A program made the position numbers and the translations under genes. DNA of 64,000 bases from Thiocystis violascens DSM 198. GTDB taxonomy: Bacteria > Pseudomonadota > Gammaproteobacteria > Chromatiales > Chromatiaceae. Location: assembly GCF_000227745.2 (NCBI RefSeq), contig NC_018012.1:2774501-2838500 (forward strand), written 5' to 3'. Below the pieces are notes generated by a model. That model ran no database searches, was not told where the DNA came from, and saw only the letters and a list, made by a program, of their open reading frames with translations. Below are positions 1 through 64,000 of this stretch, piece after piece. Positions within the stretch are counted from its first letter, which is position 1. Each line of letters starts with the position of its first letter.

Positions 1-156
1 GGTCTGGCATGGGTTGCTGGACAAGCCAGCTCTATATGAAAAATGATACAACGCTTCACATCGAATAAAAAGCAATTAAACTTTGCTGTTATGGAAATCG
101 TTATTTTCAATGAGATACAGCGTTCTTGATCAAAACGGCACCGGAATCGCCCCATC

Positions 157-198
157 CGAGCGCACAGGGTCATCGCGCGAGCGCACAGGGTCATCGCG
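157..198. repeat. Tandem duplication, 2 x 21 bp
   Basis: Two perfect adjacent copies of a 21-bp unit (157-177 and 178-198) containing GCGCACAGGGTCATCGCG. The second copy carries the stop codon of the minus-strand gene that ends at 191, so the duplication lies at and just beyond that gene's 3' end. Copy number could vary by slippage. Confidence 0.9.
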
Positions 199-601
199 GC
201 ATCCGCGTGTCGAAACCGAGACTGGTCTCCGCGTCGCCATCCTCCCCGAAAGGCTGCCGCCAGCGGCGGACGAGCCAGCGTCCGTCCAGGAGTCGCCACG
301 CCTGTAGCGATTCCGCGTAGGTCAGAGCGGGATAGATCTCTTCGTCGTCATCCGAGCGCGGTTCGATCAGTCGATAATCGGAGGCGCAGAAGCAGGGCTT
401 TCCGGCCTGATCGTCGCCAATCACCCGCCGTGCCGGAACCTCATATTCCCGATAGATCCGGAACGACTGGGGAGGAATCGCGAATGCTCGCCAAGGCCCG
501 GGGAGCCAGGACTGCCAGCGGGGTTGGCAGCACTTGTCCAGGTTACGTCGAGGCCCACGGGGCACTTCACCGAAGATACAGGGCGAATGCGTCATGACCA
601 T
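191..601 (-). CDS. Hypothetical protein (136 aa)
   Basis: An open frame of 136 codons that I do not recognise. The middle and end have the composition of a real soluble protein: an acidic stretch (RSDDDEEIY) followed by a Trp- and Arg-rich segment (LQAWRLLDGRWLVRRWRQPF). The first 50 residues are rich in Pro, Trp and Arg and contain several Cys. No signal peptide or membrane segment is visible. The start is uncertain: ATG at 601 and at 595 are both possible and neither has a strong ribosome binding site. The stop lies inside a 21-bp tandem duplication. It is separated from modE by about 500 bp, so it is probably its own transcription unit. Confidence 0.5.
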   Translation of the reverse strand: MVMTHSPCIFGEVPRGPRRNLDKCCQPRWQSWLPGPWRAFAIPPQSFRIYREYEVPARRVIGDDQAGKPCFCASDYRLIEPRSDDDEEIYPALTYAESLQAWRLLDGRWLVRRWRQPFGEDGDAETSLGFDTRMPR

Positions 602-1099
602 TGCTCATCGGGGCGTGATCGTTCGGTTGAGCCGCCGAATCATGATCGTCAGGGAGCGTTGATCACTGCCCTGAAAAGGTCGGCGGAAAGGTCTCGCGGC
701 ACGCATCGGCGCGCACTCGCGCAATTCCTAAAGCACGATAAATGCCAAAGCCTGATGACAAAAATTAAACCCTGTTTTTAAAACTTTTTATGCTCGGCCA
801 TGCGAAGTAGGAATAGCGATCTTGGCGGATTTCGGCCAATGCGCGTGGAACCTGGCGGCTTTGCGACAGAGACTGAGGATCACTTCTGACATTGCCGTCC
901 AGAGCGAAACACGGGGATTCCCTTATTGGGACGATGGCACGACGGCGCGGAGCGCAGTCCGATGCGTGACACCGCTGAGCGGTGTCATGAGAACGAAGGA
1001 CGCAGAAAAAACTTAGGTGATTTTCGTGAAAAATCTTACTCGTAGGAGCCCGCTCAACGCGAAACAACGCACGCCATGCCGGACACGGCTTAACGCGGT
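602..1099. other. Intergenic stretch without a supported gene
   Basis: About 500 bp with only short unconvincing frames. It holds a palindrome at 967-987 with 10-bp arms (TGACACCGCT and its complement around one base) and an end fragment of the dispersed repeat family A at 1013-1040. A T-rich stretch lies near 770-790. I see no further structure. Confidence 0.6.
1013..1040. repeat. Family A repeat, solo terminal fragment
   Basis: The TTAGGTGATTTTC start followed by GAAAAATCTTAC closely resembles the terminal inverted repeat of the complete family A element at 60213-60452. Only the end is present here. Confidence 0.5.
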
Positions 1100-1909
1100 C
1101 TAATTGTCCACACCGATGATGACGCCGGAGGCGGGGAAGATGGCGCAGGCGGTTTTGCCTTCGGCAATCCCCAGGCGGTCGAGATCGTCCGACGCAACGA
1201 CCCCACGAAGCGTGACCCCGGAGGAGAGCGCGACCACCACCTCGGCCGGTCCATCGCTGCGGGTCACTCGCTGGACCAGCCCGCACAGCACATTGACGCC
1301 GACGCTCGCCCCAGGATCAGGCGCCCGAACGATGCCGACGGCGACCGCCTTGATCAAAGCCCAGACCTGACGGCCGGGACGCAGACCCAGCGACTCGACG
1401 CTTTCGTTGGTGACCCCGGCGGCGATGCGTTCGCCGCCCTGGATCTCGATCAGGATCTCGGCATCCACGGTACGGGCGGTGACGGAGACGATCCGCCCGA
1501 TGAGCTGATTGCGGGCGCTGGTGCGCATGGCGAGCCGGCGCAGCAGGTCGAGCGCCGCCGTCGAGTCGCCCATGGCGGCATTGATCCCGTCCAGAAAGCG
1601 GGCGTATTCGATGGCGATGGTGCGATAGGCGGCGATCAGGCGGCGGCCCTCGTCGGTGAGACGCGCGCCGCCGCCGCCCCGACCGCCGGTCGCGGTCGCC
1701 ACCACCGGCGCGGGAGCGACGTTGTTCATCGCGTCCACCGCGTCCCAGGCGGCCTTGTAGCTGATCTTGAGCGACTTGGCGGCCTGGGTGATGGAGCCCC
1801 GTTCGGCGATCTGTTCCAGGAGCGCGATACGCTCCTCGCCGAGAAAGGCGACATCGTTGACGTTGAGCCAGAATTGGCCAGCGACGTTGAGTGGCGGTTT
1901 GTTCGACAT
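1100..1909 (-). CDS. modE: Molybdenum-dependent transcriptional regulator ModE
   Basis: ModE senses molybdate and represses molybdate transport genes while activating some molybdoenzyme genes. The 269-aa protein has the family layout: an N-terminal winged helix (about residues 15-110, with RGSITQAAKSLKISYKAAW as the LysR-like helix-turn-helix and a GGRGGGGARLT wing), then two Mop/TOBE oxyanion-binding domains (about 125-190 and 200-265), each starting with a xxNxLxGxV-like strand. The start was placed at the ATG at 1909 (MSNKPPL); a longer frame runs upstream but would overlap dsbB. dsbB lies 7 bp upstream on the same strand, so the two are probably co-transcribed. No mod transport genes are in the window, so targets must lie elsewhere. 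Confidence 0.92.
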   Translation of the reverse strand: MSNKPPLNVAGQFWLNVNDVAFLGEERIALLEQIAERGSITQAAKSLKISYKAAWDAVDAMNNVAPAPVVATATGGRGGGGARLTDEGRRLIAAYRTIAIEYARFLDGINAAMGDSTAALDLLRRLAMRTSARNQLIGRIVSVTARTVDAEILIEIQGGERIAAGVTNESVESLGLRPGRQVWALIKAVAVGIVRAPDPGASVGVNVLCGLVQRVTRSDGPAEVVVALSSGVTLRGVVASDDLDRLGIAEGKTACAIFPASGVIIGVDN

Positions 1910-1916
1910 GACGGGA

Positions 1917-2444
1917 TCAGAACCGGGTCGCGCGCGGGGAGTGCCAGCCCCGCCAAAGCGTCCAAGCCGTGACGGCAAGCGTCAGGACGAACAGGAAAAA
2001 GGCCCAGTTCGCGAGCGATAGCCCCAGGATCACCAACTCTCGATTTTCGCAGAATCCGCTGGCCAGGAAGAGCGATGGCGCCTGTTGACCGAGCCATTCG
2101 ATCAGACGTTCGATGGGGCCTAATTGACCGCCGACACAGGATGCCGTGTCCAACGGCTGGTATTGCAGCCAGCTCTGATAGGCGGCGACGCCGGCACCGA
2201 CGGCGGCGAGCACCAACAACGCCAGACCGGACCCTTGGACCGCCAGACGCGACCCGCCAGGGGACTCGGCCAGCGCGGCAACCGTCGCCAACAGTGCCAT
2301 CAGCATGAACAGCAGACGCTGAAAGATGCAGAGATGACAGGGAGCCAGATTCAGCCAGGGCGTCAGGATCAGACTCGCCAGGGCGGCCGATGCGCCGAGC
2401 ATGGCCAGTAGCATCCAGACCGGACGCGGTGCGATCTTTAGCAT
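1917..2444 (-). CDS. dsbB: Disulfide bond formation protein DsbB
   Basis: This inner-membrane quinone reductase reoxidises periplasmic DsbA. The 175-aa sequence shows four hydrophobic helices (about 10-30, 42-62, 68-90, 142-163). The first periplasmic loop has the redox pair in PCHLCIFQR and the second has the other cysteine pair (Cys near 103 in ASCVGG and Cys near 130 in GFCENRE). Length matches the family. It lies 7 bp upstream of modE and probably shares its transcript. A link between disulfide formation and molybdenum regulation is not standard, so co-occurrence may be only positional. Confidence 0.93.
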   Translation of the reverse strand: MLKIAPRPVWMLLAMLGASAALASLILTPWLNLAPCHLCIFQRLLFMLMALLATVAALAESPGGSRLAVQGSGLALLVLAAVGAGVAAYQSWLQYQPLDTASCVGGQLGPIERLIEWLGQQAPSLFLASGFCENRELVILGLSLANWAFFLFVLTLAVTAWTLWRGWHSPRATRF

Positions 2445-2480
2445 TGTTCGAGATTCCTTTTAGGTCGTTCAGTTGGACCG

Positions 2481-2831
2481 TCAAACCGTCGGCGCGGAGC
2501 CATCAATCCGAGCGCCCCCATTGGTAAAGCCCGCTTCAACGGGCACGCGCAGATAGAAGAGGCTCAAACCCTGGGCGCCGAGATGGGCAATGAAACGATC
2601 CGCCTCCGCCTCGGTGAGCACGAATCCGACCTCGACCGGCAGATCCCCGGCAAGCTCGAAGAAATGCTCTTCGTGCAGACGCCCGTGGCGGCCGAACCCC
2701 GCCAGTGCGCGAAACGCCGAACCGCCATGGAAGCCCATGGACCGCGCCTCCTCCAGCAGCCATTCATACGCCAGTTTGCGATGATGGCGGCGGTTTTCGG
2801 CGACATAAAATTTGAGAAAACACCCCTGCAT
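2481..2831 (-). CDS. DUF190 family protein
   Basis: A 116-aa soluble protein of the DUF190 family, small proteins with a ferredoxin-like (PII-like) fold often encoded beside the fluoride channel gene crcB. Typical features are the KFYVAENRRHHRKLAYEW start, the GFHGGSAFRALAGFG core and the DLPVEVGFV segment. It sits 52 bp downstream of crcB on the same strand, matching the usual gene pair. Function is not established; a regulatory or accessory role to the channel is an inference from gene neighbourhood. Confidence 0.85.
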   Translation of the reverse strand: MQGCFLKFYVAENRRHHRKLAYEWLLEEARSMGFHGGSAFRALAGFGRHGRLHEEHFFELAGDLPVEVGFVLTEAEADRFIAHLGAQGLSLFYLRVPVEAGFTNGGARIDGSAPTV

Positions 2832-2883
2832 GGCCGCGCTCCTCTTGAGAGACGTGAAATTCCAGACCGCTTCCGCCCCGGCG

Positions 2884-3270
2884 TCAACCGCGCATCAGCA
2901 GATAGGCCAGCCACAGGCCGAGCGCCGTCATGGCCAGCGAGCCGGTCAGATGCGCCATGATTGCCCCCATGCCCCAAAGATAGTCGCCCCGCGCCAGCAG
3001 ATTGACCACCTCCGCCGAAAAGGTGGAAAAGGTGGTGAGACCGCCAAGAAAGCCGGTGATGATGAGCAGGCGCGCTTCCGGTGGCAGACCGGGATGCCGG
3101 GAAAACCAGGCGACGGCCAGTCCGATCAGCAGCCCGCCCAGCAGGTTGGCCGCCAGGGTTCCGAGCGGCAGGGTCGGAAAGAGCGGATTGAGCCGGCTGC
3201 CCAGGAACCAGCGGAGCAGCGCGCCGAGTCCGGCGCCGGTGAAAACCGAGAAAACGGACAGAAGCGTCAT
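2884..3270 (-). CDS. crcB: Fluoride efflux channel CrcB/Fluc
   Basis: CrcB forms a dual-topology dimeric channel that exports fluoride across the inner membrane. The 128-aa protein has four membrane helices and the family signatures GALLRW near residue 20, [10 protein letters not shown] near 37 and [13 protein letters not shown] near 73, which supply the pore Asn and the Phe-box and Na-site region. It lies between a SemiSWEET gene (7 bp upstream) and a DUF190 gene downstream. I looked for a fluoride riboswitch ahead of the operon and did not find one. Confidence 0.95.
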
Positions 3271-3277
3271 ACCGCGC

Positions 3278-3541
3278 TCAGGATTCCCGCGGCTCGGTCA
3301 GCTTATGCCAGAGAACGATCGTCGCCAGCAGCAGGGTCACGCCGTTGGCGAGGATGATCGGCCAGGCCCCGAGCAAGATGCCGTAAACGCCCCACAAGGC
3401 GACGCCGACCGTGAACAGGAGATACATCCAGAGCGAAAGGGCGCGGGTGTCGCGGGTGCGCAGAGTTTGCCAAACCTGAGGGACGAAAGATGCCGTGGTC
3501 AAAAAGGCCGCGGCATAGCCGAGCAGATCCGGATGTGACAT
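3278..3541 (-). CDS. SemiSWEET-type PQ-loop transporter
   Basis: An 87-aa protein with three membrane helices and one PQ-loop motif ([23 protein letters not shown] region in helix 1), the hallmark of bacterial SemiSWEET sugar facilitators, which act as dimers. The ATG at 3541 was chosen because the upstream extension (to 3580) is not hydrophobic and does not resemble the family. The stop is 7 bp before crcB, so the two genes are co-transcribed. Substrate cannot be told from sequence. Confidence 0.85.
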
Positions 3542-3587
3542 GGTGACCGCGCCTGGAGGGGAAAAGGGGTTCTCAGCCAAACTTGTT

Positions 3588-3604
3588 TTCAGGAAATCAC
3601 CTTA
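3588..3604. repeat. Family A repeat, solo terminal fragment at hisE stop
   Basis: Carries the CAGGAAATCACCTTA end seen at the right terminus of the full family A element (60213-60452). Its last three bases are the hisE stop codon read on the minus strand. Confidence 0.5.
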
Positions 3605-3919
3605 CTGAACGCGACGGGTCTTCTCGTCCAGGCCCGAGAGCCCGAAGCGACGATCCAGTTCAGCCAGCACCTGCTCCGGCCCCAAGCCCTGCTGGGCCAG
3701 CAGCACCAGGGTGTGGAACCACAGATCCGCGACCTCGTACACAATTTTCTCGGGAACCCCATCCTTGGCCGCCATGACGGTTTCGGTGGCCTCCTCGCCG
3801 ATCTTCTTGAGGATGGCGTCAAGCCCCTTGGCATAGAGCTTGGCAACATAGGATGACTCGGGGTCGGCCGCCTTGCGTTCTTCCAGGATCACGGAGAGAC
3901 GTTCGAGGATATCGCTCAT
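3602..3919 (-). CDS. hisE: Phosphoribosyl-ATP pyrophosphatase HisE
   Basis: HisE hydrolyses phosphoribosyl-ATP to phosphoribosyl-AMP, the second step of histidine synthesis. The 105-aa protein is all-helical MazG-like and shows the metal-binding pattern around [17 protein letters not shown] and [14 protein letters not shown]. It follows hisI by 15 bp and is the last gene of the his cluster. Its TAA stop is the outermost part of a family A repeat end, so the sequence just after the gene has been altered by that element. In enterics HisI and HisE are fused; here they are separate genes. Confidence 0.95.
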
Positions 3920-3934
3920 CGTGGCCGGCCCCGC

Positions 3935-4330
3935 TCAGGATTGACGATAGATGGCATCCGGATCCTTCAGCACCGGCGCAATCTCGGACCAGTCGCCGTT
4001 GGCGTCCAGTTCGCGGTAGAAGCAGTGGTGACGCCCGGTGTGACAGGCAATCCCGCCCTTTTGTTCGACCTCGATGACGACGACATCGGCATCGCAATCG
4101 ATCCGGATCGCGTGCACGACCTGCTGATGCCCGGATTCCTCGCCCTTGTGCCACAGCCGGCCGCGCGATCGCGACCAGTACACGGCATGCCCGGTCTCGC
4201 GGGTGAGTCCGAGCGACTCGCGATTCATCCAGGCCATCATCAGGATGACGCCGGTCCCGGTTTCCTGGGCGATGGCGGGCACCAGCCCGTCCGCTCCCCA
4301 TTTGATGGCGTCGAGCCACTGATCGGACAT
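3935..4330 (-). CDS. hisI: Phosphoribosyl-AMP cyclohydrolase HisI
   Basis: HisI opens the adenine ring of phosphoribosyl-AMP, step three of histidine synthesis, using zinc. The 131-aa protein has the typical [10 protein letters not shown] motif, the [16 protein letters not shown] motif, the aspartates of [11 protein letters not shown] and Cys/His ligands near [17 protein letters not shown]. Length is normal for the stand-alone enzyme. It lies between hisA (27 bp upstream) and hisE. In the usual gammaproteobacterial order hisF sits directly upstream of hisI; here hisA does. Confidence 0.95.
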
Positions 4331-4349
4331 AGGTTTCGTTCTCGCTTTA

Positions 4350-4360
4350 GACGCGGTTTA
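4350..4360. repeat. Family B repeat end at hisA stop
   Basis: GACGCGGTTTA is the terminal sequence of the family B repeats (15218-15300, 15326-15408, 43050-43143). The hisA TAA stop is the complement of its final TTA. Only this end is recognisable. Confidence 0.45.
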
Positions 4361-5101
4361 GTCGGATGGATTCAGCAGGTCGGCCAGCCTCTGACCCTCG
4401 GCAAAGTCGAGCGTCCCTTCATAGATGGCGCGACCGGTGATGGCGGCGGTGATGCCGCTGCCGGCGCTCTCCGCCAAGGCGCGGATATCGTCGATCGTCG
4501 TGATTCCGCCGGAAGCGATGATCGGAATGCGGATCGCATCGGCCAACGCGCGGGTCGCCTCGACATTGGGTCCGGTCAGCATGCCGTCGCGTCCGATGTC
4601 GGTATAGACGATGGCGGTGACACCGTCGTCCTCGAAGCGCTTGGCCAGATCCTCGACCCGATGGGGAGTCATTTCGGCCCAACCCTTGATCGCGACCTGT
4701 CCATCCCTGGCATCGAGCCCCACCATGACCTGCCCCGGAAAGGAGCGGCAGGCACGCGCGACAAATTCAGGATCCTTGACTGCCTGGGTGCCGATAATGC
4801 AATAGGCGACACCGGCTTTCAGATAGGCTTCGATGGTCTTCTCATAGCGGATGCCGCCGCCGACCTGGATCGGCAAACCCGGATACGCCTCGGTGATCTC
4901 GCGAATCGACGCGCCATTCATCGGCTCGCCGGCGAAGGCGCCATTGAGATCGACCAGATGCAGCCGGCGAGCGCCCTCGCCCACCCAGCGCCCGGCCATC
5001 TCGACCGGATGGTCGGAAAAGATGGTCTCGTCGTCCATGCGACCCTGACGCAGACGCACGCAGCGCCCGTCTTTCAAATCGATTGCGGGGATCAGCAGCA
5101 C
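4358..5101 (-). CDS. hisA: ProFAR isomerase HisA
   Basis: HisA isomerises ProFAR to PRFAR, the fourth step of histidine synthesis. The 247-aa TIM barrel has the family start [16 protein letters not shown] with the catalytic Asp, a second Asp in [11 protein letters not shown], and phosphate-binding loops QVGGGIR and IASGGI. It starts with GTG, preceded by a GGGAG site about 10 bases upstream. It follows hisB by 61 bp with no hisH between, and no hisF follows. The stop codon is embedded in a family B repeat end. Confidence 0.95.
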
Positions 5102-5162
5102 TGGATTGTTCTCCCATCACAGAAATAGATCGCGGGAATCAGGCATTAGGCAACAACTGACC

Positions 5163-5768
5163 TCACAAAGCGCCCTTCGTCGAAGGCAGGATGCCGGCCA
5201 TGCGCGGATCGGGCTCGACAGCCATGCGCAGCGCGCGCCCAAACGCCTTGAAGATGGTCTCGGCCTGATGGTGCGCGTTGACGCCGCGCAGGTTGTCGAT
5301 GTGCAGTGTCATGCCCGCGTGATTGACCAAACCCTGGAAGAATTCATGAAAAAGGTCCACGTCGAAGGCGCCGATCAGGGCACGGGTGAAGTCCACCTGA
5401 TACACCAGACCGGGACGGCCGGAGAGGTCGATGACCACGCGCGAAAGCGCCTCGTCCAGCGGCACATAGGCATGACCGTAGCGACGGATTCCCTGCTTGT
5501 CGCCCAGCGCGCTGGCCAGCGCCTGACCGAGCGTGATCCCGAGATCCTCGACCGTGTGATGGGCGTCGATGTGCAGATCGCCCACCGCCTCGATGTCGAG
5601 ATCGATCAGACCGTGGCGGGCCACCTGATCGAGCATGTGATCCAGAAAGGGCACGCCGGTCTGGAAACGCGAACGGCCGCTGCCGTCGAGATCCAGCGTG
5701 ACGCAGATCCGGGTTTCCAGTGTCTTGCGTTCGATGCGCGCCCGACGAGGAAGGGTGTCGACAGCCAT
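5163..5768 (-). CDS. hisB: Imidazoleglycerol-phosphate dehydratase HisB
   Basis: HisB removes water from imidazole glycerol phosphate, step six of the pathway, with two manganese ions. The 201-aa monofunctional enzyme has the duplicated fold with metal motifs [16 protein letters not shown] and [16 protein letters not shown] in the first half, and [17 protein letters not shown] and [19 protein letters not shown] in the second. It lacks the phosphatase domain found in enterics. It is the first gene of the hisB-A-I-E cluster; 288 bp of featureless sequence separate it from the next gene upstream, which probably holds the promoter. Confidence 0.95.
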
Positions 5769-6056
5769 TGAGTGATCGTTGCGTGGCCTGAAAGGGTGTC
5801 ATTTAACCACAGACGGGCACTGGACCAGAAGAGCCGTGAGCGCCGCAACGCCGATGGATAGTGGGAGGGCGCAAGACAAAGCAACGTCTGTCTTGCCCAC
5901 AGGATTTAACAGAGAAAGCGCCGCCAGCGTTCGGCCTTGTCCCGCGACTGTCGGGGCTTTCGCCTTTCCAGTGGGTGAACGACCGATTGAAACGGAAAAC
6001 CGCCAAGCCTCCGATGGTCCGCGCTGTAGGCTGGAGGCTGACTGCTCACATCAGGT

Positions 6057-6959
6057 TTAACGCTCGATCAGGTAGAGTTCGACCCGACGGTTCCTGCTCC
6101 GACCCTCTGCGGTGTCATTGCTGGCGATCGGCTTGGCCTCGCCTATTCCTTCGGCGCGAATGCGGTCCTGCGCGACTCCCAAACCGACCAACGCCGCCTT
6201 GATGGCAATGGCACGCTGTTCGGACAGTCCGAGATTCCGTGCCGCACTACCCAGGCTATCGGTATGACCTTGCAGAAGGACCGTCAGATTCGGATGCTGG
6301 CCCAGAAATTCCGCGACCTTCTCCAGACTTGCCGTCCGAGCGGCCGGCAAGGCTGCCCCGCCCATCGGGAAATTGAGATCGGACTCGGCGAGCGACACCA
6401 GTACGCCGTCATCCGTGAATTGCGCATTGAGGGCGGCATAGTCGCGCTTGAACTGAGCGAGCGAATCGTCCCGTGCCCGATCGGATGCGTTGTCTTCCGC
6501 CGGTTCCCCCTGGCGCGCTTGCGCGATGGCGGCCAGAGCATCGGCGATACGCTGACGCTCGCGCTCGAACGCCTTGGCCTGCTGGTCCTTCCATGCCTCC
6601 AGGTCATCCTCCAGGGTCTGGACCTTTTGCTCCGTGACTGCCAGCAATTCACGCATGGCCTGCGTTTCCTGGACCACCCGAGGATCCGCCCACGACTCAG
6701 GCGCGCGCGCGGAGGACGCGTCGGATACCTTGGCGGCGATCGACTCGGCCGAATTCGGGCTCGCGATCCCGGCATGCGTGTCATCCTGACCGACGGCCGT
6801 TATCGGCTGCGTCGCGTCGACCAGATAGACGAGCAACAGTCCCGAGGCGAACATCAGGATCAGAAAACCGACCGCCAGGAGCGATTTTTGCTGTAACGCC
6901 GACTCTGGTTTTCGTTCTGGCGCTGACTGCGCCGGTGGTGCTGGATTGGCGTCGGACAT
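6057..6959 (-). CDS. OmpA-family peptidoglycan-binding membrane protein
   Basis: A 300-aa protein with a cytoplasmic Pro-rich N-terminus, a single membrane anchor (about 30-50, LLAVGFLILMFASGLLLVYL), a coiled coil (about 100-180) and a C-terminal OmpA-like domain (about 190-300) with the peptidoglycan-binding pattern LQGHTDSLGSAARNLGLSEQRA and GEAKPIASN..GRSRNRRVEL. ATG at 6959 was chosen for its AGGAAA site; an upstream ATG is less likely. The architecture suggests an inner-membrane protein reaching to the peptidoglycan. It is probably monocistronic. Specific role unknown. Confidence 0.85.
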   Translation of the reverse strand: MSDANPAPPAQSAPERKPESALQQKSLLAVGFLILMFASGLLLVYLVDATQPITAVGQDDTHAGIASPNSAESIAAKVSDASSARAPESWADPRVVQETQAMRELLAVTEQKVQTLEDDLEAWKDQQAKAFERERQRIADALAAIAQARQGEPAEDNASDRARDDSLAQFKRDYAALNAQFTDDGVLVSLAESDLNFPMGGAALPAARTASLEKVAEFLGQHPNLTVLLQGHTDSLGSAARNLGLSEQRAIAIKAALVGLGVAQDRIRAEGIGEAKPIASNDTAEGRSRNRRVELYLIER

Positions 6960-7054
6960 GGTGTTTCCTGTTCTTTTGTGTCTGCGGGTGAAATGAATCG
7001 CGCTGGACCAATGCCTCACTCGACGTCGGCTCCAGCCATCCCTTAGCGCCTAAA

Positions 7055-8026
7055 CTAATGATCCGGCGAACAGATACGATGATCGCGGACCGCCACCGCC
7101 GTGGCCGCCAGCAGCAACGCGACGATTCCGGTCAACATCGTCAGCACGCCCACCCCTAGATAGCGGTAAACATCACCGCCCGTGCGCTCGAACATCACCA
7201 TGCTGGCAATACTGAACGCCGCCAGCGGAAAGGAATACGCCCACCAGGACAGGAAAAAATGCAACTTCAGGAAACGTCTCGCCTGCGTGAACAGCAACAG
7301 GGTCAGAAACAGCGCGCTGTAATAAAGCATGCGCGAAAAGCTGTCCATCTCGCCGACGAGTCGCATATAGGCGATGAAACCGACCGCGGGCGGGGCAATC
7401 AGGATAAACAGGGTCGGCATCAGACGGGCTTCGATGGGGTGATGAAACATCACCCGATAGATGATGATCGTCATCAGCACGATCCAGAACAGGATGCCGA
7501 CGCTGAAAAAGAACCAGGAGACCTCCCCGTATCCCAGAGGCACCCCGGCGATCGGCACCAGGACATTGCCCACGGCCGGAATGAACCAGGCCGGATTCAT
7601 GTGATGAATCTGAAAATGTTCGTGATGAATCCAGACACTCACCACATAGAGCGTGAACAACAGATGCAGGGAAGCGCCCGTCAGCCAAAGCCCCAGGCTC
7701 ACGGACGGGACCAGATGCAGGAAGGCGATCGCGAGCAGCAGCAGACTGATCGAGATGGTCGGAAAAAAGTTCAGCTTGATCGGGTGGTGCAACTCCTTGA
7801 GCACCGACTGACGATAGACCGCCAGCTTGATTCCGTAAAACCCCGCCAGAACCACGAACAGGGTCGTCGTCAGGCCGACCAGCCAGGGGCTGATGCCCAA
7901 ATCCAGATGCAGGACGGATTGCGCCTTTTCCCAGGCGATGGTCAGGCCGGCCATGCCCATGACCATCGCGAAAAACGAGATCGGAAAGTGTTCGATCCGC
8001 GAGCTGTCGAGTGTTTGCGTTGTCAT
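7055..8026 (-). CDS. SLAC1/TehA-type (TDT family) transporter
   Basis: A 323-aa membrane protein with about ten hydrophobic helices. The start IEHFPISFFAMVMGMAGLTIAWEKA is the typical first helix of the tellurite-resistance/dicarboxylate (TDT) family, which includes the anion channel SLAC1 and TehA. WFIPAVGNVLVPIAGVPLGY and FFLSWWAYSFPLAAF are other family motifs. Substrate cannot be assigned. An AGGATCTCC site precedes the ATG. A 50-aa membrane protein is encoded 21 bp upstream on the same strand and is likely co-expressed. Confidence 0.85.
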   Translation of the reverse strand: MTTQTLDSSRIEHFPISFFAMVMGMAGLTIAWEKAQSVLHLDLGISPWLVGLTTTLFVVLAGFYGIKLAVYRQSVLKELHHPIKLNFFPTISISLLLLAIAFLHLVPSVSLGLWLTGASLHLLFTLYVVSVWIHHEHFQIHHMNPAWFIPAVGNVLVPIAGVPLGYGEVSWFFFSVGILFWIVLMTIIIYRVMFHHPIEARLMPTLFILIAPPAVGFIAYMRLVGEMDSFSRMLYYSALFLTLLLFTQARRFLKLHFFLSWWAYSFPLAAFSIASMVMFERTGGDVYRYLGVGVLTMLTGIVALLLAATAVAVRDHRICSPDH

Positions 8027-8047
8027 CGGAGATCCTGGCTGCGTTCG

Positions 8048-8200
8048 TTAAAGGAGCGTCAGGGTCGGCGCGAACAGCAGAATGCCGAGCAGTACCGCCG
8101 TTGCGCCCACTTCATAAGACCAGAGGCCGAAAGGCTTGCGAACGACGGACTTGTATTCCAGGAACAGCGGTTGAATCCGAGTACATTGATTGGTTGTCAT
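8048..8200 (-). CDS. Small single-helix membrane protein (50 aa)
   Basis: A 50-codon frame with ATG at 8200 preceded by a GGAG site. The first half is polar (NQCTRIQPLFLEYKSVVRK) and the second half is one hydrophobic helix (GATAVLLGILLFAPTLTLL). It lies just upstream of the TDT transporter and may be an accessory subunit. I do not recognise a family. Size, good start signal and position support a real gene. Confidence 0.6.
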   Translation of the reverse strand: MTTNQCTRIQPLFLEYKSVVRKPFGLWSYEVGATAVLLGILLFAPTLTLL

Positions 8201-8461
8201 GATGAATCTCCGTTGACGCCGCCCGGCGGTCAGCGTGGCGGTCTTGCGGTCGGGGGGTGAGTTGCCGCACAGTCTACGGAGCCGCCAACACCGATGCATT
8301 GACAAATATCGGAGCAGATAGCTTGGTTATGGAGTCGAACGAAATCCGGAATCCCCGCAGGACAACCATCCGGAGCTTGACCCTCCTCGCGACACTCGCG
8401 CGGACAGATGACCGGCACTCCGCCCCCAGACACACCATGAACCGACAGGCCGACTGACCTC

Positions 8462-9589
8462 ATGTCCTCGACTCAACCGCCCATTGCCGTTTTCGCCTCC
8501 TTCTCGGGGAGCGGCGGCGTCGAGCGCATGCTGATCAATCTGCTGCGCGGCTTCGTGGCTCTTGGCCAGCCGGTCGATTTGATTCTGGTCCGCGCCGAGA
8601 GCCCCCATTTGACCCGCCTGCCCGCGCAGGTCAATCAAATCCGCCTGGAGGAAAAACACACCTTTTTGGCGATCCCCGCGCTTGCCCGGTATTTGCGCGA
8701 GCGTCGTCCCGCGGCCCTGCTGGCGGTCAAGGACCGAGCCGGACGCGCGGCGGTGCTGGCGCGCATGCTGGCGCGGACCGAAACGCCCATCCTGCTGCGT
8801 CTCGGAACCAATCTGTCGACCGCCATGGCCGAGCGCACGCCCCCCGAGCGCTGGTTGCGCTATGCGCCGATCCGCCTGCTCTATCCGCGAATCGAGCGCA
8901 TCGTCGCCGTCTCCAATGGCGTCGCCGACGACACCGCGCGCATCGCCCGAATCCCGCGCGCGCGGATCGAGGTGATCCGCAACCCCGTCATCACCCCGGA
9001 GCTGGACACGCAGGCGGCTGCGTCCTGCGCGCATCCCTGGCTGGTGCCCGGTCAACCGCCGGTGATCCTGGGCGCGGGACGTCTGCAACGCCAGAAGGAT
9101 TTTCCGACCCTGATCCGCGCCTTCGCCCGGCTGCGCGCAACCCATGATTGCCGGCTGCTGATCCTTGGCGAGGGTTCCGGTCGTGCCAAGCTGGAGGCGC
9201 TGACCGCCAGACTGGGCCTCGCCGCCAGCGTCGACCTGCCCGGTTTTCAGACGAACCCCTACCCCTTTCTGGCGCGCGCCGGGTTATTCGTGCTGTCGTC
9301 CGCCTGGGAGGGTTCGCCCAATGTGCTGACCGAGGCCATGGCGCTCGGCGTTCCGGTGGTCGCGACGAACTGCCCGAGCGGTCCCTCCGAGATCCTGGAT
9401 GGCGGGCGTTATGGTCCCCTGGTGCCGGTCGGCGATGTCGCGGGTCTCGCCGAGGCGATGCGGGCGACGCTCGAAAATCCGCTCCCGTCGGCGGTTCTGC
9501 GCGGCGCCGTTGCGGAATATGAACAAAGTCGCAGCGCCGGGCGCTATCTGCGGGCACTCCGGAACGCCGCGAACGGCGCATTCGATTGA
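8462..9589 (+). CDS. Glycosyltransferase family 4
   Basis: A 375-aa GT-B glycosyltransferase. The N-terminal acceptor domain begins with a GSGGVERMLINLL glycine loop near residue 17. The C-terminal nucleotide-sugar domain has AGRLQRQKDFPTLIRAF near 203 and the EX7E signature in WEGSPNVLTEAMALGVPVVAT near 285, with GPSEIL after it. It resembles enzymes of lipopolysaccharide or exopolysaccharide assembly that transfer N-acetylgalactosamine-like sugars, but donor and acceptor cannot be read from sequence. It stands alone, divergent from the TDT unit and convergent with maeB. Its ribosome binding site is weak. Confidence 0.88.
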   Translation: MSSTQPPIAVFASFSGSGGVERMLINLLRGFVALGQPVDLILVRAESPHLTRLPAQVNQIRLEEKHTFLAIPALARYLRERRPAALLAVKDRAGRAAVLARMLARTETPILLRLGTNLSTAMAERTPPERWLRYAPIRLLYPRIERIVAVSNGVADDTARIARIPRARIEVIRNPVITPELDTQAAASCAHPWLVPGQPPVILGAGRLQRQKDFPTLIRAFARLRATHDCRLLILGEGSGRAKLEALTARLGLAASVDLPGFQTNPYPFLARAGLFVLSSAWEGSPNVLTEAMALGVPVVATNCPSGPSEILDGGRYGPLVPVGDVAGLAEAMRATLENPLPSAVLRGAVAEYEQSRSAGRYLRALRNAANGAFD

Positions 9590-9640
9590 AGCGCCCTCGG
9601 TTTTCAGGCGCGATGCTCGTCCAGACGGACAGTCGAAAAC

Positions 9641-11902
9641 TCAACCCGCCTGAACCACCGCCAACGCGGTCATGTTGAGCAGACCACGCACCGAGACGCT
9701 CGGGGTGACGATGTGGGCGGCATACTCGGTGCCCAGCAGCATGGGACCGAAGGCGCCGCCCTCGTTCAGCGAGCGCAGCAGGTTGAAGGCAATATTGGCT
9801 GCGTCCTGATTGGGCATGACGAGCAGATTGGCGCGTCCCGTCAGACGCGACTCCGGGAAGCGCGCCTCGCGTCCGATGGCATCGAAGGCGAGGTTGGCGT
9901 GCATCTCGCCTTCGACCTCCAACCCCGGATCCTGTTCGCGCAGCAGACGCACCGCCTCGTTCATCTTGGCGGCACCGGGCGAGTCGTCGCTGCCAAAATT
10001 GGAGTGCGACAGCAGCGCAACCTTGGGAACGAGGCCAAACCGTTTGACCTCCGCCGCGCAGAGTCGCGCGATCTCCGCCAGATCCTCGGCGCTCGGATCG
10101 ATCTGCACATAGGTATCGGCGATGAAGAGCGGACCGGCCGGAAGCACCAGCGCGCTCATGGCCGTGAGCCGCCGCACGCCGGGCGCGGTGCCGATGGCCT
10201 CCTCGACATGCTTGAGGTGACGGGCATAGCGTCCGACGATGCCACAGATCATGGCGTCGGCATCGCCGCAACGGACCATGGTCGCGGCCAGTACGGTCGG
10301 GTCGTTGCGGATGTATTCGCGCACTTCGTCGGGGGCATAACCACGACGCTTGACGCGGTCATAGAAGGTCTTCCAATGGGTCTCGAAGTTCGGATTCTCG
10401 CAAGGAACGACGAGGTCGAAATCGCGCTCGGGACGGATGCTCAGTCCTAACTCGCCAAGACGGTTGCCGATGACTTCCGGACGCCCGATCAACAGCGGTC
10501 GCGCGATGCCCTCGGCGACCGCCTGCTGGGCGACCTGGAGCACGCGCTCGTCCTCGCCCTCGGCGAAGATCACCCGCTTGGGCGCCATGCGGGCCTGATC
10601 GAAGACCGGCTTCATGGTCATGCCGGTGCGGAAGGCGCGATGGCGCAGCGACTGGCGGTAGGCGTCGAGGTCCGCGATGGGCCGGGTCGCGACCCCGCTC
10701 TCCATCGCCGCGCGGGCGACCGCCGGAGCCAGATGCTCCATCAGACGCGGATCGAAGGGCTTGGGGATCAGATACTCGGGGCCGAACTGGAGTTGATGGC
10801 CGCCATACGCCTTGCGCACGATGTCCGAAGGTTCGGCCATGGCCAGATCGGCGATGGCACGCACGCAGGCCGTCTTCATTGCCTCGTTGATCTCGCTCGC
10901 GCCGCAGTCGAGCGCGCCGCGGAAGATGAAGGGGAAACAGAGAACGTTGTTGACCTGATTGGGAAAATCGGAACGCCCGGTGGCGATGATGGCGTCCGGG
11001 CGCGCCGCGCGGGCGAGGTCGGGCATGATCTCGGGCACCGGATTGGCAAGCGCCATAATGATGGGCGCGTCCGCCATGCGGGACAGCCATTCCGCCTTCA
11101 GCACCCCGGCCGCCGATAGGCCGAGGAAGATATCCGCGCCCTCGATCGCCTGTTCCAGGGTGCGGTGCTCGGTGTCGATCGCGTATCGGCCCTTGTACTC
11201 GTCCATCTCCTTGACACGTCCCTGATGGACGACACCCGCGATGTCGGTCAGGGTGACATTGTCCTTGCGCAGACCGAGTTCGACCAGCAGATCCACGCAC
11301 GCCAGCGCGGCGGCCCCGGCGCCGGAAGTGACCAACCGCGCCTGGCCGATCTCCTTGCCGACCGCTCGCAGACCGTTGAGGATCGCCGCCGAGACGACGA
11401 TGGCGGTCCCGTGCTGGTCGTCATGGAAAACCGGGATCCCCATGCGCGCCTTGAGCGCGCGCTCGATGACGAAACATTCCGGCGCCTTGATGTCTTCCAG
11501 ATTGATGCCGCCGAAGCTGGGTTCGAGCCGGGCCACGGTCTCGATGAAGGCTTGCGGGTCGCGCTCCTCGATCTCGATATCGAACACGTCGATATCGGCG
11601 AACTGTTTGAACAGCACCGCCTTGCCTTCCATCACCGGCTTGGAGGCCAGCGCGCCGATGGCGCCCAGACCCAGCACGGCGGTGCCATTGGTGATGACCG
11701 CGACCAGATTGCCCCGCGAGGTGTAGTGCGAGGCGTTGAGCGGATCGCGCTCGATCTCGCGGCAGGCGGCGGCGACGCCGGGCGAATAGGCCAGGGCCAG
11801 ATCGCGCTGATTGGCGAGCGGCTTGGTGGCCTTGATCTCCAGTTTGCCAGGCTTGGGATAGCGATGATAATCGAGTGCGCTCTGGTCGAGTTCGTCTGAC
11901 AT
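9641..11902 (-). CDS. maeB: NADP-dependent malic enzyme (MaeB type, with phosphotransacetylase domain)
   Basis: Decarboxylates malate to pyruvate with NADP reduction. The 753-aa length and layout match MaeB: malic enzyme domain about 1-425 ([54 protein letters not shown]-fold around [15 protein letters not shown]) and a C-terminal phosphotransacetylase-like domain about 430-753, regulatory and usually inactive in this family ([26 protein letters not shown]). A GGAG site precedes the ATG. It is convergent with the GT4 gene and looks monocistronic. In an autotroph it would connect C4 acids to pyruvate and supply NADPH. Confidence 0.95.
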
Positions 11903-12329
11903 CTGGATCTCCGGAAATGGTTTGGTGGCGCCGTGGCCTGTGACCGGCCTTTACGGTTCGATGATGCAGTGCAGCATGTTACCGCAAAGCCCTAGCGCGC
12001 AGGCATCGCGCCGCGGGCGAGCACTGCGATAACGTTGATCCCTGTAGCGACATTCCGGGGAACCCCATGCGTGTATAGGTTGCAAAATGGGGCAACAGCC
12101 TCGCCGTGCGCCTTCCTGGTTCTCGACCTTTTCGAGCGGCTCGGCCCCGTCTCCTGAAGCCGTTCGTGGTTCGAGTGCCTCACCACGAACGGCTTCAGGA
12201 GACGGCGAACGTCAGTCCACACTGAAAATTGCAGGCATCCGCGGTTGGCGGTAGTCAATCGCCGTCCGACCGATTAGGATCGCGTGATCATTCGCAACGA
12301 CGCCGAATCATACTGGACGCGCTTCAATC
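11903..12329. other. Intergenic region between maeB and trkA
   Basis: Divergent promoter space of 427 bp for maeB (minus) and trkA (plus). It contains the 24-bp-arm inverted repeat at 12147-12205. A short minus-strand frame across 11992-12258 reads through that palindrome and is not convincing as a gene. Confidence 0.5.
12147..12205. repeat. Perfect inverted repeat, 24-bp arms, 11-nt loop (family A core)
   Basis: Left arm 12147-12170 and right arm 12182-12205 are exact complements around an 11-nt loop. The arms contain TGAAGCCGTTCGTGGT, the core palindrome of family A repeats found at 21533, 46681, 50171, 52790, 58236 and 60213. Here the arms are perfectly matched and the loop is short, so it would form a very stable hairpin or cruciform. 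Confidence 0.9.
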
Positions 12330-13739
12330 GTGAAGATCATCATTCTGGGCGCCGGTCAGGTCGGCGCGTCGGTGGCCGAAAGCCTGGTCTCCGAAGCCAA
12401 CGAAATCACCGTCATCGACACCGACACCCGGCGCCTGCGCCAATTGCAGGATCATCTGGATCTACGTACCGTGGCCGGGAACGCGGCGTTGCCCTCGGTG
12501 CTGCGCCAGGCTGGGGCCGAGGATACCGACCTGCTGATCGCCGTCACCCAGAGCGATCAGACCAATCTCTGCGCCTGCCGCACCGCCGACACCCTCTTCA
12601 AGATCCCGACCAAGATCGCGCGGCTGCGCTCGGCCGATTACGCCCAGCATCCCGAGCTACTGGACGGCAGGAATTTCGCGGTGGACTTCAGCATCTGCCC
12701 GGAGCAGATCGTCACCGATTATCTTCTCAAGCTGATCGGATTTCCCGAGGCGCTGCAAGTGCTCGAATTCGCCGACGGCATGGTCAGTCTGGTCGCCGCG
12801 CGCGCCCTGGCGGGCGGTCCGCTGGTCGGACATCCGGTCTCCGACCTGCGCCGCCACATGCCGAGGATCGACGCCCGCATCGCCGCCATCTACCGCGGGG
12901 ATCAGCCCATCGTGCCCGAGGGCGACACCCTGATCGAGGCGGGCGACGAGGTCTTTTTCCTGGCGGCAACCCGCGACATCCGTCAGGTGATGAGCGAGTT
13001 GCGCCGCCGCGACCAGCCGACGCGACGGATCATGATCGCGGGCGGCGGCAACATCGGCTCCCGGCTGGCGGGCGTCGCGCAGGAGCGCTATCAGGTCAAG
13101 GTGATCGAGGCCGATGAGGCGCGCGCCCGGGAACTCGGCGCCACCCTGACGCAGTCGCTGGTGTTGCATGGCGACGCCACGGACGAGAACCTGCTCGCCG
13201 CCGAGAATATCGAGGAAATGGACATCTTCCTTGCCCTGACCAACGACGACGAAAACAACATCCTGGCCGCGCTGCTGGCCAAGAGTCTCGGCGCGCGCCG
13301 CGTACTGGCCCTGATCAATCGGCGCGCCTACGCGGATCTGCTCCAGGCCGACCGCATCGATATCGCCCTCTCGCCGGCCCAGATCTCCATCGGCTCGCTG
13401 CTCGCGCATGTGCGCCGCGGCGACGTGGCGGCGGTGCACAGTCTGCGCCGGGGGGCGGCGGAGGCGCTGGAATTCGTGGTCCATGGCGACCTCACCACCT
13501 CCAAGGTGATCGGTCGGCGGATCCACGACCTGGACTTGCCCAAGGGGGCCAGCATCGGCGCCATCGTGCGCGGGGTCAGCCGCGACATTCCAGGCGCCAG
13601 CCTGCGTCTCGGTCAGGTGCTGATCGCCCATGGCGACACACTCATCGAGCCCGAGGATCATGTCATCCTCTTCCTGGCGAGCAAGGATCTGGTGCCCAAG
13701 GTCGAACGCTATTTCCAGGTCGGTCTGGCCTTTTTCTGA
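12330..13739 (+). CDS. trkA: Trk potassium uptake regulatory protein TrkA
   Basis: TrkA is the cytoplasmic NAD(H)- and nucleotide-binding ring that gates the TrkH potassium channel. The 469-aa protein is a tandem of two RCK units: Rossmann fold 1 (IILGAGQVGASVAESL, residues 3-18) with a TrkA_C domain near 140-225, and Rossmann fold 2 (IMIAGGGNIGSRLAG near 233) with a second TrkA_C domain near 375-465. It starts with GTG at 12330 and has no obvious ribosome binding site. The stop overlaps the trkH start by one base (TGATG), which indicates translational coupling. Confidence 0.95.
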   Translation: MKIIILGAGQVGASVAESLVSEANEITVIDTDTRRLRQLQDHLDLRTVAGNAALPSVLRQAGAEDTDLLIAVTQSDQTNLCACRTADTLFKIPTKIARLRSADYAQHPELLDGRNFAVDFSICPEQIVTDYLLKLIGFPEALQVLEFADGMVSLVAARALAGGPLVGHPVSDLRRHMPRIDARIAAIYRGDQPIVPEGDTLIEAGDEVFFLAATRDIRQVMSELRRRDQPTRRIMIAGGGNIGSRLAGVAQERYQVKVIEADEARARELGATLTQSLVLHGDATDENLLAAENIEEMDIFLALTNDDENNILAALLAKSLGARRVLALINRRAYADLLQADRIDIALSPAQISIGSLLAHVRRGDVAAVHSLRRGAAEALEFVVHGDLTTSKVIGRRIHDLDLPKGASIGAIVRGVSRDIPGASLRLGQVLIAHGDTLIEPEDHVILFLASKDLVPKVERYFQVGLAFF

Positions 13740-15193
13740 TGCGCTCGCTGCTCTCGGTCGCCAATGTCCTGGGGCGCCTGCTGATGATCTTCGGCATCGC
13801 CTATCTGATGCCGATCGTCTGCGCGGTCGTGTATCGCGACGGCACCCTGCTCACCTTCGTGGTCAGTCTGGGCGCCTGCCTGATCGCCGGTGGCGCGCTC
13901 ACGCTCTCGACCCGAGGGTATCAGGCGGAATTGAAGGCCCGCGATGGCTTCATCCTGGTGGCCCTGGCCTGGACGCTCACCGCCGCTATCGCCACCGTGC
14001 CGCTCATCCTGCATGAGCAACTCTCCTTCACCGATGCCTTCTTCGAGACCATGTCCGGGATGACCACGACCGGCGCCACGGTGATGGTCGGACTCGATAC
14101 CGTGGCTCCCACCATCAATCTCTGGCGTCATGAACTCAACTGGCTGGGCGGCATGGGCATCATCGTACTGGCGGTCGCCATCCTGCCCATGCTCGGCGTC
14201 GGCGGCATGCAATTGTTTCGCGCCGAGGTTCCCGGACCCATCAAGGACGCCCGGCTCACCGCCCGCATCGCCGACACCGCCGCGGTGCTCTGGAGCGTGT
14301 ACTTCGTCATCACGCTCGCCTGCGCACTGAGCCTGCGACTGGCTGGCATGGGCTGGTTCGATGCCATCTGTCACGCCTTCTCGGCGCTCAGCCTGGGCGG
14401 CTTTTCCACACGCGACGCCAGCGTCGGCGCCTTCGATTCGCCCCTCATCGAGGGGGTTCTGATCTTTTTCATGGTGGTGGCCGCCCTGAACTTCGCCACC
14501 CACTTTACCGTCTGGCGCGAACGCAGCTTCCGGCCCTATTGGCGCGACGCGGAGGTCAAGGGGGTGCTGTCCGTGCTGCTGGTCAGTTGTCTCGGCTGCG
14601 CAGTCTATCTCTGGCTCGGCGAGGTCTACGCCAGCTTCTGGACCGCCCTGCGCCATGTCAGTTTCAATCTGGTCTCGATCGCGACCGACTGCGGTTTCGT
14701 CAGCACGGACTATGCCCTCTGGCCAACCTTCGTCCCCTTCTGGATGCTCTTTCTGTCCGCGCTCACCGCCAGCTCCGGCTCGACCGGTGGCGGCATCAAG
14801 ATGATCCGCACCCTGATCTTGGTGCGCCAAAGCTCGCGCGAACTGACCCGGCTGCTGCATCCAGCGCTCGCGGCCCCAGTCACGGTCGGCGGGATGGCCG
14901 TTCCCAACCGCGTGGTCGTGGCCATCCTGGGGTTCATCTTTCTCTATTTCATGAGCATCGTGGCCATGACCTTCCTGCTCATCTTCGGCGGGCTCGATTT
15001 CATCTCGGCCTTCAGCGCGGTCATCGCCTGCATCAACAACATGGGCCCCGGACTCGGACAGGTCGGACCCGCGGCCAACTATGCCGGCCTGACCGACTAC
15101 GATCTCTGGGTGTTGAGCTTTACCATGCTGCTCGGCCGGCTGGAGGTCTTCTCGCTGCTGATCCTCTTGACGCCGATGTTCTGGCGGAAATAG
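13739..15193 (+). CDS. trkH: Trk potassium uptake channel TrkH
   Basis: The membrane subunit of low-affinity potassium uptake, 484 aa. It has about ten membrane helices and the four pore-loop repeats with selectivity-filter glycines: SGMTTTGAT near 104, SALSLGGFST near 218, TDCGF near 318 and INNMGPGLGQVG near 430. The family landmark WLGGMGIIVLAVAILP follows the first pore loop. The start overlaps the trkA stop by one base. Two family B repeats lie just downstream, before convergent proB. Confidence 0.95.
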   Translation: MRSLLSVANVLGRLLMIFGIAYLMPIVCAVVYRDGTLLTFVVSLGACLIAGGALTLSTRGYQAELKARDGFILVALAWTLTAAIATVPLILHEQLSFTDAFFETMSGMTTTGATVMVGLDTVAPTINLWRHELNWLGGMGIIVLAVAILPMLGVGGMQLFRAEVPGPIKDARLTARIADTAAVLWSVYFVITLACALSLRLAGMGWFDAICHAFSALSLGGFSTRDASVGAFDSPLIEGVLIFFMVVAALNFATHFTVWRERSFRPYWRDAEVKGVLSVLLVSCLGCAVYLWLGEVYASFWTALRHVSFNLVSIATDCGFVSTDYALWPTFVPFWMLFLSALTASSGSTGGGIKMIRTLILVRQSSRELTRLLHPALAAPVTVGGMAVPNRVVVAILGFIFLYFMSIVAMTFLLIFGGLDFISAFSAVIACINNMGPGLGQVGPAANYAGLTDYDLWVLSFTMLLGRLEVFSLLILLTPMFWRK

Positions 15194-15217
15194 CCTGAGG
15201 GCCTTTGAAGACTTGCT

Positions 15218-15300
15218 AAACCGCGTCCAGCGCGACATGCGTAATTTTCAGTTTGTGTGTGGCTCTGGGGATTTCACCAGCCTCACGAGAGACGCGGTTT
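15218..15300. repeat. Family B repeat, copy 1
   Basis: Starts with AAACCGCGTC (15218-15227) and ends with its complement GACGCGGTTT (15291-15300), giving a terminal inverted repeat around about 63 bp. The interior differs from the other family B copies. Confidence 0.7.
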
Positions 15301-15325
15301 AAAATTTTATCTTTTTTAATATCTT

Positions 15326-15408
15326 AAACCGCGTCCGCTCCGACTATCGTCGATGCGGCCAAGGTTACTCCAATCCAAAACATCGCATACCGCACTGGAC
15401 GCGGTTTA
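15326..15408. repeat. Family B repeat, copy 2
   Basis: Starts with AAACCGCGTC and ends with GACGCGGTTTA. The interior (TCGTCGATGCGGCCAAG, then CCAATCCAAAACATCGCATA) is close to that of 43050-43143. Its last bases supply the TAA stop of minus-strand proB. It is separated from copy 1 by an AT-rich spacer of about 25 bp. Confidence 0.8.
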
Positions 15409-16530
15409 CAAGATCACCAGGTTGTCGCGGTGGATCAATTCCTGATCGTCCAGGTAGCCCAAAATCGCCTCGAAACGGGCCGACGATTGCCCCTTGATGC
15501 GGTCCGCCTCCACGGCGTCATAATTGATCAGACCGCGCGCGATCTCCTTCCCGGTCTCGTCGACACAGGACACGACCTCGCCGCGATTGAATTTCCCCCG
15601 TACCTCCCGAACCCCAACCGCAAGCAGGCTGGTGCCTTTTTCGCGCAAGGCATTGACCGCGCCGGCATCCAGGATGAGTCGCCCGCGCGATTGCAAATGG
15701 CCGGCGAGCCACTGCTTGCGCGCGGCCTGCGGCCCCTGGAACGGGATCAGCAGGGTGCCCGCTGGCTCGCCGCGACCGATGCGGGTCAGCACCTCGACAC
15801 CGCGTCCGGGGGCGATGACGGTCGGCGTGCCGGAGCGCGCCGCCAGCCGCGCCGCGCGCACCTTGGTCACCATGCCACCGGTTCCGAGTCCGGTCACGCT
15901 GCCGCCGGCGACCTCGTCCAGCAGTGGGTCGTCGACCCAGGTCTCGGCGATCAGGCGTGCATCGGGGTTGAAACGGGGATCCCGATCAAAGAGCCCATCC
16001 TGGTCGGTAAGCAGGATCAGCAGATCGGCCTCGATCAGATTGGCGACCAGCGCGGCGAGGGTGTCGTTGTCGCCGAAACGGAGTTCGTCGGTCGCGACCG
16101 TGTCGTTTTCGTTGATGACCGGGATCACGCCGAGCTTGAGCAGGGTGCGCAGGGTGCTGCGGGCATTGAGATAGCGGACACGATCAGCGAGATCGTCGCG
16201 CGTCAGGAGCACTTGGGCGGTGTGCAGTCCACGGGCCTGAAAACAAGCCTCATAGGCGCGCACCAATCCCATCTGGCCGACGGCGGCCGCGGCCTGGAGT
16301 TCGTGTAGCGCCTTGGGGCGTTGTCGCCAACCCATCCGGGCCATGCCTTCCGCCACCGCGCCGGAGGACACCAGCACGACCTCGCCGCCCGCCAGGCGAC
16401 GCGCCGCCATCTGTTCGACCCAAGGCACGAGCATCTCGCGCTCCAGGCCGTGACCGTCCTGCGTCAGCAGCGCACTGCCGATTTTGACGACCCAGCGGCG
16501 GGTGTTGGACAGGGTTTCGCGGGTAATCAT
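15406..16530 (-). CDS. proB: Glutamate 5-kinase ProB
   Basis: Phosphorylates glutamate in the first step of proline synthesis. The 374-aa protein has an amino acid kinase domain (about 8-265; [56 protein letters not shown]) and a C-terminal PUA domain (about 280-360). It is last in the rplU-rpmA-obgE-proB cluster, 18 bp after obgE. Its TAA stop lies within a family B repeat, so its downstream region has been replaced by that element. Confidence 0.95.
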
Positions 16531-16548
16531 GGCGAGAGCAACCGAGAA

Positions 16549-17736
<1,188 letters not shown>

Positions 17737-17784
17737 TCACCGCTTGACGCCCATGACAGGCGAACGCCGCTCCCAACGGGGAAA

Positions 17785-18042
17785 TCAGGCGCTCTCGACA
17801 GTGACGAACTTACGGTTTTTCGGCCCCTGCACCACGAATTTCACGACACCGTCGCGCAGCGCGAACAAGGTGTGATCCCGACCGCAACCGACGTTGACGC
17901 CATTGTGAAACTTGGTGCCACGCTGGCGGATGATGATGCTGCCTGCCGTGACGGTTTGACCGCCAAACACCTTGACGCCTAAGCGTTTGGATTCGGAATC
18001 GCGACCGTTGCGTGAACTGCCGCCTGCTTTTTTATGTGCCAT
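17785..18042 (-). CDS. rpmA: 50S ribosomal protein L27
   Basis: An 85-aa protein starting [18 protein letters not shown], the conserved L27 N-terminus that reaches the peptidyl transferase centre. The [20 protein letters not shown] core is typical. It begins 13 bp after rplU and is followed by a terminator hairpin. Confidence 0.97.
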
Positions 18043-18055
18043 CGGAGCCTACTCC

Positions 18056-18370
18056 TCAACCGGCGCTGATGCTGACGATCTTGAGCGCAGTAAACCATTG
18101 ACGATGGCCCTGGCGCTTCAGATAGTGCTTGCGACGGCGAAATTTAACGATCTTGACCTTTTTCGCTCGCCCGTGACTTTCGACCGTCGCGGTTACCCTG
18201 ACACCGTCGAGATAGGGCTTGCCGACCTTGACGTCATCGCCATCGGCGACCATCAGAACCTGGTCGATGTCGATGCTCGCGCCAGCCTCGGCAAGGAGCT
18301 TCTCCACTTTAACCGTATCACCTTCGGAAACCCGGTATTGTTTACCGCCGGTTTGAATGACCGCGTACAT
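18056..18370 (-). CDS. rplU: 50S ribosomal protein L21
   Basis: A 104-aa protein with the L21 start [18 protein letters not shown] and the basic C-terminal [21 protein letters not shown] rRNA-binding segment. The ATG at 18370 was chosen because L21 proteins begin with this sequence; the longer frame upstream is not conserved. It is divergent from ispB, as in many gammaproteobacteria, and is the first gene of the rplU-rpmA-obgE-proB cluster. Confidence 0.97.
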
Positions 18371-18681
18371 GTCTGAAAATCCCCAGGACTGTTCGGAATT
18401 GTCGACGCCCGGCGCCGGAACAAAGAAGCGGAAGCATAACCGAAGAGGCACTACGCGTCAATCGTTTAGATCGACGAAACGACTCGACTTCACCCGGGCG
18501 GACCGCAATTCGGAAACCGCCACGGTAGAGTTCCTCGATCGGCAGTCGACCGGGACAACCGAATTGGCGTAACCTTGGCTTCATCGACATGAAATCCAAA
18601 TATAACCCTGAGCAGGCAGCTTGACAGTCGCCCGCGCCGCACCTAGGATCGGCCGCCATCATCGACAGACCCCAGATACCC

Positions 18682-19650
18682 ATGGATCTCTCCACGATTC
18701 GACACCCTGTCGCCGAGGACTCGAAGGCCGTGGACGCCTTGATCCTGCGCCGACTCCAGTCTGATGTTGTCCTGATCAACCAGATCGGTCACTACATCGT
18801 CAACAGCGGCGGCAAGCGTCTGCGCCCGCTGTGCGTGCTGCTCGCCGCGCGCGCCTGCGGCTACGAGGGAGAGCGTCACATCGATCTTGCCGCCGTCGTC
18901 GAATTCATTCACACCTCCACCCTGCTGCACGACGATGTCGTCGACGGCTCCGAACTGCGCCGCAATCGCGAGACCGCCAACGTCGTCTGGGGCAATGACG
19001 CCAGCGTGCTGGTGGGCGATTTCCTCTACTCGCGCGCCTTTGAAATGATGGTCGACGTCGGCAGCATGCGCGTGATGGAAGTGCTGGCGCACGCGACCAA
19101 CCGCATCGCCGAGGGCGAGGTGCTGCAACTGCTCAACGAGCGCGACCCGGACACCGACGAGGCGCGTTACATGGAAGTCATCACCCGCAAGACCGCCACC
19201 CTGTTCGAGGCGGGGGTTCGGCTCGGCGCCGTGCTGGCCGGCTCGTCGTCCGTGATCGAGAAGGCCGCCGCCGACTATGGCCTGAGCCTCGGGATCGCCT
19301 TCCAGTTGATCGACGACGCGCTCGATTACAGCGTCGACAATGCCGAACTGGGAAAAAATGTGGGCGACGACCTGGACGAAGGCAAGCCCACGCTGCCCGT
19401 GATCCGGGCCATGGCTGTCGGCACCCCGGAGCAGCGCGCGCTGCTGCGTGACGCCATCGAAAACGGCGGACGCGACCGGATCGATGTCGTGGTCGAGGCG
19501 ATTGCGTCGACCGATGCGATCGCCTACACTACCCAGCTTGCAAAAACCTACGTGACGCGGGCAAGGGATGCGCTCGAAGCCCTGCCCGCTTCCGCGGCAA
19601 CCGAGGCTCTCGCCATGATGGCGGATTTTGCGGTCAGTCGCACGCATTGA
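18682..19650 (+). CDS. ispB: Octaprenyl diphosphate synthase IspB
   Basis: A trans-isoprenyl diphosphate synthase that makes the side chain of ubiquinone or menaquinone. The 322-aa helical protein has the first Asp-rich motif in LLHDDVVDGSELRR (near 85) and the second in QLIDDALDYS (near 211), plus GGKRLRP near 47. The position next to rplU on the opposite strand matches the E. coli arrangement. tRNA-Pro follows 15 bp downstream. Confidence 0.95.
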   Translation: MDLSTIRHPVAEDSKAVDALILRRLQSDVVLINQIGHYIVNSGGKRLRPLCVLLAARACGYEGERHIDLAAVVEFIHTSTLLHDDVVDGSELRRNRETANVVWGNDASVLVGDFLYSRAFEMMVDVGSMRVMEVLAHATNRIAEGEVLQLLNERDPDTDEARYMEVITRKTATLFEAGVRLGAVLAGSSSVIEKAAADYGLSLGIAFQLIDDALDYSVDNAELGKNVGDDLDEGKPTLPVIRAMAVGTPEQRALLRDAIENGGRDRIDVVVEAIASTDAIAYTTQLAKTYVTRARDALEALPASAATEALAMMADFAVSRTH

Positions 19651-19665
19651 CGATTTACCCGTTTT

Positions 19666-19742
19666 CGGGGTGTAGCTCAGCTTGGTAGAGCGCTGTCTTC
19701 GGGAGGCAGAAGTCGCAGGTTCGAATCCTGTCACCCCGACCA
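19666..19742 (+). tRNA. tRNA-Pro (anticodon CGG)
   Basis: A 77-nt cloverleaf: acceptor CGGGGTG paired with CACCCCG, D arm GCTC/GAGC, anticodon stem CTGTC/GGCAG with loop TTCGGGA (anticodon CGG), T arm GCAGG-TTCGAAT-CCTGT, and an encoded CCA end. C1-G72 is the bacterial tRNA-Pro identity pair. It is followed by a terminator hairpin and lies at the edge of a rearranged zone. Confidence 0.97.
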
Positions 19743-19759
19743 ACATTCACGATTTAAAT

Positions 19760-19784
19760 AAGCCGCTTAACAGCGGCTTTTTCA
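19760..19784 (+). terminator. Rho-independent terminator after tRNA-Pro
   Basis: AAGCCGCT, loop TAAC, AGCGGCTT and then a T run: an 8-bp stem with a four-base loop, 17 bp after the tRNA CCA end. Confidence 0.85.
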
Positions 19785-19845
19785 TGTCGCCCAAGTCGCT
19801 TTTCTGAGGAGAGTCCGGGCAGTGACTGGCGCGAAACCGTGTGCG

Positions 19846-19972
19846 TGGGAATCACCCTCTCCTCCAGCGCCTGAAAGGCCGCCGGATCGCGGAAAAAGTT
19901 GGTGACGCCGATCAAGAGATCGCGAAACAGGGCGTTCAACTCGGCGGGAGTCTGCCGCAGATCGCGCCTCAT
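19846..19972 (-). pseudogene. cheR methyltransferase fragment
   Basis: About 42 codons read [18 protein letters not shown] and EERVIP, matching the conserved CheR segment that in the intact CheB-CheR fusion of this window (55057-58194) reads FQDLLVGVSCFFRDPEAF. After VIP the similarity stops. There is no N- or C-terminal methyltransferase sequence, so this is a relic, not a gene. It begins within 30 bp of the end of a truncated GGDEF gene, in another frame. Confidence 0.7.
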
Positions 19973-19979
19973 TGAGTGC

Positions 19980-20007
19980 CTCGGTCACGAACTCTCGGTC
20001 GCGAACT
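19980..20007. repeat. 14-bp tandem duplication that breaks a reading frame
   Basis: Two adjacent 14-bp copies differing at one base (19980-19993 and 19994-20007). On the minus strand they read AGTTCGTGACCGAG and AGTTCGCGACCGAG. The extra 14 bases shift the frame of the GGDEF gene and create its TGA stop. Without one copy the frame would continue as QFVTEALN, exactly as in the paralog at 50420-52741. Confidence 0.85.
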
Positions 20008-21466
20008 GATAGCGACCGGGACTGATCTGCTTGGCTTGATACATGGCGGCATCCGCGCGCTGGATCAGCGCGTCGATGGTGTCGCCATCTTGCGGGAACA
20101 GGCTAATGCCGAGACTGGGCAGACACTGCAGTTCCAGCCCCGCAATCGGATAGGGTGGCGTCAAATCCGCGATGGCGCCGCGCGCCGCGCTCGCCACGTC
20201 CTCGCGGTCGCGGACGTTCGCCAGGACGACGATGAACTCGTCGCCGCCGAGTCGGGCGATCAGATCCTCCGCGCGGAAGGCGTCCAGCAGCCGAATCGCG
20301 AAGCCTTGCAGAAGCTGATCGCCCACCGGATGACCATAGGTATCGTTGACCGCCTTGAAGTGATCCAGATCGAAAAACAACACCGCCAACTGACCGCCCG
20401 CCCGCCGGGCGCTCGCCAGCATGTGATTGGCCAGTTGATCCAGCAAGGCGCGACTGGGCAGGCCGGTCAGTGGATCGTGTTGGGCCAGATGAATCGCACG
20501 GTCCTCGGCGGCTTTACGCCGGGTGACATCCTGATGCACCAGCAGCACCCGCTCCAGCGCGCCCTGGGCGTCCAGGGTCGCCTCCAGGCGTGCGACGAAC
20601 CAGCGATAGAACCCATCCCTGCACCGCAGTCGGTATTGCATCTCGCACGGCGCGGCATGCGCCTCCACGAAGCGGTCGAGAGCATCGAGAATGCGGACCC
20701 GATCCTCCGGGTGCAGCAAGGCCGCCCAACCCTCCAGTCGATGCGGCAATTCGTCGAGTGAATAGCCGGTTTGCTGCCACCATTCAGACGGGAAAAACAC
20801 CTCGTTCGTGTGCGTATCCCATTCCCAAAAGGTTAATTCGGCAATCTCCGCCACCCGCCGCAACCGCTTCTTGGTGTCCATCAGCACTTGTTCGGTGTGT
20901 TTGCGCGCGCTGATGTCGATCAGTATGAGCCGCCAGAGCGGCTGGTCGCCCTGCGTCTCCGGCGCCAGGCCGATTTCCAGAAAACCCCAGACCTGCTGCC
21001 CGGACGCCTGCCGCAGGCGCAGCTCGCAGGACTTGCGCTCGCCCGCGGCGCGGCGCTGGCGGCGACAGCGGTAATAGATGTCCTGATCCGCGGGGAGGAT
21101 AAATTGCGTCAGCGGCAGCCCGACCAGGCTGCTCCGCGAGGTGCCCAGCAGGGTGGCCGCGGCGAGGTTGGTCTCCTGGATCAGCCCCGCGCCGCTAAGG
21201 GTCAGATACCCCACGGGGGCGAGGTCGTAGAGGTCGAAATAGCGGGCGCGCGACCACTCCAGCGCATCCTGGGTGTGACGCAGCTCCTCGTTCTGCATCT
21301 CCAGTTCGAGCTGATGCGCGCGCAGCTCGTGGACCAGCCGTTCGGCCGTCTCGGACATGAAGGCATCCATCCCTGGGTTCGCCTGGGTGGCGAGTCGGGT
21401 CTCGGCCCGGTGGCGCAGGTCTGGATCCGGTTCCGACACCGGAGAGGAATCATCGGGGGGTGGCAT
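19985..21466 (-). CDS. PAS-PAS-GGDEF diguanylate cyclase, C-terminally truncated
   Basis: A 493-aa sensor likely to make c-di-GMP. A helical N-terminal segment (ELEMQNEELRHTQDALE) is followed by PAS domain 1 (about 85-195, LAPVGYLTL), PAS domain 2 with PAC (about 215-325, FWEWDTHTNEVFFPSEWW) and a GGDEF domain (about 335-490, RLGGDEFIVVL intact). The paralog at 50420-52741 continues into an EAL domain; here a 14-bp duplication introduces a stop after QFATESS and a cheR fragment follows. The loss of EAL may turn a bifunctional enzyme into a pure cyclase. ATG at 21466 was chosen by analogy with the paralog; a longer start at 21544 runs into a repeat. Confidence 0.85.
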   Translation of the reverse strand: MPPPDDSSPVSEPDPDLRHRAETRLATQANPGMDAFMSETAERLVHELRAHQLELEMQNEELRHTQDALEWSRARYFDLYDLAPVGYLTLSGAGLIQETNLAAATLLGTSRSSLVGLPLTQFILPADQDIYYRCRRQRRAAGERKSCELRLRQASGQQVWGFLEIGLAPETQGDQPLWRLILIDISARKHTEQVLMDTKKRLRRVAEIAELTFWEWDTHTNEVFFPSEWWQQTGYSLDELPHRLEGWAALLHPEDRVRILDALDRFVEAHAAPCEMQYRLRCRDGFYRWFVARLEATLDAQGALERVLLVHQDVTRRKAAEDRAIHLAQHDPLTGLPSRALLDQLANHMLASARRAGGQLAVLFFDLDHFKAVNDTYGHPVGDQLLQGFAIRLLDAFRAEDLIARLGGDEFIVVLANVRDREDVASAARGAIADLTPPYPIAGLELQCLPSLGISLFPQDGDTIDALIQRADAAMYQAKQISPGRYQFATESS

Positions 21467-21532
21467 GAGGTCGCTCTCGCGTGTTGAGGTTCGGTCGAAT
21501 GGGACGAATGGGAAATCCGGGGCTCGGCGCGT

Positions 21533-21643
21533 GAAGCCGTTCATGGTTCGACCCTTCGACGGACTCAGGACTCACCGCGAACGGATGCAATGTCACCACG
21601 CACGGATGCAGTCTGGGTAAGATCTTTTCCAAAAATCGCCTCA
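21533..21643. repeat. Family A repeat copy
   Basis: Contains the core GAAGCCGTTCATGGTTCG, ACCCTTCGACGGACTCAGG and a terminal GTAAGATCTTTTCC, AAAAATCGCCTCAA similar to the right end of 60213-60452. The terminal TCA forms the stop codon of the minus-strand Crp/Fnr-like gene. Confidence 0.75.
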
Positions 21644-22360
21644 AATGGCAAAGCGGTTGGGCAGCAACCGGTCGCACTCTTTCTTGACCACCGCGTAACA
21701 CTCGCAGCTCCGCTGCTCCAATCCCGGGCGGTCGAGGACCGTGATATGGCCCTGCGAATAGCGGATCAGGCCGGCCTCCTGCAACGTGAGCGCGGCCTCG
21801 GTGACGCTTTCACGGGGCACCCCGAGCAGGTTGGCGATCAGCTCCTGCGTCATCACCAGGTCGCTGCCCTCCAGACGATCCAGACTCAACAGCAGCCAGC
21901 GGCACAGTTGCTGGTCCAGCGAGTGGTGTCGGTTGCACGCGGCCGTTTGCACCATTTGGGTGATCAGCATCTGGGTATACCGCAGCAGCAGGTGCATCAC
22001 CGGACCGGCGCGATTGAACTCGTCCATCATCATCTGAGCCTTCAACCGAACGCCCACGCCCGCGCTTTGCACCACCGCGCGGCTGGGCGTGGTCTCGCCG
22101 CCCATGAACAGCGAGACGCCGACGATGCCCTCATTGCCCACCACCGCGATCTCGGCCGAGGCGCCGTCCTCCATGACGTACAGCAGTGAGACGATGGCGG
22201 TAAGCGGAAAATACACATGATCCAGGATGCGGTCCGATTCGGAGAGCACCTCGCCCAGCGGCATCTCGACCGGCTCCAGTTGCGGTCGCCAGCGTTGCCA
22301 CTCGGCCTCTGGCAGCGCGGCGAGCAGGTGGTTTTTCTTCGGGTCGAGGGCAATGGACAT
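21641..22360 (-). CDS. Crp/Fnr-family transcriptional regulator (copy 1)
   Basis: A 239-aa regulator with an N-terminal cyclic-nucleotide-binding-like beta-roll (about 10-135; HVYFPLTAIVSLLYVMEDG, AEIAVVGNEGIVGVSLFMGG), a long dimerisation helix (about 120-150) and a C-terminal winged helix (about 160-225; TQELIANLLGVPRESVTEAALTL is the recognition HTH). The phosphate-binding Arg of true cAMP receptors is not apparent, so the ligand is unknown. ATG at 22360 has a GGAG site. A copy of the 20-bp palindrome lies 84 bp upstream, suggesting autoregulation. It is closely similar to 44284-45027. Its stop codon is in a family A repeat. Confidence 0.9.
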   Translation of the reverse strand: MSIALDPKKNHLLAALPEAEWQRWRPQLEPVEMPLGEVLSESDRILDHVYFPLTAIVSLLYVMEDGASAEIAVVGNEGIVGVSLFMGGETTPSRAVVQSAGVGVRLKAQMMMDEFNRAGPVMHLLLRYTQMLITQMVQTAACNRHHSLDQQLCRWLLLSLDRLEGSDLVMTQELIANLLGVPRESVTEAALTLQEAGLIRYSQGHITVLDRPGLEQRSCECYAVVKKECDRLLPNRFAI

Positions 22361-22444
22361 CAGTGAACTCCGTGGAGAGGGGATCCATGCGGGTGATCCC
22401 GGCAGCCGAGATCTGTTTGACGATAGAGCGTCGATGCTACTCCG

Positions 22445-22464
22445 TCTGTCTGTAAACGCACGTA
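22445..22464. promoter_or_regulatory. Palindromic operator candidate, site 1 (weakest)
   Basis: TCTGTCTGTAAACGCACGTA keeps all nine invariant positions of the motif (T1, G4, T5, G8, A11, G14, A16, C17, A20) but has a poorer centre. It lies 84 bp upstream of the minus-strand Crp/Fnr-like gene. Confidence 0.4.
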
Positions 22465-22527
22465 CGGACGACGCGGCCGGTTTCCACGCAGGGTTCAACC
22501 GCGCCCGAGCAGGCTATGTTCAAGTCA

Positions 22528-22893
22528 TCACAGCCACTTCCAATCCCGCACCTCCGGCAAATCCTCCCCATGCTCGGCGATGTGGCGCTGGTGTTCGATG
22601 AGCTTGTCGCGAATCGCCTGCTTGGCGTAGGCGCCCCTGGGGCCAAGTCGCGACACCTGATCGATGACGTCGGCGACCACGTTGATGACCCGGATCTTCA
22701 GGTCGGGAACATGCGTGCGCAGCAAGGCAACGGCGTCCAGGGTTTCGAGCGTCGGCACGTCGCCGGCGCAGGCCATCACGACCATGGGAGGAGAGCGGAT
22801 AGTTGAGCGAGGCGATCGGCCGCCGCCAGGGGATGTCATTGCACACCCTGAGTCACTTGGCGTGCTGGTTGAACATGGAGTCGATGAGATGTC
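22528..22893 (-). pseudogene. Phosphoketolase remnant (xfp-like)
   Basis: Xylulose-5-phosphate/fructose-6-phosphate phosphoketolase cleaves sugar phosphates to acetyl phosphate. Three family blocks survive: DSMFNQHAK followed by CNDIPWRRPIASLNY, then MACAGDVPTLETLDAVALLR with DLKIRVINVV, then DVIDQVSRLG to the normal end EHGEDLPEVRDWKW. The parts between are deleted, the first junction changes frame, the N-terminal two thirds are missing, and the Trp codon after HAK has become TGA. It abuts a copy of the regulatory palindrome at 22896. The gene is dead. Assignment rests on motifs I know for the family. Confidence 0.8.
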
Positions 22894-22919
22894 GGTCTGT
22901 GCGTTACAGAACATAGGGT
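22894..22919. repeat. 26-bp direct repeat, left copy
   Basis: 25 of 26 bases match 24848-24873. The pair flanks the GGDEF-EAL-BLUF gene; this copy touches that gene's stop codon. Each copy contains one regulatory palindrome. Confidence 0.85.
22896..22915. promoter_or_regulatory. Palindromic operator candidate, site 2
   Basis: TCTGTGCGTTACAGAACATA, which read on the minus strand is TATGTTCTGTAACGCACAGA. It matches all nine invariant motif positions. It lies immediately upstream (minus strand) of the phosphoketolase remnant, so it may be the relic of that gene's control region. Confidence 0.6.
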
Positions 22920-24712
22920 CAGGCCCCGACTCCCTTCGACATGCCGCAGCCCGCATAGGCGGTGAGATAGATGTAGCAGGTCCGCGCATCCTCGGCCAGA
23001 TCGCGGAAACTCAAGCGGCGGCCCGGCCAGAGCGTGAAATCCGGTTCGTTCGCGCCTGGCGTCAGATCGTGCACCGCCATGCCCCAGTCCAGGAAGACAC
23101 GCTGGCGCGCCGGACCCTCGATGACGATGCGCACGTCGCGGTGGCGCGGGTCGGCCTTGACCTCGTCCATCAGCGCGGACACGACCTCCCGCTGGCCTTC
23201 GAGCATCTGCATGAACAGACCGTCCTGATAGAGCAGACAGCCGGTCAGTCCAGTCGAGCGATTATAGGTATTGGATTGTTTCCGCAGGGCGTCGAGCGTC
23301 GCCCCGGACATCGGCGGCATCGCCTGACTGACATAGATGAGGAAGTAGAGTGGCGCCGCCGCGTCAGGTGCGTCGCCGCCATGACGATCACGCTCCAGGG
23401 TGTCGACAAACACCGGTTCCGCGAGCGGACGGTGAAAGTAATAGCCTTGCGCGAACTCGCAGCCGTAGGCGCGGAGTTCGCGCCGCTGGGCGTCGGTCTC
23501 GACGCCTTCCGCCACCAACTTCAGCCCGAGGGCGCGACCGAGTCCGATCACGGCGCGGATGACCGCGCGGTTCTCCGGACGCTTGTCGATGCCATCGACG
23601 AAGGCCCGGTCGATCTTCAGCACCGCGACCGGCAGGCGCGTCAATTGCGCCAGCGAGGAATAGCCGGTCCCGAAATCGTCCACCGCCACCCGCAGACCCA
23701 GCTCGGTCAAGCGGCGCAGGAGGCGCAGATTGAGTTCGACATCCGCCATCAGCGCGGTCTCGGTGATTTCCAGCACCAAACGCGCCGGATCCGCCCCCGT
23801 CTCGCGCAGGATGGCGGCAAACTCCTCGACCAGCGATTCCTTGCTCAACTGTCGCGGCGAGACATTCACCGACACATAGGGCGCCTCGCTGCCCCAGCGT
23901 CGCCGCCAGTCGGCCTCGGCCAGGCACGCCTGGCGGAAGACCCAGGCGCCGATGGGCACGATGGCGCCGGTCATCTCGGCGATCGGAACGAAGACCGCGG
24001 GCGAGATCTCGCCCTCGGACGAGTTCCAGCGCAGCAGCAGTTCCGCGCCGACGATGCGACCGCTCTCGGCGACGACGATCGGCTGAAAACGGGTCGACAG
24101 CTCGTTGCGCTCGATCGCCGTGCGCAGGCCATTGACGATGGCGAGCCGCTGCTGGTCCAGGTCGTGCTGACTTGGACTGAAGAACCGCCAGCCGTCGCCG
24201 CCTCCTTCTTTCACCGCCGACATCGCCGTTTCGGCATGGCTCAACAGATCGTCGACGCAGTGGGTATTGCCGTTACCGATGGCGAGCCCGACGCTCGCCG
24301 TCACGATCCGTTGCCGCCCGTCGCACTCCAATGGCTGACGCAACGCCTCGTTGATGCGGTCGGCCAGGACGGACAGCGTGGCCGGCTGTTCGATCTGCTC
24401 GCAGAGGATGAGAAATTCCTCATTGGCAAAACGCGCCAAGGTGTCCCCCGGCCGGATCTGCTCGGCGAGCCGCTCGGCCACTTTCTTGAGCAAACGGTCG
24501 CCGATGTCATGGCCATCCGTGTGCTTGACCAGATTGAAGCCGTCGAGATCGACGAACAGCACCACCAGGCTCAATCCATTGCGCCGCGAACGCTGTAAGG
24601 CGTTGGCGAGCCGATCGCGGATCAGTGGCAGACCGGGCAGTCCGGTGACTGGATCGTGGCTGGCGTGTCGCATCTGTGCGTCCTCCATGCTCATGCCGAT
24701 CGCGTCGGTCAT
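22919..24712 (-). CDS. GGDEF-EAL-BLUF blue-light c-di-GMP protein
   Basis: A 597-aa protein. Residues about 15-170 are a GGDEF domain with a degenerate active site (FANEEFLIL where GGDEF is expected), so cyclase activity is unlikely. Residues about 195-440 are an EAL phosphodiesterase domain with ELLLRW in place of EALLRW but with NVSPRQL, EITE, DDFGTGYSSL, KIDRAFV and AEGVET conserved, so hydrolysis is plausible. Residues about 453-550 are a BLUF flavin domain: the Tyr in LIYVSQA, the Gln in LFMQMLEGQ and DWGM are in place. The ATG at 24712 is my choice because upstream codons look non-coding. A BLUF domain at the C-terminus is unusual. Likely acts in the cytoplasm to lower c-di-GMP in response to blue light. 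Confidence 0.88.
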   Translation of the reverse strand: MTDAIGMSMEDAQMRHASHDPVTGLPGLPLIRDRLANALQRSRRNGLSLVVLFVDLDGFNLVKHTDGHDIGDRLLKKVAERLAEQIRPGDTLARFANEEFLILCEQIEQPATLSVLADRINEALRQPLECDGRQRIVTASVGLAIGNGNTHCVDDLLSHAETAMSAVKEGGGDGWRFFSPSQHDLDQQRLAIVNGLRTAIERNELSTRFQPIVVAESGRIVGAELLLRWNSSEGEISPAVFVPIAEMTGAIVPIGAWVFRQACLAEADWRRRWGSEAPYVSVNVSPRQLSKESLVEEFAAILRETGADPARLVLEITETALMADVELNLRLLRRLTELGLRVAVDDFGTGYSSLAQLTRLPVAVLKIDRAFVDGIDKRPENRAVIRAVIGLGRALGLKLVAEGVETDAQRRELRAYGCEFAQGYYFHRPLAEPVFVDTLERDRHGGDAPDAAAPLYFLIYVSQAMPPMSGATLDALRKQSNTYNRSTGLTGCLLYQDGLFMQMLEGQREVVSALMDEVKADPRHRDVRIVIEGPARQRVFLDWGMAVHDLTPGANEPDFTLWPGRRLSFRDLAEDARTCYIYLTAYAGCGMSKGVGA

Positions 24713-24764
24713 GGCGGCGTTTTGGGTAGTGGATTCAGGCCATTGCGCTAATGGTCCGGCGAAA

Positions 24765-24793
24765 GCGCGTGAGCGCGTGAGCGCGTGAGCGCG
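24765..24793. repeat. Tandem octamer GCGCGTGA x 3.6
   Basis: Three perfect copies of GCGCGTGA plus GCGCG, 53 bp upstream of the BLUF-gene start. Copy number could vary by slippage and change promoter spacing. Confidence 0.85.
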
Positions 24794-24847
24794 ATACCGA
24801 AGAATACCGCGCCGATCATGGCAAGCAGACACCGTTTCCGCCCCGCT

Positions 24848-24873
24848 GGTCTGTACGTTACAGAACATAGGGT
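24848..24873. repeat. 26-bp direct repeat, right copy
   Basis: Partner of 22894-22919 with one mismatch. It lies 135 bp upstream of the BLUF-gene start. Confidence 0.85.
24850..24869. promoter_or_regulatory. Palindromic operator candidate, site 3
   Basis: TCTGTACGTTACAGAACATA, all nine invariant positions kept. It lies 137 bp upstream of the minus-strand GGDEF-EAL-BLUF gene. Confidence 0.6.
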
Positions 24874-24950
24874 TGCGAAAGCGCAAAGTTTAAGCGAAAG
24901 GCGGCGACGCGCGTTGGCGCAACGACGGACTTGGCGATTAAAACCGGTTC

Positions 24951-24970
24951 TATGTTCGCTAACGCACTGA
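24951..24970. promoter_or_regulatory. Palindromic operator candidate, site 4
   Basis: TATGTTCGCTAACGCACTGA, with the central CGCTAACG core. It lies 172 bp upstream of the plus-strand entericidin-like gene and 81 bp from site 3, so it may serve either divergent gene. Confidence 0.6.
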
Positions 24971-25142
24971 AGCGCTTCATCCTGACGGCGTAGATTCAGT
25001 CATCCCAGGTGCATTCACTGATCTCGTGCGACACCGCGCGAGCGGTGGCGCAAACCCCGACCCGGTTGCTCGGGAACCGATGCACACTGGACGGACCGAC
25101 CGCAATGCAACGCCAACCGATGGCCAAGAAGAGGTAATGATG

Positions 25143-25286
25143 ATGAATAAGCTCCTGACACTGATGCTGCTGATCGCGATCAGCGGATTGTTCGGCTGCA
25201 ACACCATGGAGGGTGCCGGCAAGGATCTCCAGAGCGGCGGCGATGCCTTGAGCGAGACGGCAAGAGACGTCAAGAAGGATCTGTGA
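25143..25286 (+). CDS. Entericidin-like small lipoprotein
   Basis: A 47-aa protein starting MNKLLTLMLLIAISGLFGCNTMEGAGKDLQSGG. The signal peptide ends in a lipobox (LFGC), and the NTMEGAGKDLQSGGDAL segment is the entericidin A/B family core. Three consecutive ATG codons (25137, 25140, 25143) are in frame; 25143 gives the best spacing from the GAGG site. Entericidins are cell-envelope lipoproteins induced by stress or stationary phase. A palindromic operator candidate lies upstream at 24951. Confidence 0.85.
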   Translation: MNKLLTLMLLIAISGLFGCNTMEGAGKDLQSGGDALSETARDVKKDL

Positions 25287-25334
25287 CGCGGCGAAAAGCG
25301 CATACGCACCGCTAGCGACGCCAGGAAGCCAGCC

Positions 25335-25641
25335 ATGACAGACGCGGTCGGCTTCCTGTTCCGCGGAGATCGTGCGTCGACACGGCAGCGGCTGGCCTGG
25401 ATCGAGACCCTGCGCGTCAAGCTGCTGCTCGCCGCCCTCTTCTTCATTGCCCTTCGCGCTCTGGCCGATCGGTCCGGACTAGCTCCTGGGCGGCGCGCTG
25501 GCCGCCATCCTCTTGCTCTATCGCTTCGATGTTCACGACGACCGCGCGTTGGTGCCCGCGGCGGCGGCTCCCAGCGGGCTCGCCGTCGGCGCGCCGCACG
25601 CCCTCGCGGCCGAGGAGGTGTTGCAGACGCTGCGCACATGA
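25335..25641 (+). pseudogene. Broken small membrane protein gene
   Basis: The ATG at 25335 has an AGGA site. Codons 1-46 encode a plausible protein with one hydrophobic helix (LLLAALFFIALRAL). The frame then turns into a long Arg-rich stretch typical of a shifted frame, while another frame just downstream reads LLGGALAAILLLYRF and continues sensibly to a stop near 25641, preceded by an in-frame TAG. This looks like one gene of about 100 codons disrupted by a frameshift or small deletion near 25480. I do not recognise the family. If the first frame is truly used, the product would be 110 aa ending at 25667. Confidence 0.45.
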
Positions 25642-25805
25642 GAGGGGGCAACGTGGAGCCTGTCTAAATCATATTTTCTCAAGATTTCCCGTCCGCCCCG
25701 AGGAGGACGGAAGGACCGGAACCGCGACCCGATCTCAATCGATCCCGCCACGGGCCGATCCGGCACGGAGGCCACCATCCATCGTCAACCACTGGAGCAT
25801 TCGTG

Positions 25806-26024
25806 ATGAATTTTGATTACACCAAACCCAACGTCGGCAATATTGACCGCATCATCCGCGCGATTCTCGGCGCTCTCCTGATCGTTGCCGTCTTTCGCGG
25901 AAGTAGCTGGATCGGTGGACTGATCGGCGCGGCGCTGCTCGCCACCGCTTATTTCCGGTTCTGTCCGGCCTACACGATCTTCGATTTCAACTCCAACAAG
26001 GACGTGACGCCCGTGAGCAAATAG
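25806..26024 (+). CDS. DUF2892 (YgaP-like) membrane protein
   Basis: A 72-aa protein with the pattern NVGNIDRIIRAILGALLI, a short loop, a second helix and CPAYTIF, which is the DUF2892 inner membrane family (the rhodanese-linked YgaP tail). The ATG at 25806 has GGAG 8 bases upstream; GTG at 25803 is an alternative. Function is unknown; in this window it sits among small stress-type envelope proteins. Confidence 0.85.
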   Translation: MNFDYTKPNVGNIDRIIRAILGALLIVAVFRGSSWIGGLIGAALLATAYFRFCPAYTIFDFNSNKDVTPVSK

Positions 26025-26084
26025 GCCGGAAGGCCGCACACCGGCCGGGTCATCAGGCCCGACGGTGCCCACCGACCGTCCGCT

Positions 26085-26104
26085 CCCGCGCCGATCGGCG
26101 CGGG
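26085..26104. repeat. 20-bp perfect palindrome
   Basis: CCCGCGCCGATCGGCGCGGG is its own complement. It lies 60 bp after the DUF2892 stop. It could act as a bidirectional transcription terminator stem, but no T run follows. Confidence 0.7.
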
Positions 26105-26145
26105 TCAACCGAGGATTCATGCATCCCTGTCCGCCGCCTTGATGG

Positions 26146-26236
26146 TCAGCGAAGATACGCCTTCGTGACATATTGCAGCACCATGCGCTGGGTATTGAAA
26201 AACGAACCGTTGAGTGCGATCAGAAGTTGCCGCTTA
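26146..26236 (-). pseudogene. Possible alpha-glucan phosphorylase C-terminal remnant
   Basis: Thirty codons end in FNTQRMVLQYVTKAYLR and a TGA stop. FNTxRMVxxYxxxxYL is the C-terminal pattern I know from GlgP-type alpha-glucan phosphorylases. The rest of the gene is missing: upstream on this strand lies the IS5 element and then the glucan synthase. The call rests on one short motif, so it is tentative. Confidence 0.45.
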
Positions 26237-27430
26237 GAGGGTGTAGACAAAAATAATTGAGCTGCTATTTGTATACCAGTCTACAACTGAGCTGGTGTGC
26301 GCTGATGTCGAAAGCTGGTCGTCCCCCCAAGATTCACGAGGCGGAGCAAGCGGTATTGCGTCAAATTGTCACGGATCGCCCGACCTCCACGCTGTCAGAG
26401 ATTGCCCGGGAACTCGCGGCACGGACGGGAATCGAGGCTCATGAAGCAACGATTCGCAAGTCCTTGCGGGAGGCGGGCGTCACGCGCCTCCGGGGCGAGA
26501 GTGGTCTCGAGGCGCAAGCGCGCGCAACGCCGCGTCGGTATGGGTATACGGATGCGCATCGTCGCCACGACCCCGACCAAAGCTACCCAAGTTGTCTGAC
26601 CGATGCGGAGTGGGACTTGGTCGCCGCTCTCTTTGAGATGCCGGGCGGGCGGGGTCAACCGCCCCGCGTGTCGCGCCGGAGCATCCTGGAGGCGTGTTGC
26701 TACGTGGTGCGCACGGGGTGCGCGTGGCGGATGCTGCCGCACGATTTCGCGCCTTGGCAGAATGTCTACAAGACGTTTCGCCGTTGGAGTGCGGCTGGGA
26801 AGTTTGAGCAGATGCATGATCGACTGCGGGGGCAATGGCGCGAACGCGAGGGGCGTGAGATCGCGCCGACGGCGGCGGTGCTGGATGCGCAATCGACCCG
26901 CGGCTCGCCGCAGGGTGGACCGAGCGGCTTTGATGCGGGCAAGCAGGTCAAGGGGCGCAAGCGCAGCCTGGTGGTCGATACCTTGGGGTTCGTGTTGGCG
27001 GTGAGCGTGGTCGCGGCCAATCTTCAGGACCGCGATGCCGCCTCGGGCGCCGTCGCTGACGCGGCCGCCAAGTACCCCCAGATCAACACGCTGTTTGTCG
27101 ATAGCGCCTACGCCGGTCAATTTGCCCAAACCACCGAGCAGACCCACGCGATCCGCGTGGAAGTCGTGCGCCATCCAGCCAACAAAAGCGTTGGCTCCTG
27201 GCACGTGGACGGGGCGCCTGACCGAGTGGTGATCGCCAACGCCGACGGCTTCGTTCCGCTGCCGAAGCGCTGGGTTGTCGAGCGCACCCATGCGTGGAAT
27301 GAGCGTGCCCGTCGATTGATCATGCATCATGACCGTCTGCCAGCGGTCTCCGAAACCTGGGTTTGGCTGGCGGAGGCGCGCATCCTGCTGCGGCGGTTGA
27401 CCACAACGGTTTGATTTTGTCTACACCCTC
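26237..27430 (+). mobile_element. IS5-family insertion sequence, complete (1194 bp)
   Basis: The ends are inverted repeats: GAGGGTGTAGACAAAA begins at 26237 and its complement ends at 27430, with partial match continuing a few bases. Both ends are flanked by TTA (26234-26236 and 27431-27433), a 3-bp target duplication matching the TNA preference of the IS1031 subgroup of IS5. One transposase gene fills the element and is intact, so the copy may be active. The right TTA is the stop codon of the glucan synthase, so insertion left that gene's coding sequence whole. Confidence 0.9.
26305..27414 (+). CDS. IS5-family transposase
   Basis: A 369-aa DDE transposase. The N-terminal 80 residues form a helix-turn-helix segment (TLSEIARELAAR, HEATIRKSLREAGV) reminiscent of IS630-type N-termini. 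The IS5/DUF4096 domain begins with YPSCLTDAEWDLVAALF, and the catalytic core shows DAQSTRG (first Asp), TLFVDSAYAG (second Asp) and the VVERTHAWNERARRL motif with the Glu. The frame is intact. ATG at 26305 was chosen; the open frame extends upstream to 26257. Confidence 0.9.
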   Translation: MSKAGRPPKIHEAEQAVLRQIVTDRPTSTLSEIARELAARTGIEAHEATIRKSLREAGVTRLRGESGLEAQARATPRRYGYTDAHRRHDPDQSYPSCLTDAEWDLVAALFEMPGGRGQPPRVSRRSILEACCYVVRTGCAWRMLPHDFAPWQNVYKTFRRWSAAGKFEQMHDRLRGQWREREGREIAPTAAVLDAQSTRGSPQGGPSGFDAGKQVKGRKRSLVVDTLGFVLAVSVVAANLQDRDAASGAVADAAAKYPQINTLFVDSAYAGQFAQTTEQTHAIRVEVVRHPANKSVGSWHVDGAPDRVVIANADGFVPLPKRWVVERTHAWNERARRLIMHHDRLPAVSETWVWLAEARILLRRLTTTV

Positions 27431-30400
27431 TTAGGCAGAAAGACACATGAACACCTCGACCCGATGTTCGCGGCGGTCGTCCACCAGCGGAATCCTCGGC
27501 GCGTCCTGCGCGACACCGTCCAGCGCGATCCGCGTCCCGCCCTCGCCATCGACGCCTTGCGTCACGACGATCCGGTAGAACGTCTCCCGATAGCGGTAAC
27601 GCAGCTTGAACCCCTCCCAATCGGCCGGGAGACAGGGCGCGAGATGCAGGGTGTCGACCTCCAGCCGCAGCCCCAGCAGGGATTCCAGGATCAGCCGGTA
27701 CATCCAGCTCGCCGAGCCGGTGTACCAGCTCCAGCCACCGCGCCCGATGTGCGGCGCGACCCCATAGACATCGGCCGCGATCACATAGGGTTCGACTTTG
27801 TAGGTCGCAATATCCGCGGGCGAGCGGCCATGGTTGATCGGGTTGATCATGGCGAAGAGTTCCCAGGCGCGCGCCGCATCTCCCAACTGCGCGAACGCCA
27901 TCGCCGCCCAGATGGCGGCATGGGTGTACTGCCCGCCGTTCTCCCGCACGCCGGGAACATAGCCCTTGATATAGCCCGGATTCAGCGCCGAGGTGTCGAA
28001 GGGCGGATCCAGCAGTTGAATCAATCCGGCACCCCGGCGCACCAGCCGCGCATCCAGCGCCGCCATGCCCATGCGGGCGCGCGTCGGATCGCCGGCCCCG
28101 GAGAGCACCGACCAACTTTGCGCGAGGGAGTCGATCTGACACTCGACCTGACTCGCCGAGCCCAGCGGGGTGCCGTCATCGAAATAGGCGCGACGATACC
28201 AGCCGCCATCCCAGCCATGCCGTTCGATATTCCCGCGCAGTTGCTCGGCCTCCCGCTGGCAGCGCTCGACGAAAGGCAGATCGCCCTGCAAACGTGCGAC
28301 CTCGCTGAACTGCATCAGCACCTCATAGAGGAACCAGCCCAGCCAGATGCTCTCGCCCCGGCCCTGGATCCCGACCAGATTCATGCCGTCGTTCCAGTCG
28401 CCGGAACCCATCAGCGGTAGGCCATGCTCGCCGAAGCGCAGACCGTGCAGGATGGCACGCACGCCATGTTGGTAGAGACTCGCCGATTCGTCGGCCTGAC
28501 CGGGCAGATCGTAATAGGCGTCGTCATCCCCGCTGACCAGACGGCCCTCCAGGAAACGGGCCGTCTCCTCCAGCACGCCGGTATCGCCGGTGGCCAGGAC
28601 ATAGCGGCAGGTCGCCAGCGGTAACCAGAGATAGTCGTCCGAACAACGGGTGCGCACCCCACGGCCCGACGGCGGATGCCACCAGTGCTGCACATCGCCT
28701 TCGGGGAACTGGCGGCCGGCGCAGCGCAGCAGTTGCTCGCGCAGCCGTGCGGGCTCGGCATGGATGAGCGCCATGGCGTCCTGCAACTGGTCGCGGAAGC
28801 CGAAGGCGCCGCCCGACTGGTAGTAACCGCTGCGCGCCCAGAGACGGCAGGCCAGGGTCTGATAGAGCAGCCAGCCGTTGGCCAGGACATTGAGCGCGGC
28901 GTCCGGGGTGTCCACCTGCACCGCGCCCAGGGTGCGCGTCCAATGCCGGCGCACCGCCTCCAACACGGTCCGCGCGACAGCCGCCCCGCGACCGCGATGC
29001 ACCAGGGGGCTGGCATCGTCCGCGCCGCGCCGACCGACCACGCCCAGCCGGAAGACGATCTCCTGCGTCTGCCCCGGCGCCAGATCGAAGCTCGTCTGAA
29101 GCGCGGCACAGGCATCGAGCGCGGCACCGACCTTGCCGGACAGGCGCATTCGTCCCAGCGCGGCCGGCTGGCCGAGTGTCCCGTTGCGACCGATGAATTC
29201 AGTACGGTCGCCGCTGACGGTCCGCGCCGGATCGTCCACGTCGAAAAAAGCGAGGCGGTCAGCGAATTCGGTGTTGTAAGGATTGCGCGCGAAGACTGCG
29301 CCGCTGGTCGGATCGATCTCGGTGATGACGTGCAGCGCCGACTTGGGCCGCAGATCGCCGAGCACCCACTCGACATAGCCGGTCGCGGACAGCCGACGCG
29401 CCTGATGCGACCGGTTGATGACCTTCAACACCGAGAACTTGATGGGCGCGTCCAGGGCGACATAGACCCACAATTCGGACTGGATGCCATCCTCGGTATG
29501 CTCGAAGACGCTGTAGCCGAAGCCGTGGCGGCTGACATACTCCGCGGGGCCGCCGGCGGGCAGCGGTGTCGGTGACCAGACCTGCCCGCTGTCCTCGTCG
29601 CGCAGATAGAAGGCTTCGCCGCTGGTATCGCTCACCGGGTCGTTGTGCCAGGGCGTGAGCCGGAACTCGTGGGCGTTCTCGCTCCAGGTGTAGGCCATGC
29701 CGCTTGCCGAGATGACCGTCCCGAAGTGCGGATTGGCCAGGACATTCACCCAGGGCGCGGGCGTTGTCTGGCCGGGCGTGGTGGCGATGATGTACTCGCG
29801 CCCATCGGGGCTGAAACCGCCCAGCCCATTGTCGAAGAGACGCGGCGCGCGTCCCTCCGGCTCCGCGTCGTTGACCACTTGGGGCGCGATGCTCCGACTC
29901 CATTCGGCAAAGCGGCTGCGGGTCGGGCGCAGGCGTGGCACCCGTTTTTCCGGCGGACCGCGCCGCTTGAGCTGCTCCGCCAGGGTGCCCCGGGTGTCGC
30001 TGAGGATGACCCGTGCCACCGTCTGGAACAGGATGCGGTCCTCGTGGCTGATCTGATCCGCCGGGCGGACGAAGATGCCGCCGGGCCGGTCGATCACATG
30101 CGCCTCGGCGCCCGCCGCGATCAGCCCCAGGATCTGGTCATGGAGGAGTTGCCGATAGCCGGCGCGATCCTCGTTCCAGATCACCAGATCCACGGTCAGC
30201 CCTTTCAAACGCCAATAGGCGTGGGCCTGGACCAGTTGATGGACCAGCTCGATGTTCGCCGGATCGCCGATCTGCACCAGCACCAGCGGCACGTCGCCCG
30301 AGACCGCATGGCTCCAGAGTCCGGATTGCCCACGCCGATTCTGGCTGAGAATGCTCGGCTCGGCGCGCAGCGAGGCATTGGTATAGAGGATCGAACTGGC

Positions 30401-33400
30401 GAGACGCCCGTAGAGCTGCACGTCGGACTGGCTGGCATTGATCTGGCGCAGCACCACCTGACTGTGGGTCCAGGCCAGATCGAAGACGCGATCGGCGAGT
30501 CGCTGATCCTGATATTTCTCGACCAGACCCACGGCCATCTCGCGGCTGTCGCCGATGCCGGTGACCCGATCGATGGTGGCGGATTGATCGGGATCGAGGG
30601 TGATCGTATAGCGGATGGCGACGATCGGATCCAACACCGAGCCAGCGCTGCCCGAGAGCGTGCCGTCCATCGCTTGTGGATTGGCGAGGGTGCGGTCGCG
30701 CCCGATGAAGCGCATCCGATCCGTCTCATAGGAGGCCGCGCCGCAATCGGCTCCGCGCACCACCATCAGGTGAAACAGCCAGGGCGAGGATTCGTCGCGC
30801 GAGCGCGGGCGGCGGGTGCAGAGGATCGCCGGTTGCGGGTCGAGGAGTTCGGTCTGGACGAAGAGATTGCTGAAAGCCGGATGCAGCGCGTCGGCGGCGG
30901 GCGGGGCGAGCACGACCTCGGCGTAACTGGTGATCTCGATGACCCGGCGGGCGCGCCCGCGGTTGGTGAGACGCACCCGGCGCAGCTCGATGTCGTCTTC
31001 CGGCGAGACCGCGATCTCGGTATAGGACTCGATCCCCTGGTCGCGGCGGCGGAATTCGGCTCGCCCTTCCGAGAAGATGGCTTCGAAGCTGTCCGGTTGG
31101 GTGAGCGTCGGCTGATAGGTGGTCGACCAGAACTCGCCGCTCGCCAGGTCGCGCAGATAACAGAAGCTGCCCCAGGAATCGCGGGTCGTATCCTCGCGCC
31201 AGCGGGTGACGGCCAGATCCTTCCAGCGACTGGAGCCGCCGCCGGCGTTGGTGACCATCACATGGTAGCGGCCATTCGACAGCAGCTTCACTTCCGGGAT
31301 GGCGGTGTGAGGGCTGGTGAAGACGCGAATCGGCGACTCCTGACCAGTGTCCGTCGTGCGGATGTCGGTCGGCTCGCCGGTGGCGTGCGAATAGAACGAT
31401 GGGGTCTTGGGGATACGTTCCTGGAGCAGCAGGGCGGTCGCCTGGAACAGCGGTGCCGACATAAAGCGCCGCTGCATCGGACGGTCCAGCAACAGATAGG
31501 CCAGCGACAGGAAACTCATGCCCTGGTGATGGGCCATGAAGGAGCGCACCACGGCGCTGCTCTGCCCGCGCGGCAGCCGCGACGCCGTGTAGTCGATGGC
31601 CTCGTAGAAACCGTAGCGACCTGCGAAGCCGCTCGCGGCAAGGCGCTGGAGATTCTGGCACGCCGCCTCGGGCGCCACCATCAGGGCGAGCGCCGAGGCA
31701 TAGGGTGCAATGACCAGATCCTCGGCCAGCCAGCGTTTGAGTCCCAGGCCGGGCACGCCGAAGGCGTGATACTGATAATTGAGATGAATATCGACCGTGT
31801 TGTAGCCGGACTCGGACACGCCCCAGGGGACGCCGCGCTGCTTGCCATACTGGATCTGCCGGGCGACCGCCGTACGATAGGTCTGATCGAGCAGGGTGTG
31901 ATCGTAGGTCGGCATCACCAGCAGCGGCATCAGGTATTCGAACATGGAACCGCTCCAAGAGAGGAGCGTCGGCTCGCCGGCGGCGACCGTCAGCAGGCGT
32001 CCCAGGGCGAACCAGCTCTCCTGCGGCAGTTGACCCTGTGCGATGGCCACGAAACTGCCCAGGCGAGCCTCCGAGGCCAATAGATCGTAATAGCTCGCAT
32101 CCTGGCGACGATCGGTGACGTTGTAGCCGATCGCCAGCAGATGACGCGACTCGTCGTACAGGAAGTCGTAGTCCATCCGGGCCAACTCACCGGCTTGCAG
32201 GGCCAGGTGTTCGAGCGCGGCGATCCGCTCGCGGGCGCGGTGGCTGGCGTCCAGATCGACATCCTGTTCGAGCGCGGGCGAGCGCTCCGCTTCGAGCCGG
32301 GCCAGTTCTCGTAGCGTGGGAGCCGGTCGCGACGCTCCGGCGTCGCGTGAGGACCGCGCGAGCCAGGGCGCGAGGAACCGCAGATCATCCAGGAGGGCGC
32401 GGCATTGTTGGGCCAACGATAAGGCCCATGCGTGCGTGGCGTCCTCGGTGGATGGGGTCAAATCCAGCGCCGCCGCCTCGGCCGCCGTCTCCAGCGACTC
32501 AAGACAGCCGCAGACCGCCGCGAGTCCGGTTGGCGGCGACTCGATGGCTGACGTCAGCGTTTGCTGGAATGGCGCGAGCACGGTCGGCAGCACGGGCTTA
32601 CGACGCGGCGCGGAACCGGCATACAGCCCGTCCAGCAGAATCCCGAAACTGTCCTCGATCCCCTCCAGCCAGCGCGGGTTGAGGATGGGCGCGTCGATCA
32701 GCGCCAGCAGACCCGGCTGCAGGGTCAGCAGATGACCGGCGAGATTGCCGCTATCCACCGATGAGATATAGATCGGGGCCAGTGGCTTCAGTGTCTGGGT
32801 GTCGTACCAATTGAAGAAATGACCGCGATAGCGCTCCAGGCTGGCCATCGTCTCCAGCGCGCCGGCGGTGCGCGCGATCAGTCCGCCGGTCGTCAGGTAG
32901 CCGAAGTCATGGGCGGCCAGATTGGCGAGCAGCGACAGCCCCATGTTGGTCGGCGAGGTGCGATGCGCGATCACCGCCACCGGATGCTCCTGATAGTTGT
33001 CCGGCGGCAGCCAATGGTCGTCGGGACCGACGAACTGCTCGAAGAAGGCCCAGGTCTTGCGGGACATGGCGCGCAGGAAGCGGAACTGTTCGGCCGTCAG
33101 ACGGGCCTCGCGGCGGATCAGCGGGCGGCTCATCCACCAGGCGAGGCTGGGCGCCGCCAGCCAGAGCAGGAGGATCGGCCCCGCCACGAGGAGCACGGCC
33201 GGTTCGCTCAGGGCCAGGATCAAGGCCGTGAGCAGGGCCAGCGCGGGGGCGATCCACATCGTCCGGTGGAAGGCGACGAGGCTCCGGCCCGCGCGATCCA
33301 GATCGCCCGACGAGGTCCATTCGAGCAGGCGTCGGTGGCTGACCCGCGTCCGCCAAAGGGTGCGGACCATGGCGTCCAGGCTGAAGAATCCCTCATAGGG

Positions 33401-36121
33401 GAGACAAACGACCGTGAACACCGCCTGCGCCAGTTGTCGGCCCGCCGCCTTGAGCGCCGCGGCGAGGTGATGACGCCAGCGCACATCGCCCGGCTTTTGC
33501 AGGAAGCTCAGGAGCGCGGTCAGCAGCGACGGAATCAGCGAAATCCCGAGCACCGCCAGGGTCCAGAACCCAGGGGAGTCCGTGACCGTCCAACCCAGCA
33601 CGAACAGCAGCGTCAGGGCCGCGGACGCCAGACTGCGCCGCAGGTTGTCGGCCAGCTTCCAGCGCGACAAGGCCGACAGCGGGTTTTTGCGCCGTTGTCC
33701 GTCGAGACCGGGGACGCGCGGCAACAGCCAGCAGGCAATCTGCCAGTCGCCGCGAATCCAGCGGTAGCGCCGGCTCACGTCCGCGCTATAGCAGGCGGGA
33801 TAGTCCTCGTACAACTGCACGTCGCTCAACAGCCCCGAGCGGGCGTAGCAGCCTTCCAGCAGATCGTGGCTGAGGATGCGGTTCTCGGGAAAACGCCCGG
33901 CGAGCGCCTGCTCGAAGGCATCGACCTCGTAGATCCCCTTGCCGATGAAGGAACCTTCCTGAAACCAATCCTGGTAGACATCGGAGACGGCGTGGGTATA
34001 GGGATCGATGCCGGCGTCGTTCCCATGCAGCCGCGCGTAACGGGAACGGTTGGCGCCGGGCAGGCTCACGGCCACGCGCGGCTGGAGGATACCGTAGCCC
34101 GCGGTGACGAGTTGCCGGCGCGCATCGTAGGAGGCCCGATTGAGCGGGTGCGCCAAGGCGCCGACCAGTTCGCGTGCGGCGTCGCGCGGGAGCTGGGTGT
34201 CGGTGTCCAGGGTGATGACGTAACGCACGCCGAGCAGGATGTCCGTCGCGCCAACGACCCGCGCGAAGCGATCCCCGGCGTCGCCGCGCAGCAGGGCGTT
34301 CAGGTCGGCCAGCTTGCCGCGCTTGCGCTCGTACCCCATCCAGATCCGCTCCTGCGGATTCCAGCGGCGCGCGCGGTGGAAGAGGTGGAAGGTGTCGCCG
34401 CTGTCGCGCGGGTACTTTTCATTCAGTGCCGCGATCCCTTGCGCGGCCAGATGCGCCAGCGACGCATCGTCCGGCAGGGTTTCCGACGGCGCATCGCGAA
34501 AGTCGGTCAGAAGGCCAAAGTGCAGGCTGTCGTCGCGATTGGCCAGGAAGCGGACCTCCAGCGCCTCGACCAGCGATTCGATGCCCTCGGCGCTGGTGAG
34601 CATGGTCGGCGTCACCACCAGGGTGCGTGACTCGGTCGGAATGCCGGCGGAAAAATCCAGGCGCGGCAGCGGTTCGGGCGTCGCCAGCAGCGTGGCCAGC
34701 CAGTTCGCCAGCGCCAGCGCGAGTTGACTGGTGCCCAGGAGGGCGGGCAACCCCAAGAGCAGGAGCAGCCAATCCGGCACGCCCTCGGACTGCGCCTGCG
34801 TGAGCAGCACCCCGGTGAAGAGCGCCGTCAAGAGGATGATCGTGCCGAGATACAGGACCAAGGGGATCCGGCGGCCCCGTCGTTGCAGTGACGCCACGAG
34901 ACGCAAACTCGCCCGCGCCCGGCGTTCGAGCTGGGATAATCCCCGGTCGATCAGGTAATAGCCCACATGCGCCGTGCGCGCGTCGGCGCCGGGCGAGACC
35001 GCCTGCGCGCCGTCTCGCGCCAGTTCGATCGCGTGGCGCGCCACCTCGGCTTCGGACAGTCGGCTGTTTTTCGCGATCTTTTCCACGACGTGTCGGTAGC
35101 GATCGCGGGTGGCGAACGCCATCCGCCCATACACGCCGCCCGGATCCTCGCGCAGGATCCGTTCGACCAGACTCATGGTTTCGACAAAGGCGCGCCAGTC
35201 CATCGCACCCAGGAAGCGGAGACTGCCGATGCTGTTGCCGATGGACACCTGATCGGCGGCCTGCTGCTGGTTTTCCAACTGCACCAACTGCTCGATCGTC
35301 AGACCCGACTCGGCGAGTTGCTGCTCGATCCAAGTCAGCGGCAGAGCCAGCGCGGAACTCTGGCCTTGCAGCCGGCGCGCCAGCTCCGCCACGAAGGCGC
35401 TCGATAGCGGCGGGTTCGAGCGCGCCATGTCGGCGATCACCAGAATCAGATTCTTCGGATCGCTTTCGGCCATCGCGGTCAGTTGGTCGGCCCAGCCGTC
35501 GGCCAGATTCTGGTCGGTACGGCTCACCGCGATGCGCGCCGCGACCCGGCGCAGATTCTCGATCAGCGTCAGCCGCAGCATGATCGGGATGGCCCACAAC
35601 TCGCCCAGCTTGAGCGTGCCGAGGGTCTGGTAGGCGGCGACGAACCGGCTGAGATTCTCCGGGTCCACCCGGCCATCGCCGTGCGCGATCATCTCCAGCG
35701 CAAGGTCATAGACCCGTGGCAGACCGGTCGATGGACCCCGACTCAGACGCGGCAGTTGCCGGCTGTAACCCTTGGGAAGATGCCGCTTGGCGGTGCGGAT
35801 CTGCTCTTCGATCAGATAGAAATTATCGAGCAGCCATTCGCCGGCCGGCGCGATCCGGCGGTTCTCCGAGACGGCGGCCATGAGCAAGCGGCAGACGCCG
35901 ATCAGGATGGCTTCATTCTCGTTGAGGCGTGCCAGCAGGCGGTCCGGAGGATGTCCGGGCATCAGGGCGTGCGCCTCGGCGAGTCGCTTGCCGTGCTCCT
36001 CCATCTGCACCGCGCTGAAGAGTTCCGAACGCAGCGGCGGCTCGTCGCCGACCGCCACGTCGATCAAACCTTTACCCGGAAGCTGTCTCCTGAATTGGAG
36101 CAGGGTGTCGCGAATCGCCAA
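27431..36121 (-). CDS. ndvB: Cyclic beta-1,2-glucan synthase (NdvB/ChvB type)
   Basis: A giant inner-membrane enzyme of about 2896 aa making cyclic beta-1,2-glucans for the periplasm, with roles in osmoadaptation and host or surface interaction. A helical N-terminal region (1-400) precedes membrane helices near 415-470. A GT84 glycosyltransferase domain follows, with TLDTDTQLP near 639 and YRWIRGDWQ near 787, then more helices near 840-870 and 955-1000. C-terminal beta-sandwich repeats and a GH94 phosphorylase-type barrel follow, with [11 protein letters not shown] near 2444 and [10 protein letters not shown] near 2575. I chose TTG at 36121 because AAGGAG lies 6 bases upstream; ATG at 36196 is possible. 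The IS5 element is inserted exactly at its stop codon. No BON or glgP gene overlaps, but a phosphorylase tail lies beyond the IS. Confidence 0.93.
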
Positions 36122-36229
36122 ATGACTCTCCTTCAAATTTCCAAATCGCTGACGGCGGAGACGCCGCCCTCTCCGGCCACCCTGTCCGGAGATCATCCGC
36201 GGAAGACGGCCGTCCTCCCGTGACTGATG

Positions 36230-36541
36230 TTACTTATGCCGCATGTCATTCTTGACGGACACCACACCGGGTACCGCGCCCGCGACCCGGACCGCCTGAT
36301 TGATGTCGGCCTTGGAGTTGACGAAACCGCTCAACTGGACCACGCCCTTAAAGGTTTCGACGTTGATTTCGGTCGACTTCAGTGTTCGATCATCGAAGAT
36401 GGCCGCCTTGACCTTGGCGGTGATGACGGCATCGTCCACATATTCCCCTGTGGCCTGTTGTGTGGCCGTTGCGGCGCAGCCCAGGAGGGACGCAAGCACG
36501 ATGATGGAGAAAAAAGCCTTGACTTGATTGAATATTCTCAT
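36230..36541 (-). CDS. BON-domain lipoprotein (103 aa)
   Basis: A signal peptide with lipobox (LASLLGCAATA) and one BON domain (about 33-100; YVDDAVITAKVKAAIFDD, VQLSGFVNSKADINQAV, VPGVVSVKNDM). BON domains are thought to bind membranes or polymers and occur in OsmY-type osmotic stress proteins. It is probably an outer-membrane or periplasmic lipoprotein. It is encoded 18 bp downstream of a second BON gene, likely in one operon. Confidence 0.9.
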   Translation of the reverse strand: MRIFNQVKAFFSIIVLASLLGCAATATQQATGEYVDDAVITAKVKAAIFDDRTLKSTEINVETFKGVVQLSGFVNSKADINQAVRVAGAVPGVVSVKNDMRHK

Positions 36542-36559
36542 GATGAGATGCTGGGCGCG

Positions 36560-36994
36560 TTACTTGACGACAAGACCGTTTTCCACCGACTTCACCGCCG
36601 GTACGTTGCGAGCGATTTCCAGCGCCTTGCCGATACTTTGCTGTGAATCGACAACACCGCTCAACATCACGACACCATTCGTGGTGGTGACGTTTATCTG
36701 AAACACCTTCAGCATGGGATCGCCGAGGATGCCCATCTTGATCTTGCCGGTGATCGCGGAGTCATCCACGTACTCTTCGGCTTGCGCGGCCTTCTCGCCC
36801 ATCGAAGCCTTGGCGTCTTCATACTTGACCGCCGCTGTTTCAGCCGCCTGATCGACCTTTTTCCCGGCGGCTTCACCGGGGCCCTCTTGTTCGCAACCGG
36901 CAAGCCCGGCGAGTCCGAGCGTGACGGACAGTAATGCGATGGAAAAAGCACGCTTCGAGAAATGAATCCGCTGGCTGTCGTTATCTTTTTTCAT
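36560..36994 (-). CDS. BON-domain lipoprotein (144 aa)
   Basis: A signal peptide with lipobox (LAGLAGCEQEG), a helical Ala- and Lys-rich linker (about 35-70) and one BON domain (about 72-144; YVDDSAITGKIKMGILGD, GVVMLSGVVDSQQSIGKAL). It is similar in layout to the next gene and probably co-transcribed with it. Likely an envelope stress protein of the OsmY type. I see no regulatory palindrome directly upstream. Confidence 0.9.
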   Translation of the reverse strand: MKKDNDSQRIHFSKRAFSIALLSVTLGLAGLAGCEQEGPGEAAGKKVDQAAETAAVKYEDAKASMGEKAAQAEEYVDDSAITGKIKMGILGDPMLKVFQINVTTTNGVVMLSGVVDSQQSIGKALEIARNVPAVKSVENGLVVK

Positions 36995-37108
36995 GCTGAT
37001 TTCTTCCTGATTCTGAATGGATTGTCTGGTGGTGTTTGTGGTAGAAAGCGGAGGTCATCGATTGGCGCGAATTGTGATTGAATGCGCGTCAATCGATGGG
37101 CTGAAGGA

Positions 37109-37396
37109 TTACTTGAAATGCGACTTGAACGTATCGAAAGAATCCTTGAACGCCTCCCAAACACGGTCGGATTCCATTTTGAATTGTTCCCAGTTGTTTT
37201 CCGCGGCGGCCTGAACCTCTTCCAGCTTTTTCTCGCCTTCCTCGCGTTTGGCGCGCAGCGCGACGAGTTGTTCCTCGTATTTCACCCTGGCATCTTCCTT
37301 GATCTCATGCCCTCGCTCCTGGAGTTTATCGATTTCCTTACTCCATTCGTCAAGCTGCACCTTGATTTGCGCGACATATTCGTCTTTTGTCAACAT
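37109..37396 (-). CDS. Coiled-coil stress-type protein (95 aa)
   Basis: A highly charged, all-helical protein without a signal or membrane segment (KEIDKLQERGHEIKED, EEQLVALRAKREEGEKK and so on), predicted to form a long coiled coil. Proteins of this kind occur next to small stress membrane proteins in other bacteria, but the function is unknown. ATG at 37396 is preceded by an AGGAG-like site (CAGGAGTTATATCCC). Confidence 0.8.
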   Translation of the reverse strand: MLTKDEYVAQIKVQLDEWSKEIDKLQERGHEIKEDARVKYEEQLVALRAKREEGEKKLEEVQAAAENNWEQFKMESDRVWEAFKDSFDTFKSHFK

Positions 37397-37504
37397 GGGA
37401 TATAACTCCTGTTTTGGATCGTTTACCCGGCGGATTGCCGGAATTCAACTGCCTACCCATCGCGGGGCAAGGAATTCATCTCGAATCACCCCTGCCCGAG
37501 GCCG

Positions 37505-37681
37505 TCACCAGGCGATGGGGCCAAAGAACCCGAAAGCGCTGAGTACAAAGAGAATCGCGATCACGATCACAATCGCATTCACGACTTTCTTGACGGTAGC
37601 GTTCATCGGAATATACACATTGACCGCCCAGAGAATGGCTCCAAAGGCGATCAAATTGATGACTAATTGAATATAGGCCAT
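37505..37681 (-). CDS. Small two-helix membrane protein (Thivi_2564-like), copy 1
   Basis: A 58-aa protein: helix 1 (LVINLIAFGAILWAVNVYIPM), a short NATVKK loop and helix 2 (VVNAIVIVIAILFVLSAFG) ending FGFFGPIAW. It is a homolog of 40052-40240 and belongs to a family I associate with Thiocystis-type purple sulfur bacteria. An AAGGA site precedes the ATG at 37681. The best palindromic operator of the window lies 56 bp upstream, so it is a strong candidate member of that regulon. Confidence 0.85.
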   Translation of the reverse strand: MAYIQLVINLIAFGAILWAVNVYIPMNATVKKVVNAIVIVIAILFVLSAFGFFGPIAW

Positions 37682-37737
37682 GGCGTTGATCCTTTCAGAT
37701 GAGGTTAGGGACAGACTACAACGCGCCCTGACAGACG

Positions 37738-37757
37738 TCTGTACGCTAGCGCACAGA
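37738..37757. promoter_or_regulatory. Palindromic operator candidate, site 5 (best copy)
   Basis: TCTGTACGCTAGCGCACAGA. The two halves TCTGTACGCT and AGCGCACAGA are complementary at nine of ten positions. It lies 56 bp upstream of the minus-strand two-helix membrane protein gene. Confidence 0.7.
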
Positions 37758-37857
37758 GACGTCGGGAAGACGCGGAGGTCACCGGCGTCTTGACAGTGCG
37801 ACAACGTGGGCCGCACGCTGAACACAGATGCTTCTGCCGGAAGCACGTTCGCCGGGC

Positions 37858-38460
37858 TTATTTCTTCCAGTAGAAGTCGAAGCGCGCACGGCCAGAGCCA
37901 TCGAGATGCACGGTTTTTCGCTGGGTTTCATCCTGGCCGCGTCGACCGGTCGGGGTAACTTCCACGCTGTAGTCGCCTGGCGGCAGTTGGGCGTAGAACC
38001 AGGGGCCTTTCGACTCGGCGGTCAAGACCGGACCGCTGCGCGCATCCAGAATGTTCACGCGGACCGCCGAGAGATATTCGCCGCTGCCTTGCGTCGCGAA
38101 GAGCAGATGCAGGTTGAACTGACTGGAGAGGGCATTGAGTTCGGTTCGTTCGCTTTCGCCGATGCCGCCCGAGACATAGCGAATGCCGCCATCGCTTTGA
38201 ATGGTCGATGATCGCCCTATCGTGGATCCGTCGTGGCCAGCGTGGCCAGAGGCGGAATCCGCGGATGAAGCCGGCGATGAACCGCTGGTGTCGGCTGGAC
38301 GAATGCCATACGTCGTTTGGGCGTCAGCCACCTGCAAGGCACCAGCGTTCAGGTTCGTCACCTGAACTTGTTCGGTCCGCTGAGCACTGGCTGACGACCA
38401 CGCTCCAGTGCCCAGGATCAACGCCATGGCGATGAAGGTCACTCTTTGCTGATTGATCAT
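37858..38460 (-). CDS. Exported protein with carboxypeptidase-regulatory-like domain
   Basis: A 200-aa protein with a signal peptide (about 1-26, ending SSASAQ), a Ser-, Gly- and Ala-rich linker (about 55-85) and a C-terminal beta-sandwich (about 110-200; YLSAVRVNILDARSGPVLTAESKGPWFYAQLPPGDYSVEVT region) resembling carboxypeptidase-regulatory or transthyretin-like domains. The ending WKK is short and basic. It is probably periplasmic. No specific function can be given. Confidence 0.75.
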   Translation of the reverse strand: MINQQRVTFIAMALILGTGAWSSASAQRTEQVQVTNLNAGALQVADAQTTYGIRPADTSGSSPASSADSASGHAGHDGSTIGRSSTIQSDGGIRYVSGGIGESERTELNALSSQFNLHLLFATQGSGEYLSAVRVNILDARSGPVLTAESKGPWFYAQLPPGDYSVEVTPTGRRGQDETQRKTVHLDGSGRARFDFYWKK

Positions 38461-38650
38461 GTCGAAGTCTCTTTTACTTGATTAAGATGGATGAATGAGG
38501 TGCTGCACGGATGCAGGCGGCGATGCAATGCACCGCTTTAGCCCATACCATTACACACAAGTCTGTAACTTGCTGATTTTTATATAACACGCTCCGGTTT
38601 GTGTTGTTTATATTTCAGCGATTTACAAAGATTTGTGTAACGCGATGGCT

Positions 38651-39724
38651 TTAGCCCTTCTGCAGCAGACTGCGAAGATCCGTGATCGCGGCATTGACGC
38701 GCGAGACATAGGAGGCCATGACCAGCGAGTGATTGGCCATCGGCCCGAACCCGGTGCCATTGAGAATCATCGGACTCCAGATGGTGTTCTGGGTATTTTG
38801 CAATTCGCGCACGATTTGCTTCAGCGACACCAATGCATTCTTGTCCGTGAGCACCGGCTCAAAGTCGATCTCCATCGCCTGCAGGGTATGCAGCAGCGCC
38901 CAGGTGTATCCGCGTGCCTCGAAAAAGATATCGTCGATTTCGAGCCAAGGTGTTTTGGTCTGCGATTGGGCAGGGACCGGTGTCGATTGACGGGCGTTGG
39001 GATCGCCGGCCAAGGCCGTATCGAGATGAACCTGGCCGACGGCGTAAGAGAGCCGCTGCGCCAGACTGCCCAGCCGCTTTTCGGTCATTTCGAGATACAC
39101 GGTCAAGTTATCGGCGCGCGCGAAAAACTGGCCGTCGCGTTCATTCTCATCGGAGAGTCGGCGCAAATAGCCATGGAGTCCTTCCACGCCTTTCCGATAC
39201 TCCGACTCGCTGGAGGGCAGGATCCAGGAGTTCGATTGGTAATTGAACTGGGGTTGCGCAATGCCCAGATCCTTATCCTCGACCGACTGGGACTGGGAGC
39301 GGCTGAAATCGTTACGGAGCGCAAGCACCAGATCGCGCAGCTCGGTCAAGGCACCGAATTCCCAATTCGGAATGTTATCCAGATAGAGACCAGGCGGACT
39401 GACATCGTTGGTCAGATAACCGCCGGGTTTATCGAGCAAGGTTTCCGCAATCCGGATGGCGGTGCTCGTCGTGGCGGTACCCGGAACCACTTTGCTTGCA
39501 TCGTCATTCACAAACGACAAGGTATTCGCGCGCACGTCGAAGGTGTCGGGTGATTGCGACCAGACCAACCCCAGAATGACGACGACGACCAGATAGGTCA
39601 TCAGAAACAGACCCGTGGTCCACCACAGCCCCTTCTCTTTCCAGGTCCGAGGGTGATAGTAGCTGGCGACTTGGCTGACCTTCCTGGTCAGAACCGGTTT
39701 TTTTGGCGATGAGAGATCGTTCAT
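38651..39724 (-). CDS. DUF2333 family membrane protein
   Basis: A 357-aa protein with one membrane helix near residues 35-57 (GLWWTTGLFLMTYLVVVVILGLVW) and a large, mostly helical periplasmic domain. The patterns GGYLTNDVSPPGLYLDNIPNWEFG, LRNDFSRSQSQS and DIFFEARGYTWALLHTLQA identify DUF2333. ATG at 39724 has GGAG upstream. The family has no defined function. It is often near genes of carbon storage or stress; here it is between small envelope proteins. Confidence 0.88.
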   Translation of the reverse strand: MNDLSSPKKPVLTRKVSQVASYYHPRTWKEKGLWWTTGLFLMTYLVVVVILGLVWSQSPDTFDVRANTLSFVNDDASKVVPGTATTSTAIRIAETLLDKPGGYLTNDVSPPGLYLDNIPNWEFGALTELRDLVLALRNDFSRSQSQSVEDKDLGIAQPQFNYQSNSWILPSSESEYRKGVEGLHGYLRRLSDENERDGQFFARADNLTVYLEMTEKRLGSLAQRLSYAVGQVHLDTALAGDPNARQSTPVPAQSQTKTPWLEIDDIFFEARGYTWALLHTLQAMEIDFEPVLTDKNALVSLKQIVRELQNTQNTIWSPMILNGTGFGPMANHSLVMASYVSRVNAAITDLRSLLQKG

Positions 39725-39791
39725 TGCACGCTCCAGCTCCCTCCGCGAGGAGGGAGTCAATTAGGGTGAGTGATCACCAGCGATGTGGAAA

Positions 39792-40010
39792 CTAGCGAGG
39801 CTTGGACACCATGAGCAGAAGCGCGCCGGCCACGATCGCGGCGATGCCGGCCCATTGCGGGATGTTGACGGTCTCCCGCTCCTGAACCGTGACGGCGAGC
39901 GGACCGATCCTGGCCTCCTGAGTCTCTTTGGTAAAACTGAAGCTGCCATACGCCAGCCCCAAACCGCCGGCAACGATGAGCGCAATGGCGGCGATGTTGA
40001 TTGCTTTCAT
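39792..40010 (-). CDS. Two-helix membrane protein (72 aa)
   Basis: Helix 1 (IAAIALIVAGGLGLAYGSFSF) and helix 2 (WAGIAAIVAGALLLMV) flank a polar loop with KETQEARIGPLAVTVQERETVNIP. The pattern resembles DUF3185-type proteins. ATG at 40010 with an upstream GGGAG was chosen; an alternative start at 40040 would add ten residues. It is 41 bp downstream of the Thivi_2564-like gene and could be co-transcribed with it. Confidence 0.75.
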   Translation of the reverse strand: MKAINIAAIALIVAGGLGLAYGSFSFTKETQEARIGPLAVTVQERETVNIPQWAGIAAIVAGALLLMVSKPR

Positions 40011-40051
40011 ATTCTCTGCTCCCGCAGCGATTCTCTTCATTCGTCAGTCGA

Positions 40052-40240
40052 TTACCCGATACGCATCCCCGAGATAGGCCCCAACAGCCCGAAGGCGCTC
40101 AACAACCAAAGGATGACGACGAGGATCACAACCACATTCAAGATTTTCTTGATGTTGCCGTCCATCGGGATGTAGTTATTGATCAGCCATAGGATCACGC
40201 CCACGACAACCAATGTGACGACCAGTGAAATCAATGTCAT
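40052..40240 (-). CDS. Small two-helix membrane protein (Thivi_2564-like), copy 2
   Basis: A 62-aa homolog of 37505-37681: LVVTLVVVGVILWLINNYIPMDGNIKK, then VVILVVILWLLSAFGLLGPI. The shared core is NxYIPMxxxxKKxxN and SAFGxxGPI. A palindromic operator candidate lies 66 bp upstream at 40307, at a distance close to that of copy 1 (56 bp). The repeated gene-plus-operator arrangement is the main support for the regulon idea. Confidence 0.85.
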   Translation of the reverse strand: MTLISLVVTLVVVGVILWLINNYIPMDGNIKKILNVVVILVVILWLLSAFGLLGPISGMRIG

Positions 40241-40306
40241 AACGTCTCTCCGCTATTTTTCAGATGTTTGATGTCAGCTTGACGATAATCTTCACTCCGG
40301 CAGTCG

Positions 40307-40326
40307 TCTGTTCGCTAGCGTACGAA
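40307..40326. promoter_or_regulatory. Palindromic operator candidate, site 6
   Basis: TCTGTTCGCTAGCGTACGAA, with the symmetric core CGCTAGCG. It lies 66 bp upstream of the minus-strand copy 2 membrane protein gene. Confidence 0.65.
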
Positions 40327-40453
40327 CGATAGCGATTTCAGGTGGAACCGCGTCCAGAGCAAACACTCAATGTCGTCGCCTTTTCCAGCCTCGCGGCGAT
40401 CCCGAGTGGGAGCGAGACACTCGTTACAAGATGATGGATAGAACCGGGATGTG

Positions 40454-40473
40454 TCCGTACGGTAGCGCACATA
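40454..40473. promoter_or_regulatory. Palindromic operator candidate, site 7
   Basis: TCCGTACGGTAGCGCACATA. It lies between the divergent genes at 40240 (minus) and 40747 (plus), 213 bp and 273 bp from their starts. Confidence 0.55.
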
Positions 40474-40570
40474 AAACGCTTCGGTCTTGGCCAGGCAAAC
40501 GCCATGACGGGGATCGGGGGGCGATGTCATGCTGAATCGCAAACCTTCAGCGCTAAAACGGGCTTGGCCT

Positions 40571-40590
40571 TATGTTTGCTACCGCACCGA
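40571..40590. promoter_or_regulatory. Palindromic operator candidate, site 8
   Basis: TATGTTTGCTACCGCACCGA. It lies 156 bp upstream of the plus-strand glycine-zipper lipoprotein gene. Confidence 0.55.
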
Positions 40591-40746
40591 CTGTTGAATG
40601 CTTTTGTCGATAAGCTGTTCTCAGACTCGATCACGGTGTGTTGTTCGTGACATGCCTCGACACTCCAGCCTCGAAGTCAATTTGGACAGTGCTTGAGGCA
40701 ATCTCCAAAGACAGGAAAGACCGATTCATCAGCAAGAGCGATCTCA

Positions 40747-41055
40747 GTGAAAAAACATCAGAACTATCTAGGCGGTTTAGTGACCGTGGCCGTGTTGATC
40801 GGCTTGGGCGGTTGTGGCGGAATGTCGCGGCAAGAGCAAAGCACCCTGGCCGGTGCGGGGATCGGTGGCGTTGCGGGTTCATTACTGACCGATGGCAGCG
40901 CGATTGGAACCATCGGCGGGGCAGCGATCGGTGGCGTCATCGGCCATGGAGTCGGCAACGACCGGGACCATGACCGTCGTGACGACCGCTACGGAAGCGA
41001 TGACCGATACAGAAACGATGGCCGATACAATCCCAATGGCCGATACTACAACTAG
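40747..41055 (+). CDS. Glycine-zipper (OsmB-like) lipoprotein
   Basis: A 102-aa protein from a GTG start (MKKHQNYLGGLVTVAVLIGLGGCGG): a signal peptide with lipobox before Cys 23, a glycine-zipper membrane segment (AGAGIGGVAGSLLTDGSAIGTIGGAAIGGVIGHGVG region) and a hydrophilic tail rich in Asp, Arg and Tyr with repeats of DRYxxD. This layout is that of OsmB/SlyB-type osmotically induced lipoproteins. The open frame extends upstream to 40693, but that part does not look coding. Two palindromic sites (40454, 40571) lie upstream. Confidence 0.8.
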   Translation: MKKHQNYLGGLVTVAVLIGLGGCGGMSRQEQSTLAGAGIGGVAGSLLTDGSAIGTIGGAAIGGVIGHGVGNDRDHDRRDDRYGSDDRYRNDGRYNPNGRYYN

Positions 41056-41133
41056 CCGTCCTCATCACGTCAGTGATCGCAGTTACAGAAGCGGAGCCGG
41101 AGACTGGTTCGGAAACCGAAGGGGTTGAACGAC

Positions 41134-42858
41134 ATGAACGCATTACGCAAAATCACGATAAACCATCGGCTATGGATTCTCTCGGGGATGGTGGCAATCG
41201 GGTTTTCGGTCGGATTGGCGCTTGCCCTCATGGAAATGCACTCTCTGCTGATGCAGGACAAGATCGAACAGGTCGCCAAACTGGTGGAGACGGCGAAGAG
41301 CGTCCTCGCCGATCAGCAACGGCAAATCGCGACCGGAGAACTGGACGAGGTGGGCGCCAAGGCGGCAGCCCTGCGGGTTCTCGCCGGGCTGCGTTACGAG
41401 GGGAACAACTATTTCTGGGTCACGGACAAGGATGACAGGATGGTCATGCATCCCATCAAGCCCGAACTGAACGGGTCGGATACGCGCACCCACAGAGACG
41501 CCGATGGCAAGCGGTTCGGGGCCGAAATCGCCGACAAGGCGCGTGCCGCCGAGCGAGGCACCGTCGAATACACCTGGCCCAAAGCGGGATCGACCGCCCC
41601 CATTCCCAAGATAGCCTATTTCGAAACCTTCCCGACCTGGGGTTGGATCGTCGCCACCGGCGTCTATGTGGACGACGTGGACGCCGCCTTCTGGCGCAAC
41701 GCGGCCTTCATGGGCGCGTTCGGACTGACAATGCTCCTGGTCGTCGTCTCCCTGGCGCTCCTGACGGCACGCTCGGTCGTCGTTCCGGTCCGCGAGGCGG
41801 CCCAGGCCATGCTCGATATCGCCAATGGCGAGGGCGACCTGACGCGCCGCCTCGATACCACCGGACGGGACGAGGTCGCGGAGATGGCGGCCGGTTTCAA
41901 CCAGTTCGCGGGCAAGACCGAACGCATGGTGATCGCGGTGGGGGGCGCCACCGGTGAGATCGCCTCGGCGTCCGAGGAACTGTCGGCGATCACCCAGTCG
42001 AGCAGTGCCGGCATGGACCGCCAGCGCGGCGAGACCCAGCAGGTCGCCACCGCCGTCACCGAGATGTCGGCGACCATCAAGGAGATCGCCAAAAACGCGG
42101 AGGATGCCGCGGCGGCGGCCTTCGCCGCCGACGGTCATGCGCGCAAAGGCGGCGAAACAGTCAATGGGGTGCTCGCGGCCAACCGGCAACTGGCCCACGA
42201 GGTCGAGCAGATCGCGGCCAGCATCCGCCGCTTCAGCGCCGAGAGCCTGTCCATCGGCAGCGTCCTGGACGTGATCCGCGGGATCGCCGAACAGACCAAT
42301 CTGCTCGCGCTCAATGCCGCCATCGAGGCGGCCCGCGCCGGTGAGCAGGGCCGCGGCTTCGCCGTGGTCGCCGACGAGGTGCGGATCCTGGCCAGCCGCA
42401 CCCAGCAGTCCACCAGCGAGATCCACAGGATGATCGAGAACCTCCAGGGGGGCGCCCAAGAGGCGGTGGCGGCGATCCACAAGGGCGAGACCATCACCGC
42501 CGACACCCTGGAGCAGGCCAGTCAGGCGCAGGAGGCGCTCGAGCAGATCGTGCAATCGATCGGCACCATCCGGGACATGAACACCCAGATCGCGAGCGCC
42601 GCGGAAGAGCAGGCGGTCGCCGCGCAGGAGATCGACCGCAGCGTGGTCAATATTTCGGATCTGTCCGAGGAGAGCGCGCGGAATTCCGAACACACCGCCG
42701 CCGCGAGTCTGGAACTGTCGCGACTGAGCACCGAGTTGCGCATGCTGGTCGGTCAGTTCAAGGTCGGCACCGGCATTGAACCGATAAGGCAAGACCGCGC
42801 GGCCCGATCAGGCTATGCGCCCTCCCCCAGGCTCCATGGCGCTTACCCCAAAGGGTGA
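41134..42858 (+). CDS. Methyl-accepting chemotaxis protein (sCache)
   Basis: A 574-aa chemoreceptor. Helix 1 (about 12-32) and helix 2 (about 190-212) enclose a periplasmic single-Cache domain with the signature [23 protein letters not shown] and [13 protein letters not shown], a class that often binds small organic acids. A HAMP domain (about 212-265) and the cytoplasmic signalling domain follow, with the hairpin tip [34 protein letters not shown]. No C-terminal CheR-binding pentapeptide is visible. ATG at 41134 was chosen; TTG at 41125 is possible. It follows the glycine-zipper lipoprotein gene at a 78-bp gap. Confidence 0.93.
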
Positions 42859-43049
42859 ACCGCCGATGCGACTCCCTTCGGTGATTTCCGGAAAACACAT
42901 GCCCCGTCGGTCGGGTTCGGCGCGCGTGGCATGGCGTCTCGATTTCAGTGCCAGCGCTTAACGCACGCCGTCACCCGACGTTTCGCCATGGAAAGTCGGG
43001 TGACGCTGCGCTAACCCGACCGACCATGAAAATGACGCATTTCGCTCTG
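42859..43049. other. Gap after the chemoreceptor gene
   Basis: Together with the repeat at 43050-43143 this makes a gene-free stretch of 314 bp. I see no further gene or clear terminator in it. Confidence 0.5.
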
Positions 43050-43143
43050 GACGCGGTTTGAACCGCACCCTCTCCGAGAGTCGTCGATGCCGCCAAGATC
43101 GATCCAATCCAAAAACATCGCATACCGCGCTGAGCGCGGTTTA
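43050..43143. repeat. Family B repeat, copy 3
   Basis: Bounded by GACGCGGTTT (43050-43059) and GCGCGGTTTA (43134-43143). The interior shares TCGTCGATGCCGCCAAG and CCAATCCAAAAACATCGCATACC with copy 2 (15326-15408), at roughly 80 percent identity by eye. Confidence 0.75.
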
Positions 43144-43172
43144 GTCCCTGTACCGTTCGTTCAGGGTTCGTC

Positions 43173-43907
43173 TTGACCCACCAAGAGAACGCGACTGCCA
43201 CCCCCGTGAATCCCCCCGTCCTCTTTGTCAATCGTCTCCTGGCATCATTGCCCGGCAAGGATCGTCGGCAGATCCTGGCGAGCTGCGAATCCGTCGAACT
43301 CCACCTGGCCGAGGTGATCAGCGAGCCTGGCGACCGGATTCTCCATGTGTATTTTCCGACCGACAGCTTCGTCTCCATGCTGACTCCGGCCGACGACCAC
43401 GCCGGTCTGGAGGTGCGGCTGGTCGGTCACGAAGGGATGATCGGAACCCCGCTCATCCTGGGGGTCGAGGTGACGCTGTTGCGCACCCTGGTCCAGGGCG
43501 CGGGTTCCGCCTGGCGCATGACCCCCGAGCAGTTTGCCGCCGCACTCAGACAGAGCAGCGCACTGCAGGGGGTGCTCAACCGCTATCTGTTCCTGTTGAC
43601 GAACGAGGTCGAGCGGATGGTCGCCTGCACCCGCTTCCATGTACTGGAGGCACGTCTTGCCCGGTGGCTCTTGATGACCCAGGATCGCGCGCATTCGGAT
43701 CGCTTCCATATCACCCATGAATTCCTGGCCTCGATCCTCGGGGTGCGCCGCGTTGGCGTGACCAAGGCGGCGAGTGCGCTGCAACAGCGTCAGCTCATCC
43801 GCTATCGTCGCGGAGATATCGAGATTCTCGACCGCGCACGCCTGATCGACGCCGCCTGCGGTTGTTACGGGGCGGCGGAAGCCATGTATGAGCGGATGCT
43901 GGGCTGA
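43173..43907 (+). CDS. Crp/Fnr-family transcriptional regulator (copy 2, divergent)
   Basis: A 244-aa protein with a beta-roll N-terminal domain (about 20-140; HVYFPTDSFVSMLTPADDHAG, VRLVGHEGMIGTPLILG) and a winged-helix C-terminus (about 170-235; THEFLASILGVRRVGVTKAASAL). It is more distant from copies 1 and 3 than they are from each other. The start is uncertain: the frame opens at TTG 43173 and a GTG at 43206 is an alternative. A family B repeat lies just upstream, so its promoter region contains mobile DNA. Confidence 0.85.
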   Translation: MTHQENATATPVNPPVLFVNRLLASLPGKDRRQILASCESVELHLAEVISEPGDRILHVYFPTDSFVSMLTPADDHAGLEVRLVGHEGMIGTPLILGVEVTLLRTLVQGAGSAWRMTPEQFAAALRQSSALQGVLNRYLFLLTNEVERMVACTRFHVLEARLARWLLMTQDRAHSDRFHITHEFLASILGVRRVGVTKAASALQQRQLIRYRRGDIEILDRARLIDAACGCYGAAEAMYERMLG

Positions 43908-44055
43908 CGCGAGGGGTGTCGTCAGCGGGCGAACGGTCTTGCCAGACCTGCCCCTTCCCGAGCCGTCGAGCCTTTCATCCCGCGTTTGGCGGGGGCTTCG
44001 TGAACAGCGGTCGCAGCGCTTCCTCGCCCACTTCGTCGGTCCACACAGCGAGATA

Positions 44056-44165
44056 CCCGGTACGAATAGTCGAACCTGAGATGGCTGTGCACGACATCGC
44101 AGATGGCCTGGACACGCACCCAGCCCGTCGGGACGGTACTGAACATCGGTGTATTCGCCGACCTG
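44056..44165 (-). pseudogene. Possible transglutaminase-like protein remnant
   Basis: In one minus-strand frame the sequence reads GWVRVQAICDVVHSHLRFDY, resembling the segment before the catalytic core in bacterial transglutaminase-like proteins (RVQAICDWVHxHIxFxY). No catalytic Cys, His or Asp motif can be found in any frame nearby. The whole gap between the regulators (43908-44283) has no other supported gene. The assignment is tentative. Confidence 0.35.
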
Positions 44166-44283
44166 CACCGACGGTTCGACAAGCAGATATTCACCTCGAC
44201 GGATCGTTTGCTTGACAGCGCAATGCGCCCGCCTCTGTAATGCGAAGATCCGATCCCGGACAGCGCATTGCAGAAATCACCCA

Positions 44284-45027
44284 ATGGCCATCATGCCCAG
44301 TCCTCCGACCCCACGGCAAAACCATCTGCTTGCCGCCTTGCCCGACACCGAATTCGAACACCTGCTGCCCCATCTGGAATGGGTTCCACTGCCGCTCGGC
44401 GAGGCCCTCTACGAATCTGGGGCCGCGTTGCAGCATGTCTATTTTCCCACCACGGCCATCGTGTCCCTGCTGTATGTCATGGAGAATGGCGCATCGGCCG
44501 AAATCGCCGTGGTCGGCAACGATGGCATCGTCGGCATCGCCCTGTTCATGGGGGGCGCCACCATGCCGAATCGGGCCGTGGTGCAGTGCGCGGGCGACGC
44601 CTATCGGCTGAAGGGACAGGTGCTCAAAGAGGAATTCGCGCGCATCGGGGGCCGTCGCCATGGGGTGTTGCCACCGCTGTTGCTGCGCTACACCCAGGCC
44701 CTGCTGACCCAGATGGCGCAGACGGCCGTCTGCAATCGGCACCATACGGTGGACCAGCAACTCTGTCGCTGGCTGCTGATCAGTTTCGACCGCTTGCCCT
44801 CGAACGAACTGCGCATGACCCAGGAGCTGATTGCCAACATGCTGGGGGTGCGCCGCGAGGGTGTGACCGAGGCGGCGGGAAAATTGCAAACGGCCGGGCT
44901 AATTCGCTACACCCGGGGGCTCATCACCCTGCTGGATCGAGCGGGTCTGGAAGCACGGGTTTGCGAGTGCTATGCAGTGGTCAGGAAAGAGTACGATCGC
45001 CTGCTCCCCGAGGCGAGCCAGGACTGA
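44284..45027 (+). CDS. Crp/Fnr-family transcriptional regulator (copy 3)
   Basis: A 247-aa close paralog of the regulator at 21641-22360. It shares NHLLAALP near the start, HVYFPTTAIVSLLYVMENGASAEIAVVGNDGIVG, LFMGG, QTAVCNRHHTVDQQLCRWLL and the HTH segment TQELIANMLGVRREGVTEAAG. A short stretch (RIGGRRHGVLPP) differs where the first copy has NRAGPVMH. ATG at 44284 has only a weak ribosome binding site. Ligand and targets are unknown; the 20-bp palindrome family is a candidate target. Confidence 0.88.
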   Translation: MAIMPSPPTPRQNHLLAALPDTEFEHLLPHLEWVPLPLGEALYESGAALQHVYFPTTAIVSLLYVMENGASAEIAVVGNDGIVGIALFMGGATMPNRAVVQCAGDAYRLKGQVLKEEFARIGGRRHGVLPPLLLRYTQALLTQMAQTAVCNRHHTVDQQLCRWLLISFDRLPSNELRMTQELIANMLGVRREGVTEAAGKLQTAGLIRYTRGLITLLDRAGLEARVCECYAVVRKEYDRLLPEASQD

Positions 45028-45254
45028 AAACATCCACCTCCCACAGTGTCTGCTGACCGTTCGCCGTCTGGGCCGGTTCCAGCCGTGAACCCCTCGCCTT
45101 GTGTGCGGATCCGCTCGCCCTGACTGTCACGGAACGCCCACGGCGATGACGGGCAATAGGTTGCCCGAAATCGCACCCGCGCCAGTACCGCGCGCCGATA
45201 ATTTTCAGGATAATAGCCAACCGACCCCCGTCGCCTTCAGATGAGTGACAGTCC

Positions 45255-45880
45255 ATGGCACGTCCAGCCCCCTTGATTGACCTCACCCCCGAACAACGCA
45301 GCCTGCTCGAAGGGCTTTCCCGAAGTCGCGAAACCGCCCGCCGCCTGGTGCGGCGCGCGCAGATCGTGCTGCGCGCCGCCGATGGCGAACACAACAAAGC
45401 GATTGCGCACGCGCTGGGCCTCGGTGAAGACGGCGTCGGGCAGTGGCGGGGGCGTTGGGCGAATTCCCAGGAGCGGCTCGCCGCCCTGGCGGACCAGCCC
45501 AAACGCCTGCGGGCAACGATCGAGGAGATCCTGTCCGACCGGCCGCGGTCGGGCCATCCGGGCGATTTCACCGCCGAGCAGATCGGCCAGATCATCGCCT
45601 TGGCCCGCGAGACACCCCCACCGCCCTTGACGCACTGGACGCGCCAGGATTTGATGCGCGAGATCATGGCACGCGGCATTGCCACCACGATTTCGGCCAG
45701 TACCATTGGCCGTTTTTTAACCTCGGGCGGACCTCACGCCCCATCGCACCCGGTATTGGCTCCATCCCGAGATCAAGGACGAGACGCCCCTCCGTTCCGG
45801 GATACCCACTCACCTGTACAGAAATAAACAGACCATCGCCAAGCCGTTACGCTGGACTTGCATCGGCAAGCCGCCGATGG
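45255..45880 (+). pseudogene. IS630-family transposase, frameshifted and truncated
   Basis: The first 155 codons encode an N-terminal helix-turn-helix part and linker of an IS630 transposase (RRAQIVLRAADGEHNKAIA, STIGRFL). The frame is lost at a run of six T near 45714. A second frame continues with DLTPHRTRYWLHPEIKD, the normal next segment, then stops being recognisable near 45830. The DDE catalytic domain is missing. No convincing terminal inverted repeats were found. Confidence 0.8.
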
Positions 45881-45913
45881 CGTAAATTCTCCGGAAAATT
45901 TAAGGTGTGATGC

Positions 45914-46300
45914 ATGAGTGCAACGCCCTGGGATACCGATCCCATCCATCCCAATCCCAACATCTTCGATATCGACACCGACCGCTTCCAGACCGAGGTG
46001 CTCGACGCCTCCCGCTCGCATCCGATCCTGGTGGATTTCTGGGCCGACTGGTGCGCGCCCTGCCGCGCGCTGTCGCCGCATCTGGAACGGGTCGTCGAGG
46101 AACTCGACGGGCAGGTGCGGCTCGCCAAACTGGAGGTCGACGAGGGCGACAACATGCGCCAGGCGGGACACTACAAGGTGCGGGGCTTCCCGACCGTGAT
46201 CCTCTTTCTGGAGGGGCGGGAACTGGCCCGTTTCAGCGGGGCGCGTTCGCGCTATCAGATTCGGGAATGGCTGCGACAGCATCTGGTCCCAGGATCCTGA
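45914..46300 (+). CDS. Thioredoxin-domain protein
   Basis: A 128-aa thioredoxin fold with the active site in VDFWADWCAPCRALSPHLERV (Cys pair near residues 47 and 50), the cis-proline in VRGFPTVILF and an N-terminal extension of about 20 residues containing HPNPNIFDIDTDRF. It lacks the TPR domain of CnoX/YbbN, so it is a short thioredoxin-like reductase or chaperone of the cytoplasm. The start is at 45914 with a GGTG-type site. No operon partner: degenerate genes flank it on both sides. Confidence 0.88.
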   Translation: MSATPWDTDPIHPNPNIFDIDTDRFQTEVLDASRSHPILVDFWADWCAPCRALSPHLERVVEELDGQVRLAKLEVDEGDNMRQAGHYKVRGFPTVILFLEGRELARFSGARSRYQIREWLRQHLVPGS

Positions 46301-46355
46301 CCAAAGCGCTGGCGGCGTCCTTTTTTCTTGCATCCCCGCGCGTCATCATTCGGGG

Positions 46356-46679
46356 ATGCGACTCTCGATTCACGCCAGACTCTTCCTGACCCTGCTATCG
46401 CCGCGACCGTTCCTGGGAGCCGCTCCTTGCGGATCGGCGTCTGTGGATCGCCGCCCTGACCCCGAGACGGCCGAACTGCGCTTTCGCGCCACCCAGGGCC
46501 ACCGGCTCTGGATCATCGCGCTGGCCATGCTGCTGCTGTCGGCGGTGCTGGCCTATCCGCTCTCAAGACGACTGGCGCGACCGGTTCGCGACTTCCAGCA
46601 CGCCGCCCTATAGCCCGCGCGAGCTGGTGGCGTATAGCCCGCGCGAGCTGGTGGCGCGGGTCAAGGCGGTGCTCAGAGC
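46356..46679 (+). pseudogene. Two-component system debris (sensor kinase plus response regulator)
   Basis: MRLSIHARLFLTLL is a sensor-kinase N-terminus. In another frame comes DRSWEPLLADRRLWIAAL, then HRLWIIALAMLLLSAVLAYPLSRRLARPVRDF (split over helix and HAMP start) of a BaeS-like kinase. The frame then jumps to YSPRELVARVKAVLRA, the end of a BaeR-like receiver. So two adjacent genes have collapsed into about 320 bp. A 24-bp tandem duplication (46610-46657) sits at the junction. Confidence 0.75.
46610..46657. repeat. 24-bp tandem duplication
   Basis: Two perfect copies (46610-46633 and 46634-46657) of a unit encoding YSPRELVA in the dead response-regulator frame. It marks a recombination or slippage junction. 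Confidence 0.9.
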
Positions 46680-46680
46680 G

Positions 46681-46738
46681 TGAAGCCGTTCATGGTTCAA
46701 CCCTTCGACGGGCTCGGGACTCACCACGAACGGCTTCA
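46681..46738. repeat. Family A repeat, core palindrome only
   Basis: Arms TGAAGCCGTTCATGG and CCACGAACGGCTTCA enclose TTCAACCCTTCGACGGGCTC-type sequence. It directly follows the receiver remnant. Confidence 0.8.
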
Positions 46739-46883
46739 GGCTGCCTTAGCCCTGCTTTCCGGGCAGAGAAGACGAAACGGTCAGGCTCAAACTGAGAATT
46801 ACTGGCGCTCGCTTGCCGGGCTTGCGGGTCTGACATAGCATGACAACATCGCTGCTTATCCGAATCCCTCTCCGTCCGAGCCC

Positions 46884-50159
<3,276 letters not shown>

Positions 50160-50170
50160 TGGACACGCCC

Positions 50171-50396
50171 TAAGCCGTTCGTGGTTCGACCCTTCGACTA
50201 CGCTCAGGACTCACCATGAACGGATGCAATGTCGGCCTCGGAGCGCGATTTTCCGGTCATCCTTCGACCCTTCGACAAGCCTGTCCTGAGCGAAGCCGAA
50301 GGGCTCAGGACTCAGGACGAACGGAAAATCGGTAAAGTCTTTCCCGTAAATCACCTTAATGGCAGTGAGTCGAAGAGTCGAACCACGAACGGCTTA
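50171..50396. repeat. Family A repeat, near-complete copy plus half palindrome
   Basis: Same order as the complete copy at 60213-60452: AAGCCGTTCGTGGTTCG, a CCTTCGAC..CTCAGGAC hairpin, a second hairpin ending GGACGAACGGAAAATCGG and the terminal AAAGTCTTTCCCG, TAAATCACCTTA (to 50358). The left end TTAGGTGATTT is missing. An extra half palindrome GTCGAACCACGAACGGCTTA lies at about 50376-50395. Confidence 0.8.
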
Positions 50397-50419
50397 ACTT
50401 TCAGGCACCCAGGGGGCGA

Positions 50420-52741
50420 TCAATGCATCCTGGCCGCATGCTCGCGATACCATCCGACGAAGCGCTCTCCCGACATCGGCACGCCCAGAAAAAACCCCTG
50501 GACCTGGTTGCAACGGTGCGCGCGAAAGAATTCCAAATCCGACTCGGCCTCGACGCCGACCGCGGTGATGTCGAGCTTCAAGGCGTGCCCGAAACCGATA
50601 ATGGTCTTCAGTACGGCGGGCATGCTGTCCGTGGAACCAAGTCGCTGGACCAGCGCCCGATTGATTTCCAGCCGCTCCAGCGGCAGTTGCTCCAACTCGC
50701 CGATCGCCGAGCAGCCCATGCCGAAATCGTCCAGCGCCACGCCGACCCGAAGCTGTTTCAGCTCGCCGAGCAGACGCTGGGAGCCCTCCTTGTCCTGCAT
50801 GAGCGCCGCCCCGCTTAATTCCAGCGAGAGCGCTCCCGGATCGATCCCGGCCGCCTCGGACGCGGCGGTCAGTTGGCCCAGAAACCCCTGATGGTGAAAC
50901 TGACGGGCCGACACGTTGACGGCGATCCTGATCGGCGGCAGCCCGCTGTTCCGCCAGGCCAGATGCTGGCGGCAGGCCTCCTGAAACACCCACCGACCAA
51001 GCTCATGAATCAAACCGCTGAATTCGGCCACCGGGAGAAAGTTCTGAGGCGCCACGTCGGACCGGTCCGGCTGCGGCCAGCGCAACAGGGCCTCAACCCC
51101 GGTCACGGCGCCGCTGCGCGTATCCAGCACCGGCTGGTAGACCAACCGGAACTCGTTGCCCGACAACCCTTCACGCAGCCGGGCTTCCAGCCTCGTCTCG
51201 TCGCACACCTTTCGATTCAGCGCCTCGGTCACGAATTGATAATGACCGGGGCTGAACTGCTTGGCGTGGTACATCGCAAGATCCGCGCGCTGGATCAGGC
51301 AGTCGATATTGTCGCCGTCCTGCGGGAACAGACTGATCCCAAGACTGGCGACACAGGGCAACTCCAGCCCCTCGATCGCGTAGGCTGGCGTCAAGGCGAC
51401 GATGGCATTGCGCGCCGCGCGCGCCGCGTCGTCCGCGTCGCGGATATGGGACAGGACGACGACGAACTCGTCGCCACCGAGCCGGGCGACCAGATCCTCG
51501 GCGCGGAACGTATCCAGCAGCCGTTGCGCGACCGCCCGCAGAAGCCGATCGCCCACCGGATGGCCATAGGCATCGTTGATCGCCTTGAAGCGATCCAGGT
51601 CGAAAAACAGGACCGCCAACTGGCGGCCCGCGCGGCGGGCGCTCGCGAGCATGTGGTTCGCCACATGCTCAAGCAGTGCGCGCCCCGGCAGGCCGGTCAG
51701 CGGATCATGCTGCGCCACCTCGATTGCCCGATCCTCGGCCTGCTTGCGCGCGGTGACATCCTGCTGCACCAGCAGGACGCGCTCGACCTGGCCGCGGGCA
51801 TCCTGGATCGCTTTCAAACGTGCGACGAACCAGCGGTAAAGACCATCCTTGCGCCGCAGCCGGTACTGGATTTCGCAGGGCGTCTCGGGGGCATCGACGA
51901 AACCGGTGAGCTGGAACAGAATCGGTTCGCCGTCTTCCGGATGCAGCAATGCGGCCCACTCGCCGAGCCGCTTGGGCGCTTCCGCAGGGTCATAGCCGGT
52001 CTGGCCATGCCATTCGGGCGGAAAGTGCACCTCGTCCGTGTTCGGAGACCATTCCCAAAAGGTCAACTCGGCAATCTCCCCCATCAGGCGCAGTCGCAGG
52101 GTATCGAGCAGATCGCGTTCGCTGCGTTTGCGCTCGGTGATGTCGCTCAGAGTGGCTCGCCAGATGGTGTGCGCGCTCCGCGCATCCCGGCTGAGGCTGG
52201 TTTCCAGGCGGATCCAGACCGACTGCCCGTCGTCACAGCGCAGACGCAACTCCCCAACCTGCCGCTCGCCCGTGGACCAGAGCCGGTTGCGGCAACTGTA
52301 ATAGGCGTCCTGATCCTCGGGGAGAATGAAGCGGGTCAGTGGCCGACCGACCAACTCCGCGCGCGGAATGCCCAGCAGGGTCGCCGCGGCCAGGTTGGCC
52401 TCTTCGACCAGGCCCGCTTCGTCGAGGGTCAGATAACCCATGGGCGCCAGGTCGAAGAGATCGAAATAACGCGCGCGCGAGATTTCCAGTTCCTCCTGGA
52501 TCTGTCGCAGCTCGTCGTTCTGCATCTCCAGTTCAAGCTGATGCACTTGCAGTTCGTGGACCAGCAGTTCGTGGGTATTGGGCGTGAGCGAGCCGGCCCC
52601 TACGGCGAGGCTTGCGATCGGCTCCAGGATCTCCGTCGCCCCCAGGCGCGCCTCCGCGCGCCGACGCAGATCGTGCCAGGAGTACGACCGGCCAGCCTGG
52701 AAGGCGGCAGGCGTATGACGCGGATCGTTTGATTGAGGCAT
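50420..52741 (-). CDS. PAS-PAS-GGDEF-EAL protein
   Basis: A 773-aa c-di-GMP protein closely related to 19985-21466. Helical N-terminal segment (ELEMQNDELRQIQEELE), PAS 1 (about 85-190), PAS 2 (about 205-320; FWEWSPNTDEVHFPPEW), GGDEF (about 330-490; RLGGDEFVVVL intact, near 422) and EAL (about 515-760). The EAL motif itself is kept (GVEALLRW near 549), but LELSGAAL replaces the EITE-type motif, DDFGMGCSAI replaces DDFGTGYSSL, LEINRALV replaces KIDRxFV, and AVGVEA replaces AEGVET, so phosphodiesterase activity is doubtful. It is probably a cyclase with a binding-only EAL. ATG at 52741 was chosen for its GGAG spacing; the open frame starts at a GTG at 52756. Confidence 0.9.
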   Translation of the reverse strand: MPQSNDPRHTPAAFQAGRSYSWHDLRRRAEARLGATEILEPIASLAVGAGSLTPNTHELLVHELQVHQLELEMQNDELRQIQEELEISRARYFDLFDLAPMGYLTLDEAGLVEEANLAAATLLGIPRAELVGRPLTRFILPEDQDAYYSCRNRLWSTGERQVGELRLRCDDGQSVWIRLETSLSRDARSAHTIWRATLSDITERKRSERDLLDTLRLRLMGEIAELTFWEWSPNTDEVHFPPEWHGQTGYDPAEAPKRLGEWAALLHPEDGEPILFQLTGFVDAPETPCEIQYRLRRKDGLYRWFVARLKAIQDARGQVERVLLVQQDVTARKQAEDRAIEVAQHDPLTGLPGRALLEHVANHMLASARRAGRQLAVLFFDLDRFKAINDAYGHPVGDRLLRAVAQRLLDTFRAEDLVARLGGDEFVVVLSHIRDADDAARAARNAIVALTPAYAIEGLELPCVASLGISLFPQDGDNIDCLIQRADLAMYHAKQFSPGHYQFVTEALNRKVCDETRLEARLREGLSGNEFRLVYQPVLDTRSGAVTGVEALLRWPQPDRSDVAPQNFLPVAEFSGLIHELGRWVFQEACRQHLAWRNSGLPPIRIAVNVSARQFHHQGFLGQLTAASEAAGIDPGALSLELSGAALMQDKEGSQRLLGELKQLRVGVALDDFGMGCSAIGELEQLPLERLEINRALVQRLGSTDSMPAVLKTIIGFGHALKLDITAVGVEAESDLEFFRAHRCNQVQGFFLGVPMSGERFVGWYREHAARMH

Positions 52742-52789
52742 CATCAGCTCCGTCACCGTCGTGGTCGATTATTCAGGCGATTTTCGGTT

Positions 52790-53277
52790 TCCAATTTTCG
52801 GTTTCCGGTTCCGGTTTCCGGTTTCCGGGAAAGACGTTGCCGATTTTCCGTTCGTCCTGAGGCACTCGAAGGACGAACGGAAAATCGCGCTCCGAGGCCG
52901 GCATGGCCTCCGTTCATGGTCCGACCCTTCGACGGGCTCAGGACTCACCACGAACGGAGGCCATGCCACCTTCCGGCTTCCGGCTTCCGGCTTCCGGCTT
53001 CCGGCTTCCGGCTTCCGGCTTCCGGCTTCCGGCTTCCGGCTTCCGGCTTCCGGCTTCCGGGAAAGACGTTGCTGATTTCCAGGAAAGACGTTGCCGATTT
53101 TCCGTTCGTCCTGAGGTACTCGAAGGACGAATGGAAAATCGCGCTCGGAGGCCGGCATGGCCTCCGTTCATGGTTCGATAAACTCACCACGAACGGATGC
53201 AATGTCACCACGAACGGATGCCATATCACCACGAGCGTGTTGCAATCTAGCGATAAGCTTTTCCACAAATCGCCTAA
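52790..53277. repeat. Compound family A repeat array
   Basis: Two family A-like units in series (52830-52965 and 53060-53277), each with GACGTTGCCGATTTTCCG, a hairpin GTTCGTCCTGAGG..ACTCGAAGGACGA and GGCATGGCCTCCGTTCATGG. They are joined by a heptamer array. The right end CTTTTCCACAAATCGCCTAAA is a family A terminus. Confidence 0.8.
52970..53060. repeat. Heptanucleotide array, 13 x CTTCCGG
   Basis: Exactly 91 bp of CTTCCGG repeated 13 times. A degenerate relative (TTTCCGG/GTTCCGG) lies at about 52795-52830. It is between two minus-strand sensory genes, roughly 230-320 bp upstream of the gene starting at 52741. A 7-bp unit is not a multiple of three, so slippage would alter spacing or any overlapping frame. 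Confidence 0.95.
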
Positions 53278-53306
53278 ATCCGGATTGAATTTCCCCGGAC
53301 ATCGCC

Positions 53307-55067
53307 TCAGCGAAACGGCGCAACCGGACAGCGGGCCAGCAAGTCAGCCAGCGCGTCCCGTTGCAATGGTTCGAGCAGGCACTCGTCAAAGCCCGCCGCC
53401 CTCGCCCCTTCGACATCCGGCTCCTGCCCATCGCCGGCGACCGCCACCAGCCAGGCGGTTCGACCCGGTTCGGTGGCGCGCAGGCGGCGCGCCAGCTCGC
53501 CGCTGTCCATGCCGGGTAACCCGACATCGAGCAAAATCAGATCGGGACGCAGACGCTCCACGACCGCGAGCGCCGCGGTTGCGTCCGCGGCCGTCTCCAC
53601 TCGCTGACCCAGGAGACGCAACTGCAGGGCGCAATTCTCCGCCGTCGCCGGGCGCTCCGCGACAACCAGGATGCGGTAGACGTTCGGACAGGTCCGCGCC
53701 TCCGGAAGCGACCGCGCGGTGTCCGCCGGCAGCCGATCCGACAGCGGCAGTCGCACGCTGAAGGTACTGCCCTGGCCAAGCCCGGGACTCGTTGCCGTGA
53801 CGCTCCCGCCATGCAGTTCCACCACGCCCTTGACCAGGGCAAGCCCGATGCCGAGACCGCCCTGGCGACGTTCGGGGGTCTGCTCGGCCTGAACGAAGGG
53901 GTCAAAGATTCGGGAGTACAAGGACGGGTCTAGGCCGGCGCCCGAGTCGCGCACCTGGAGCAATGCGCGGCCATCGACCGCCTCCAGCGACAGGACGATC
54001 GACGCCTCCGGCGGACTGAACTGACTCGCGTTGCGCAGCAGGTTGACGACGACCTGGGCCAGACGCACCGCGTCCCCGTCCAGCGTCAGGGGCAGGGCGG
54101 GAAGCGTCATCTCCAGGCGCTGCCGGCGTTCGTCCAGCAGTGGGCGCACCTGCTCGGCGGCATGTTCCACCGCCTCGCGCAGATCGCATGGCCGCCGGTC
54201 CATCTCCATCTTCCCGCGTCCGATGCGCGAGATATCGAGCAGATCGTCCACCAGCCGGACGAGATGGGCGACCTGCCTGGTCAGGATGTCCGATGCCTGC
54301 GCGATCATCGCTGGCGCATGGGTTGGCGCCAGCCGCAAAACCTCGGCGACATGCCGGATCGGGGCGAGCGGATTGCGCAACTCGTGACCGAGCAGGGCGA
54401 GGAATTGATCCTTGCGCCGGTTTTCCTCGCGCTGGATCGCCTCGGCAAGCTGCGCCGCCTCGGTGCGCTTGCGTTCGCTGAGATCGCTCAGAATCACCAG
54501 ACAGTGCGTCGCCCCCGCGTCCCCATCCTTCCCCAGGGCGAATTCCAGATGGGCCGGAAAGGGCAGTCCGCCCCCACGACGCAGACGCAGATCGCAAGCC
54601 TGCCAGTCGCCCGTGGCAAACAGATGCCGGCGGCAGCGGAAAAAATTATCCTGATCCTCGGGCAGGATAAAGCCGCTCAGCGGCCGATTGACCAAGTTGC
54701 CTCGCGGGATCCCCAGCAGCTTGGACGCGGCGAGATTCGCCTCCCGGATCGCCCCCTGTTCGGTGATGGTGACATAGCCCACCGGAGCGAGGTCGTAGAG
54801 TTCGAAATAGCGCGCCCGAGACAGCTCCAGCGCCTCCTGGGTACGGCGCAATTCCTCGTTTTGCATCTCCAGTTCGATCTGATGTACGTTCAGATCCTGA
54901 AGCATGCGCCCAATCTCATCAGGCCCCATCGATGACAGGCTTCCGTCGAACATGACTCCCTCCCGTTCTCCCTTGCGCCGGCGCAGTGCCGTTTCCGCGC
55001 TGGCGGTTTGCCCGTGCGCCGACGATCCGCGATCCGGGCGGTTTTCCGCTTCGTCGTTATGAGTCAT
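53307..55067 (-). CDS. PAS sensor histidine kinase with degenerate receiver
   Basis: A 586-aa protein: coiled-coil start (ELEMQNEELRRTQEALEL), PAS (about 75-190), HisKA with LGHELRNPLAPIRH (His near 230), HATPase (about 320-450; VRDSGAGLDPSLYSRIFDPF, GGLGIGLALVKGVVELHGG) and a C-terminal receiver-like domain (about 475-580). The receiver keeps LILLDVGLPGMD but has AE in place of the acidic pair and LLEPL where the conserved Lys-Pro is expected, so phosphorylation may not signal normally. The ATG at 55067 overlaps the end of the CheB-CheR gene by 11 bp, so the two are translationally coupled and probably act together. Confidence 0.92.
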   Translation of the reverse strand: MTHNDEAENRPDRGSSAHGQTASAETALRRRKGEREGVMFDGSLSSMGPDEIGRMLQDLNVHQIELEMQNEELRRTQEALELSRARYFELYDLAPVGYVTITEQGAIREANLAASKLLGIPRGNLVNRPLSGFILPEDQDNFFRCRRHLFATGDWQACDLRLRRGGGLPFPAHLEFALGKDGDAGATHCLVILSDLSERKRTEAAQLAEAIQREENRRKDQFLALLGHELRNPLAPIRHVAEVLRLAPTHAPAMIAQASDILTRQVAHLVRLVDDLLDISRIGRGKMEMDRRPCDLREAVEHAAEQVRPLLDERRQRLEMTLPALPLTLDGDAVRLAQVVVNLLRNASQFSPPEASIVLSLEAVDGRALLQVRDSGAGLDPSLYSRIFDPFVQAEQTPERRQGGLGIGLALVKGVVELHGGSVTATSPGLGQGSTFSVRLPLSDRLPADTARSLPEARTCPNVYRILVVAERPATAENCALQLRLLGQRVETAADATAALAVVERLRPDLILLDVGLPGMDSGELARRLRATEPGRTAWLVAVAGDGQEPDVEGARAAGFDECLLEPLQRDALADLLARCPVAPFR

Positions 55068-58000
55068 CGCAAGCCCCTGGCGGACGAGGCGCCGCCGGTT
55101 CCGAGACGGAGACCGTCTCGCTCTGGCGCATCCGTTCGGTGATATCCTCGATCGCGAGCAGAATGGCGCCGGCATGACCGGCGACCGGGTCGAGACGGCG
55201 CGCATTCAATAGCAGGGTGCGCTGGCCGAGTCCCGCAAACGTGGCGCTGACCCGGTAATCCTCGAAACCCCTGCCGTGCGACTGGAGCTCCAGCAGCAGG
55301 GTCCGCAAGGCCGGGAGATCCCATTGCCCGTTGCCCAGCTCCCAGAAGGTTTGCCCCAGGGACTGGGCCGGGGAGAGCTGAAAGTCGCGATGGAAGGCCC
55401 GGTTGGCCGAGACCACGCGCAACTCCCCGTCCAGCACGATCAGCGGCTCGCGCACCGTCTCCACGATGCCCGCGGCAAGGGCGCGCGCCTCTTCGAGTCC
55501 CTGCTCCATCCGCTTGCGCGAGGAAATGTCCATGAAGGTAATCACCGCCCCCTCGATGATCTTGTCGAGCGTGACATAGGGTCCGATACGCATCAGATAC
55601 CAATCGCCCCGCCGGATCCGGACCTCCGCTTCCAGTGGGGTCAGGCTCTTCAGGACGGCGCGCGCGTCCCTGACCAGATCGTCGTAGTCCACGAAGTTGG
55701 AGACGATGTCGCCCACCGGCCGTCCAATGTCGCTCTGGATCAGCTTGATCAACTGCGTCGTGGCGGGGGTGAAGCGGGTGATGCGCAATTGGTGATCGAC
55801 GAACAGGGTGGCGATCCCGGTTCCGGCCAGCAGGTTGTTCATGTCGTTATTGGCGCGCGACAGGTCGGCGACCTTGTCCTGCAACTCGACGTTGACGGTG
55901 GCCAGTTCCTCGTTGACCGATTGCAGCTCTTCCTTGGAGGTCTCCAGCTCTTCGTTAGTGGATTGCAGTTCCTCGTTGACCGATTGCATCTCCTCGTTGG
56001 TTGATTTCAGCTCCTCGTTGGCGGTCTGCATCTCTTCCAGGGTGCTCTGAAGATATTCCTCCTTGGCCCGCAGTTCCGATTCCAGCTCCGCGATGCGCCG
56101 CGCGCCGCCGCCAGGTTTCCCGCCGCCGGCGTCTTCCGCGGCGCGCGTCTCGACCGCCGGCGTGGGCACTGGCTCCAGCACCACCAGGTAGAGGTCCGGC
56201 AGGACGTCGCCATCGAGCGCCTGGGCCGGATGCACGGTCAGATTGACGCCGGTGAAGTCGCCGTTGGTCTTGACCCGCAACGCCGGCAGATGGACCGACT
56301 CCTTGCGCGCCACCGCCCGCTGCAGCGACAGCGTCAGCTCGCGGCGCAACCCCTCGCGCGCCATGTCGAGGATGTTCATGGCGGCATCCCCGGCGGCGGG
56401 TTCCAGATACTGCCCGCTGCGGCCATGGATATAGAGAATCTCGCCGCGCCCGTTGGTCAGAATTCCGACCGGATTGAAATGATTCAGCAAGGCCCGTTCG
56501 GTCAGCACGCGCGACTCGCTCCCGGCCTGGCTCCGTCCCGACGGCGCGGGCGTGGGCAGCCGCGCGTTGCCGGGCAGGGGCGGCGGGAAATGGCTCGGCG
56601 CCAGCGCGGGAACGCTCAGCGACGACTCCTGACGGACATAGAGTTTCCACTTCCGGCTGAGCGGCGCGAACGACGTGAGCGCCTCGCCCACTGTCTCCGA
56701 ACTGCCCAGAAACAGCACGCCACCGGGATTCAGGGCATAGTGGAAGAGCGAAATCAGCCGTTTCTGCAGGTCACTGTTCAGATAGATCAGGAGATTGCGG
56801 CAACTGATCAGATCCAGGCGCGAAAAGGGCGGATCCTTGATCAGGTTCTGTTCGGAGAACACCAGGAGATCGCGCACGACCTTCTGGATACGATAGACGC
56901 CATCCTCGGCATCCTGGGAGAAGAAACGCGCGAGCCGCTCGGTGGAGACATCGACGGCGATGCTCGCGGGATAGACGCCAACGCGCGCGCGCTCGATCGA
57001 GCGGGCGTCGAGATCGGTGGCGAAGATCTGCACCCGATAGGTTTTTTTCAGGGTTTCCAGGTGTTCCTGGAGCAGGATGGCGACGGAATAAGCCTCCTCG
57101 CCGGTGGAACAGCCGCACACCCAGACGCGCACCGGCGCGCCCGCCGGCCGATTGGCGAACAGCCCTGGGATGACGTCGCGTTCCAGCACGGCGAAGGCCT
57201 CGGGATCGCGAAAGAAGCAACTGACGCCGACCAGCAGATCCTGAAACAGCGCGTCGACCTCCGTCGGATCCTTCTGGAGATAGCGCAGATAATCGTCCTG
57301 TTTGTCGATCCGGTGCAGCGCCATGCGCCGCTCGATCCGCCGTTCCAGCGTGCTCTGCTTGTACTGCGAAAAATCGTGGCTGGTACGGTCGCGCAGGAGG
57401 ATGCAGATCTTGTTCAACGCATCCACGACCCGCGGGCGCGGCGAGACCGGCGCGCGCGGTTTTCTGCCAAAAGCATGCGCCGCGAAGTCCATGAGTTTCG
57501 CCGGCATCTCGGCCGGCGCCAGCTCGAAATCCACCAGCCCGGTGGCCAGAACGCTGCGCGGCATGCCATCGTAGGCCGCGCTCTTAGGTGTCTGCGCCAT
57601 CACCATGCCGCCCTCGCCCTTGATCGCCCGCGCGCCCAGCGTCCCGTCGCTCCCGGTGCCGGAGAGGATGACGCAGATCGCCCGCTCGCCCTGATCCTGG
57701 GCCAGCGAGCGGAAGAAGAAGTCGATGGGCAGACGCAGCCCGCGCGGCGCCTTGGGCTCCAGCAGGTGGAGCTTTCCGTTCAAAAGTGCCATATCAAGGT
57801 TGGGCGGGATGATATAGGCGCAGTCCGGCCGAACCGCCACGCCGTCGACGACCTCCTGGACCTCCATGCTCGTGTAGCGTTTGACCAGCTCGGTCAGGAT
57901 GCTCTTGTGATCGGGCGCGAGATGCTGCACCAGCACGAAGGCCATGCCGGTTTGAAGATCGGTGGGGATGGCGGAGAAAAACGCCTCGAAGGCCGCCAGA

Positions 58001-58194
58001 CCGCCCGCCGAGGCGCCGATGCCGACGATGGGGAACGGCGGCTCGGGCGCCGGTTCCGAGTCCGGCTCTGGCGCGGCATCGGTGTTCGGAACGCCCGCTG
58101 ACGACGCGTCGAGCGGCGCGTCTGGCGCATCGGCCGCCTGGGTGGGTGCCGACGTGGAATCCGGGTTCGCGTTATTGGTTTTTTTCCTGTCCAT
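55057..58194 (-). CDS. CheB-CheR-PAS fusion protein
   Basis: A 1045-aa protein. After a Pro- and Ala-rich lead comes a CheB methylesterase domain (about 50-235; VGIGASAGGLAAFEAFF with the Ser, VQHLAPDHKS with the His, LSGTGSDGTLGARAIK with the Asp). A CheR methyltransferase domain follows (about 250-515; FQDLLVGVSCFFRDPEAF, VWVCGCSTGEEAYSVAI, DLISCRNLLIYL). Then comes a PAS-like region, a long coiled coil of repeated NEEL heptads (about 690-790) and two PAS domains (about 790-1040). Such fusions combine both adaptation enzymes with sensing. The overlap with the downstream histidine kinase gene suggests one signalling module. Confidence 0.95.
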   Translation of the reverse strand: MDRKKTNNANPDSTSAPTQAADAPDAPLDASSAGVPNTDAAPEPDSEPAPEPPFPIVGIGASAGGLAAFEAFFSAIPTDLQTGMAFVLVQHLAPDHKSILTELVKRYTSMEVQEVVDGVAVRPDCAYIIPPNLDMALLNGKLHLLEPKAPRGLRLPIDFFFRSLAQDQGERAICVILSGTGSDGTLGARAIKGEGGMVMAQTPKSAAYDGMPRSVLATGLVDFELAPAEMPAKLMDFAAHAFGRKPRAPVSPRPRVVDALNKICILLRDRTSHDFSQYKQSTLERRIERRMALHRIDKQDDYLRYLQKDPTEVDALFQDLLVGVSCFFRDPEAFAVLERDVIPGLFANRPAGAPVRVWVCGCSTGEEAYSVAILLQEHLETLKKTYRVQIFATDLDARSIERARVGVYPASIAVDVSTERLARFFSQDAEDGVYRIQKVVRDLLVFSEQNLIKDPPFSRLDLISCRNLLIYLNSDLQKRLISLFHYALNPGGVLFLGSSETVGEALTSFAPLSRKWKLYVRQESSLSVPALAPSHFPPPLPGNARLPTPAPSGRSQAGSESRVLTERALLNHFNPVGILTNGRGEILYIHGRSGQYLEPAAGDAAMNILDMAREGLRRELTLSLQRAVARKESVHLPALRVKTNGDFTGVNLTVHPAQALDGDVLPDLYLVVLEPVPTPAVETRAAEDAGGGKPGGGARRIAELESELRAKEEYLQSTLEEMQTANEELKSTNEEMQSVNEELQSTNEELETSKEELQSVNEELATVNVELQDKVADLSRANNDMNNLLAGTGIATLFVDHQLRITRFTPATTQLIKLIQSDIGRPVGDIVSNFVDYDDLVRDARAVLKSLTPLEAEVRIRRGDWYLMRIGPYVTLDKIIEGAVITFMDISSRKRMEQGLEEARALAAGIVETVREPLIVLDGELRVVSANRAFHRDFQLSPAQSLGQTFWELGNGQWDLPALRTLLLELQSHGRGFEDYRVSATFAGLGQRTLLLNARRLDPVAGHAGAILLAIEDITERMRQSETVSVSEPAAPRPPGACDDS

Positions 58195-58235
58195 GGGCCT
58201 GCCTGGTTAAAAATGCTGAGAGTGCCGAGGCTCGG

Positions 58236-58296
58236 ATTTCCCGTTCGTCCTGAGTCCTGAGCGGAGCCGAAGGGTCGAACCATGAACGGCTTCAGG
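58236..58296. repeat. Family A repeat fragment upstream of the CheB-CheR gene
   Basis: Contains CCCGTTCGTCCTGAG and CGAAGGGTCGAACCATG, AACGGCTTCAGG, matching the core of family A. It lies 42 bp upstream of the CheB-CheR start codon, in its promoter region. Confidence 0.7.
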
Positions 58297-58539
58297 GACA
58301 CCGCGTTCGCTCGGGACACATCCGACCGGCGCACCCAGGACACCCAACCGCTTGTGATGGGTATTTGTACCTATTCGTCCGCACGAAAGCGATCCGTATA
58401 ACTACTTCATTCGCTCCTCGGCGCAGTGACGGCCTGGCGGCGGCTCCAGGAATTTCAAGCTATGATAAGCCCTCATCGGTTCGGAACCAGCGCGCACGCG
58501 CCAATCCGTCGACGCCGTCACAGGCAAACCGGCCGTTTC

Positions 58540-60216
58540 ATGCACACCCGTTCAGGACCATCGCCCTTGCAGCATCCCTTGTCGTCGCTCTCCGCCGCCG
58601 GTCCACGGACCGCTTCGGACGCGGACACCAATCTCCTGATCGGTTTGCTGCTCGTCATCCTCAGCGCTGGCGCGGCGCGGCTGTTCGGGCTCGATCATCT
58701 GTTGGTCTGGCATGACGAGGTCTTTACCCTGCTGCGCGTATTCGGCTACCGCCACGACGAGGTCCAGGCGGCGGTCTTCAGCGGACAACTCCTGACCCCG
58801 GACGATCTGCTGCGCTTCCAGCGCCCGGATCCCGCGCATACCTGGGCCGACGCCTTCCGCGCCTTCGCCGGACACCCGGAGCACGCACCTCTTTACTATG
58901 CGCTGGCACGCCTGGCAAGCGCGCTGCCGCTCGATCCGGTGAGCGCCGCGCGCGGCGTCTCGGCCGTGTTCGGTGTCCTGCTGATTCCGACCGTCTACTG
59001 GCTGACGCGCGAGCTTTTCGGCCGCGGTCTCGTGCCTTGGATCGCCGCCGCCCTGGTCGCCTGTTCGCCGCTTCAGTTTCTCTACGCTCAGGAGGCGCGC
59101 CAGTACGCGCTCTGGCTGCTGTTGACGGCGTCATCGAGCGCCGCGCTGGCGCGCGCGATGCGCCGCGACCGGCGCGCGGACTGGTGGCTCTATGGTCTGT
59201 TCATGACGCTCGGCGTCTATGCACATCTGCTGTTCGTGCTGATCGTCCCGGCGCACGCGCTGTACGGACTGCTGGCCTCTCGGGCCAGCGGCGCTCAGGC
59301 GGGACGGCTGGGCCGGCTGGGCCGCCGCTGGGGCAGCGCGGTTGGCGTCAGTCTGATTCTGTTCACGCCCTGGCTGTGGGTGATCGCCACCCAGCCCGGT
59401 CGCGTCGACCATTTCACGCACTGGATGCAGCGCCCGGCCGGTCTCGACGATCTCCTCGCGGCCTGGGCGCTGCATCCGACGCGAACCTTTGTCGACCTGA
59501 CCTCAAGCCCCGTGCTCTGGTGGAGCCTGCTGACCGTCCCGCTGGTCTGGGCGCTGGCGCGTTTCGTCCGCCGCGCCCCGCGTCCGGCGGTCTGGCTGCT
59601 CGTCGCCATGGCGTTGGCCTATATCGGCGTCATGCTGGGTCCGGATCTGCTGCTCGGCGGCAGCCGTTCGCTGCACGCGCGCTACGCCCTGCCGGCGCTG
59701 CTGGCCATTCAGATCATGGTCGCCTGGGTCATCGGCACCGCCATCGCCGCGCCGCCCGGCGCCTGGTCGCGCCGTTCCGGGCTCATGACGCTAGCCCTGC
59801 TGATCGCGCTCGGCGGCTGGTCGCTATTTGCCATCCAGCGCGCCGAGACCTGGTCGACCAAGAACTTCAGCGCGCAAAATGCCGACATCGCGCGGATCGC
59901 CAATGCCTCGACCGCGACCCTAATCGTGGCGAGCGAGAGCGGGGTAGGGCTGGGCGAACTGATCTCGCTCGCCTACCATCTCGCCCCAGAGGCGAGGCTC
60001 TGGGGGCAGCCCTGGGACCAGCGAATCACGCCTCCAGCCGGCTTCGAGACCCTGATCGTCCTAACCCCGTCGAACCAGTTGCGGGACGCCATCGGCCCCG
60101 AACGGCCCTTGACGCCCTTGGCCGGCACTTGGCAGTGGTTCGCGGTCACACCGCGCCGAGCGAGTTCCGACACACCAACCGCGCCCCCTCACGCGAACGA
60201 AGGAACGGTTTATTAG
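58540..60216 (+). CDS. GT39-type membrane glycosyltransferase
   Basis: A 558-aa integral membrane protein with about ten helices. The first periplasmic loop has the metal-binding WHDEVFTLL motif near residue 63, typical of polyprenyl-phosphate-dependent GT-C enzymes (PMT/ArnT clan). LYAQEARQYALWLLL near 185 is the other conserved segment. The donor would be a lipid-linked sugar; the acceptor is unknown. ATG at 58540 was chosen since upstream codons are Arg-rich and non-conserved. Its TAG stop is formed by the left end of the family A element at 60213. Confidence 0.85.
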   Translation: MHTRSGPSPLQHPLSSLSAAGPRTASDADTNLLIGLLLVILSAGAARLFGLDHLLVWHDEVFTLLRVFGYRHDEVQAAVFSGQLLTPDDLLRFQRPDPAHTWADAFRAFAGHPEHAPLYYALARLASALPLDPVSAARGVSAVFGVLLIPTVYWLTRELFGRGLVPWIAAALVACSPLQFLYAQEARQYALWLLLTASSSAALARAMRRDRRADWWLYGLFMTLGVYAHLLFVLIVPAHALYGLLASRASGAQAGRLGRLGRRWGSAVGVSLILFTPWLWVIATQPGRVDHFTHWMQRPAGLDDLLAAWALHPTRTFVDLTSSPVLWWSLLTVPLVWALARFVRRAPRPAVWLLVAMALAYIGVMLGPDLLLGGSRSLHARYALPALLAIQIMVAWVIGTAIAAPPGAWSRRSGLMTLALLIALGGWSLFAIQRAETWSTKNFSAQNADIARIANASTATLIVASESGVGLGELISLAYHLAPEARLWGQPWDQRITPPAGFETLIVLTPSNQLRDAIGPERPLTPLAGTWQWFAVTPRRASSDTPTAPPHANEGTVY

Positions 60217-60452
60217 GTGATTTTTGGCAAAGTTCATACCTAAATTGCAGCCGTTCGTGGTGACATTGCAGCCGTTCGTGGTGAGTCCTGAGCCCGTCGA
60301 AGGGTCGAACCATGAACGGCTGCAATGTCAGCCTCGGAGCACGATTTCCGCTCATCCTTCGACCCTTCGGCAAGCCTGTCCTGAGCGAAGCCGAAGGGCT
60401 CAGGGCTCAGGACGAACGGAAATCGGCAAAATCTTTCCCGGAAATCACCTTA
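60213..60452. repeat. Family A repeat, complete MITE-like copy (240 bp)
   Basis: The ends are inverted repeats: TTAGGTGATTTTTGGCAAAG on the left and the complement of TTAAGGTGATTTCCGGGAAAG on the right. If GGTGATTT is the true tip, TTA flanks both sides as a 3-bp target duplication. Inside are two long hairpins (CAGCCGTTCGTGG..CCATGAACGGCTG and GATTTCCG..CGGAAATC). There is no open frame. This looks like a non-autonomous mobile element. Confidence 0.8.
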
Positions 60453-60537
60453 ATAAGCACCCATTAGCGAATATCTTTGGCACCATTGTCGTTGTCGCAG
60501 TTTAGATAATTTTTCTCGTTACTCAGCGAACAAACGC

Positions 60538-63174
60538 ATGAATCGCTCCATCAATCTCGTTATCCCGCTCCTGATCGCCGCGCTGACAGCCACCGCCTGG
60601 TGGCTGTTGAACCAGCCATCGGAAGAGCCGCCCTGGCCGAATCGGATTCAGGGTTTCTCCTTCGCGCCCATGCGCGCCGACGATGACCCGAGCCTGAAAA
60701 AATTCCCTTCGGTGGAGGATATCGACGCGGATCTGGCGCTGCTGGAAGGGCGTGCCCATGCGGTGCGAACCTACACGGTCGAGGATACGCTGGCCGAAAT
60801 TCCCCGCCTGGCCGCGGCCCATGATCTGAATGTCACGCTCGGGGCCTGGATCGGCGCCGAACCCGCCGCCAACGAGACCGAGATCAAGCGCTTGGCCGAG
60901 GTGCTCAACGAAGGCCATCGCAACCTCGTGCGGGTCATCGTCGGCAACGAGTCCATTTTGCGCCGGGATCTTCCGGTGTCCGAACTGATCGGCTATCTGG
61001 ACCGTGTCCGCAAGCTCACCTGGCTCCCGGTCAGCACAGCCGAACCCTGGCATGTCTGGCTCAAGTATCCCAAGCTGGTCGAGCATGTCGACTTCATCAC
61101 CGTGCATCTGCTTCCTTACTGGGAGGGATTGCCGGTGGATCAGGCCGTGGACTATGCCGTCAGCCGCTATAACGAGCTGAAGGAAGCCTATCCGAAGAAG
61201 CCCATCGTGATCGGCGAGGTCGGTTGGCCCAGCAATGGCAGGCGCAACCGGGGCGCGGAACCCTCGCCGACCAATCAGACGCGCTTTCTACGCCGTTTCC
61301 TGGCCCGCGCCGAGGCCGAAAACTATATCTATTACGTCATGGAGGCGTTCGACCAACCCTGGAAGGCCAAGACCGAAGGAGCTACCGGTAACTATTGGGG
61401 CGTCTACAACGCCAACCGCCAGGCCAAGTTCGAGTTCAGTCAGCCGGTGGTGCGCATTCCGCAATGGCGCGAACTGGCCGGTCTGTCGGTCGTGATGGGC
61501 GTCCTGCTGCTGGTCTTCCTCTATCGCGACAGCGCGACGCTGGCGAAGCGCGGCAAGGGGTTTCTGGCGCTCGTCACCTATGCCATCTCCACCGCCGCCG
61601 TCTGGATCGTCTACGATTACACGCGCCAGTACATGACACCCGCCACGGCCATCGTTGGGGTACTGCTGCTGATCGGCGGGATCGGCGTCATCGTGCTGCT
61701 GATGGCCGAGGCGCACGAATGGGCCGAATCCATCTGGCTGAACAAATGGCGCCGTCCCTTCCCGCTGCGCACGGTCCCGGATGAGCAATTGCCCTTCGTC
61801 TCGGTGCATGTGCCGGCCTACAACGAGCCGCCGGAACTGCTGTGCGCGACCCTGGACGCGCTCGCCGCGCTCGATTACCCGCGCTTCGAGGTGCTGGTCA
61901 TCGACAACAACACCAAGGATCCCAAGGTCTGGGAGCCGGTCCAGGCGCATTGCGAGACGCTTGGCGAACGCTTCCGCTTCTTCCATGTCGACCCGCTCGC
62001 CGGCTACAAGGCCGGGGCGCTCAACTTCGCGTTGCGCCAGACCGACCCCGCCGCCGAAGTGATCGCGGTCATCGACGCCGATTATCTCGTGATCCCGACC
62101 TGGCTGCGCCACCTGGTGCCGGGCTTCGCCGATCCCGAGGTCGCCATCGTGCAGGCCCCGCAGGACTATCGCGACGCCGATCAGAACGCCTTCAAGGCGA
62201 TGTGCATGGCCGAATATCGCGGTTTCTTCCATCTCGGGATGGTCACGCGCAACGAGCGCAACGCCATCATCCAGCACGGCACCATGACCATGATCCGGCG
62301 CCAGACGCTGGATGAGGTCGATGGCTGGGCCGAGTGGTGCATCACCGAGGATGCGGAGCTGGGTCTGCGTCTGTTCGAGGCCGGACACAAAGCGCTCTAC
62401 ATCCCCTGCACCTATGGTCGCGGGCTGATGCCGGACACCTTCGCCGACTTCCAGAAGCAGCGCTATCGCTGGGCCTATGGCGCGGTGCGCATCCTGCTGC
62501 GCCACCGGCGCGAGCTGCTCGGGCTGCGCAAGACCGCGCTCACCGCCGGGCAACGCTATCACTTCGTCGCCGGCTGGCTGCCCTGGTTCGCGGACGGCTT
62601 CAATCTGCTGTTCAACTTCGCAGCGCTCGGCTGGTCGGTCGCCATGGTGATGTTTCCGGACACGATCACGCCGCCCTACCTGACGGTCGCGTTGGTGCCG
62701 CTGGTGCTGTTCGTGTTCAAGATGTCGAAGAGCCTCGTGCTCTACCGGCGCCGGGTCACGGCCACGCTGCGTCAGAGCCTCGCCGCCGGCCTGGCGGGTC
62801 TGGCCCTTTCGCACACCATTTCGCGCGCCATGTTCGGCGGACTCGTCACCGGCAAGCTGGGATTCTTCCGCACGCCCAAGATGGCGGAGGCGCCGGCGGT
62901 CGTCCGCGCCCTGGCGGACACCCGCGAGGAGGGACTGTTCGCCTTCGCCTTCCTGCTCGCCGCCGGTCTGGTGCTGCTGCGCGACGATGCCTACATGCTC
63001 GACGTGCGGATCTGGGTCGCGGTGCTGGTGGTGCAGTCGATTCCCTATCTGGCCTCGGTGCTGGTCTCGCTCGTCAGCGCCTGGCAGCGTCTGCCGGCGG
63101 ATCTGGTCGGGGTCATGTCGGAGATGAATGGTCAGCGGTTGAGCGGGGTGCAGCCGGTCAGTCGGGAGGGTTGA
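60538..63174 (+). CDS. GH17-GT2 beta-glucan synthase
   Basis: An 878-aa inner-membrane protein. An N-terminal anchor (about 8-26) is followed by a periplasmic GH17-like domain (about 38-305; VGNESILRRD and IGEVGWPSNG carry the two catalytic-type Glu), two or three helices (about 312-405), a cytoplasmic GT2 domain (about 415-650; DNNTKD, IDADYLV and the QKQRYRWAYGA form of QxxRW) and a C-terminal helix bundle. The same fusion in Pseudomonas (called NdvB there) makes periplasmic cyclic beta-1,3-glucans, so that product is likely. It differs from the GH94-type synthase at 27431-36121. The promoter region holds a family A element. Confidence 0.9.
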   Translation: MNRSINLVIPLLIAALTATAWWLLNQPSEEPPWPNRIQGFSFAPMRADDDPSLKKFPSVEDIDADLALLEGRAHAVRTYTVEDTLAEIPRLAAAHDLNVTLGAWIGAEPAANETEIKRLAEVLNEGHRNLVRVIVGNESILRRDLPVSELIGYLDRVRKLTWLPVSTAEPWHVWLKYPKLVEHVDFITVHLLPYWEGLPVDQAVDYAVSRYNELKEAYPKKPIVIGEVGWPSNGRRNRGAEPSPTNQTRFLRRFLARAEAENYIYYVMEAFDQPWKAKTEGATGNYWGVYNANRQAKFEFSQPVVRIPQWRELAGLSVVMGVLLLVFLYRDSATLAKRGKGFLALVTYAISTAAVWIVYDYTRQYMTPATAIVGVLLLIGGIGVIVLLMAEAHEWAESIWLNKWRRPFPLRTVPDEQLPFVSVHVPAYNEPPELLCATLDALAALDYPRFEVLVIDNNTKDPKVWEPVQAHCETLGERFRFFHVDPLAGYKAGALNFALRQTDPAAEVIAVIDADYLVIPTWLRHLVPGFADPEVAIVQAPQDYRDADQNAFKAMCMAEYRGFFHLGMVTRNERNAIIQHGTMTMIRRQTLDEVDGWAEWCITEDAELGLRLFEAGHKALYIPCTYGRGLMPDTFADFQKQRYRWAYGAVRILLRHRRELLGLRKTALTAGQRYHFVAGWLPWFADGFNLLFNFAALGWSVAMVMFPDTITPPYLTVALVPLVLFVFKMSKSLVLYRRRVTATLRQSLAAGLAGLALSHTISRAMFGGLVTGKLGFFRTPKMAEAPAVVRALADTREEGLFAFAFLLAAGLVLLRDDAYMLDVRIWVAVLVVQSIPYLASVLVSLVSAWQRLPADLVGVMSEMNGQRLSGVQPVSREG

Positions 63175-63262
63175 ACATTCCACAAGCCCCGGAAACACGC
63201 CGGGGCACATCCGTTGCCATCTGCTACATTTCAGTGAAATCAGTTTTCACCAGGCAAATCGA

Positions 63263-63505
63263 ATGAACGTTTTCGAGAAAACCGCGAAGATCTCAAGCAA
63301 GGGCCGAATCACTCTACCCAAGCACGTTCGCGATCTCCTCCAGTCGGATTTCGTGCGGCTCGTCATTGAGGACGGCATCGTTCGCATTGAAGCCATACCC
63401 GACCTCGCCGGCTGTCTGTCCGGTTACGCCAGGGGAGCGCCTGTCGAAAATGAGCGCGCAGAGGCGTGGGAGGCAGAGCTACGTGAGCGATATCAGTCTG
63501 ATTGA
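63263..63505 (+). CDS. AbrB/VapB-type antitoxin
   Basis: An 80-aa protein with a swapped-hairpin AbrB DNA-binding domain (AKISSKGRITLPKHVRDLLQ, VRLVIEDGIVRIEAI) and an acidic C-terminal tail likely to wrap the toxin. Its end overlaps the start of the PIN-domain toxin gene. Such antitoxins repress their own operon together with the toxin. Confidence 0.85.
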   Translation: MNVFEKTAKISSKGRITLPKHVRDLLQSDFVRLVIEDGIVRIEAIPDLAGCLSGYARGAPVENERAEAWEAELRERYQSD

Positions 63506-63893
63506 TGCCAACGTCATCCTCCGTTATCTGCTGGCGGATCACCCGGAACTGCATCTCCGTTCCAAGACAATCCTCGACGCTGTCCGTACTGATGGGCGAC
63601 GGGTTCTGATTCCTGAGTCCGTGCTCGCCGAATGCGTCTACGTCATGCAACGGATCTACCAGGTGCCGCGTGCCGAAATCGCCTCGAAGCTTGCGATCCT
63701 ACTTGGTTTCCCTGGCGTCACTGGCGAAGGACTTCCAATCCTTCGTCAATCGCTGGCCATTTACGCCGACACCAACCTGAGTTTTGTCGACACATTGATC
63801 GCCGCTCACGCTGCCGCCAGACAGCAGCCAGTCGAAACCTTCGATAAGGGGCTACGCCGTTATTTGGATCTTCAATTGAAATCAGATGTTTAA
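63483..63893 (+). CDS. VapC-type PIN-domain toxin
   Basis: A 136-aa PIN nuclease, presumably RNA-cleaving. The acidic residues are in LIDANVILRYL (Asp near 7), ESVLAECVYVM (Glu near 44), and SFVDTLIAAHA (Asp near 102), with a last TFDKGLRRY Asp. GTG at 63483 was chosen because GTGGGAGG lies about 9 bases upstream; ATG at 63450 is possible. Either start overlaps the antitoxin gene, as usual for these pairs. Confidence 0.85.
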   Translation: MSDISLIDANVILRYLLADHPELHLRSKTILDAVRTDGRRVLIPESVLAECVYVMQRIYQVPRAEIASKLAILLGFPGVTGEGLPILRQSLAIYADTNLSFVDTLIAAHAAARQQPVETFDKGLRRYLDLQLKSDV

Positions 63894-64000
63894 GGCGTAA
63901 TCTGCGTTCAGGCGATGCCGCGCCGACGCATACTTTGCCAGACGGTTTTTCGTTGGACAGGCTGGAAAAGTGACAATTTCATACGATATAGGGTTTACCC
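63894..64000. other. Window end, no gene seen
   Basis: The last 107 bases after the toxin gene hold no recognisable frame or RNA; a gene could begin beyond the window. Confidence 0.5.

Follow-up and report, generated by a model that had tools for sequence, protein, structure and literature searches.

In the 64,000-nucleotide stretch of the Thiocystis violascens DSM 198 genome analysed here (the window), positions 60216-60449 hold a 234-bp MITE without any gene, which we take, with a probability of roughly 0.86, to be a non-autonomous DNA transposon moved in trans by a DDE transposase of ISAzo13, a rarely described transposon family. Under the mechanism proposed here, the transposase would recognise the ~26-bp ends (GGYGATTTCC...TACC) and then excise or copy the element, which would insert at TNA, usually TTA or TAA, with those 3 bp being duplicated. 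A large, hitherto anonymous class of bacterial intergenic repeats would thereby gain a likely mover. As far as the literature was searched, neither a connection with ISAzo13 nor an exchangeable hairpin interior has been described before: a search for ISAzo13 together with MITE (subscription journals and ISfinder lay outside its scope) returned no description of such an element, and searches by sequence motif and by name returned nothing relevant.

Structure of the complete element

Between the two TTA copies that bound bp 60213-60452, the element runs from a left end (GGTGATTTTTGGCAAAG...) through two palindromes to a right end (...CTTTCCCGGAAATCACC). A complete copy with TTA on either side had been proposed at this place in a first-pass annotation, and this is borne out both by the sequence itself and by the single TTA found in two other genomes of the same genus (G004 and G005). 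The features are as follows.

60213-60215: left target-site copy TTA, overlapping the upstream ORF (58426-60216) at its stop codon; a single TTA in G004 and G005
60216-60449, + strand: complete 234-bp MITE
60216-60241, + strand: left TIR, GGTGATTTTTGGCAAAGTTCATACCT; 27.6 bits with an end matrix from other genomic copies
60262-60329: hairpin 1, GACATTGCAGCCGTTCGTGGT...ACCATGAACGGCTGCAATGTC; fold-supported, with arms that covary among copies
60342-60425: hairpin 2, CGATTTCCGCTCATCC...GGACGAACGGAAATCG; fold-supported
60424-60449, - strand: right TIR, GGTGATTTCCGGGAAAGATTTTGCCG (read inward); 38.4 bits with the same end matrix from other genomic copies
60450-60452: right target-site copy TTA

The MITE ends are imperfect TIRs of about 26 bp (GGYGATTTCCGGRAAAG...TACC; estimates of 20-26 bp, the first-pass annotation giving about 20 bp), and in the window element their terminal sequences are GGTGATTTTTGGCAAAGTTCATACC and GGTGATTTCCGGGAAAGATTTTGCC. 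Among 52 ends from 26 copies in the window's genome, the TIR consensus is GGTGATTTCCGGGAAAGATCTTACCG, and complete copies in this genome share the unit GGYGATTT...AAATCRCC. The two internal hairpins, also recognised in the first pass, are supported by the RNA fold of the complete MITE (z = -8.3, with 0 of 200 shuffles as stable), and its DNA fold gave z = -7.8 against shuffles. Likewise, inspection of ORFs in the 234 bp found no transposase ORF, in agreement with the view that no frame is encoded. Neither promoter-like nor intrinsic-terminator-like sites were detected inside the complete copy, and this lies between a PMT_2-domain gene and a glycosyltransferase-2-domain gene.

Target duplication and empty sites

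The set of copies from the window's own genome (G000) and the counts were drawn from searches. Here, identical 3-bp flanks were observed for 23 of the 34 own-genome copies (random re-pairing gave a mean of 10.8 and a maximum of 18) and for 35 of the 52 copies from other genomes (mean of 16.1, maximum of 26), which agrees with the MITE-like TTA duplication first described. Exact 3-bp duplications among the 34 own copies are mostly TTA or TAA, and 11 of these copies lack one; TGA/TGA and TTG/TTG were seen as well. Duplication lengths other than 3 bp (2 bp included) showed no enrichment in either the own or the other-genome copies. Moreover, direct TTA/TTA or TAA/TAA flanks outnumber inverted pairs by 21 to 1 in the own genome and by 33 to 4 elsewhere, and so TTA/TAA is a target duplication rather than an extension of the TIR.

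A 17.9-kb query (window 46000-63900) revealed synteny with contig 267 of G004 and contig 84 of G005, and in both the orthologous site is empty (...GGTTCATTAATCAG... / GGTTCATTAATCAGCTC), with a single TTA where the window has TTA-element-TTA. The boundary between filled and empty sites falls at the TIR and not at the hairpins. Flanks without duplication and a lack of presence/absence variation had been named beforehand as what would refute the proposed element; what we found were duplications and empty sites, and the proposal was not refuted. The complete copy is a true mobile element (MITE) and no chance repeat.

The upstream ORF stops at the same codon position with and without the element (TAA to TAG), and an unchanged stop codon position was observed for six copies adjoining ORFs of more than 300 aa (the window copy together with L004, L009, L011, L019, and L050). 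With TNA as its target, the element would often land in a natural stop codon, where its leading G bases would preserve a stop in frame: TTA+GG would become TAG, while TAA and TGA would stay unchanged. This retention of stops may be the reason why gene-adjacent copies are tolerated, and the use of stop codons as targets hints at a simple way for insertions to remain harmless.

ISAzo13-family elements with the MITE ends

Our transposase searches covered Y1, PF13359, PF01609, and PF07592 (the ISAzo13 transposase domain), and PF07592 matches were found to adjoin MITE-type ends in G005 and G228. The sister species G005 carries a 1,323-bp ISAzo13-family IS (contig 83, 2293-3615) that starts with GGCGATTTACGCGAAAGAACTTACCCG and reads GGTGATTTCCGAGTAACAATTTACCCG inward from its other end, and G038 (Desulfobacteraceae) a 1,597-bp ISAzo13 element with GGTGATTTCTAACAAAGAAYATCCC at either end. 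Further ISAzo13 ends of similar sequence occur in G001, G004 (two contig ends), and G228. With an end matrix made from 52 MITE ends of the window's genome only, the two best matches in the G005 IS were exactly both termini (30.5 and 19.9 bits, the next being -6.5), as was also the case for the G038 IS (15.7 and 13.1 bits, the next being -2.5). The single IS ends scored 28.3 (G001), 30.5 twice (G004), and 27.4 bits (G228), as compared with a maximum of 8.0 for shuffled loci. TNA precedes 8 of 8 IS ends; the flanks of the two complete ISAzo13 elements are not identical (TTA/TAA and TCA/TAA). For ISAzo13 and its eukaryotic relative Zator, 3-bp duplications have been reported (PMC10045372).

Because ISAzo13 elements carry the MITE ends, an ISAzo13-type transposase, and not RAYT, is the likely mover, and the similarity of the termini suggests that it probably recognises these MITE ends. 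A transposase gene sharing the termini, for which the first-pass annotation had recommended a search, thus exists as the ISAzo13 IS of G005 and G038 and not in the window's own genome, and its claim of mobilisation in trans is supported by these same ends on ISAzo13 elements elsewhere. In the own genome, the PF07592 search returned no ISAzo13 element with matching ends and only two remnants, neither having MITE-type ends; as nothing else of ISAzo13 remains there, we infer that mobility in this genome has now stopped or relies on an outside transposase. The G005 ORFs cover positions 7-142 and 147-387 of NCBIfam NF033519 (ISAzo13) in two separate frames, the switch occurring within an eight-A run, and the activity of this frame-split transposase is uncertain. 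In the ISAzo13 transposases at L413:2293-3615 and L391:883-2479, the frame changes within A8/A9 runs close to where the catalytic domain begins, the exact position differing slightly between the two, which may reflect either programmed frameshifting or decay.

A transposase of the IS5 group or of PIF/Harbinger type, with TNA or TWA as its target, is also conceivable as the mover, as the IS5 group and PIF/Harbinger, including the Tourist-like MITEs of the latter, share with this MITE a TWA target and terminal GG, and DDE_Tnp_1 matches number more than 140 in the genome. Nonetheless, we regard this as very unlikely: PF13359 was not found in G000, G004, or G005, representatives of the G000 DDE_Tnp_1 (PF01609) types have no MITE ends, the abundant IS5-type element, whose own ends differ (GAGGGTGTAGACAAAA), only uses MITE ends as insertion sites, and the matching transposase, whose elements do carry the MITE ends, is ISAzo13 and not IS5/Harbinger. 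This IS5-type element (385-aa transposase, more than 70 genome copies) is often situated in TAA at MITE edges (L008:1730-3080, L016, L026, L049, and L058), and in L008 it lies within the right MITE end, with the end sequence duplicated. Long-distance end pairs (0.5-4.5 kb, in the retrieved loci) were rejected, these being neighbouring MITEs, the IS5-split MITE of L008, or host genes (L255).

The hairpin module inside the ends

The core motif of the hairpin module (CCGTTCRTGGT) has 472 matches in the 5.02-Mb genome, as against 9 for the reversed control, and with one mismatch or fewer 24 in the window, where 2.3 are expected. This makes the core about four times commoner in the genome than the MITE ends (111-135 matches). 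In the own genome, the two-hairpin module is found as well within a second framework (B), CACTGCCATTAAGTTAAG...CTTAACTTAATGGCAGTG, or with neither end. Twenty further core-motif places were drawn almost in genome order from the matches, minus those already collected; about five of them have recognisable framework-A ends and about six framework-B ends. The module was also observed beside TTAGAAACTGTCCA-type ends in L010, L022, and L026, possibly a third terminal framework.

Such numbers would suit a palindrome of the REP/REPIN type, mobilised by a Y1 transposase (RAYT) and with an incidental outer TIR, the comparison that the first-pass annotation had recommended. REP/REPIN elements, too, are intergenic hairpins of palindromic sequence that occur by the hundred, the core also occurs here without ends, and the genome has three RAYT-like Y1 genes besides its IS200 copies. 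However, the palindrome flanks none of these three genes, and, unlike REP/REPIN, the complete element is bounded by TIRs and duplicates its target, with the filled/empty boundary at the TIR. These features point to a DDE transposase, and we judge movement by RAYT to be unlikely. A link to IS200 was set aside too, since the solitary MITE end located 0.2 kb from one of the three TnpA copies was judged to be chance.

Full complementarity of the outer six bases of hairpin 1 was seen in 50 of 96 hairpins, as compared with 9.8 (maximum of 20) on re-pairing of the arms, and compensated arms include TTGCAT/ATGCAA, TTGAAT/ATTCAA, TTGCAG/CTGCAA, and TTGCCT/AGGCAA. The structure is therefore kept, whether through selection or through conversion of one arm by the other. 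Together with the great stability of the hairpins, this complementarity might favour static structured intergenic repeats (terminators or RNA-stability elements) that are immobile and under selection. Gene conversion could equally maintain the palindromes, though, and the complete copy has no terminator-like site; for this copy, the clean insertion with target duplication, absent in two sister species, refutes a static repeat. Overall, we give this explanation hardly any credence, but it could still fit the stand-alone palindromes. An Rfam search yielded just sub-threshold hairpin matches of a chance type.

With ISAzo13 retained as the probable mover, the MITE resembles this DDE family (NF033519, PF07592; relative Zator) in its ~26-bp ends, TNA flanks, and 3-bp duplication, but it has no transposase gene. 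When both IS sequences were compared by blastn with all loci, matches were found only in ISAzo13 copies; thus, with no IS match in the MITE interiors, the MITE did not arise simply through internal deletion of the IS. We therefore claim ISAzo13 kinship for the ends only, and the two-hairpin interior, judging from these comparisons, is not IS-derived. The module inside the MITE ends would also spread, or survive, in other frameworks. In other bacteria, the same ends surround unrelated palindromes (TAGTTCCGCCTTCAGGCGG, GTAGGGACACGGCGCCGCCGTGTCCCTAC, TAGCCTGGATGAAGCGGAGCGGAATCCAGG, GTCATTCCCGCGAATGCGGGAATCCAG, and others). As 34 of the 36 palindromes in the Desulfococcaceae loci retrieved are accompanied by MITE-type ends, free-standing hairpins are established for the window's genome only. 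Tentatively, ISAzo13-type ends might be a general vehicle that has repeatedly captured unrelated palindromic repeats across phyla, the hairpins being a cargo that passes from one vehicle to another (here frameworks A and B) and not relics of a parent IS; we hold this to be a possibility at rather long odds. If true, it would explain the dispersal of several widespread intergenic palindromes of environmental bacteria. Because the hairpin interiors can be interchanged, the question of where dispersed palindromes come from lends itself to direct testing.

Other related places in the window

The window was scored with the MITE-end matrix built from other genomic copies, for which shuffled windows peaked at 6.5 bits. 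Aside from the complete element, the related places are these.

1016-1041, + strand: solitary MITE end, flank TTA; 20.3 bits
3576-3601, - strand: probable solitary MITE end (3601), flank TAA; 5.8 bits, weak and at background level
12149-12203: stand-alone hairpin 1 palindrome without MITE ends
21532-21640, - strand: partial MITE with hairpin 1 and a single end (21640, - strand, 36.3 bits), flank TGA
42880-42905, + strand: solitary end-like site, flank TTC; 21.3 bits
46679-46740: stand-alone hairpin 1 palindrome without MITE ends
50172-50355, + strand: partial MITE with both hairpins and the right end (50355, - strand, 40.8 bits), and with a framework-B-like palindrome edge (CTAAGCCG) in place of the left end; absent from G004 and G005
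52772-53274: double partial MITE, rearranged, with an expanded array of CTTCCGG heptamers and ends at 52817 (+ strand, 13.4 bits), 53071 (+ strand, 21.0 bits), and 53274 (- strand, 15.6 bits); absent from G004 and G005
58235-58296: chimaeric hairpin-module remnant without MITE ends; absent from G005

Among the nine places named in the first pass, one holds a complete element. Its list of eight partial or variant copies stands as regards the real ends or fragments at 1016, 3601 (weak), 21640, 50355, and 52817-53274, the entry at 52790 being the rearranged double copy with the heptamer array, whereas at 12147, 46681, and 58236, where TIRs are missing, there are only copies or remnants of the internal palindrome; the site at 42880 was missing from it. 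Similarly, the proposed proximity to sensory genes applies to several fragments, which PAS/kinase, GGDEF-EAL, and CheB/CheR genes adjoin, but not to the complete copy with its glycosyltransferase-type neighbours. The CTTCCGG array is located between two tandem partial copies and has apparently grown from the TTTCCGG of a MITE end. A second dispersed palindromic repeat (TAAACCGCGTCCAG...GCGATGTTTT) is found at 1061-1092, 15217-15408, and 43029-43143, beside some MITE ends. Elsewhere in the genome, L027 (G000:C1:2113814-2118396) contains tandem CCGTTCGTGGT units at a spacing of 21-23 bp, dozens of them in about 5 kb.

Known bacterial MITEs and distribution in other genomes

Correia/NEMIS, RUP, and ERIC are bacterial MITEs (reviewed in PMC2229807), and as with the element described here they are short and non-coding, with TIRs, a target duplication, and long stem-loops. 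This MITE differs from them in its TIR and its mobilising family, and from the Correia/RUP type in having a 3-bp TNA duplication instead of TA-type ends (PMC2229807).

Counted with the extended pattern TWAGGYGATTTYCNNNAANNNNNNTACC (one mismatch allowed), there are 111 ends in the window's genome, 347, 12, and 5 in three other gammaproteobacteria, 151 and 104 in two Lamprocystis, 329 in a Desulfococcaceae and 256 in a Desulfobacteraceae genome (both Desulfobacterota), and 14 in a Leptolyngbyaceae. The remaining Gammaproteobacteria (369 genomes scanned) gave isolated chance-level matches. The distribution of MITE ends is patchy and crosses phyla (Gammaproteobacteria, Desulfobacterota, and Cyanobacteria). 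Since unrelated bacteria carry these same ends by the hundred, many genomes may owe their copies to a single transposase family. A search of viral contigs gave one chance-like match, which argues against a phage vehicle. A near-identical 137-bp MITE is shared by contigs of a genome labelled Klebsiella pneumoniae MAG TH-08apr19-175 (L113 and L201) and the Deltaproteobacteria MAG S-RSF-IL-11, probably as a result of binning contamination or mislabelling.
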